In this document: piece after piece, positions 1 through 35,012 of the stretch
Layout of the letters: each line of letters starts with the position of its first letter
Position numbering within the stretch: the first letter of the stretch is position 1
From: Bacteroidales bacterium
GTDB taxonomy: Bacteria > Bacteroidota > Bacteroidia > Bacteroidales > UBA12170
Assembly (NCBI GenBank): GCA_021157585.1
Contig: JAGGWH010000127.1
Coordinates: 1-35,012 of the forward strand
Length of the DNA: 35,012 bases
Direction of reading: 5' to 3'
Translations under genes and position numbers: made by a program
The notes under the pieces: model-generated
What the model was told of the DNA's origin: nothing
What the model saw: the letters and a program-made list of their open reading frames with translations, nothing else
Database searches by the model: none

Positions 1-20
1 AGATTAAGCTTGATATAATC

Positions 21-39
21 ACGGTCTCCTGACCGTTTT
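21..39 (+). terminator. Possible terminator hairpin at the left edge
   Basis: A perfect 6-bp stem (ACGGTC/GACCGT) with a TCCT loop is followed directly by TTTT on the plus strand. It could end a plus-strand gene lying outside the window to the left. The stem is short and the U-tract is weak, so this is tentative. Confidence 0.35.
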
Positions 40-92
40 AATGTATTTTAGAATTAAAAGAGGAAAAGAAAAATACAACCTAATCAGTCTTG

Positions 93-108
93 TCCGCCTA
101 CTGGCGGA
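93..108. repeat. 16-bp palindrome of the TCCGnC…GnCGGA type
   Basis: TCCGCC-TACT-GGCGGA is an inverted repeat. Its outer bases match the palindrome TCCGTCAGCTGACGGA found near the tRNA-Gly repeats at 22142-22157 and 22267-22282, which suggests one family of dispersed small palindromes. It lies in the non-coding stretch downstream of eno, and no gene is visible in 1-142. Confidence 0.5.
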
Positions 109-142
109 AGATTAAGCCGAGCAGTTCCGGAAATCCATCTAT

Positions 143-174
143 AAAAAAGCCCCTCCACCAAAAGTAGAAGGGCT
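143..174 (-). terminator. Rho-independent terminator of eno
   Basis: Read on the minus strand, AGCCCTTCTACT pairs with GGTGGAGGGGCT over 12 positions, including G-U pairs. A run of six T (complement of 143-148) follows. The hairpin sits about 25 bp past the eno stop codon, as expected for the end of a single-gene transcript. Confidence 0.8.
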
Positions 175-199
175 AATTAAACTTAATAAACTAAATTTC

Positions 200-1501
<1,302 letters not shown>

Positions 1502-1529
1502 TTATGTTATTAAAATATAGTTTCATCTC

Positions 1530-1537
1530 TAAAGATA
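1530..1537 (-). promoter_or_regulatory. Candidate -7 element for eno
   Basis: On the minus strand the sequence reads TATCTTTA, one base off the Bacteroidota consensus TAnnTTTG, about 40 bp upstream of the eno ATG. No clear TTG -33 element is seen at the usual spacing, so this is a weak call. It is supported mainly by the terminator that separates eno from rplQ. Confidence 0.35.
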
Positions 1538-1551
1538 CAAAAAAAATACAT

Positions 1552-1583
1552 AAAAAAAGGGATGCACAAATAGCCCATCCCTT
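1552..1583 (-). terminator. Terminator of the ribosomal protein operon
   Basis: On the minus strand AAGGGATG pairs perfectly with CATCCCTT across an 11-nt loop and is followed by seven T. It lies about 20 bp after the rplQ stop codon and closes the 33-gene operon. The other flank also carries a T-run (1584-1591), so the hairpin could act in both directions. Confidence 0.85.
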
Positions 1584-1604
1584 AATTTTTTGAATTGAAG
1601 AATG

Positions 1605-2201
1605 TTATTCTTTTTCTTCAGTCTTTTCATCAGAAGATTTCTCTTCTTTAACATCTTCAACTTTTGTTTCTTCAACAGCTTTAGCTGTTTCTTCCACTTC
1701 AGCAGACGCTTCTTCAGCAACGGCAGTTTCAGCAGTAACGTCAGCAACAGGAGCAGCAGTTGATTTTTTCTTACCGCCACGACGACTACGACGTGTTGTT
1801 TTTTCAGCTTTTTTACTTTCCGTTTTTTGACTTAACATATGCTCGTTAAAATCAACAAACTCAATCATACACATTTCAGCATTATCACCTAAACGAGTAC
1901 CAAGCTTAATAATACGAGTATATCCGCCCGGGCGGTCAGCAACTTTTTCAGAAATTACACCAAACAATTCGCCAATAGCTTCTTTGCTTTGTAAATAACT
2001 AAAAACCATACGACGATCGTGAGTAGTATCTGATTTTGCCCTAGTTACCAAAGGCTCTACGTACATACGTAGTGCTTTTGCTTTAGCCAAGGTTGTTTTA
2101 ATTCTTTTATGTAGAATCAAGGAAGTTGCCATATTTGAAAGCATAGCCTTTCTGTGAGCTGTATTTCTTCCTAAATGATTAAAATTCTTACGGTGTCTCA
2201 T
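1605..2201 (-). CDS. rplQ: 50S ribosomal protein L17 with long C-terminal tail
   Basis: This large-subunit protein is the last gene of the operon, 4 bp after rpoA. The first ~125 residues form the conserved L17 core, beginning [20 protein letters not shown]. The remaining ~73 residues are a low-complexity tail, first basic ([17 protein letters not shown]) and then rich in Glu, Ala, Val and Lys. E. coli L17 has 127 residues, so the tail is extra; extended forms are familiar in Bacteroidota. The tail is probably disordered and its role is unknown. Its repetitive codons create a leucine- and lysine-rich antisense frame that is not a gene. Confidence 0.97.
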
Positions 2202-2205
2202 TTTA

Positions 2206-3198
2206 TTAGTCCTTATCTAATTTATATTTAGAGATATTCATTCCGAATTCCAGATTTTTAGTTTTCACTAAATCTTCTAATTCGGTTAACGATTTACGAC
2301 CAAAGTTTCTGAACTTCAACAAATCGTTTTTATTAAAGGCTACAAGTTCTCCAAGTGTATCAACATCTGCTGCTTTTAAACAATTCAATGCACGAACGGA
2401 TAAATCCATATCAATTAATTTTGTTTTCAGTAATTGACGAACATGCAAAGTGTTCTCATCAAACTCTTCTGAAACTGATTTTTCTTCAGTTTCTAATGTT
2501 ATTTTCTCATCGGAGAATAACATGAAGTGATGAATAAGAATTTTGGCAGCTTCTTGCAAAGCATCTTTCGGAGAAATAGAACCGTCACTTTCTAATTCGA
2601 TAACCAATTTTTCATAGTCGGTTTTTTGTTCAACACGATAATTTTCCATGTGATAATTCACATTTTTAATTGGTGTATGAATAGAATCGATAGCAATAGT
2701 TCCAACAGGGTTGTTAATGTTTTTATTTTCTTCAGCAGGAACATATCCCCTACCTTTATCGATAGTAAGTTCAATATTTAATTTTACTGAAGTTTCCATA
2801 TTACAAATAACCTCTTCTGGGTTTAATACTTGAAAAATGGATAAATATTTATTGATATCTCCTGCTTTGAATTGCTCTTGACCACCGATAACGACATTTA
2901 CTTTTTCAGTTGTTTCAGTTTCGATTTGTTGTTTAAATCTAACTTTTTTCAATGCTAAAATAATATCGGTTACATCTTCTACCACACCTTCGATAGAAGA
3001 AAATTCATGATCAACACCTTCAATACGGATGTTGGTAACTGCAAAGCCTTCGAGAGATGATAATAAAATCCGCCTCAATGCATTACCTATGGTAATTCCA
3101 AATCCAGGCTCTAAAGGACGAAATTCAAATTTACCTTTGAATTCATCAGCTTGAATCATTATTACTTTATCGGGTTTTTGGAATGCTAAAATAGCCAT
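2206..3198 (-). CDS. rpoA: RNA polymerase alpha subunit
   Basis: This subunit assembles RNA polymerase and contacts promoters and activators. At 330 residues it has the normal length. The N-terminal dimerisation domain (about 1-230) carries [18 protein letters not shown] near residue 31. An acidic linker leads to the C-terminal helix-hairpin-helix domain (about 250-325), which includes [12 protein letters not shown]. Unlike most starts in this operon, the ATG at 3198 has a purine-rich GAGAGGA about 8 nt upstream. It is the penultimate gene of the operon, as in the alpha operon of other bacteria. Confidence 0.98.
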
Positions 3199-3238
3199 AT
3201 AAATTCCTCTCTTCTTCGTTAAAAAAATTTATTATTTA

Positions 3239-3841
3239 TTATTTCGAATAAAGTTCAACGATAAGTTGTTCGTTGATCTTTTCTGGTATATCAGCACGTT
3301 CAGGGTAACTGATAAATTTTCCTGTTAAAGTATCAGCATCCCATTCTAGCCAAGAAAAGTTCATTCGCGAAGCGAGTGAATCGGCAACTACCTCTAAAGA
3401 TTTTGATCTTTCTCTAATGCCAACAACATCTCCTGGGCGTAAGCTGTAGGAAGGAATATTAACTATATCACCATTTACTGTGATATGACGATGAGAAACC
3501 AATTGACGAGCACCGGCACGTGTAGGAGCATATCCTAAACGATAAACGGTATTATCTAAACGAGCTTCGATAAGTTGTAATAGTATTTCACCTGTAATAC
3601 CTTTTTTACCTGCGGCTCTTTTGAATAGATTTCTAAATTGTTTCTCTAAAATGCCATAAGTGAATTTGGCTTTTTGTTTTTCTTTTAATTGGATTCCGTA
3701 CTCTGAGACTTTTCCTCTTCGACGGCTGTTTCCATGTTGTCCAGGAGGATAATTTTTCTTCTCATAGGACTTGTCAGGCCCAAAAATTGGGTCGTTGAAC
3801 CTGCGTGCAATTTTGGTCTTTGGACCAATGTATCTTGCCAT
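3239..3841 (-). CDS. rpsD: 30S ribosomal protein S4, cysteine-free form
   Basis: S4 is a primary 16S rRNA binding protein that helps start 30S assembly. In E. coli it represses the alpha operon. The 200-residue product has the N-terminal [10 protein letters not shown] region, the basic [18 protein letters not shown] segment and the S4 RNA-binding domain (about 91-155, [27 protein letters not shown]). It contains no cysteine at all, so it is the zinc-free version. The 77-bp gap before it is the longest inside the operon and holds a strong hairpin 16 nt from the ATG, a candidate self-regulation site. Confidence 0.97.
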
Positions 3842-3857
3842 ATTAATTACTTTTTAA

Positions 3858-3889
3858 GTACAGCTAAAAAATTATCAGTAAAGCTGTAC
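3858..3889 (-). promoter_or_regulatory. Hairpin in the rpsD leader, candidate S4 operator
   Basis: On the minus strand GTACAGCT and AGCTGTAC form a perfect 8-bp stem around a 16-nt AT-rich loop. The stem ends 16 nt before the rpsD ATG. No U-tract follows, so it does not look like a terminator. S4 is a known autoregulator in both E. coli and Bacillus, where the target sites differ. The placement suggests a translational operator, which is an inference. Confidence 0.45.
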
Positions 3890-3918
3890 AAATTTAACAA
3901 TTTGTTTTTAAACAAAAT

Positions 3919-4311
3919 TTATACTCTTCTTCTTTTAGGAGGTCTACAACCATTGTGTGGCAATGGTGTAACATCCTTGATTTCGGTTACTTCGATACCT
4001 GCGGTATGAATGGTACGGATTGCGCTATCGCGACCTGCACCTGGACCTTTAACATATACTTTTACCTTTCTTAAACCAAGGTCGTAAGCTACTTTTGAAC
4101 AATCTGTAGCAGCAAGCTGAGCAGCATAAGGAGTATTTTTCTTACTTCCTCTAAAACCCATCTTACCTGCAGAAGACCAAGAGATAACCTGACCATTATT
4201 ATTGGTTAAAGAAATAATAATGTTGTTGAAAGAGGCATTAATAAATGCTTTTCCAATAGGCTCAATTTTAACTACACGTTTCTTAGTGCTTTTTTTTGTA
4301 TTCTTTGCCAT
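3919..4311 (-). CDS. rpsK: 30S ribosomal protein S11
   Basis: S11 lines the platform of the small subunit near the E-site mRNA. The 130-residue product carries typical S11 motifs: [47 protein letters not shown] and the C-terminal [13 protein letters not shown]. It lies between rpsM and rpsD, as is usual. The gap to rpsM is 45 bp. Identification is certain. Confidence 0.98.
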
Positions 4312-4356
4312 AATTTAAACTATTACTAATCTTAAAAGATTTTGCTAACGCAACCG

Positions 4357-4734
4357 TTATTTAACAACTTTTTTCTTACCAGCAACTGTCTTCTTCCGAC
4401 CTTTACGTGTTCTTGCGTTATTTTTGGTTTTTTGACCTCTAAGAGGTAAACCAAGACGATGACGTATTCCACGATAACAACCAATGTCCATCAAACGCTT
4501 GATATTCATTTGAGTTTCCGAACGAAGTTCACCTTCAACACGGTAATTAGAACCAATAATTGAACGAATGTTTTGTTGCTCTTCATCACTCCAGTCTTCA
4601 ACTTTTTTAGACCAATCAACATTGGCTTCTGTTAGAATTTGTTGCGCTCTACTTCTACCAATACCATAGATATAGGTTAGCCCAATCTCTCCTCTTTTTT
4701 GTTTTGGTAAATCAATACCTGCAATCCTAGCCAT
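4357..4734 (-). CDS. rpsM: 30S ribosomal protein S13
   Basis: S13 sits in the head of the 30S subunit and contacts the 50S subunit and P-site tRNA. The 125-residue protein shows the standard start [20 protein letters not shown], the helix-turn region [14 protein letters not shown], and the C-terminal basic tail with [22 protein letters not shown]. It follows rpmJ by 22 bp and belongs to the alpha-operon part of the cluster. Confidence 0.98.
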
Positions 4735-4756
4735 ATAATCTTATATTATAAATTAA

Positions 4757-4873
4757 CTATCCTTGACGTTGTTTAAACTTAGGATTTTTTTTATTTATTA
4801 CGAATAATACACCTTTTCTGCGAACGATTTTGCAGTCAGCGCTTCTCTTTTTAATTGATGCTCTTGTTTTCAT
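4757..4873 (-). CDS. rpmJ: 50S ribosomal protein L36, zinc-free form
   Basis: This 38-residue gene is read from the ATG at 4873 and begins [20 protein letters not shown] and ends NPKFKQRQG. The family's start and end motifs are intact. L36 is a small 23S rRNA binding protein at the base of the L7/L12 stalk. Of the four zinc ligands (three Cys and one His) in the classical form, only C14 remains: position 11 is Ser, 27 is Asn and 33 is Phe. This is therefore the zinc-independent type. It lies between infA (6-bp gap) and rpsM, its normal place. Confidence 0.95.
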
Positions 4874-4879
4874 CGTTTC

Positions 4880-5098
4880 TTATTTATATCTAAATGTTAT
4901 TCTTCCTTTTGATAAATCGTAGGGCGACATTTCAACTTTTACACGATCACCGGGTAATATTTTAATATAATGCATTCGCATTTTACCGGAAATATGAGCT
5001 GTAATCTGATGTCCATTTGCAAATTCGACACGAAACATAGCGTTTCCTAAACTCTCTATTACCGTACCATCTTGTTCTATTGACATTTGTTTTGCCAT
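4880..5098 (-). CDS. infA: Translation initiation factor IF-1
   Basis: IF-1 binds the ribosomal A site and assists IF-2 and IF-3 during initiation. The 72-residue length and the S1/OB-fold sequence are typical, with [40 protein letters not shown] and the C-terminal [10 protein letters not shown]. It lies between map (10-bp gap) and rpmJ, as in many bacteria. Confidence 0.98.
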
Positions 5099-5108
5099 AC
5101 GTCTTCTT

Positions 5109-5900
5109 TTATTGTTGTTTGTTTAATACTTCTTCAATATATTTGAATGTAGATAAAACATCTGCTTTGCCTTTTCTAATAGCTAAATCATGTTCATAAT
5201 GTGCTGCCGGCAAACCATCTATTGTACGAATTGTCCAACCGTCAGCATCTTGCTTAATATCATAACTTCCAAGAGTTATCATAGGTTCAACAGCTATACA
5301 CATTCCTTCTTTTAATTTAGGTCCTGTACCTCGGCGTCCAAAATTAGGAACTTCTGGTTTTTCGTGCAAATTTCTTCCCACTCCATGACCAACTAAATCG
5401 CGAACAACACCATAACCAAAACTTTCGCAATAATTCTGAACGGCATAACCAATATCGCCAACACGTTTACCAACAACGGCTTGTTCAATTGCTAAATAAA
5501 GAGATTCTTTAGTGCGTTGCAACAATAATTTCACTTCTTCATTAACATTACCAACGGCAAAGGTATAAGCAGAATCGCCATAAAAACCATGCTTAATTGT
5601 TCCACAATCAATAGAAACCACATCGCCATCTTCAACTACTCTATCACCCGGAATACCATGAACGACTTCATCATTAATAGAAATGCATAAAGTAGCAGGA
5701 AACCCACCGTAACCTTTAAATCCAGGAAGTGCAGCATTATCGCGAATATAAGTTTCAGCTAATTCGTCTAATGCTTTAGTGCTAACACCCGGTTTTAAAA
5801 TCTTGGCAACTTCAGCCAATGTTTTACCAACAAGTAAAGAACTTTCTCTTTGCAGCTCTATCTCTGCATCGGTTTTATATTGTATAGAATCTCTTGACAT
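5109..5900 (-). CDS. map: Methionine aminopeptidase, type I
   Basis: This enzyme removes the initiator methionine from nascent proteins. The 263-residue protein has the pita-bread fold residues of the family: H81 in VVHGIP, metal ligands D98 and D109 (SIDCG and GFYGDSA), H172 ([12 protein letters not shown]), H179, E205 (AVEPM) and E236 (YEHDLAI). It lies 3 bp after secY, so the two are almost certainly co-translated. This is the standard bacterial arrangement, without the adk gene that separates them in many Firmicutes. Confidence 0.98.
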
Positions 5901-5903
5901 AAT

Positions 5904-7265
5904 TTACATTCCTGATGCTCCACCAGTACGTCCTTTAATCCTACCTGATTTTGTTAATCCATCATAATGACGCATCAACAAATGACTTTCAACTTGCTGA
6001 AGTGTATCCAATACAACTCCAACTAAAATCAAAAGTGATGTTCCGCCAAAGAAATTAGCAAAAGTTTGATTTACTCCTATCAGTCTAACAAATGCCGGCA
6101 TAATAGCTACTAAGGCTAAAAATATAGACCCTGGTAAAGTAATTTTCGACATTACATCATCTAAAAATTGAGCTGTTTTCTTTCCTGGTTTAACACCGGG
6201 AATAAAACCACCATTCTTTTTCATATCATCAGCCATTTGATTAGGATTAATCGTAACAGCAGTATAGAAATAAGTAAAGATGATTATCATTAAAGCAAAA
6301 ACGAAATTATACCAAAAACCATTTATATTAGAAAATGTAGCGGCAAATCCAGACATCATTTCAGACTCAGCAAATCCTGCCAATGTAATTGGAAGGAACA
6401 TAATTGCTTGAGCAAAGATGATAGGCATAACACCAGCAGCATTCACTTTTAAAGGAATATACTGACGAACACCTCCGTATTGTTTATTACCAACTATTCG
6501 TTTAGCATATTGAACAGGAATTCTTCGAGTTCCTTGAACCAAAAGAATGGTGACAAGAATGACTAATACTAAAAAAGCAATTTCTAAAATAAATACAACT
6601 AAACCACCACCCTGTTCTTCCATGCGAGAAATAAACTCACCAAATAAGGCAAAAGGCAGGCGTGCAATAATACCTATCATAATAATAAGTGAAATACCGT
6701 TTCCTATCCCTTTATCCGTAATTTTCTCACCTAACCACATTACAAACATAGTTCCTGCTACTAAAATTATAACAGAAGAAACCCAGAAAAATGTAGATGG
6801 AGACGTAACACTCGGGTCAAATGGGCTAATTGCTTGTGGGGGAAGCTGATTAACAAGATTAGCAATATAACTAGGAGCCTGCAAACCTGTAATGGCAACA
6901 GTCAAATAGCGAGTAATCTGATTAATTTTATTCCTTCCACTCTCTCCCTCTTTCTGCAGCTTCTGAAAATAAGGAATTGCCATTCCAAGCAACTGAATAA
7001 CAATAGAAGCTGAAATATAGGGCATAATTCCCAATGCAAAAATAGACGCTCTAGAAAAAGATCCTCCCGAAAACATATTCAATAAACCTAATAAACCACC
7101 ACTTGTTTGGTTTTTAAGGTTTTCCAACTCACTAGGATCTACTCCCGGAAGAACAACATAGGAACCTAAACGATAAATAAGAATAATACCAATAGTATAA
7201 AGTATCCTCTTACGGAGTTCTTCTATTTTAGCAATATTCCTAATAGTCTCGATTAATTTTTTCAT
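5904..7265 (-). CDS. secY: Preprotein translocase subunit SecY
   Basis: SecY forms the protein-conducting channel in the inner membrane with SecE and SecG. The 453-residue protein has about ten hydrophobic segments. Family signatures are visible: LGIMPYISASIVIQLL near residue 78, the cytoplasmic loop TRRIPVQYAKR near residue 245, and NPNQMADDMKKNGGFIPG in the C-terminal half. It follows rplO by 11 bp and precedes map. The SecY supply is therefore tied to ribosome production, as in other bacteria. Confidence 0.98.
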   Translation of the reverse strand: MKKLIETIRNIAKIEELRKRILYTIGIILIYRLGSYVVLPGVDPSELENLKNQTSGGLLGLLNMFSGGSFSRASIFALGIMPYISASIVIQLLGMAIPYFQKLQKEGESGRNKINQITRYLTVAITGLQAPSYIANLVNQLPPQAISPFDPSVTSPSTFFWVSSVIILVAGTMFVMWLGEKITDKGIGNGISLIIMIGIIARLPFALFGEFISRMEEQGGGLVVFILEIAFLVLVILVTILLVQGTRRIPVQYAKRIVGNKQYGGVRQYIPLKVNAAGVMPIIFAQAIMFLPITLAGFAESEMMSGFAATFSNINGFWYNFVFALMIIIFTYFYTAVTINPNQMADDMKKNGGFIPGVKPGKKTAQFLDDVMSKITLPGSIFLALVAIMPAFVRLIGVNQTFANFFGGTSLLILVGVVLDTLQQVESHLLMRHYDGLTKSGRIKGRTGGASGM

Positions 7266-7276
7266 GAATCTTAGTT

Positions 7277-7726
7277 TTAGATAGTGTTGGCTGTACCGCC
7301 TTGTTCTTCTATAGCTTTCTGAGCTGTTTTTGTATAAGCATGGGCTGTAACTTCAATTTTTGATGTTAATTCGCCTCTACCTAAGATTTTAACCTTATTA
7401 CCATTTTTATTCACTAATCCGTTTTCAATAAGCACGTCTTGGGTAAAAGTAGTAATACCCTTTTCAGTTGCTAATCTTTGTAAACTATCAATATTTACTG
7501 CTTGATATTCTACACGATTAATATTTTTGAAACCAAATTTAGGGACACGACGGAATAAAGGCATTTGACCACCTTCAAAACCAGCTTTACGTTTATATCC
7601 TGAACGTGATTTGGCTCCCTTATGACCTCTTGTAGAAGTGCCTCCTCGGGTTGATCCTTGACCACGACCAATTCTTTTTCTTTCTTTTATTGAACCTTCT
7701 GCAGGTTGTAAATTACTTAAATCCAT
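7277..7726 (-). CDS. rplO: 50S ribosomal protein L15
   Basis: L15 binds 23S rRNA late in 50S assembly. The 149-residue product has the glycine- and arginine-rich N-terminal region (RIGRGQGSTRGGTSTRGHKG at 18-37), then RRVPKFGF and the C-terminal mixed domain ending in EEQGGTANTI. It lies between rpmD and secY, with gaps of 12 and 11 bp, in the spc part of the operon. Confidence 0.98.
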   Translation of the reverse strand: MDLSNLQPAEGSIKERKRIGRGQGSTRGGTSTRGHKGAKSRSGYKRKAGFEGGQMPLFRRVPKFGFKNINRVEYQAVNIDSLQRLATEKGITTFTQDVLIENGLVNKNGNKVKILGRGELTSKIEVTAHAYTKTAQKAIEEQGGTANTI

Positions 7727-7738
7727 TATATAATGATT

Positions 7739-7924
7739 TTAAATTTCTTCAACTAAAAGCAAATGCTTTATTTTATTTATCATTCCCTCTACTTGAGGTG
7801 TAAGGACAACTTCTCTAACCTGATTCATTTTAGTTAAACCAAGCGCATCCAATGTTCTTTTCTGACGCTCAGGACGACCAATGCGGCTACGTACCTGAGT
7901 TATTTTAGCTTTCTTGTATTCCAT
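7739..7924 (-). CDS. rpmD: 50S ribosomal protein L30
   Basis: A 61-residue L30, within the normal bacterial size. It contains the characteristic ITQVRSRIGRPERQKRTL and a later LTKMNQVREV segment. L30 is absent from some bacteria but retained here in its usual position between rpsE and rplO. Confidence 0.96.
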   Translation of the reverse strand: MEYKKAKITQVRSRIGRPERQKRTLDALGLTKMNQVREVVLTPQVEGMINKIKHLLLVEEI

Positions 7925-7936
7925 AGCAATGCGATA

Positions 7937-8455
7937 TTATCCGTTAAATACTGTATTTAAATCAACACCTCTTAATTGAGCAATTGTTTTAGCATCGCGC
8001 AATAATTTTAAAGCTTCTATTGTAGCTTTAACAACTGAATGTGGATTAGAAGAACCTTTAGACTTAGCTAAAACGTCTCTAACTCCAACACTTTCAAGTA
8101 CTGCACGCATAGCACCACCTGCAATAACTCCTGTACCTGGAGAAGCAGGCTTAATAAATACACGAGCTCCGCTATATTTTGCAGATTGCTCATGAGGTAG
8201 TGTACCATTTAATATTGGTACTTTAATTAAATTTTTCTTAGCATCGTCAATACCTTTAGCAATAGCAGAAGTAACTTCATTTGCTTTACCTAAACCGTGA
8301 CCAACAACTCCATTTTCATTCCCAACAACAACTACAGCAGAAAAACTAAAATTTCTACCACCTTTAGTAACCTTAGTTACACGTTGAATACTCACAACTT
8401 TATCTTTAAACTCGATATCGCTGGACTTAACTCTTTTTACATTTGCGTTCGCCAT
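7937..8455 (-). CDS. rpsE: 30S ribosomal protein S5
   Basis: S5 contributes to decoding fidelity and to the mRNA entry helicase site. The 172-residue protein shows the double-stranded RNA-binding N-terminal domain ([20 protein letters not shown] at about 22-41), the [19 protein letters not shown] loop and the C-terminal domain with [18 protein letters not shown]. It lies between rplR (6-bp gap) and rpmD (12-bp gap). Confidence 0.98.
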
Positions 8456-8461
8456 AATTTA

Positions 8462-8836
8462 TTATAGTTTAAGGCCGCCTTCTCTAGCAGCATCAGCCAA
8501 TGATTTAACTCTACCGTGGTATAAGTAGCCGTTTCTATCAAAAACAACTTCTTCTATACCTGCTTCTTTTGCTTTAGTGGCAATTAATTTACCAACAAGA
8601 GCAGCTTGTTCAATTTTATTTACTTTCTGAGTTGCAATTTCTTCCTCACGAGAAGAAGCTGAAACAAGAGTGCTTCCACTTAAATCGTCAATTAATTGAA
8701 CATAAATTTGCTTGTTACTTCTGAACACAGACATTCTTGGACGTGCAGCATTACCGCTAATCTTTTTACGGACTCGTCTCTTAATTTTAAGTCTGCGATA
8801 CTCTTTTCTGTTCTTTACTTTCATTTTTAAAGACAT
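8462..8836 (-). CDS. rplR: 50S ribosomal protein L18
   Basis: L18 binds 5S rRNA together with L5 and L25. The 124-residue product has a basic N-terminus ([19 protein letters not shown]), then [20 protein letters not shown] and the C-terminal [20 protein letters not shown]. The chosen ATG at 8836 keeps four residues ahead of an alternative ATG at 8824. A small hairpin (8844-8860) ends 7 nt before the start. Confidence 0.97.
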
Positions 8837-8843
8837 TCATAAA

Positions 8844-8860
8844 CCTGGCTAAACACCAGG
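8844..8860 (-). promoter_or_regulatory. Small hairpin just upstream of rplR
   Basis: CCTGG and CCAGG pair across a 7-nt loop in the rplF-rplR gap, 7 nt before the rplR ATG, and the stem is GC-rich against an AT-rich background. It has no terminator-like U-tract. It could hide the rplR start from ribosomes that have not translated rplF, but this is only an inference from position. Confidence 0.3.
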
Positions 8861-8872
8861 CAAGATTAATAC

Positions 8873-9427
8873 TTATTTTGCAGCTGTTTTACCAGCTTTC
8901 TTTCTTAGAACTTCGCCTTCGAATTTAATTCCTTTTCCTTTGTATGGTTCTGGTTTGCGTAAGCTTCTGATTTTTGCAGCAACCTGACCTAAAAGTTGTT
9001 TATCATGACTAGTCATAATAAGCTTTGGATTTTTACCTCTTTCGGTAATTGCTTCAGCTTTAACTTCCGGAGGGATACTAAACAAAATATAATGAGAATA
9101 TCCTAAAGCCATGTCTAATACTTGACCTTTTACTTCCACTTTATAACCAACACCAACAAATTCTTGTACGGTTTTAAAACCTACCGAAACACCTTCTACC
9201 ATATTGGCAATAAGTGAACGATAAAGACCGTGCTTAGAACGTGTATCTTTACTTTCGTTAGTACGATCAACATGTATTTCTGTTCCTTCAACTGTAACTG
9301 AAATATTTGGATCTACTTGTTGCTGCAATTCGCCTAATTTCCCTTTAACGGTAACCTTATTGGCCTTATCAACCTGAACGGTAACTCCTGCAGGAATTGT
9401 AATCGCTAATTTTCCGATTCTTGACAT
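8873..9427 (-). CDS. rplF: 50S ribosomal protein L6
   Basis: L6 lies near the factor-binding site of the 50S subunit. The 184-residue protein begins MSRIGKLAITIPAGVTV and contains the two tandem L6 domains, with HGLYRSLIANMVEGVSVGF in the first. It ends with the signature PEPYKGKGIKFEGEVLRKK. The start has an AGGAG-like purine run about 8 nt upstream, which is unusual for this operon. It lies 16 bp after rpsH. Confidence 0.98.
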   Translation of the reverse strand: MSRIGKLAITIPAGVTVQVDKANKVTVKGKLGELQQQVDPNISVTVEGTEIHVDRTNESKDTRSKHGLYRSLIANMVEGVSVGFKTVQEFVGVGYKVEVKGQVLDMALGYSHYILFSIPPEVKAEAITERGKNPKLIMTSHDKQLLGQVAAKIRSLRKPEPYKGKGIKFEGEVLRKKAGKTAAK

Positions 9428-9443
9428 ATCGTTTTCTCCTAAA

Positions 9444-9845
9444 TTAACTTACGTAACACAATACTTCTCCACCGATGTTCAACTTACGAGCTTCTTTATC
9501 AGTCATAACTCCTTGCGAAGTAGAAATGATAGCAACTCCAAGACCGTTCAAAACGCGAGGTAATTCTCTGCTATTAACATACTTTCTTAAACCGGGAGTA
9601 CTAATTCTTTGAATCTTATTGATTGCATTGACTTTAGTTACCGGATGATATTTAAGTGCAATTTTAATGCGACTGTTAATAGTACCTTCGTCTTCCATCT
9701 TGTACTGAAGGATGTATCCTTTTTCAAACAAAATTTTAGTTATTGCCTTTTTTAGGTTAGAGCTTGGAATTTCAACAATTCTATGCTCGGCACTAACGGC
9801 ATTTCTAATTCTTGTTAAATAATCTGCAATTGGATCTGTATTCAT
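9444..9845 (-). CDS. rpsH: 30S ribosomal protein S8
   Basis: S8 binds the central domain of 16S rRNA, and in E. coli it represses the spc operon by binding near rplE. The 133-residue protein has MNTDPIADYLTRIRNA, the LKYHPVTKVNAINKIQRIST segment and the C-terminal GVAIISTSQGVMTDKEARK and GGEVLCYVS motifs. It follows rpsN by 35 bp, in standard order. Confidence 0.98.
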   Translation of the reverse strand: MNTDPIADYLTRIRNAVSAEHRIVEIPSSNLKKAITKILFEKGYILQYKMEDEGTINSRIKIALKYHPVTKVNAINKIQRISTPGLRKYVNSRELPRVLNGLGVAIISTSQGVMTDKEARKLNIGGEVLCYVS

Positions 9846-9880
9846 TTTATCCTCTTTCTAAATTTCTTAATATTTATCGA

Positions 9881-10150
9881 CTACCAACTAGCCTTTTTAA
9901 TACCTGGTATTAAACCATTACTGGCCATTTCGCGGAAATTGATACGAGATACTCCAAATTGACGCATATAGCCTTTTGGACGACCAGATAATTTACAACG
10001 GTTGTGCAAACGAACGGGAGTAGAGTTTTTTGGTAGTTTCTGTAAACCTACATAATCACCAGCAGCTTTTAGTTCCGCTCTTTTGGCAGCATATTTATCA
10101 ACGAGTTTTTGTCTTTTAACTTCTCTCGCTTTCATTGATTCTTTAGCCAT
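9881..10150 (-). CDS. rpsN: 30S ribosomal protein S14, zinc-free long form
   Basis: S14 lies in the head of the 30S subunit. The 89-residue length is that of the zinc-independent type; the zinc-binding type has about 61 residues with two CxxC pairs. Only one Cys is present, in [20 protein letters not shown], and the C-terminal [20 protein letters not shown] is diagnostic. It lies 3 bp after rplE. Confidence 0.97.
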
Positions 10151-10153
10151 ATC

Positions 10154-10714
10154 CTATTTATTTTTAAAATTTTTAAATGGAAAACCAAATTCTTTAAGTA
10201 ACGCATAGCATTCCTTATCGGTTTTAGCTGTAGTTACAATAGTAATATTCATACCATTGATTTTAGCAACTTTATCAATATCAATTTCAGGAAAGATGAT
10301 TTGTTCTGTAACTCCAAATGTGAAGTTTCCACGACCATCAAATCCTTTTTCATTAATACCACGGAAGTCACGTATACGAGGAATTGAAACCGAAATTAAA
10401 CGATCCAAAAACTCAAACATATTGTTTCTTCTTAAAGTTACTCTAACACCAACAGGAACGCCTTTTCTTAACTTAAAGTTAGAAATATCGCGTTTGGAAC
10501 GAGTGATAACTGCTTTTTGACCGGAAATTGAAGTCATTTCTTCCGCACCTAAATCAACACGTTTTTTATCTGTTACGCCATCGCTTAAGCCTTGATTTAG
10601 TGAAATCTTCACTATCTTAGGCACTTGCATACTACTTTTGTAGTTAAATTGCTTTTGTAAAGCTGGCACTACTTCCTTGAAGTATTTATCTCTTAATCTT
10701 GGTGAATAATCCAT
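10154..10714 (-). CDS. rplE: 50S ribosomal protein L5
   Basis: L5 binds 5S rRNA and contacts P-site tRNA and S13. The 186-residue protein contains [19 protein letters not shown], the TGQKAV-like [17 protein letters not shown] region and the C-terminal [16 protein letters not shown]. Its ATG overlaps the rplX stop codon by one base (TAATG), so the two genes are probably translationally coupled. Confidence 0.98.
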
Positions 10715-11037
10715 TACTTAATTACCTCCCCTGATTTTTTTGAAACTCTTATCGACTTTCCTGTTTTTTCATCTTTTTTAATCACAATCTTACTAGCTAC
10801 TCCCTTTGCATCAACGAGCATTAAGTTAGATAAATGAATAGGAGCTTCTTTCTTAATGATACCTCCTTGTGGGTGAGTGGCATTTGGCTTAGTGTGTTTA
10901 GAAACCATATTAGTTCCTTCTACAATGGCACGACCTTTGGCGGCATCAACAATTAAAACTCTACCGGATTTTCCTTTATCTTCTCCGCTAAGAACTTTAA
11001 CTGTATCTCCTTTTTTAATACGTATTTTCGCCTTCAT
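10714..11037 (-). CDS. rplX: 50S ribosomal protein L24
   Basis: L24 starts 50S assembly by binding the 5' end of 23S rRNA. The 107-residue product carries the KOW motif at its N-terminus ([20 protein letters not shown]) and the [14 protein letters not shown] segment. It lies between rplN (19-bp gap) and rplE (1-bp overlap). Confidence 0.98.
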
Positions 11038-11056
11038 AAACTTAATAATTAGGTTC

Positions 11057-11425
11057 TTACAACACCTCAGGTGCTAAAGACACAATTTTCATAAAACTTT
11101 TTTCCCTTAACTCTCTGGCAACTGGACCAAAAATACGAGTGCCTGACATTTCACCGGTAGGATTTAATAAAACTACTGCATTATCGTCAAAGCGAATATA
11201 AGATCCATCAGGGCGTCTTATTTCTTTTTTAGTTCTAACAACAACTGCTGTAACTACTGTACCTTTCTTAACATTTCCGGAAGGAATGGCACTTTTAACA
11301 GTAACAACAACTTTGTCGCCAACAGAGGCATAACGTCTTCCTGTTCCACCAAGAACACGAATAATTAGAACTTCTTTTGCGCCGCTATTGTCGGCTACTG
11401 CACATCTACTTTCTTGTTGTAACAT
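11057..11425 (-). CDS. rplN: 50S ribosomal protein L14
   Basis: L14 forms an intersubunit bridge at the base of the 50S subunit. The 122-residue product begins [20 protein letters not shown]. It contains [13 protein letters not shown], the [18 protein letters not shown] stretch and the final [15 protein letters not shown], all typical. It lies 2 bp after rpsQ. Confidence 0.98.
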
Positions 11426-11427
11426 GA

Positions 11428-11682
11428 TTATTTAGCTCTTTCTAAAATTTCTACTAATCTCCAACGCTTATTCTTGCTCAAAGGGCGTGTTTCTGTAATT
11501 TTAACAGTGTCGCCAATATTACAATCGTTGTTCTCGTCGTGTGCAATGAACTTTTTAGTTCTTTTTAAGAATTTACCATAAATAGGGTGCTTCTCTTTAC
11601 GTTCAATAACAACAGTAATAGACTTCTCCATTTTGTTACTCACAACAAGACCTATTCTTTCTTTTCTCAGATTTCTTTCCAT
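11428..11682 (-). CDS. rpsQ: 30S ribosomal protein S17
   Basis: S17 binds the 5' domain of 16S rRNA. The 84-residue OB-fold protein contains [20 protein letters not shown], then [15 protein letters not shown] and [20 protein letters not shown]. It lies between rpmC (9-bp gap) and rplN (2-bp gap). Confidence 0.98.
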
Positions 11683-11691
11683 CTTCTTGTA

Positions 11692-11895
11692 TTATTTTGA
11701 TTGTTCAGCAATTCCTCTGCTGGTAAGTTCTGTTAAAAGCCGAGCAACAGTAGCTCTCATTTCTTTCAAAACATTTGCATTTTCAAGTGGCGAAACAGCA
11801 TGATTTAGTTTCGCTTTTGTAAGTTGAAGTCTTGCGTCTTCCAATCTTTCATGAATATCTTTTGTTGATAATTCTCTTATCTCCGAATTTTTCAT
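11692..11895 (-). CDS. rpmC: 50S ribosomal protein L29
   Basis: L29 lies at the exit of the nascent peptide tunnel. The 67-residue, two-helix protein has MKNSEIRELSTKDIHERLED and the central RLQLTKAKLNHAVSPLENAN segment; the family's usual size is 60-70 residues. It lies between rplP and rpsQ in the S10-type gene order. Confidence 0.97.
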   Translation of the reverse strand: MKNSEIRELSTKDIHERLEDARLQLTKAKLNHAVSPLENANVLKEMRATVARLLTELTSRGIAEQSK

Positions 11896-11906
11896 AGTTT
11901 CTAATT

Positions 11907-12329
11907 TTAAGCTTCTACGTAATCCCGTCTAACAATAAATTTCGTGGTGATTGGAAGCTTTTGCGAACCTAAACGCATTGCTTCTTTAGCCGTTTCTAAA
12001 TTCACGCCCTCGGATTCAAATATGATTCGTCCAGGAGTAATACGTGCTACGAATAATTCCGGAGCACCTTTTCCTTTACCCATACGTACTTCTGCAGGTT
12101 TTTTAGTAAGAGGTTTATCGGGGAAAACGCGAATCCACAACTGACCTTCACGCTTCATTTTACGTGTAATAGCCTGACGAGCAGCTTCAATTTGTCTCCC
12201 TGTTAACCAAGTTTCTTCTAATGCTTTTATACCAAAAGATCCAAATGCAAGTTGATTTCCTCTTTCGGAATTCCCCTTCATTTTTCCTTTTTGCTGCTTT
12301 CTAAACTTTGTTTTTTTGGGTTGTAACAT
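11907..12329 (-). CDS. rplP: 50S ribosomal protein L16
   Basis: L16 helps position the A-site tRNA. The 140-residue product begins [20 protein letters not shown]. It has the motifs [40 protein letters not shown] and a C-terminal KLPITTKFI. It lies 24 bp after rpsC, again in the canonical order. Confidence 0.98.
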
Positions 12330-12353
12330 TTTTATAAATCTTAAATGTTAATA

Positions 12354-13055
12354 TTATTTTCTTCTTCTATGTTGAGGGTGTTTTCCACCTTTACTATCGC
12401 TCTTTACTGTAGTAGGTACTAATTCTGGTTTGCCATAGATTTCTCCTTTACAAATCCAAACTTTAATACCTATTCTACCATAAGTGGTATGTGCTTCAGC
12501 CAATGAATAATCAATGTCGGCACGTAGTGTATGCAAAGGGATTCTTCCTTCCTTATACATTTCAGAACGAGCCATTTCAGCACCACCAACGCGACCGGAA
12601 ATCAGAATTTTAATTCCTTCTGCTCCAACACGCATAGTGGAAGCGATAGATGTTTTAATAGCTCTACGGAATGAAATACGTCCTTCAATTTGGTTGGCAA
12701 CATTACGTGCAACCAAAGTAGCATCAAGTTCCGGACGTCTAATTTCAGAGATATTTATTTGTACTTCCTTATTAGTAAGTTTCTTTAACTCTTCTTTTAA
12801 CTTATCTACTTCTTGTCCGCCTTTACCAATAATAATACCCGGACGAGCAGTATGAATATTTACAGTAACTAATTTAAGAGTACGTTCAATAGCAATTTTC
12901 GATACACTTGCTTTAGATAAACGTACAGATAAATATTTTCTGATTTTGTTATCTTCAACAAGTTTGGCTTCGAAACTTTTTCCACCATACCAATTAGATT
13001 CCCATCCTTTGATGATTCCTAATCTTAATCCGATAGGATTTGTTTTTTGTCCCAT
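12354..13055 (-). CDS. rpsC: 30S ribosomal protein S3
   Basis: S3 forms part of the mRNA entry tunnel. The 233-residue protein has [20 protein letters not shown], a KH type 2 domain with [18 protein letters not shown] near residue 69, and the C-terminal S3 domain ([20 protein letters not shown]). It lies 10 bp after rplV. Confidence 0.98.
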
Positions 13056-13065
13056 TTATATAGCT

Positions 13066-13488
13066 TTATTTACTTAAATTAGTATCTTCAACAATTACTC
13101 GGCTATCTACCGTAAGTGTAACATGGTTAGAACGCTTACGAATTCGGTGAGCACGACCTTGTGGTGCCGGTTGAATTCTTTTTAACATTCTTCCGCTATC
13201 AACAAAAACTTCCTTAATGTAAAGATTTGCATCTTCCATACGTTTGCCTTCGTTTTTAGCTTGCCAGTTAGCTACAGCTGATAAAAGAAGTTTGTATAGT
13301 CTGTTTGAAGCCTCTTTTGGTGAGTGCTTTAAGATATACAGTGCTTTTTCAACGCCTTCGCCTCTTACTAAATCTGCTACTAATCTCATTTTTCGGGGAG
13401 ATGTAGGGCAGTTATTTAATTTCGCATAAGCAAGAGTCTTTTTAGCCTCTTTTGCCTTTTGTGCGGTATTATGTTTTCTAGCTCCCAT
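13066..13488 (-). CDS. rplV: 50S ribosomal protein L22
   Basis: L22 lines the peptide exit tunnel through its long beta hairpin. The 140-residue protein has a basic N-terminal extension ([17 protein letters not shown]) before the core, which starts near [20 protein letters not shown]. The tunnel hairpin includes [20 protein letters not shown]. The start gives the only ATG that joins the core without leaving a large gap to rpsS. Confidence 0.97.
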
Positions 13489-13502
13489 AGCTTAAATATT
13501 CT

Positions 13503-13781
13503 TTATTTTTTACCTTTATTTCTACTACCCGCATGTCCTCTAAAGATACGTGTTGGTGCAAATTCGCCTAATTTGTGACCTACCATATTTTCTGTAATAT
13601 AAACAGGAATAAACTTGTTCCCATTATGGACAGCTATGGTTTGACCAACAAAATCCGGAGAAATCATTGAAGCTCTAGACCAAGTTTTAAGAACAGTCTT
13701 TTTAGTTGCTTCTGCGTTTGCTAACACTCTTTTCTCAAGCTTGTAATGTATAAAAGGTCCTTTTTTTAATGAACGACTCAT
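13503..13781 (-). CDS. rpsS: 30S ribosomal protein S19
   Basis: S19 forms a complex with S13 in the 30S head. The 92-residue product has [20 protein letters not shown], the STIxP-like [20 protein letters not shown] and the C-terminal [20 protein letters not shown]. It lies between rplB and rplV with short gaps. Confidence 0.98.
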
Positions 13782-13799
13782 AGTTCTAAAGTTTTATAC

Positions 13800-14624
13800 T
13801 TATTTCTTTCTTCTTTCGATAACATATCTGTTGCTGTCTTTTTTCTTATCGCGAGTTCTAAACCCTTTAGCAGGAAGCCCCTTACGTGATCTTGGATGAC
13901 CACCGGTTGCTCTACCTTCACCACCACCCATTGGATGATCGACAGGGTTCATTACTACAGGACGTACCCGTGGGCGACGACCTAACCAACGACTTCTACC
14001 AGCTTTACCAGAACGTTCTAGGTTATGCTCGGTATTAGACACCATTCCTATAGTAGCTTTACACGTTTGAAGAATCATACGTGTTTCGCCGGAAGGTAAC
14101 TTAATGATAGCAAATTTACCATCACGAGTCATTAATTGTGCATAAGATCCAGCACTACGAGCCATTTTAGCTCCTTGTCCCGGACGCAACTCAATATTAT
14201 GAATGATCGTACCAAATGGAATTTCACTTAGATAAAGCGCATTTCCTACATCAGGACTAATACCTTTACCAGATACGATTTTGGTACCTACTTCTAAACC
14301 ATGTGGAGCAACAATATATCGTTTTTCACCATCAGCATAAGCAACAAGTGCTATACGAGCTGAACGATTTGGATCGTACTCTATAGTTTTAACCGTAGCA
14401 GGAACACCATCTTTATCCCTTTTAAAGTCGATTATTCTATATTTTTGCTTATGACCACCGCCTAAATAGCGCATAGTCATCTTCCCTTCACTATTTCTAC
14501 CACCTGATTTCTTTTTAGGCGCTAATAAGCTCTTTTCGGGTTTAGAGGTAGTAATTGTGTCAAAAGCGCTAATTACTTTAAAGCGCTGACTGGGGGTCGT
14601 TGGTTTGAATTTTTTTAAAGCCAT
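13800..14624 (-). CDS. rplB: 50S ribosomal protein L2
   Basis: L2 is needed for subunit association and for peptidyl transferase assembly. The 274-residue protein shows [17 protein letters not shown], the [17 protein letters not shown] region and the highly conserved C-terminal [14 protein letters not shown] with the active-site-proximal His. It lies 4 bp after rplW. Confidence 0.98.
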
Positions 14625-14628
14625 CTAT

Positions 14629-14922
14629 CTAAATATTGCTATAAAAATCAATTGTTTCACCTTCGGCTAATGTTACAATAGCCTTTTTAACTGCCTTTGT
14701 TTTTCCAGAGATAACTCCACCTTTGGTATTACGTGATTTTGTTTTACCATTATAATTCATGGTGTTAACATCAATCACTTCTTTACCATAGATCTCTTTA
14801 ACAGCATTTTTAATCTGAATTTTATTGGCAAATTTCTCTACCAAAAAACCATAACGATTAGGCATCTTTTCAGATACCGCTGTCATTTTCTCTGTAATTA
14901 TCGGCTTAATAATAATACCCAT
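14629..14922 (-). CDS. rplW: 50S ribosomal protein L23
   Basis: L23 surrounds the tunnel exit and docks trigger factor and SRP. The 97-residue product contains IIIKPIITEKMTAVSEK, the YGFLVEKFANKIQIKNAVKE segment and DVNTMNYNGKTKSRN. It lies between rplD (30-bp gap) and rplB (4-bp gap). Confidence 0.97.
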   Translation of the reverse strand: MGIIIKPIITEKMTAVSEKMPNRYGFLVEKFANKIQIKNAVKEIYGKEVIDVNTMNYNGKTKSRNTKGGVISGKTKAVKKAIVTLAEGETIDFYSNI

Positions 14923-14952
14923 ATTTGTAAGCTTTTCTATTTGCTTCTCGTA

Positions 14953-15576
14953 TTAAGCTAATTTATCAAAAGTAGCTAAGCCACTTTCTACAATCAACAT
15001 TTTTTTAGCGTCTAAAATATCGTAAGTATTTAAATCTAAAACACTTATAACTTTAATGCCAGCTAAATTTCGAGTCGACAAATGTACGTTTTTATTTATA
15101 TCATTCAACACTAAAAGTGTCTTATCATTATCTAATTTCAAATTACTCAGCAACTCAACCATATTTTTGGTTTTAGCTGATTCAAAACTGAAGTCTTCTA
15201 CAACATAAATAGCATCTTCTTTAGCTTTATACGATAAAGCTGATAGACGAGCTATTTTTTTCAATTTTTTATTTAATTTAAAATGATAATCTCTAGGGTG
15301 AGGTCCAAAAGCACGTGCACCGCCTCTAAAAATAGGAGACTTGATATCACCCGCACGGGCAGTACCAGTTCCTTTTTGACGTTTAATCTTGCGAGTACTT
15401 CCAGAAAGATCACTACGTTCTTTTGAACTGTGTGTTCCTTGTCTATGGTTAGCCATAAACTGTTTCACAGCTAAATAGATAGCATGATCATTAGGCTCAA
15501 CACCAAATACAGAGTCGTTTAAAACAACTTTCTTTCCTGTATCTTTACCGCTTATATTTAAAACTGCTATTTCCAT
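14953..15576 (-). CDS. rplD: 50S ribosomal protein L4
   Basis: L4 reaches into the peptide tunnel; in E. coli it also represses the S10 operon. The 207-residue protein carries [20 protein letters not shown] near residue 43 and [20 protein letters not shown] further on. Its first 10 bases overlap the end of rplC, which suggests translational coupling. It is not known whether this L4 is autoregulatory. Confidence 0.98.
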
Positions 15577-16190
15577 CTCTCAATAATTACATATGAACCT
15601 TTGGCACCGGGCACAGATCCTTTAACAACTAATAAATTTTTCTCGGCATCTATTTTCAATACCTGAAGGTTAATCATTTTTGTTCTTTCGCCTCCCATTC
15701 TACCTGCCATACGCATACCTTTAAATACACGCGATGGATAAGAAGAAGCACCTAAAGAACCTGGAGCTCTTAAACGATTATGCTGTCCGTGTGTTGCATC
15801 ATTAACACCACGGAAATTATAACGTTTTACAACACCCTGAAAACCTTTACCTTTAGAGGTTCCTACTACATCTACGTATTCGCCCTCTTTAAATACATCA
15901 ACAGTTACTATATCGCCGAATTTCTTACGCTCTTCAAAACGAGTAAATTCTACTAATACTCTTTGAGGATTAATCTTGGCTTTTTCGAAATGACCACGCA
16001 ACGCTTTTGTTGTATGCTTTAAATTCTTTTCGTCATAGCCAAGTTGAATAGCCTCATAACCATCTACGGCGAGGGTTCTAACTTGGGTAACCACACAGGG
16101 GCCAGCTTCAATAACAGTACAAGGAATATTTTTCCCGTCTTCTGTAAATATGCTGGTCATCCCAACTTTTTTTCCTATAATTCCTGACAT
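15567..16190 (-). CDS. rplC: 50S ribosomal protein L3
   Basis: L3 is an early assembly protein close to the peptidyl transferase centre. The 207-residue protein begins [20 protein letters not shown]. It contains the signature [19 protein letters not shown] and the [20 protein letters not shown] loop. It lies between rpsJ (22-bp gap) and rplD (10-bp overlap). Confidence 0.98.
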
Positions 16191-16212
16191 TTCTTAAAAA
16201 GTCTTTTAAAAA

Positions 16213-16518
16213 TTAAACTTTAATCTCGACTTCAACTCCACTTGGCAACTCCAACTTCATTAAAGAATCTATAGTTTTTGAATTTGAACTATAAATATCT
16301 AATAGTCTTTTGTAGGAGTTCAACTGAAATTGCTCTCTTGCTTTTTTGTTCACAAATGTTGATTTGTTAACTGTATAAATTCTAGTATGTGTTGGTAATG
16401 GAATTGGTCCATTAACAATTGCACCTGTAGCTTTTACAGTCTTAACAATTTTCTCTGCAGAGTTATCAACAAGATTGTGATCGTACGATTTCAATTTGAT
16501 TCTAATCCTTTGACTCAC
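16213..16518 (-). CDS. rpsJ: 30S ribosomal protein S10
   Basis: S10 is a 30S head protein, which in other bacteria also acts with NusB in antitermination. The 101-residue product has [20 protein letters not shown], then [20 protein letters not shown] and a C-terminal [11 protein letters not shown]. It directly follows fusA; the usual tuf gene between them is missing. Confidence 0.98.
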
Positions 16519-16558
16519 GTTTTTAAATTTTATTATTTATACTCTATCGTTGATTCTA

Positions 16559-18643
16559 TTATTTTCCTTCTATTACTTCTTCGCAAACCGACTGTGGGGC
16601 TTCACTAAAATGAGAAAACTCCATAGAGGAGGATGCTCTACCTGAAGATAATGTACGTAGCACTGTAACGTATCCAAACATTTCGCGCAACGGTACTATT
16701 GCTTTTATAATTTGCGCTCCAGCTTTAGCTTCCATACCTTCAACCATACCTCTACGACGGTTCAAGTCTCCGGTAATATCACCCATATAATCATCGGGAG
16801 TAGTAACTTCAACTTTCATAATTGGTTCAAGAAGTACCGGTTTACATTTTGCAGCGGTAGCTTTAAAACCAAGTTTAGCAGCTAATTCAAAAGAAAGTTG
16901 ATCGGAATCAACTCCGTGAAAAGATCCATCCAACAATGTAATTTTCATACTATCTATAGAATAGCCTGCCAATACACCATTTGTCATTGCTCCTTCAAAT
17001 CCTTTTTGAACTGCTGGAATAAACTCTTTTGGAATATTTCCACCTTTAACTTTATCTATAAATTGTAATCCATCAACACCCTTGTCTGCAGGACCGATTT
17101 CAAAAATAATATCAGCAAATTTACCACGTCCACCGGATTGTTTTTTATAAACTTCGCGGTGTTTAACGGTAGCAGTAAGTGCTTCTTTATAAGAAACCAT
17201 TGGGCGACCTTGATTACACTCTACTTTAAATTCGCGTTTTAGTCTATCAACTAAAATATCCAAATGAAGTTCACCCATACCACTAATAATGGTTTGACCT
17301 GTATTTTCATCTGTACGAACTTTAAATGTAGGATCTTCTTCAGCTAATTTTTGTAATCCAACACCCAATTTATCCATGTCTTTTTGAGTTTTAGGCTCAA
17401 TAGATACATTGATAACTGGATCAGGGAAAGTCATTTGCTCTAAAATAATTGGAGCATCTAAGTCTGTGAGAGTATCGCCCGTACGTATAGTTTTAAATCC
17501 AACAGCAGCACCAATATCACCACAGGTAATTTCATCAAGGGGCTCTTGCTTATTAGCATGCATTTGCATGATACGAGAAATACGTTCTTTTTTTCCGGTA
17601 CCTGTGTTTAAAATATAAGAACCTGCTTTTAACTTGCCGCTATAAACACGAAAAAAAGCTATACGACCAACAAAAGGATCTGTAGCAATTTTAAAAGCTA
17701 AAGCAGAAAATTTATCATCTACAGAAACTTCTCTAATTTCTTCTTCTTCGGTATTTGGGTTAATACCGGTTACGGCAGGTAAGTCTAAAGGACTTGGCAA
17801 ATAATCTATAACTGCATTCAATAGCATTTGAACACCTTTATTTTTAAATGCAGTGCCACACATTACCGGAGTAATACGTAATTCGATAGTTGCTTTCCTA
17901 ATAGCTTCAGTAATCTCGTCTATAGTCAAAGACTCAGGATCTTCCATGAATTTCTCGAGAAGTTCATCGCTTTCTTCAGCAACACCCTCAAATAATTGCA
18001 TTCTGTAATCTTCAACAATATCTGTTAAATCTTCAGGAATAGGAATTTCACGAATTACGACTCCATCAGAACCCTCATCCCAAACAAATGCTTTATTTTG
18101 AATTAAATCTACAACCCCTTGAAAACCTCCTTCAGCACCTATAGGTACTTGAATTGGAACAGGGTTTGCATGTAATTTTTCTTTAATCTGTGTTACGACA
18201 TCAAAAAAGTCGGCACCTGTACGATCCATTTTATTAACGAATGCTATACGAGGTACATTATAGTTATTAGCTTGACGCCAAACAGTTTCTGATTGAGGCT
18301 CAACACCACCAACGGCACAAAACAACGCAACAGCACCATCCAAAACACGTAACGAACGCTCTACTTCAACAGTAAAGTCAACGTGACCGGGAGTGTCAAT
18401 AATATTAATTTTGTATTTTTGGTCATTACGAGTCCAATGAACAGTTGTAGCAGCAGATGTAATAGTAATCCCTCTTTCTTGCTCCTGTACCATCCAATCC
18501 ATTGTTGCAGCTCCATCGTGAACCTCTCCAATTTTGTAGCTCCTACCTGTATAGTACAAAATACGCTCAGTAGTCGTGGTTTTACCCGCGTCTATGTGCG
18601 CCATTATGCCTATATTTCTTCTATGTTCTAGTTTATCAGACAT
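16559..18643 (-). CDS. fusA: Elongation factor G
   Basis: EF-G is the GTPase that drives translocation on the ribosome. From the ATG at 18643 the product has 694 residues. The GTPase motifs are in place: AHIDAGKT (15-22), the switch [17 protein letters not shown] (83-87) and NKMD (137-140). Domains II-V follow, with RGRMG-type regions and the C-terminal [16 protein letters not shown]. The reading frame could be extended 6 bases to a TTG at 18649, but the ATG gives the normal [18 protein letters not shown] start. It belongs to the str part of the operon. Confidence 0.98.
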
Positions 18644-18674
18644 CTCCAATTCTTATAATATGTGAAACAAACGA

Positions 18675-19148
18675 CTACCTAAATCGGAAGTGCGAAAAGG
18701 CTTTGTTTGCTTCGGCCATACGGTGAGTATCTTCTTTCTTTTTAAAGGCAGAACCTTCTTCTTTATATGCAGCTAAGATTTCACCGGCTAGCTTATGACT
18801 CATTGTTTTTTCGTGACGCTTACGTGCGGCACCTATCAACGCTTTCATTCCTATTGATTGCTTACGTGCTGGACGAATTTCAGTAGGAATTTGGAAAGTT
18901 GCACCTCCAATTCTACGACTTCTTACCTCAACACCAGGAGTAACATTTGTTAATGCTTTTTTGAAAACATCCAAGCTATTTTCTTCACTTAACTTTTCTT
19001 CAACAACAGTAAGTGCTTCATAAAAAATCTCATATGAAAGATTTTTTTTGCCTGAAAACATCATATTATTTACAAACTTCGTTACCAAAACATCGCTGAA
19101 TTTTGGATCTGGAAGAATGATTCTCTTTTTTGGTTTCGATTTTCTCAT
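18675..19148 (-). CDS. rpsG: 30S ribosomal protein S7
   Basis: S7 starts assembly of the 30S head and, in E. coli, represses the str operon. The 157-residue protein has the N-terminal basic arm ([20 protein letters not shown]), [20 protein letters not shown] near residue 75 and a C-terminal tail with [15 protein letters not shown]. It lies between rpsL (15-bp gap) and fusA. Confidence 0.98.
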
Positions 19149-19163
19149 CTCTTAACTGTATTA

Positions 19164-19544
19164 TTATTTTTTCTGCTTTGGACGCTTTGTTCCATACTTA
19201 GATCTACGTTGCGTACGTCCGTCGACACCTGAAGTATCTAACGCACCTCGAACGATATGATAACGAACACCAGGTAAATCTTTTACTCTACCCCCTCTAA
19301 CCAAAACAATAGAGTGTTCTTGTAAGTTGTGTCCTTCTCCACCAATGTATGCATTTACTTCATTTCCATTGGTTAAACGAACTCTAGCTACCTTACGCAT
19401 AGCAGAATTAGGTTTCTTGGGTGTTGTTGTATAAACCCTTAAACATACACCACGTCTCTGAGGACAAGAATCCAAAGCACGAGATTTGCTTTTGTAAACC
19501 AATTTCTTGCGCCCTTTACGTACTAATTGTTGTATTGTTGGCAT
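19164..19544 (-). CDS. rpsL: 30S ribosomal protein S12
   Basis: S12 shapes the decoding centre and is the target site for streptomycin-resistance changes. The 126-residue product has [38 protein letters not shown] with K43 and K44 (the E. coli K42 and K43 positions), and [18 protein letters not shown]. The key lysines are the wild-type, drug-sensitive residues. It is the first gene of the 33-gene operon, with a leader of about 50 nt from the proximal promoter. Confidence 0.98.
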
Positions 19545-19598
19545 AAATTTATTTATTATTTTTCTATTGTTGTCTTAAACCCGTATTTTTTCGGACTG

Positions 19599-19628
19599 CA
19601 AAAGTATAAATAATTATTTAAAAAACAA
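19599..19628 (-). promoter_or_regulatory. Main promoter of the ribosomal operon
   Basis: On the minus strand TTG (19626-19628) and TACTTTTG (19599-19606) are separated by exactly 19 bp. This matches the Bacteroidota housekeeping promoter consensus TTG / TAnnTTTG. The predicted start lies near 19593, about 50 nt before the rpsL ATG. The tRNA operon promoter at 22913-22942 has the identical -7 element and spacing. Confidence 0.8.
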
Positions 19629-19780
19629 TCCATTCTTGAAAAAATTAACCAAATGAATTCAACAATTAAGCGGCTTTGTTTTTCAACAAACTACATCATT
19701 TGTTAAATAGTTGTTTTTCAAGCTAAAGGAATAAAATTATTAACAGTTTTATGCAATCCTTAATTTTTACAAAACAGGCG

Positions 19781-19809
19781 CAAAGATAAATCTTTTCTTA
19801 AAATCTCAA
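19781..19809 (-). promoter_or_regulatory. Possible distal promoter of the ribosomal operon
   Basis: A second match, TTG (19807-19809), 18 bp, TATCTTTG (19781-19788), points the same way as the main promoter and lies 180 bp further upstream. If used, it gives a leader of about 230 nt. That leader contains an imperfect inverted repeat (roughly 19673-19722) of unknown meaning. The rest of the 375-bp gap between rpsL and the glycosyltransferase shows no gene. Confidence 0.55.
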
Positions 19810-19903
19810 AACATAAAAATACAGTCTCTTAAACAACCAAAATCTGACATACAAATATTGATAGATTTAAAAGTATAAAAAGAGCTGTTTTCAAGATAAA
19901 GAT

Positions 19904-19911
19904 TAAGTTTG
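19904..19911 (+). promoter_or_regulatory. -7 element of the glycosyltransferase gene
   Basis: TAAGTTTG matches TAnnTTTG and ends only 8 bp before the ATG at 19920. Transcription would start almost at the start codon and give a very short or absent leader. A clear TTG -33 element is not seen. Confidence 0.45.
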
Positions 19912-19919
19912 TATTGAAA

Positions 19920-21074
19920 ATGAACAACACATTAAAACATATTCTATTTATTCCTCGTTGGTATCCTCATAAATTTGATCCAATGTTCGGGCTTTTTGTG
20001 AAAAAACACGCAGAAGCCGTTGCCAAACTCAATAGAGTTAGTGTTCTTTATGTTCAAGGAGTATCTACTTATGAAAAAATCGACAGAAAACAAACTACCG
20101 AAACTCATAATCTTTTCACACAAATATATTACTACCGAAACTCAAATTGCAAAATATGGAATATATTGCGTTTTTGGTACTACTTAATAGTAGGGTTTCT
20201 AAAGATTAAGAAAGCAAAAGGGAAACCTAATCTTGTGCATGTTCATATATTAACACGCTTGGGTATTTTTGCTCTACTTATAAAAAGCATTTACAACACT
20301 CCTTATATTATAACAGAGCATTGGTCAAGATATTTACCGGTTACAGGATCTTATAAAGGCTGGAGTCGAAAATTATTAACTAAACTAGTTGTTAAAAAAG
20401 CCTCAGCCGTTCTTCCAGTTAGCAAAACTTTATCGCAAGCAATGCAATCTCAAGGTTTGAATAATCAGAATTATCATATTGTCCCTAATGTTATTGAAGA
20501 CATTTTCTTTCAACCCATTAAAAATAAAGAAAAAAACCAGACTACAATATTTCTTCATGTGAGTACTTTTGAAGATAAATCAAAAAATATTAGCGGAATA
20601 CTGAGGGTTATCAAACAATTATCAGAAAAGAAGTTTGATTTTGAATTTTGGTTTGTAGGTGACGGCATTGACTTTAAAGCAATGAAGAATTACGCAAAAG
20701 CCCTTTCCATTCCTGAGAATATTATTCGTTTTTATGGTGTAGTAGAAGGAGAAAAACTAGCAGAAAAATACCATAAAGCAGATTATCTGGTAATGTTCAG
20801 TAATTATGAGACTTTTCTTATAGTATTTTTTGAAGCTATGGCTTGCGGATTAGCTGTAATCACCACCAAAGTCGGTGAACTTGCCCAATACAGCAATGAA
20901 TCAAACGGTTTTTTGATAGAACCCGGAAACGAAAAGCAATTAAAATCTACTTTAGAAAATGTATTAGTTAACAAACCTTATTTTAATCCATTAGAGATAA
21001 AAAAAGTCAGTATTGGGTACGACTCTGCGAGCATCAGTAAAAGATTAGACAATATTTATAACAATTGTATATAA
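19920..21074 (+). CDS. Glycosyltransferase family 4 protein
   Basis: A 384-residue cytoplasmic glycosyltransferase with the GT-B fold of family 4, which transfers sugars from nucleotide donors. The N-terminal acceptor domain begins with HILFIPRWYPHKFDPMFGLF. The C-terminal donor-binding domain has the retaining EX7E motif (E297 and E305, ETFLIVFFE), then EAMACGLAVITTKVGELAQY and GFLIEPGNEKQL. A TTG two codons upstream (19914) is a poorer start. The acceptor cannot be told; surface polysaccharide or lipid glycosylation is the usual role. It stands alone between the ribosomal promoter and an EamA transporter. Confidence 0.85.
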   Translation: MNNTLKHILFIPRWYPHKFDPMFGLFVKKHAEAVAKLNRVSVLYVQGVSTYEKIDRKQTTETHNLFTQIYYYRNSNCKIWNILRFWYYLIVGFLKIKKAKGKPNLVHVHILTRLGIFALLIKSIYNTPYIITEHWSRYLPVTGSYKGWSRKLLTKLVVKKASAVLPVSKTLSQAMQSQGLNNQNYHIVPNVIEDIFFQPIKNKEKNQTTIFLHVSTFEDKSKNISGILRVIKQLSEKKFDFEFWFVGDGIDFKAMKNYAKALSIPENIIRFYGVVEGEKLAEKYHKADYLVMFSNYETFLIVFFEAMACGLAVITTKVGELAQYSNESNGFLIEPGNEKQLKSTLENVLVNKPYFNPLEIKKVSIGYDSASISKRLDNIYNNCI

Positions 21075-21100
21075 TACCGTAGCTCACGACAAAGTATTCG

Positions 21101-21108
21101 TATTTTTG
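21101..21108 (+). promoter_or_regulatory. -7 element of the EamA transporter gene
   Basis: TATTTTTG is an exact TAnnTTTG match placed 6 bp before the ATG at 21115. This geometry predicts a leaderless mRNA. The -33 region is not obvious. Confidence 0.55.
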
Positions 21109-21114
21109 TCGCCA

Positions 21115-22029
21115 ATGAAATTAAAAATATCAAATAGAGTTAAAGGCTATCTCTTCGCATTTATTGCTGTAATAGCCGTTTCCAATGTGTACATCTTTAG
21201 CAAAGCTGCTTTAAACGAAGTTAGTATGGCTCAATTTGGCACATATTGGTTTGCTTTTGGTTTTCTTTGGAATATATTATTTACTATTCAACAAAAAAAA
21301 ATCCCGACAATAAAGACTTTTAGCAAAAATCAATTTTTACTACTTTTTACTTTAGGAATTTTAGAAATTGGCGGCACAAGCTTTTTCTTTTTGGCTATAC
21401 ACACCGTTCCTAATCCTGCTGTAGTTTCATTTATCGGAAATATTAATCCTGTTTTTGTAGCTATATTAGGATTTATCTTTTTAAGAGAAAAATTTAATAT
21501 TCCAGAATTAATAGGTATGTCGTTAGCTCTATTAGGTGCATTTATTATTAGTTATCGGGGAGGAAATATTTTTAAAAACATTTTTATTGAAGGAACGGAT
21601 TATATAATCATTTCCGGATTTATTTATTCTTTCAGCACCATTATCGCCAAGAAAAACATTCATAGAATTGGCCCGACTATTATGTCGCTAAATAGAACTT
21701 TGCATTTGGCTTTATTCTCTATTGCCGTACTTTGGTATTCAGGTCAATCTATTCATATTTCATCAAATACTCTTTTAAATATTATTATAGGATCAACTTT
21801 AGGCCCATTTTTAGCTTCCTTGGCAGGATATCAAGCTTTACGATATATCGAAGCCGGTAGAGCAAGCGTATTGGGAAGTTCTAAAGGATTATTTGTCCTT
21901 ATTGGAGCTTTCTTTTATTTTGGCACACTTCCGCAAGCGCATCAAATTTGGGGTGGTTTGATTAGTATTTTGGGTGTAGTATTAATTTCGATGGGGAAAG
22001 TATGGTCTTCAAAAAAAACCAAACATTGA
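21115..22029 (+). CDS. EamA/DMT-family membrane transporter
   Basis: A 304-residue inner-membrane protein of the drug/metabolite transporter superfamily. About ten hydrophobic segments form two EamA repeats, residues about 8-145 and 155-300. Family features include HTVPNPAVVSFIGNINPVFV with LREK at the end of the first repeat, and EAGRASVLGSSKGLFVLIGA in the second. The start is the ATG at 21115; a TTG at 21106 overlaps the promoter element and is unlikely. The substrate cannot be inferred. No terminator is evident after the stop. Confidence 0.88.
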   Translation: MKLKISNRVKGYLFAFIAVIAVSNVYIFSKAALNEVSMAQFGTYWFAFGFLWNILFTIQQKKIPTIKTFSKNQFLLLFTLGILEIGGTSFFFLAIHTVPNPAVVSFIGNINPVFVAILGFIFLREKFNIPELIGMSLALLGAFIISYRGGNIFKNIFIEGTDYIIISGFIYSFSTIIAKKNIHRIGPTIMSLNRTLHLALFSIAVLWYSGQSIHISSNTLLNIIIGSTLGPFLASLAGYQALRYIEAGRASVLGSSKGLFVLIGAFFYFGTLPQAHQIWGGLISILGVVLISMGKVWSSKKTKH

Positions 22030-22121
22030 TTTTTAGAAATAAGTTTATGCCGGAATGTGTTCTTAATCCAAAACAACTAGGATATACCATAAAAAACCCT
22101 TCGGAAAAAATCTAAAAACTT

Positions 22122-22172
22122 TCTTGAGCGAGAAACGAGGCTTCCGTCAGCTGACAGACCACCTATAGCTTG
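22122..22172 (-). pseudogene. tRNA-Gly 3'-end remnant, copy 1
   Basis: This stretch matches the 3' end of tRNA-Gly (acceptor strand and the region beside the variable loop). The T arm is replaced by TCCGTCAGCTGACAGA, a slightly decayed palindrome. Its acceptor strand has also diverged (GCGAGAAACGAGG against GCGGGAGACGAGG). It lies exactly 125 bp from copy 2. No 5' half of a tRNA is present, so it cannot make a tRNA. Confidence 0.75.
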
Positions 22173-22217
22173 AATTAATTAACCAACAATCTACAAAAAC
22201 CTACTGCTCTAAAAACC

Positions 22218-22247
22218 AAAAAAGCCTCCAAATTTCTTTGAAGGCTT
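22218..22247 (-). terminator. Terminator-like hairpin next to tRNA-Gly remnant 2
   Basis: On the minus strand AAGCCTTCAAA pairs with TTTGGAGGCTT, and a run of T follows. It resembles the terminator of the intact tRNA-Gly (22343-22377) in sequence and place, so the repeat unit includes the terminator. It may still end read-through transcripts. Confidence 0.6.
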
Positions 22248-22294
22248 CTTGAGCGGGAGACGAGGCTTCCGTCAGCTGACGGACCACCTAAAGC
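22246..22294 (-). pseudogene. tRNA-Gly 3'-end remnant, copy 2
   Basis: The acceptor-side sequence GCGGGAGACGAGGCT is identical to the intact tRNA-Gly, as is CCACCTAAAGC on the other side. The T loop between them is replaced by the perfect palindrome TCCGTCAGCTGACGGA (22267-22282). It lies 127 bp from the intact gene and 125 bp from copy 1. It lacks a 5' half. Confidence 0.8.
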
Positions 22295-22342
22295 CAAAAC
22301 CCCAAAAACTATAAAACCAAAATAATGAAATGCTTGAAAAAT

Positions 22343-22377
22343 AAAAAGACCTCCAAGAAAAATCTTGAAGGTCTTTT
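22343..22377 (-). terminator. Terminator of the tRNA-Gly gene
   Basis: A 15-bp stem (AAAAGACCTTCAAGA with TCTTGGAGGTCTTTT on the minus strand, one G-U pair) begins 1 nt after the tRNA-Gly 3' end. Its descending arm is T-rich and followed by further T. It probably ends the Thr-Tyr-Gly transcript. Confidence 0.75.
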
Positions 22378-22378
22378 G

Positions 22379-22451
22379 AGCGGGAGACGAGGCTCGAACT
22401 CGCCACCTAAAGCTTGGAAGGCTTTCGCTCTACCAAATGAGCTACTCCCGC
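22379..22451 (-). tRNA. tRNA-Gly(UCC)
   Basis: A complete 73-nt cloverleaf. The acceptor stem GCGGGAG pairs with CTCCCGC. The anticodon loop reads CU-UCC-AA, for GGA and GGG-type codons. The T loop is TTCGAGC and the discriminator base is U, as normal for tRNA-Gly. CCA is not encoded. It is the third tRNA of a minus-strand cluster, 266 bp after tRNA-Tyr because two 125-bp repeats lie between them. Confidence 0.93.
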
Positions 22452-22460
22452 TGAATATTA

Positions 22461-22585
22461 TTTTTTGTAGGGAGAGGAGGATTACTCGCTACGCTCGTGA
22501 GACTCCGTGTTCGAACTTCCGAAGACTTAATGAGTCACAAACAAATCTGTTTCTCTTCTTTCCCTTTCGCATTAAATACAAGAAC
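22461..22585 (-). repeat. 125-bp tandem repeat ending in a tRNA-Tyr 3' end, copy 1
   Basis: This is the first of two 125-bp direct repeats, which differ at few positions (GTAGGG/GTGGGG, CCGAAG/CCAAAG). It contains the tRNA-Tyr 3' acceptor strand with part of the T arm, a 26-bp insert beginning ACTCGCTACGCTCGTGAG inside the T-arm region, a degraded variable arm (GACTCATTAAGTC) and a spacer. It cannot encode a working tRNA. Confidence 0.85.
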
Positions 22586-22710
22586 TTTTTTGTGGGGAGA
22601 GGAGGATTACTCGCTACGCTCGTGAGACTCCGTGTTCGAACTTCCAAAGACTTAATGAGTCACAAACAAATCTGTTTCTCTTCTTTCCCTTTCGCATTAA
22701 ATACAAGAAC
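22586..22710 (-). repeat. 125-bp tandem repeat ending in a tRNA-Tyr 3' end, copy 2
   Basis: The second 125-bp unit lies directly next to copy 1 and to the intact tRNA-Tyr, whose 3' end (22711-22733) continues the repeat for about 23 bp. Its tRNA-like tail TCCTCCTCTCCCC is identical to that of the real gene, and it carries the same insert in the T arm. Near-identity of the copies points to recent duplication or ongoing homogenisation. Confidence 0.85.
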
Positions 22711-22717
22711 TTTTTTG

Positions 22718-22799
22718 TGGGGAGAGGAGGATTCGAACCTCCGAAGGCTTAGCCAACAGATTTACAGTCTGCCCCGTTTGACCGCTCTGGAATCTCCCC
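22718..22799 (-). tRNA. tRNA-Tyr(GUA)
   Basis: An 82-nt class II tRNA with acceptor stem GGGGAGA/TCTCCCC, anticodon loop CU-GUA-AA, a long variable arm (GGCTAAGCC) and T loop TTCGAAT. The discriminator is A and CCA is not encoded. It begins 8 nt after the 3' end of tRNA-Thr and is followed by the two 125-bp repeats. Confidence 0.94.
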
Positions 22800-22807
22800 A
22801 AAAAAAG

Positions 22808-22881
22808 AGCCGATGGAGGGATTCGAACCCCCGACCAGCTGATTACAAATCAGCTGCTCTGACCAACTGAGCTACATCGGC
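22808..22881 (-). tRNA. tRNA-Thr(UGU)
   Basis: A 74-nt cloverleaf with acceptor GCCGATG/CATCGGC, anticodon stem CTGAT/ATCAG with loop UU-UGU-AA, and T loop TTCGAAT. The discriminator is U and there is no encoded CCA. It is first in the operon, about 25 nt after the predicted start from the promoter at 22913-22942. The order Thr-Tyr-Gly is common in Bacteroidota, where the cluster often continues to a second tRNA-Thr and tuf; here it stops. Confidence 0.94.
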
Positions 22882-22912
22882 AATGCTAAGAACTTTTTTT
22901 ATTCAAGCCGTG

Positions 22913-22942
22913 CAAAAGTAGATAAGATTTTTAAATACGCAA
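22913..22942 (-). promoter_or_regulatory. Promoter of the tRNA Thr-Tyr-Gly operon
   Basis: On the minus strand TTG (22940-22942), 19 bp, TACTTTTG (22913-22920) is a perfect Bacteroidota promoter. It is identical in -7 box and spacing to the main ribosomal promoter. Confidence 0.8.
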
Positions 22943-23011
22943 GCGTTTTAAGATAAAAAAAATATTTTCCATTAAAATAACTTTTAAAGTTAAAAAACAA
23001 CGTCCTAATAA

Positions 23012-23104
23012 GCTTTACAGCCTGTTAAAAATTATTAATTAGATTCTACTTATTCGTATAAATTTAATAAAATCACTTACTTTTGTGCTTTCAAGCTGTA
23101 AAGC
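23012..23104. promoter_or_regulatory. 10-bp inverted repeat flanking a promoter
   Basis: GCTTTACAGC (23012-23021) and GCTGTAAAGC (23095-23104) are exact inverted copies lying on either side of the -7 element TACTTTTG (23078-23085). The second copy also forms part of a local hairpin (TGCTTT/AAAGCA, 23086-23105) at the predicted 5' end of the transcript. It could be an operator pair or an mRNA 5' structure; nothing decides between these. Confidence 0.3.
23078..23085 (+). promoter_or_regulatory. -7 element for the secreted-protein cluster
   Basis: TACTTTTG matches TAnnTTTG exactly on the plus strand. The -33 region has only TTC near 23053-23055. The leader to the ATG at 23234 would be about 145 nt, much longer than for neighbouring genes. 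Confidence 0.5.
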
Positions 23105-23111
23105 ATAGTTT

Positions 23112-23145
23112 AAAAAAAAGAGTAAAGCTACTTACTCTAAAAAAA
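23112..23145 (-). terminator. Hairpin with T-run on the minus strand
   Basis: AGAGTAA and TTACTCT form a 7-bp stem that is flanked by A-runs on the plus strand. Read on the minus strand it is a short terminator with eight T after it. No minus-strand gene ends here. It may shield the tRNA promoter from antisense transcription, or simply be a structure in the leader of the plus-strand gene. Confidence 0.35.
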
Positions 23146-23233
23146 CGACTATCTTTATTGTTTGAATTACAATAGTTTTACTTATCAAATACTGATAGAT
23201 AAAATATCTTATAAACTGGAGAAATTAATTAAA

Positions 23234-23911
23234 ATGAAAAAACACGAAATTCAATTAAAGTACTTCCATTGGAGTAAACTTATTGCATTAGTTCTTGTTT
23301 TTACTGTTGCTCTTGGAGGAAGCTCATGTAAAAGCAAGAAAAAAATTGCAGCTGAAAAAGCAGCTATCGAATTAGCAAATCAAATTGCACAAGCAAAAGC
23401 AAGCTTAACAGATTTACTGCGCAATGATAATCCTAAAACTTATGAGGAAAAGATTGCCGAACTAAAAAGAATTAAGGATATGCAATTACGCGATCCTGAA
23501 GTAGAACAACTTATAGACCAAGTTGAAACTAAACTATCTGCTGAATATCAAGAGATATTACGTAAACAAAAAGAAGAAAAAAAGCGACAAGAATTAGAGG
23601 CTCAGCGGCTAAAAAAGCAAGCTGAGATTGATAATATAAACGCTCATTTCATAAATATTGCACAAGCCGCAAATGCAGCAGAAGCAAATGTTCGTATACA
23701 TCAAACTTTAACTTATTATGCTTCACCAGAAGTTCCTGTTTTATTAATAATTAATATTTATGGCGACAATCAAAAAGATTATGACAAACCAACAACTATT
23801 GATCATTACCTAAACTATCTGAAAGACGTTAAAAAATACGATCGTCAAATCGAAAGCATTAAGTTTGACGAGAATCATAAAATTATTGAAATAGAATTAA
23901 TCAAGAAATAA
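23234..23911 (+). CDS. Putative lipoprotein with coiled coil
   Basis: A 225-residue protein of unrecognised family. The N-terminus has a basic stretch, a hydrophobic segment (LIALVLVFTVAL) and a possible lipobox ending at C32 (GGSSC), followed by KSKKK. Residues about 33-140 are rich in Lys, Glu, Ala and Gln and look like a long alpha-helical coiled coil. The C-terminal ~80 residues form a separate mixed domain ending in EIELIKK. The ATG at 23234 is chosen over a TTG at 23162, which would put an unlikely extension before the signal. It is the first of four exported-protein genes, 8 bp before the next. Confidence 0.7.
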   Translation: MKKHEIQLKYFHWSKLIALVLVFTVALGGSSCKSKKKIAAEKAAIELANQIAQAKASLTDLLRNDNPKTYEEKIAELKRIKDMQLRDPEVEQLIDQVETKLSAEYQEILRKQKEEKKRQELEAQRLKKQAEIDNINAHFINIAQAANAAEANVRIHQTLTYYASPEVPVLLIINIYGDNQKDYDKPTTIDHYLNYLKDVKKYDRQIESIKFDENHKIIEIELIKK

Positions 23912-23919
23912 AGCAGGTC

Positions 23920-24492
23920 ATGAAATTAAAATTTATCATACTTACTATCATTGGACTTTTCAGCTTTAGCTCTTTTGCACAAGAAGAAATTAGTCCTGAA
24001 CGTAAACAAGCTATCGATTCTTTAGCTTTAGAAAAAGTTAAAGATTTAAGTAAATATATCAGTATTATTGGGAATAAAGAGACTAGCTTTTCTGAAGCTA
24101 ATCGTGTTATTGAACGGACTTTAGAGCTTTTTGCCAATAATAGTCAGATTGGCGTTTCTTCTCTTTACAGAAAAGAAGTAAAATATTATCCCGTTAGAAA
24201 ATATTTAAATCGCCTAATGGCATTAAACTACGATCAAGTAAATATTAAATGGTATAACATACAATATATTAGCGATTTAGAACGCCAGCCCGACGGAACT
24301 TACGTAGGTGTAATTACTATCTATCAACGTTTTGAAGGATTAAAAGGCGACGATTTAAAATATGTTGATACAACAAAAAAAGATATTACAGTTTACGTTA
24401 AGCGTAAAGAAACCCAAATTGGAGGTAGAACTATCGGGTTCTGGGATGTTATGTTAGGCGATATTCGTGTAGCAGAAACAAGCAAAAACTAA
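23920..24492 (+). CDS. Secreted protein of unknown function
   Basis: This 190-residue protein has a clear Sec signal peptide (MKLKFIILTIIGLFSFSSFA, cut before QEE). The mature part begins with an acidic helical region and continues with a domain containing YYPVRKYLNRL, DGTYVGVITIYQRFEG and WDVMLGDIRVAE. By eye, the layout and several motifs resemble the N-terminal region of the LRR protein two genes downstream, which suggests a shared domain. No enzyme motif is visible. It is probably periplasmic or surface-associated. Confidence 0.75.
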   Translation: MKLKFIILTIIGLFSFSSFAQEEISPERKQAIDSLALEKVKDLSKYISIIGNKETSFSEANRVIERTLELFANNSQIGVSSLYRKEVKYYPVRKYLNRLMALNYDQVNIKWYNIQYISDLERQPDGTYVGVITIYQRFEGLKGDDLKYVDTTKKDITVYVKRKETQIGGRTIGFWDVMLGDIRVAETSKN

Positions 24493-24503
24493 TTACCTTT
24501 TAA

Positions 24504-24544
24504 GCCCATACTTAAAATTATATATTTAGGTATGGGCAAATTTT
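24504..24544 (+). terminator. Hairpin between the second and third secreted-protein genes
   Basis: GCCCATACTTAAA and TTTAGGTATGGGC pair over about 13 positions, and AAATTTT follows. It is a stable stem with a poor U-tract. It may be a weak terminator that lowers expression of the downstream genes, or an mRNA-stabilising element. Confidence 0.5.
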
Positions 24545-24556
24545 AATTCCCACAAA

Positions 24557-25381
24557 ATGAAAATAAGGCTGTTTTTATTCCTTTTCATTATAAGTAGTTT
24601 TGGAACTTTAAAGTCACAAATTGTTGATGATGTTTTAGGTGACGAGGGAATGTTTTATGCCGAAACCAAACAAGTAAACCAATTCTTCCGTAGATTTAAT
24701 AATGAAGAAGGACTTGATGGCGTACGCTATTATAAACGCGATAAAGAATATCGTAATCCTAAAACTCGCGAAAAGTACTTAAACATGCTTTTCGATAATA
24801 AAAATACTGCTCTTACCTCAAACCTTCGTGATGCATTTAAAGCAGATATATTAGCCGATAGTAATCTTTTTTTAAACTTTCATTCCGGAGGTTGGTTCGC
24901 CGAAGTAAAAACACTTTTTTCCTATAAGGGAGAAGACAAAACCGTTACTTTTTTCTTAGAATTAGAGCAAGAAAATATGGGCTATAAATGGGTTATAACC
25001 AATGTTTATTTTGAGCCTTTTTCCGAAATATTAGTCGATAAAAAATCCGACGTAAGTAAGTTTCTACATCCTATGAGTCATGAAATTGACTTTATGAATC
25101 TGATAAAAGTATTTAACGATAAAAAATATATTGAAAATTATACGATAAAAACATTTCAACCCGATTTCTTAACTTTGTTTTTATATGAATTTAAGCAAGG
25201 CTATTTCGAGTTTAAATATGTTGAAAATTTAAAATTTCACTTTTTCCAAATACCGGGATGGTATTTTGAGATTGAACAATTTGTCCGTGCCGATTACAAT
25301 AGCGGATGGTTAATTTCAAAACTTACAAAAATAAGTGAAGAAGAAAAATCGATACTTTTAAAATACATTTATCACAATTAA
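24557..25381 (+). CDS. Secreted protein of unknown function
   Basis: A 274-residue protein with a signal peptide (MKIRLFLFLFIISSFGTLKS, then QIVDD). The mature region has an aromatic-rich, mixed alpha/beta composition with FHSGGWFAEVKTLFSYKGED and KWVITNVYFEPFSEIL, which reads like a beta-sheet core. No known catalytic motif was recognised. Its stop is 1 bp before the ATG of the LRR gene, so the two are almost certainly translated together and probably act together. Confidence 0.72.
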   Translation: MKIRLFLFLFIISSFGTLKSQIVDDVLGDEGMFYAETKQVNQFFRRFNNEEGLDGVRYYKRDKEYRNPKTREKYLNMLFDNKNTALTSNLRDAFKADILADSNLFLNFHSGGWFAEVKTLFSYKGEDKTVTFFLELEQENMGYKWVITNVYFEPFSEILVDKKSDVSKFLHPMSHEIDFMNLIKVFNDKKYIENYTIKTFQPDFLTLFLYEFKQGYFEFKYVENLKFHFFQIPGWYFEIEQFVRADYNSGWLISKLTKISEEEKSILLKYIYHN

Positions 25382-25382
25382 A

Positions 25383-28067
25383 ATGAGGAAATTATTCGTT
25401 TTCTTGGGTGTACTTTTAACATTAAATACCTTTGGCCAAGGGCTAAGCAGGGACGAGATTGCCGATTTTAAAGTTGAAGGCGAAGAACTTATTAACTACT
25501 TAGAATTTACTTTAAATGCTATTGGAGATAACGAGCTTTCGCCCAAAGAAAAAGATATTATCATTAGCGAATCCTTTCTTAAAATGTTTCGTGATGACAA
25601 AGTGCAAGTTGAAGATGATTTGGATGCAAGTAGAGAAACAGTCACAAACAAAGATGTTCAGGCCTACCTTAAAGATGTGGATTTCTTTTTTAAAACCGCC
25701 CATTTTACTTTTAATATACTTTCCATAGATGTTCAAATTGATGAAAACAACAAGCCCTTTCTTCTATGTAATATTTTACGAACTTTAGATGCGATAGATA
25801 TCAAAGGAGATAGTATTTCTAACGACCAGCAACGCTTTGTGGAAATAGAATTAGATAGTGACAGAAGAGATTTGAAAATTGCCAGTATTTACACAACCAA
25901 GCTCAACGAAAATGAAGAAAATATTCGTTGGTGGAATCTCCTCTCCCAAACTTGGAAAGATATTTTAGGAACACGTGCTGTTGTCTCGGATTCTATATCT
26001 TTTTCCGATATTATGATAGTAGACAAAAACTATTTTATTCTGAAACCTACAGCATCAGAGACTCCCGAATTAAGTAATGATACTTTATCCTTTTTAGATA
26101 CCGAGAAAGATACTACAGCATACGCTCCCATTTATACTTACGACACTATTTGGCTAAATGATTCTATCCAAATTAAGCAAAAAGAATCGGTGTTTAAAGC
26201 TTTAAACAAAATATTAGAAATTAGTGATTTAAATCTTTCGGGGAATTCTGAAATTACCGAGTTAGAGCCAATAAGCAAATTGAGCAATTTGCGAACTTTA
26301 GATATTTCTTTTACACAAGTACAAGATATTTACCCGCTCCGAAATTTAACCAAATTACACACTCTAAACTGCGCCAATACTTTTATCAAGTCTGTTGATC
26401 CTTTAATCTATTCTATGGAACTGGCTATATTAAACTTATCTAATTCCGGCATTTCCAACATAGAACCTCTTTCAAATCTCAGTAATTTAAGAATACTCGA
26501 TATTTCAAATACAGAAATTGATAATTTAAAAGCCGGTCTTGGAATGCTATCTTTAGAAGATTTAAAAATGCGTAATACACTTGTTACGGATTTAGCACCA
26601 TTAAACTCACTTTTAACACTTAACTATCTTGACATTAGCGATAATGAACAGATAGAATCTCTTGAAGATTTACAACAACTTAGTCAATTAAAAGTACTGT
26701 ACTGTAATAATACGACTGTTAATAATTTAGAGCCCTTATCTACATTAGAAAAACTGGAAACCCTCTATTGTGAGAACACAGAAATTATCAGCCTTGAAGG
26801 CTTAGGATTGCTAGCAAACCTTAAAAAAGTATATTGTGATAACAGCCTGCTTGGACGTCAAAAAGCTATAAAATTTATGAAGGAGCACCCTAATATTTTA
26901 GTTGTATACGAAAGTAAACAATTGCAAATGTGGTGGGATGAATTACCTGAAAGATGGAAGACTATTTTTGCAAATATTGCAGAACTGGATTCTATTCCAA
27001 CAAAAGAACAATTACACAAAATAACTACCATTAAGGAGATTAATATTGCCGGAGATAACTTAATAAAAAGCCTATTGCCTTTAGAGAAGCTGAAAAACTT
27101 ACAAAATCTAAATGCTTCCAATACCCCAATCAGTAGCTTAGATGGAATTGGCGAAGCAAGAGAAATGCGTATACTAAACTTTTCAAATACTAAAGTACAA
27201 CATCTTTACTCCATTGAAAGTTTAAATCTAATTGAAGAATTAGATTTGTCTTCTTGTTTAGTAAAAGATTTAAGTCCGCTTAATAAATTAGTTAATCTTA
27301 AACACCTTTCTATTGATAATACAGAAGCAAACAATCTAAAAGCCTTAGAAAAATTACAAAACCTACGTTATTTAAGTGCCGATAACACAAAAATCGATAC
27401 GCAACAGTTTGAAGACTTTATTGAGCTTAAGAAAGACATCCTTCTTATTTATCAAAGCAAAGAATTAATTAGCTGGTGGACTAATTTATCACCTTCGTGG
27501 AAAGCCATCTTTACAGATCATATGCATTGGACACAAAAGCCAAACGTAGAGAGCCTTCATAAACTAATCCAAATAAGATCATTAGAAATAAAAGAAAACA
27601 GATTGGTTAACAGTCTATCACCTCTTGCTAAACTAAAACACCTTAGAAAAATAAAAATTAACGACACCAAAATAACCGATGTGTCTCCAATAAAAAATCT
27701 TTCTTATTTAAGAGAAGTTGATTTTTCCAGAAATCCAATTGGTGAGTTGAGCTCTCTGCAATACCTTACAAATTTGGAGTTTATTTACCTAAACAATACT
27801 CCTATCAATAATTTAGAATGGCTAATAGGCTTGTCGCAACTTAAGGTATTAGATATCTCCGGAACAGAAATTAAGAATCTGAAAGAACTAAATAACGTTA
27901 TACATTTAGAAAAACTAATTGCTTATAATACCAAAATTAGTAACATTAAACCTTTGGAAGGTTTACCCGATTTAATTCTATTAAAGATATACAACTCCAG
28001 AGTATCTGCTAAAAAAATTGCTAGTTTCAAACAAAAGAATCCTAAATGTGCTATAGATTTTTATTAA
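25383..28067 (+). CDS. Large secreted leucine-rich-repeat protein
   Basis: An 894-residue exported protein. It has a signal peptide (MRKLFVFLGVLLTLNTFG), an N-terminal domain (about 20-175) resembling the 190-residue secreted neighbour, and many 22-residue leucine-rich repeats of the SDS22/internalin type (L..L..LDIS.T.I.....L). The repeats form three blocks: about 275-505, 545-690 and 725-885. A WWx6W motif starts at W183, W517 and W698, each time followed by WK.I(L/F) and, for the last two, a helix before the next block. The first block is separated from its motif by a Thr/Asp-rich linker. LRR proteins usually bind other proteins; the ligand is unknown. No sorting domain is seen at the C-terminus. 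Confidence 0.85.
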   Translation: MRKLFVFLGVLLTLNTFGQGLSRDEIADFKVEGEELINYLEFTLNAIGDNELSPKEKDIIISESFLKMFRDDKVQVEDDLDASRETVTNKDVQAYLKDVDFFFKTAHFTFNILSIDVQIDENNKPFLLCNILRTLDAIDIKGDSISNDQQRFVEIELDSDRRDLKIASIYTTKLNENEENIRWWNLLSQTWKDILGTRAVVSDSISFSDIMIVDKNYFILKPTASETPELSNDTLSFLDTEKDTTAYAPIYTYDTIWLNDSIQIKQKESVFKALNKILEISDLNLSGNSEITELEPISKLSNLRTLDISFTQVQDIYPLRNLTKLHTLNCANTFIKSVDPLIYSMELAILNLSNSGISNIEPLSNLSNLRILDISNTEIDNLKAGLGMLSLEDLKMRNTLVTDLAPLNSLLTLNYLDISDNEQIESLEDLQQLSQLKVLYCNNTTVNNLEPLSTLEKLETLYCENTEIISLEGLGLLANLKKVYCDNSLLGRQKAIKFMKEHPNILVVYESKQLQMWWDELPERWKTIFANIAELDSIPTKEQLHKITTIKEINIAGDNLIKSLLPLEKLKNLQNLNASNTPISSLDGIGEAREMRILNFSNTKVQHLYSIESLNLIEELDLSSCLVKDLSPLNKLVNLKHLSIDNTEANNLKALEKLQNLRYLSADNTKIDTQQFEDFIELKKDILLIYQSKELISWWTNLSPSWKAIFTDHMHWTQKPNVESLHKLIQIRSLEIKENRLVNSLSPLAKLKHLRKIKINDTKITDVSPIKNLSYLREVDFSRNPIGELSSLQYLTNLEFIYLNNTPINNLEWLIGLSQLKVLDISGTEIKNLKELNNVIHLEKLIAYNTKISNIKPLEGLPDLILLKIYNSRVSAKKIASFKQKNPKCAIDFY

Positions 28068-28205
28068 AATTTACCTCTAACAAGCTAAATTTGATATAAA
28101 TTCCCCAAAAATTATTTATTTTACAGCTGTATCTATTTGCTTTTCAGATACTTATAAATAAATATTATTTTTATTCTATTATTATATATATTTCACTACT
28201 TTGTA

Positions 28206-28237
28206 TTGCATAGTACTATAATTTTTATATATATTTG
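28206..28237 (+). promoter_or_regulatory. Promoter of the padR-pspC unit
   Basis: TTG (28206-28208), 21 bp, TATATTTG (28230-28237) fits the Bacteroidota consensus. The start is predicted near 28243, about 18 nt before the PadR ATG. The surrounding 190 bp are very AT-rich. Confidence 0.6.
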
Positions 28238-28260
28238 CCAAATCATTACAAACAAAAACA

Positions 28261-28599
28261 ATGAGTAAGGAAAAAACCGTATCCAATAGTATTGGAACTC
28301 AAATGCGAAAAGGCGTATTAGAGCTCTGTACTTTATCTATAATTTCAAAGAAAGATGCTTATGCGTCAGATATAATTGATACGCTAAAAGCGTCTGACTT
28401 AATTGTAGTTGAAGGAACCCTCTACCCTATGCTTACACGCTTAAAAAACGAAGGTCTACTCAGTTACCGATGGGAAGAATCTACTTCCGGTCCACCAAGA
28501 AAATATTATCAATTAACCACTGACGGAAAAGAAACGCTAAATAAATTAAAACAATCTTGGGAAGACCTAAACAAAACCGTAAACCAAATCATTCATTAA
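28261..28599 (+). CDS. PadR-family transcriptional regulator
   Basis: A 112-residue winged-helix DNA-binding protein. The family pattern is clear: RKGVLELCTLSIISKKDAYA, then VEGTLYPMLTRLKNEGLLSY and SGPPRKYYQLTTDGKETL. It lacks the long C-terminal dimerisation domain of PadR subfamily 1, so it belongs to the short subfamily. It lies 15 bp before a PspC-domain membrane protein, a pairing common in Bacteroidota. It most likely represses its own operon; the signal is unknown. Confidence 0.9.
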   Translation: MSKEKTVSNSIGTQMRKGVLELCTLSIISKKDAYASDIIDTLKASDLIVVEGTLYPMLTRLKNEGLLSYRWEESTSGPPRKYYQLTTDGKETLNKLKQSWEDLNKTVNQIIH

Positions 28600-28614
28600 A
28601 AAAAACAGTCACAG

Positions 28615-30204
28615 ATGAAAAAGACATTTTCTATAAACATAAACGGATTGCTTTTTAATATAGATGAAGACGCATTCGAGAAATTAAACAATTATCTAAA
28701 AACGCTGAAAAAGCATTTTAAAAATACAGAAGGCGGCGACGATATTGTAATGGATATTGAAGCCAGAATAGCCGAAATCCTAAAAACACGTATTAAAGAC
28801 ATACAACAAATAGTAACTCTTAAAGATGTTGAATTCATCATTGAAACTTTGGGTCAGCCTTTTGAGATGGATGAAGAAAGTGAAAGAAGTTCACCAAAAA
28901 GGCATAAACGAATATATTCTAACAAACGTATTTTCCGTGACCCCGACAATCAAATTTTTGGTGGTGTAGCCTCGGGATTAGCAGCCTATTTTAACATCGA
29001 TCTTGTTATTATCCGTCTAATTTTTGTTTTAACAATATTAATTGGTGGCGTTGGCATTATTGTATATTTAACACTCTGGATTCTAACTCCATACGCCTCA
29101 ACAACGGCTGAAAAAATAGAGATGGAAGGCGAAACAGTAGATATAAAAACCATTGAAAAGAAAGTTAGAGAAGAGTTGGAATCTCTAAAAAACAGATTTC
29201 AGGATTTTTCAAATGAGGCTGGCGATGTTATGAAAAAAAAAAAGAAGGACTCGATCAGTGGATTAAATCAGTTCGGTCATTTTCTCATTAATATTTTAAG
29301 AATTTTTTTCAGAATCTTAGCCATTCTCTTTGGTATTATATTTCTTATTGTTGGCATAGCATTAAGTATGGTATTTGCAGCCACTTATTTGGGATTAACA
29401 CCTGCCATACAATTCGAGGAATTTAGTGTTGAAGCCATTTCATTTCCGGCATTTCTAAACAGTTATATAATAACTACTCCTTATGAGTTAATTTTAAATA
29501 TCGCCTTATTCTTAGTGCTTTTTATTCCTGTAGTAGGTTTAATATTCAGTGGGATTCGTTTAATTTTTAATCTTGGTCGTCAGAAAATATTTGGGATTAG
29601 CGCAGTAATTTTATGGGTGCTTGCCATTATGGTAGCCTTCACTCTTTCAGTAAAAACAATTGAAGAGTTTAAAACCGAAAGTAAGCAAATTGTAGTAAAC
29701 ACTATGGATTCAATCCGAAGCGACACTTTAAACCTTAGCGTTTACAACTTAAAATATTATAAAGAACTAGAACAGAAATCATTAGGTTCAATTTATTTTG
29801 AAGATGATAAACTAATGTTTTGCTCGGATGATATCTTTTACGGCAATTCGGGGCTTACTTTCAGCAAAGCCGATAATGAAGACTTTGAGTTAGTAATTCG
29901 TACAAGTGTAAGGGGGGAAAATATCGAAGCTGCAAAAGAGCGACTAAAAAGCACTAAATACCATTTTAAAATAGATGGAAATAATCTGGAAATAGATCCT
30001 TATTTCACTTTAAGATTAAATGAAAAATGGCGCGATCAAGAAGTAACTTTCGAGATAAAAGTTCCTGAAGGGAAAACACTTTTCATCGATAGAGAAGCGA
30101 GGAATTATTTCCAATGGCACTATTGGCATCACAGTCGCAGGAGCATGTCAGGAAAATACTGGATAATGACTGACGATGGTTTAGAAGAAGCGGTAACAAA
30201 CTAA
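28615..30204 (+). CDS. PspC-domain membrane protein
   Basis: A 529-residue inner-membrane protein. Residues 1-95 form a soluble N-terminal domain with MKKTFSININGLLFNIDEDA and DIEARIAEILKTRI. The PspC domain follows at about 102-165 (IFRDPDNQIFGGVASGLAAY and its transmembrane helix). About three further membrane segments lie near 225-265, 290-320 and 325-350. The C-terminal ~180 residues are soluble and beta-rich. PspC proteins take part in envelope-stress responses; this multidomain type is seen in Bacteroidota next to PadR regulators. The operon suggests PadR-controlled envelope-stress sensing, an inference. Confidence 0.85.
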   Translation: MKKTFSININGLLFNIDEDAFEKLNNYLKTLKKHFKNTEGGDDIVMDIEARIAEILKTRIKDIQQIVTLKDVEFIIETLGQPFEMDEESERSSPKRHKRIYSNKRIFRDPDNQIFGGVASGLAAYFNIDLVIIRLIFVLTILIGGVGIIVYLTLWILTPYASTTAEKIEMEGETVDIKTIEKKVREELESLKNRFQDFSNEAGDVMKKKKKDSISGLNQFGHFLINILRIFFRILAILFGIIFLIVGIALSMVFAATYLGLTPAIQFEEFSVEAISFPAFLNSYIITTPYELILNIALFLVLFIPVVGLIFSGIRLIFNLGRQKIFGISAVILWVLAIMVAFTLSVKTIEEFKTESKQIVVNTMDSIRSDTLNLSVYNLKYYKELEQKSLGSIYFEDDKLMFCSDDIFYGNSGLTFSKADNEDFELVIRTSVRGENIEAAKERLKSTKYHFKIDGNNLEIDPYFTLRLNEKWRDQEVTFEIKVPEGKTLFIDREARNYFQWHYWHHSRRSMSGKYWIMTDDGLEEAVTN

Positions 30205-30214
30205 AATCTAAAAA

Positions 30215-30266
30215 AACGCTACGAGGGCTCAAGAACGCTACGAGGGTTTAAAACCCTCGTAGCGTT
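30215..30266 (-). terminator. Double repeat and long palindrome between convergent genes
   Basis: AACGCTACGAGGG occurs twice in direct orientation (30215-30227 and 30234-30246) and once inverted (30254-30266). The inner pair forms a stem of about 16 bp, extended by GCTCAA/TTGAGC with a 2-nt bulge. On the minus strand the outer copy ends in a run of T, so pairing of the outer arms gives a terminator for the decarboxylase operon. Two exclusive folds are therefore possible. On the plus strand there is no U-tract for pspC. Confidence 0.65.
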
Positions 30267-30282
30267 GAGCATAACATCTCTT

Positions 30283-31614
30283 TTAGGATAAGAAACTCAG
30301 CAAAATACCTGCCGCAACGGCACTTCCAATCACTCCACTTACATTAGGTGCCATAGCATGCATTAATAAATGGTTTGAAGGATCATATTTTAAACCCTCG
30401 TTCTGAACTACACGAGCACTGTCAGGAACGGCAGAAACACCCGCAGCTCCAACTAAAGGATTAATTTTATTATTATCCGAAAGGAAAAGATTCATTGCTT
30501 TAGCAAATAATACTCCACCGGCAGTAGCAATTACAAACGATGCGGCACCAAGACCAAAAATCATCAACGATGTGTCTTTTAAAAACACTGTCGCTTGCGT
30601 ACTTGCACCTACTGTTATGCCCAATAAAATAGTAACAATATCTATTAGGGAATTACGTGCAGTATCGGCAAGACGTTTGGTAAAACCACTCTCTTTTAAT
30701 AAATTCCCAAAGAAGAGCATTCCTAAAAGCGGAATAGAACTTGGCGAAATAAAACCGGTAAGTAAAAAACCTATTATTGGAAACATTATTTTTTCAATCT
30801 TTGGCACCATACGAGGTGGTTTCATCCTAATCAAACGTTCTTTTTTACTTGTTAACAAGCGCATTATGGGAGGCTGAATAACAGGAACTAAAGCCATATA
30901 TGAATATGCTGCAATAGCTATTGGTCCAATGAGATTTAAAACTCGTTTTCCTTCATAAAAATTAAGTCCATTTGCCAATTTAGACGAAAGAAATATTGCT
31001 GTTGGACCATCAGCACCACCAATAATACCAATAGCACCAGCTTCCGGAGGAGCAAATCCCAAAACCAAAGCACCAATAAATGTAAGAAAGATACCTACTT
31101 GTGCTGCGGCTCCTAAAAGCATAAGCTTAGGATTTGATATAAGAGAAGAGAAATCTGTCATAGCTCCTATTCCTAAAAATATTAAAGGTGGATATATTCC
31201 ATATTTAACACCGAAATACAAATAATTAAGCACGCTCCCCTCTTCATAAATACCTAATTTTAAGCCCGCACCTTCTGCAAAAGGTATATTTCCAATTAAA
31301 ACTCCAAATCCGATAGGAATAAGCAGAAGTGGTTCATAGTCGAATTTTATGGCCAGAAAAATAAATCCAATACCAATAAATATCATAACTATATGCCCTA
31401 TTGTAACATGTTCAAAACCTGAATATCCAACAAATCTTGTGATACCCTCAAGAGCAACATCAAAAATATTACCCATATCTTTATCAACTGCGGTTTCAAC
31501 TTGCGTTACTGTTTTCTCATTAACTTTCGACTCACTCCCAAAAGAAAAGAAAGAGGAAGCAAAGCTTATAACAGCAATGGCACCTATAATTGTTAGTAAA
31601 CGTCTAAATTGCAT
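30283..31614 (-). CDS. Na+-translocating decarboxylase, beta subunit
   Basis: This 443-residue inner-membrane protein is the sodium channel subunit. It decarboxylates carboxybiotin and pumps sodium ions outward. The family's key motif GGADGPTAIF lies at 199-208 with the essential Asp at D202, and there are about nine hydrophobic helices. An N-terminal extension of about 60 residues (a hydrophobic stretch and a polar linker) precedes the standard start, as in Bacteroidota homologues. It lies 1 bp after the biotin subunit and is the last gene of the operon. Confidence 0.95.
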   Translation of the reverse strand: MQFRRLLTIIGAIAVISFASSFFSFGSESKVNEKTVTQVETAVDKDMGNIFDVALEGITRFVGYSGFEHVTIGHIVMIFIGIGFIFLAIKFDYEPLLLIPIGFGVLIGNIPFAEGAGLKLGIYEEGSVLNYLYFGVKYGIYPPLIFLGIGAMTDFSSLISNPKLMLLGAAAQVGIFLTFIGALVLGFAPPEAGAIGIIGGADGPTAIFLSSKLANGLNFYEGKRVLNLIGPIAIAAYSYMALVPVIQPPIMRLLTSKKERLIRMKPPRMVPKIEKIMFPIIGFLLTGFISPSSIPLLGMLFFGNLLKESGFTKRLADTARNSLIDIVTILLGITVGASTQATVFLKDTSLMIFGLGAASFVIATAGGVLFAKAMNLFLSDNNKINPLVGAAGVSAVPDSARVVQNEGLKYDPSNHLLMHAMAPNVSGVIGSAVAAGILLSFLS

Positions 31615-31615
31615 C

Positions 31616-32029
31616 TTAATGTATTTCTAATAAAAGTTCTCCCTGTAAAATACTATCACCGGCATGAACACGAATATTCTTTACTATTCCATTTTTTTCA
31701 GCCAATACTTTATTTTCCATCTTCATAGCTTCATAAATAAGTAAGGTATCTCCTTTTTTCACTTCAGATCCTTCACTAACCATAAGCGACATAATAGTTC
31801 CCGGCAACGGACAATTTATTTTAAAAGCTCCAGACTCAACTTTTGGTAATGCTTTATGAGTCTTAACAGCCGAGCGCATCAACTTGGGAGTTTTAATGGT
31901 TTTCACTTCTTGTTCCAATTCCACCTTATAGCAACTTCCGTTAACCTCTACTTTAACCGACTTACCATCTACATCCTTTATCTCTACATTATAGTTGTTG
32001 CCGTGAATATTAAATTTGAATTTTTTCAT
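31616..32029 (-). CDS. Biotin carboxyl carrier subunit of the decarboxylase
   Basis: A 137-residue protein whose C-terminal half is a biotinyl domain. The signature EAMKMEN is at 100-106, with biotin expected on K103. The N-terminal ~45 residues are a small folded segment, joined by a linker (about 46-70). The carrier moves the carboxyl group from the alpha subunit to the membrane beta subunit. It lies between the delta and beta genes. Confidence 0.94.
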   Translation of the reverse strand: MKKFKFNIHGNNYNVEIKDVDGKSVKVEVNGSCYKVELEQEVKTIKTPKLMRSAVKTHKALPKVESGAFKINCPLPGTIMSLMVSEGSEVKKGDTLLIYEAMKMENKVLAEKNGIVKNIRVHAGDSILQGELLLEIH

Positions 32030-32040
32030 TTTATGCAGGT

Positions 32041-32397
32041 TTATTTTGTCAACGGTTGTCTCATTCCATATATCTTAGAACTCCAAGGAGAATACTTTCT
32101 TGACACCTCTTTAATAGTTATTTTACCACTTTCGGTATCGTGCTGCTCATTTAAATACAAATATAACGCAGCTGTAATTGCAGCACTCGCTTCACCGGTA
32201 AGCGGTTTCTGATTACATTCTTCATCACCGACTTTAACTGCCTTTCTTATATAATGCTTAGTAAAAAATTCAAGTATTTTAGGGATTAAAGTATAGATAA
32301 AAAATAAAAATAATAAAGCTAACAAAACTATTAAGTAGCCGATTATACTGAGACTTATTGCAAAATTCCAATTTATTGTAAGAGAAATTAAATTCAT
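32041..32397 (-). CDS. OadG-like delta/gamma subunit of the decarboxylase
   Basis: A 118-residue protein with one N-terminal transmembrane helix (about 12-42). A soluble tail follows, containing GEASAAITAALYLYLNEQHD and the C-terminal SPWSSKIYGMRQ, typical of Bacteroidota OadG-type subunits. This small subunit anchors and assembles the complex. It lies 12 bp after mmdA and 11 bp before the biotin subunit. Confidence 0.88.
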   Translation of the reverse strand: MNLISLTINWNFAISLSIIGYLIVLLALLFLFFIYTLIPKILEFFTKHYIRKAVKVGDEECNQKPLTGEASAAITAALYLYLNEQHDTESGKITIKEVSRKYSPWSSKIYGMRQPLTK

Positions 32398-32409
32398 ATC
32401 AACAGAATT

Positions 32410-33966
32410 TTATAAAGGTATATTTCCATGTTTCTTAGGCGGATTTGTTTGTTTCTTGGTAGCAAGAGTACTAAATGCCCTAATAACTCTAAAGCGAGTA
32501 TTTCTAGGCTCTATAATATCATCGATATAACCATATCGAGCAGCTTCGTACGGATTTGCAAATAAACCGGTATATTCTTTTTCTTTTTCAGTTACAAATT
32601 TTAAGGCTTCTTCTTGCGTCATAGATGCCAATTTTTTTCCTTCTAGAACTTCAACTGCTCCCTTAGCTCCCATAACTGCAATTTCTGCTGTAGGCCAAGC
32701 ATAATTATAATCTCCTCTCAATTGTTTACAACTCATCACATCGTGTGCGCCACCATACGATTTACGCAAGGTAACAGTAACTTTAGGTACCGTAGCCTCA
32801 CCATAAGCAAATAACAATTTTGCACCATGAGAAATAATACCATTATGCTCTTGTTTACTTCCTGGAAGAAAACCAGGAACATCAACTAAAGTAAGAATTG
32901 GTATATTAAAAGCATCACAAAAACGAACAAAACGAGCAGCTTTTCGTGAAGCATTTATATCTAAAACCCCTGCTAAATAATTAGGTTGATTAGCAACAAT
33001 TCCTGTAGGCATGCCATTAAATTTAGCAAATCCCGTAATAATATTCTTTGCCCATCTACGTTGCGATTCCAAAAACTCCTGATTATCAACCAAGGTATAG
33101 ATAACATCTTTCATATCGTAAGGCTGATTTGGGCTTTCAGGAATAATTTCATTTAAACTATCCTCTATTCTGTCTATGGGATCGTCGCAAACGGTTTGAA
33201 TTGGATCTTCTAAATTATTCTGAGGTAAATATTCAATCATTTTCCTAATGATTAATATTCCTTCATCTTCATCATCCGCCCTAAAATGCGACACTCCGGA
33301 TTTTGAGGAATGAACATTTGCACCACCCAAATCCTCTGTAGAAATATCTTCTCCGGTAACTGTTTTTGTAACCCCCGGACCTGTAACAAACATATTACTG
33401 GTTTGATCGCTCATAATTACAAAATCGGTTAATGCCGGAGAATATACAGCACCGCCGGCACAAGGTCCAAAAATGGCCGATATTTGTGGAATAACCCCAC
33501 TTGCTAAAATATTACGTTGAAAGATTTCAGCATATCCCGCAAGGCTATTCACGCCTTCCTGAATACGAGCTCCACCACTATCGTTAATACCAATTAGAGG
33601 AGCACCAACAAGCATGGCTTGATCCATAATTTTGCAAATTTTCTTTGCATAAGACTCCGATAGAGAACCTCCAAAAACAGTAAAATCCTGTGCGTAAAGA
33701 AAAACTACTCTACCATCTATTGTTCCGTGACCTGTAATTACACCATCTCCAAGAAAATGTTTCTTATCCATCCCGAAATTCGTATTCCGATGGGTTACAA
33801 ACATATCAAACTCTTCAAAGCTACCTTCATCAAGCAGCAAATCAATGCGCTCGCGTGCAGTGTATTTACCTTTTTTGTGCTGAGAATCTATACGCTTTTC
33901 ACCGCCACCAAGAGCAGCTTTTTCACGCATAGCAATTAATTTGTTAATCTTTGATTGAATCTGCAT
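32410..33966 (-). CDS. mmdA: Methylmalonyl-CoA decarboxylase alpha subunit (carboxyltransferase)
   Basis: The 518-residue protein transfers the carboxyl group from methylmalonyl-CoA to biotin and releases propionyl-CoA. It belongs to the acyl-CoA carboxylase beta family: two crotonase-like halves, with [20 protein letters not shown] and [17 protein letters not shown] in the first and [20 protein letters not shown] in the second. By sequence alone it could be a propionyl-CoA carboxylase beta subunit. The adjoining OadB, OadG, biotin and epimerase genes favour the sodium-pumping decarboxylase. Confidence 0.94.
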
Positions 33967-33993
33967 TATAATTATTTTAAACTAGCTAAAAGT

Positions 33994-34398
33994 CTATTTT
34001 TCCGCACAAAATTCTGTAAGCACTCCTCCTGTTGATTTTGGATGCAAAAAACCAATTTGTAAATCTTCTGCACCTTTCCGAGGCTGCTTATCAATAAGTT
34101 TTACTCCATTTCTTTCAACCTCTCGCAAAGATTCCTCTACATTATCCACAGCAAAAGCGATGTGATGTACACCTTGTCCTTTCTTCTCAATAAACCTTCC
34201 AATAGGACCTTCTACATCTGTAGATTCCAGCAACTCAATTTTGATATCTCCTATTTTAAAAAACGCCGTTCTTACTTTCTGATCTTCAACCTCTTCAATA
34301 GCATAACATTTAAGACCTAAAATATCTTCATAATACTTTATACTCTCTTCTAAGTTTTCAACTGCAATTCCAATATGTTCAATAGATTTTACTTTCAT
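33994..34398 (-). CDS. mce: Methylmalonyl-CoA epimerase
   Basis: This enzyme converts (R)- and (S)-methylmalonyl-CoA, linking the mutase to the decarboxylase in the succinate-propionate pathway. The 134-residue vicinal-oxygen-chelate protein has the expected metal ligands near H8 (IEHIGIAV), H79 (GVHHIAFAV) and E129 (LTEF). It lies 27 bp before mmdA and is the first gene of the operon. The methylmalonyl-CoA mutase genes are not in the window. Confidence 0.95.
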   Translation of the reverse strand: MKVKSIEHIGIAVENLEESIKYYEDILGLKCYAIEEVEDQKVRTAFFKIGDIKIELLESTDVEGPIGRFIEKKGQGVHHIAFAVDNVEESLREVERNGVKLIDKQPRKGAEDLQIGFLHPKSTGGVLTEFCAEK

Positions 34399-34454
34399 AA
34401 ATGCAATTTTTATATATAATCGTTATCAAAAACAGACCGCTGTTTTTTATTTCA

Positions 34455-34487
34455 CAAAGGTAATATTTATTGTTATTTAAAAAACAA
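34455..34487 (-). promoter_or_regulatory. Promoter of the mce-mmdA operon
   Basis: On the minus strand TTG (34485-34487), 22 bp, TACCTTTG (34455-34462) fits the Bacteroidota promoter, with spacing at the long end of the usual range. The leader to the mce ATG is about 50 nt. Confidence 0.6.
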
Positions 34488-34629
34488 CACTATTGTCATT
34501 TATTCAAAATTAACGTTTTTGAAACAACAAGCCTGAAATCAAAAAAATATTTTCTTTTTTACTAAGATACATAATTATATCTATATTTTTCATTTCTTTG
34601 CGCATTATTTAAAACCATTCTAAATTATT

Positions 34630-34778
34630 ATGAAAGATAAAAAAACCTGTATAAATATTTGTCGCCCAATTCTAAAGGTATTTGCTTGGATGCAAACGAA
34701 GAAAAATCGCATGTTTTAGAAAAAATTAGTCAGAGACGAAACGATACTGAAGATTACTATGGTGGTTTTGCTTTTTAA
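34630..34778 (+). pseudogene. Small frameshifted reading frame with three cysteines
   Basis: From the ATG at 34630 the sequence reads MKDKKTCINICRP, then must shift by one base near 34665-34667 to continue as NSKGICLDANEEKSHVLEKI… to the stop at 34776-34778. This gives about 49 residues with Cys at 7, 11 and 19. In the unshifted frame it stops after 29 residues. The joined product reads like real coding sequence, but I do not recognise the family. It may be a decayed gene, a sequencing error or a programmed shift. Confidence 0.35.
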
Positions 34779-34921
34779 AATGGATTTGAGCTAAAACCTT
34801 CTCTTAAATACCATAGTATAGAGATTAAGCCAACTCATTTTCCCTTATAATTATAAATTTATATTTCTTTTTCCCATTTTTAAATATTTTGCATCTAATA
34901 AGGTTCTTTATAAAAAAGGCT

Positions 34922-34929
34922 TAAATTTG
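34922..34929 (+). promoter_or_regulatory. -7 element of tRNA-Arg
   Basis: TAAATTTG matches TAnnTTTG and ends 10 bp before the tRNA, so transcription would begin a few bases before the mature 5' end. No TTG is found at the right distance. The rest of the gap, 34779-34921, shows nothing recognisable. Confidence 0.5.
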
Positions 34930-34939
34930 CGCGTTTGTT

Positions 34940-35011
34940 GCCCCCATAGTTCAAGGGATAGAACAAGTGTTTCCTAAACACTAGATACAAGTTCGAGTCT
35001 TGTTGGGGGTA
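34940..35011 (+). tRNA. tRNA-Arg(CCU)
   Basis: A 72-nt cloverleaf with acceptor GCCCCCA/TGGGGGT (a G-U pair at 1-72), D stem GTTC/GAAC, anticodon stem GTGTT/AACAC with loop reading UCCUAAA region centred on CCU, and T arm ACAAG-TTCGAGT-CTTGT. The discriminator is A. The window ends one base later, so the terminator cannot be seen. The anticodon reads AGG codons. Confidence 0.9.
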
Positions 35012-35012
35012 C

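Follow-up and report, generated by a model that had tools for sequence, protein, structure and literature searches.

The window, as the whole stretch of 35,012 nucleotides analysed here is called, contains a cluster of intact genes for tRNA-Thr, tRNA-Tyr and tRNA-Gly. Since the tRNA genes are located on the minus strand, the cluster is transcribed in the sequence Thr-Tyr-unit A-unit B-Gly (Table 1). Immediately downstream of tRNA-Tyr, two copies of 125 nt each were identified which are 98% identical (22461-22585 and 22586-22710), and TRF reported a period of 125, 2.2 copies and a score of 532 for the repeat. A motif of the tRNA 3′ end recurs at 22467, 22592 and 22717, in the register of tRNA-Tyr itself. 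The recurrence of the repeats and of this motif is far beyond chance, and both had been described correctly in the initial annotation. There, the units were also placed on the tRNA precursor, which is probably the case, because no terminator is present in the sequence between Tyr and Gly.

Table 1. tRNA genes, repeat units and partial tRNA copies in the cluster, listed in the order of transcription
Feature	Position	Strand	Basis or remark
tRNA-Thr (TGT), intact, first gene of the cluster	22807..22881	minus	ARAGORN
tRNA-Tyr (GTA), intact	22717..22799	minus	ARAGORN; Rfam 50.5 bits
Unit A, 125 bp: spacer and degenerate tRNA-Tyr 3′ half with T-loop insert	22592..22716	minus	
Unit A: degenerate variable arm, T-stem 5′ strand and TTCGAA of tRNA-Tyr	22635..22661	minus	sequence reading
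Unit A: 28-nt T-loop insert, motif TCTCACGAGCGTAGCGAGTAA	22607..22634	minus	related to motif D
Unit A: final 15 nt of tRNA-Tyr, copied without mismatch, TCCTCCTCTCCCCAC	22592..22606	minus	
Unit B, 125 bp, built like unit A; 3′ end decayed to CCCTAC	22467..22591	minus	
Unit B: 28-nt T-loop insert	22482..22509	minus	
Unit B: copy of the tRNA-Tyr 3′ end (15 nt), 1 mismatch	22467..22481	minus	
tRNA-Gly (TCC), intact	22378..22451	minus	ARAGORN
tRNA-Gly 3′-half copy 1	22251..22295	minus	palindrome at 22268-22283
tRNA-Gly 3′-half copy 2, decayed, period 125	22126..22171	minus	palindrome TCCGTCAGCTGACAGA at 22143-22158

Read on the minus strand, each Tyr unit starts with the spacer and continues with a worn tRNA-Tyr 3′ half (GACTCATTAAGTC TTYGGAAGTTCGAA), followed by the T-loop insert, CACGGAGTCTCACGAGCGTAGCGAGTAA, which is foreign to the tRNA, and by the true tRNA-Tyr 3′ end, TCCTCCTCTCCCC, which closes the unit. 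The homology to tRNA-Tyr extends beyond the 3′ end and includes the variable arm, the T-stem 5′ strand and TTCGAA, all of them degenerate. Judged by this composition, the units are defective back-halves of a tRNA-Tyr gene. The hairpin formed by the insert is weak (DNA fold z +1.3 to +2.2), and the longest perfect stem within a unit comprises only 4 bp. Downstream of tRNA-Gly, two further 3′-end copies are spaced 125 bp apart; in copy 1, the palindrome TCCGTCAGCTGACGGA takes the place of the T-arm 5′ strand and loop. Neither the Tyr nor the Gly units of the window contain a GIY-YIG ORF, and no recognisable ORF remnant was seen in the Tyr units.

On the plus strand, an open frame of 181 aa (22325-22870) runs antisense to the tRNA cluster and the repeats. 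It is likely to be spurious, with peptides of the RRGSNSPP and DSNPRP type. An assembly artefact is an unlikely source of the repeats, since related loci are present in independent genomes and ORF-bearing arrays were identified in single-contig genomes (for example, G204 and G222).

Related units in the source genome and its congeners

The search for the unit at other tRNA-Tyr loci, which had been suggested earlier, was successful. In the source genome, the second Thr-Tyr-Gly cluster (G000:C182, L007) contains one Tyr unit of this design, and in the congener G005 a sequence of 28 nt which is almost identical to the insert interrupts a tRNA-Tyr gene in its T-loop (L002). Further units are present at the loci L089, L144 and L158. 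The sites are empty in the congeners G001 and G010, and at the congener loci L003 and L010 Gly directly follows Tyr. The design is not confined to tRNA-Tyr: it was also identified for Gly, Val, Met, Ser, Pro, Arg, Asp, Asn, His, Ala and Thr. For the source genome, a tRNA census revealed 3′-end copies behind tRNA-Gly (the two in the window), tRNA-Val-TAC and tRNA-Met-CAT. The copy of the Val element carries a T-loop insert of the same kind as the Tyr units (CTCACGAACTTGTGAGTAATCC compared to CTCACGAGCGTAGCGAGTAATCC), and the tRNA-Met unit is of the multi-hairpin type described below. The 16-nt palindrome of Gly copy 1, TCCGTCAGCTGACGGA, is present in identical form in L290, a tRNA-Val element of another family that bears the ORF.

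Two additional arrangements were noticed in other genomes. Behind the intact tRNA-Tyr of G008:C182 (L006), there are two apparent, strongly degenerate tRNA-Tyr copies. Upstream of tRNA-Gly in G010:C12 (L004), two copies of its 5′ end carry a palindrome-like insert, CCCGATCGTTATCGAG, in the D-loop; these are ORF-less and the mirror image of the 3′ copies.

A GIY-YIG nuclease ORF linked to tRNA genes

At tRNA-Val of the source genome, the gap between the tRNA and its copy is filled by an ORF for an 84-aa GIY-YIG protein (Pfam 9e-18). Three short free-standing GIY-YIG ORFs were identified in this genome, and all of them are located among altered tRNA copies, at Val (C66), Ala (C167) and Pro (C116). 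The GIY-YIG catalytic residues are kept in the family, with Y6, Y17, G19, R27, H31 and E63 being invariant. The family matched UPF0213 (1.1e-15), SLX1 (4.3e-6) and I-TevI (0.009), the first two being the best matches to solved structures. A phage origin of the family was considered and rejected, as the Val protein had no match in 50,697 phage records (E 1e-3) and none in IMG/VR.

The distribution of the family was analysed with the profile A2, built from ten members. It was seeded with ORFs that mostly adjoin tRNAs, so that the proportions describe the A2 subfamily. Matches to A2 were obtained in 124 of 247 genomes of the order and in 120 of 198 genomes of the phylum sample. In the order-level set, whose regions were mostly picked for holding arrays, the ORF has an intact tRNA no more than 450 nt away at 42 of 50 loci, usually 28-66 nt upstream and in the same orientation. 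When the tRNA is located at most 300 nt upstream (37 loci), the last 18 nt of the same tRNA, with up to 3 mismatches, were found again after the ORF in 27 cases; for the other isotypes, used as a control, this was the case in 0 of 846. In the phylum set, 22 of 29 ORFs follow an intact tRNA of the same strand at a distance of no more than 300 nt, compared to a chance level of about 0.5% of positions (binomial P ~1e-44), and the 3′ end of the same tRNA is copied after the ORF in 13 of these 22, versus 1 of 380 controls. Among the best PF01541 matches of the order, only 4 of 29 are near a tRNA, so the linkage is claimed for the A2 subfamily only.

The full element thus described consists of a spacer, often with a copy of the terminator, an ORF for about 85 aa (a GIY-YIG nuclease of the type of UPF0213/SLX1) and a repeat of part of the same tRNA. 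In the copied part, the T-arm or the anticodon arm has received a palindrome or hairpin, and as the copy ends in the true 3′ end, the tRNA proper is left intact. Arrays in which 2-6 ORF-bearing units follow each other in tandem with a period of 330-400 bp are common, also in single-contig genomes. In some genomes (G366, G461, G501, G222), 12-20 copies of the tRNA-linked family were counted. At two loci (L046, L080), the ORF is located upstream of the tRNA, and here the tRNA 5′ half is copied. A GIY-YIG ORF directly behind tRNA-Tyr was found at none of the loci checked.

Perfect palindromes with a length of 6 bp or more are present in 34 of 40 copies versus 10 of 40 intact tRNAs. The palindromes of the copies are mostly of the type TCC(C)G..CGGA and are located in the anticodon arm or the T-arm. 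When the units of the window were examined for a hairpin in either arm, the Gly units were found to carry the 16-nt palindrome, and the Tyr units the D-type T-loop insert with its thermodynamically weak hairpin.

Loss of the ORF was observed at several stages. At the Val locus of G001 (L337), ATG-KYYFYI is directly followed by the tRNA copy, so that deletion of the ORF has left an ORF-less unit. Truncated ORFs are present after copies at L262, L263 and L269, and several arrays have a truncated ORF at their end. At tRNA-Met, one terminator represents the unoccupied arrangement in G001 (L342), and in the occupied arrangement of G000 (L185) a unit closed by the 3′ end of tRNA-Met stands between two copies of the terminator. 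The decay of the ORF, together with this occupied and unoccupied pair, indicates that ORF-less units are a natural end state, and both the Gly copies and the 125-bp Tyr units agree with it.

Motif D and the multi-hairpin regions

The insert and the adjoining T-stem strand (TCACGAGCNNNGCGAGTNATCC, motif D) were used as a query on 84,980 genomes, and 89 stretches were obtained; among the matches listed with titles, 75 of 80 are labelled Bacteroidota. No match was found in viral contigs. Motif D is located within 400 nt downstream of a tRNA at 61 loci, at a distance of about 125-162 nt in 52 of these, and tRNA-Ser is the commonest neighbour. A relaxed motif, GGATCAC-N-GTAATCC, is present in 11 of 12 genomes, where the reversed pattern had no matches. 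Its usual distance downstream of a tRNA is 132-147 nt, or about 80 nt in the case of tRNA-Tyr, and its inner part is variable, yet often palindromic. To the right of the motif lies the 3′ end of the same tRNA, which is perfect at some loci, namely Ala (L100) and Val (L071, L112), and decayed at others. At tRNA-Arg (L155), two different units follow each other in series. In Altibacter lentus, a cultured relative, tRNA-Ser is accompanied by four units of 138 bp.

Directly behind tRNA genes of Bacteroidota, a recurrent multi-hairpin region of 135-160 nt was noticed (L024-L112; for example, L030:1992-2159 and L032:42-206, minus strand). Its order is an outer stem, the tRNA terminator, an arm with AAAGCTTGCTTT, a reverse-strand terminator, a C-rich spacer and motif D. 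At the mid-operon tRNA-Tyr loci (L089, L144, L158), both terminator hairpins are missing. For eight motif-D loci, an Rfam search identified tRNAs only. From 42 multi-hairpin loci, MAFFT and RNAalifold recovered the D hairpin alone, because loops and stems differ in length; in place of an alignment fold, complementarity was therefore compared within and between loci. At many motif-D loci, the mean pairing run of the outer arms is 12.3 within loci versus 6.3 between loci.

Origin of the Tyr units

The Tyr repeats are probably ORF-less members, either eroded or non-autonomous, of a group of selfish nuclease elements adjoining tRNA genes in Bacteroidota. These small GIY-YIG elements, spread over the whole phylum, look like a previously undescribed family; in openly licensed papers, nothing was found on the motif, and no relevant report on GIY-YIG together with a tRNA gene in Bacteroidetes. 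Since the units of the window are devoid of a GIY-YIG ORF, they are referred to as ORF-less relatives and not as full members. We infer their descent from ORF-bearing elements, given that the Tyr units retain no ORF remnant, and as no ORF was found directly behind tRNA-Tyr at the loci checked, the connection is made via the T-loop insert, the copy of the tRNA 3′ end and the Gly palindrome.

In the proposed mechanism, the GIY-YIG nuclease would break the DNA of the tRNA gene or of the hairpin, and units would then be spread, amplified or deleted when the tRNA recombines with its copies by homology. The enzyme would cut tRNA genes and the element would be mobile. The 125-bp Tyr units may have lost their ORF, or may be products of this recombination working in trans. 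The palindromes might either shield the copy from cutting or represent the branched DNA cut by an SLX1-like enzyme. SLX1 enzymes cut branched DNA, and hence the palindromes may serve as substrates and not as scars that protect the copy. It is conceivable, though less likely, that throughout the phylum a minimal, structure-directed SLX1-like nuclease cuts the planted hairpins, with tRNA genes serving as landing sites and ORF-less units being moved or amplified in trans. Against the proposed origin speak the lack of a GIY-YIG ORF directly behind tRNA-Tyr at the loci checked, the weak hairpin of the Tyr insert and the fact that the intact upstream tRNA keeps its sequence, despite the proposed cutting of tRNA genes.

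Tandem tRNA genes are prone to slippage and unequal crossing-over, and an ordinary duplication of the tRNA-Tyr 3′ half with its spacer, followed by decay, would also yield 125-bp units. The period, the 98% identity and the apparent degenerate tRNA-Tyr copies in G008 are consistent with this. However, for Tyr, Val, Met and Gly of the source genome, and also across the phylum, related inserts are found at one and the same place of the T-loop, two different units are arranged in series at tRNA-Arg, and ORF-bearing versions of the same design exist. A plain duplication is thus rather unlikely.

The multi-hairpin regions with their AAGCTTGCTT arm could form a separate ORF-less family which includes the Tyr units, apart from the GIY-YIG elements. 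Motif D is common to these regions and the Tyr units, the tRNA-Met unit of the source genome is of the multi-hairpin type, and the outer-stem complementarity within loci points in the same direction; the multi-hairpin units behind tRNA-Ser and other tRNAs may be a sister family instead of relics. The Tyr units, however, have neither terminators nor the AAGCTTGCTT arm. Motif D also closes GIY-YIG-bearing units (Val in the source genome; L276), from which it follows that the multi-hairpin and GIY-YIG groups may be one. We consider a separate origin of the Tyr units unlikely.

Elements with a tyrosine recombinase integrate at the tRNA T-loop, and their excision could leave units behind as att-site scars. 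As in such integrative elements, the tRNA 3′ end is duplicated and the tRNA is still functional, and the copied part, from the T-loop to the 3′ end, is the usual integrase target. An integrase-like gene (Pfam Phage_int_SAM_5) was noticed 76-119 nt behind the altered copy at tRNA-Val of the source genome (G000:C66, L164) and at tRNA-Ser of G294 (L018, L052). It is more likely that these two integrases used the tRNA copies as targets and not the real tRNA. Integrase genes were found behind these two copies only, none inside the units and none at the other loci inspected. The units are also much smaller, with 80-160 bp, or 330-400 bp with the GIY-YIG ORF. Moreover, several tRNA arms are affected: the homology reaches upstream of the T-loop, and some copies contain an anticodon-arm palindrome or the tRNA 5′ half (L080, L046). 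Integrase scars, raised by L018, were therefore rejected as a general reading and are improbable for the Tyr units.

In E. coli tyrT, tandem units behind tRNA-Tyr repeat the tRNA 3′ end (rtT, Rfam RF00391), and the initial annotation had regarded the Tyr units as a counterpart of these. The likeness in arrangement stands; however, the Bacteroidota copies have a T-loop insert, occur at many tRNA species, carry GIY-YIG ORFs and belong with the nuclease family, which indicates selfish DNA and not regulatory RNA. If the tRNA precursor were processed into a functional small RNA, as has been suggested for rtT, this would agree with units that separate Tyr from Gly in a probable operon free of terminators. 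Such an RNA is, however, very improbable, given an RtT score of 14.9 bits (E = 6.8) against a gathering cut-off of 45 bits, an RNA fold with no excess of structure over shuffles of the unit (z = -0.46), the empty sites in G001 and G010, and the decay of the copies.

By analogy, the closest known system and the best precedent is SegB, a free-standing GIY-YIG homing endonuclease located at tRNA genes in phages T4 and T6. In phage T6, a 718-bp unit of tRNA-Tyr and segB undergoes tandem amplification via homologous recombination (PMC13096335; PMC2988022). In both cases, the gene for a GIY-YIG enzyme adjoins tRNA genes. The Bacteroidota family is, however, chromosomal, and having no match in the phage records searched it was not assigned to the phage Seg lineage; its protein of about 85 aa is nearer to UPF0213/SLX1 than to I-TevI, and every unit includes a modified copy of part of a tRNA in which a palindrome is located, with cutting being presumed for the enzyme. 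A homing endonuclease element would retain the catalytic residues, as the family does, and would convert empty alleles after site-specific cleavage; at tRNA-Met, occupied and empty alleles were observed. With the minimal UPF0213/SLX1-like proteins, the family shares a stand-alone GIY-YIG domain with no extra domains, whereas SLX1 is a host repair enzyme. By a term search, no tRNA-linked, tandem, selfish members were found mentioned in the 2006 survey of the GIY-YIG superfamily (PMC1564403). REP sequences, GTAG- and CGTC-tagged palindromes and Rickettsia palindromic elements are short, gene-free and sometimes arrayed, according to the available part of the paper on CGTC-tagged REPs, in which a tRNA-linked family is not described (PMC3733652). 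In contrast to these, the Bacteroidota palindrome is located at fixed arms of tRNA copies, beside a GIY-YIG gene and with no RAYT.

If the proposed origin is correct, about half or more of the Bacteroidota genomes carry small nuclease elements built around tRNA genes, whose members have so far appeared in annotations only as stray GIY-YIG proteins. The elements would account for many tRNA fragments and tandem repeats, and a chromosomal counterpart of the SegB-driven tRNA amplification would be at hand. Whether a minimal SLX1-like nuclease acts as a selfish homing enzyme would then be a directly testable question.

In the congener G005, other GIY-YIG ORFs were additionally noticed between short repeats not derived from tRNA (CCCTGTGAAAT), apparently inside small protein genes (L205, L224). 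These ORFs apparently represent a different target class for the same type of enzyme.
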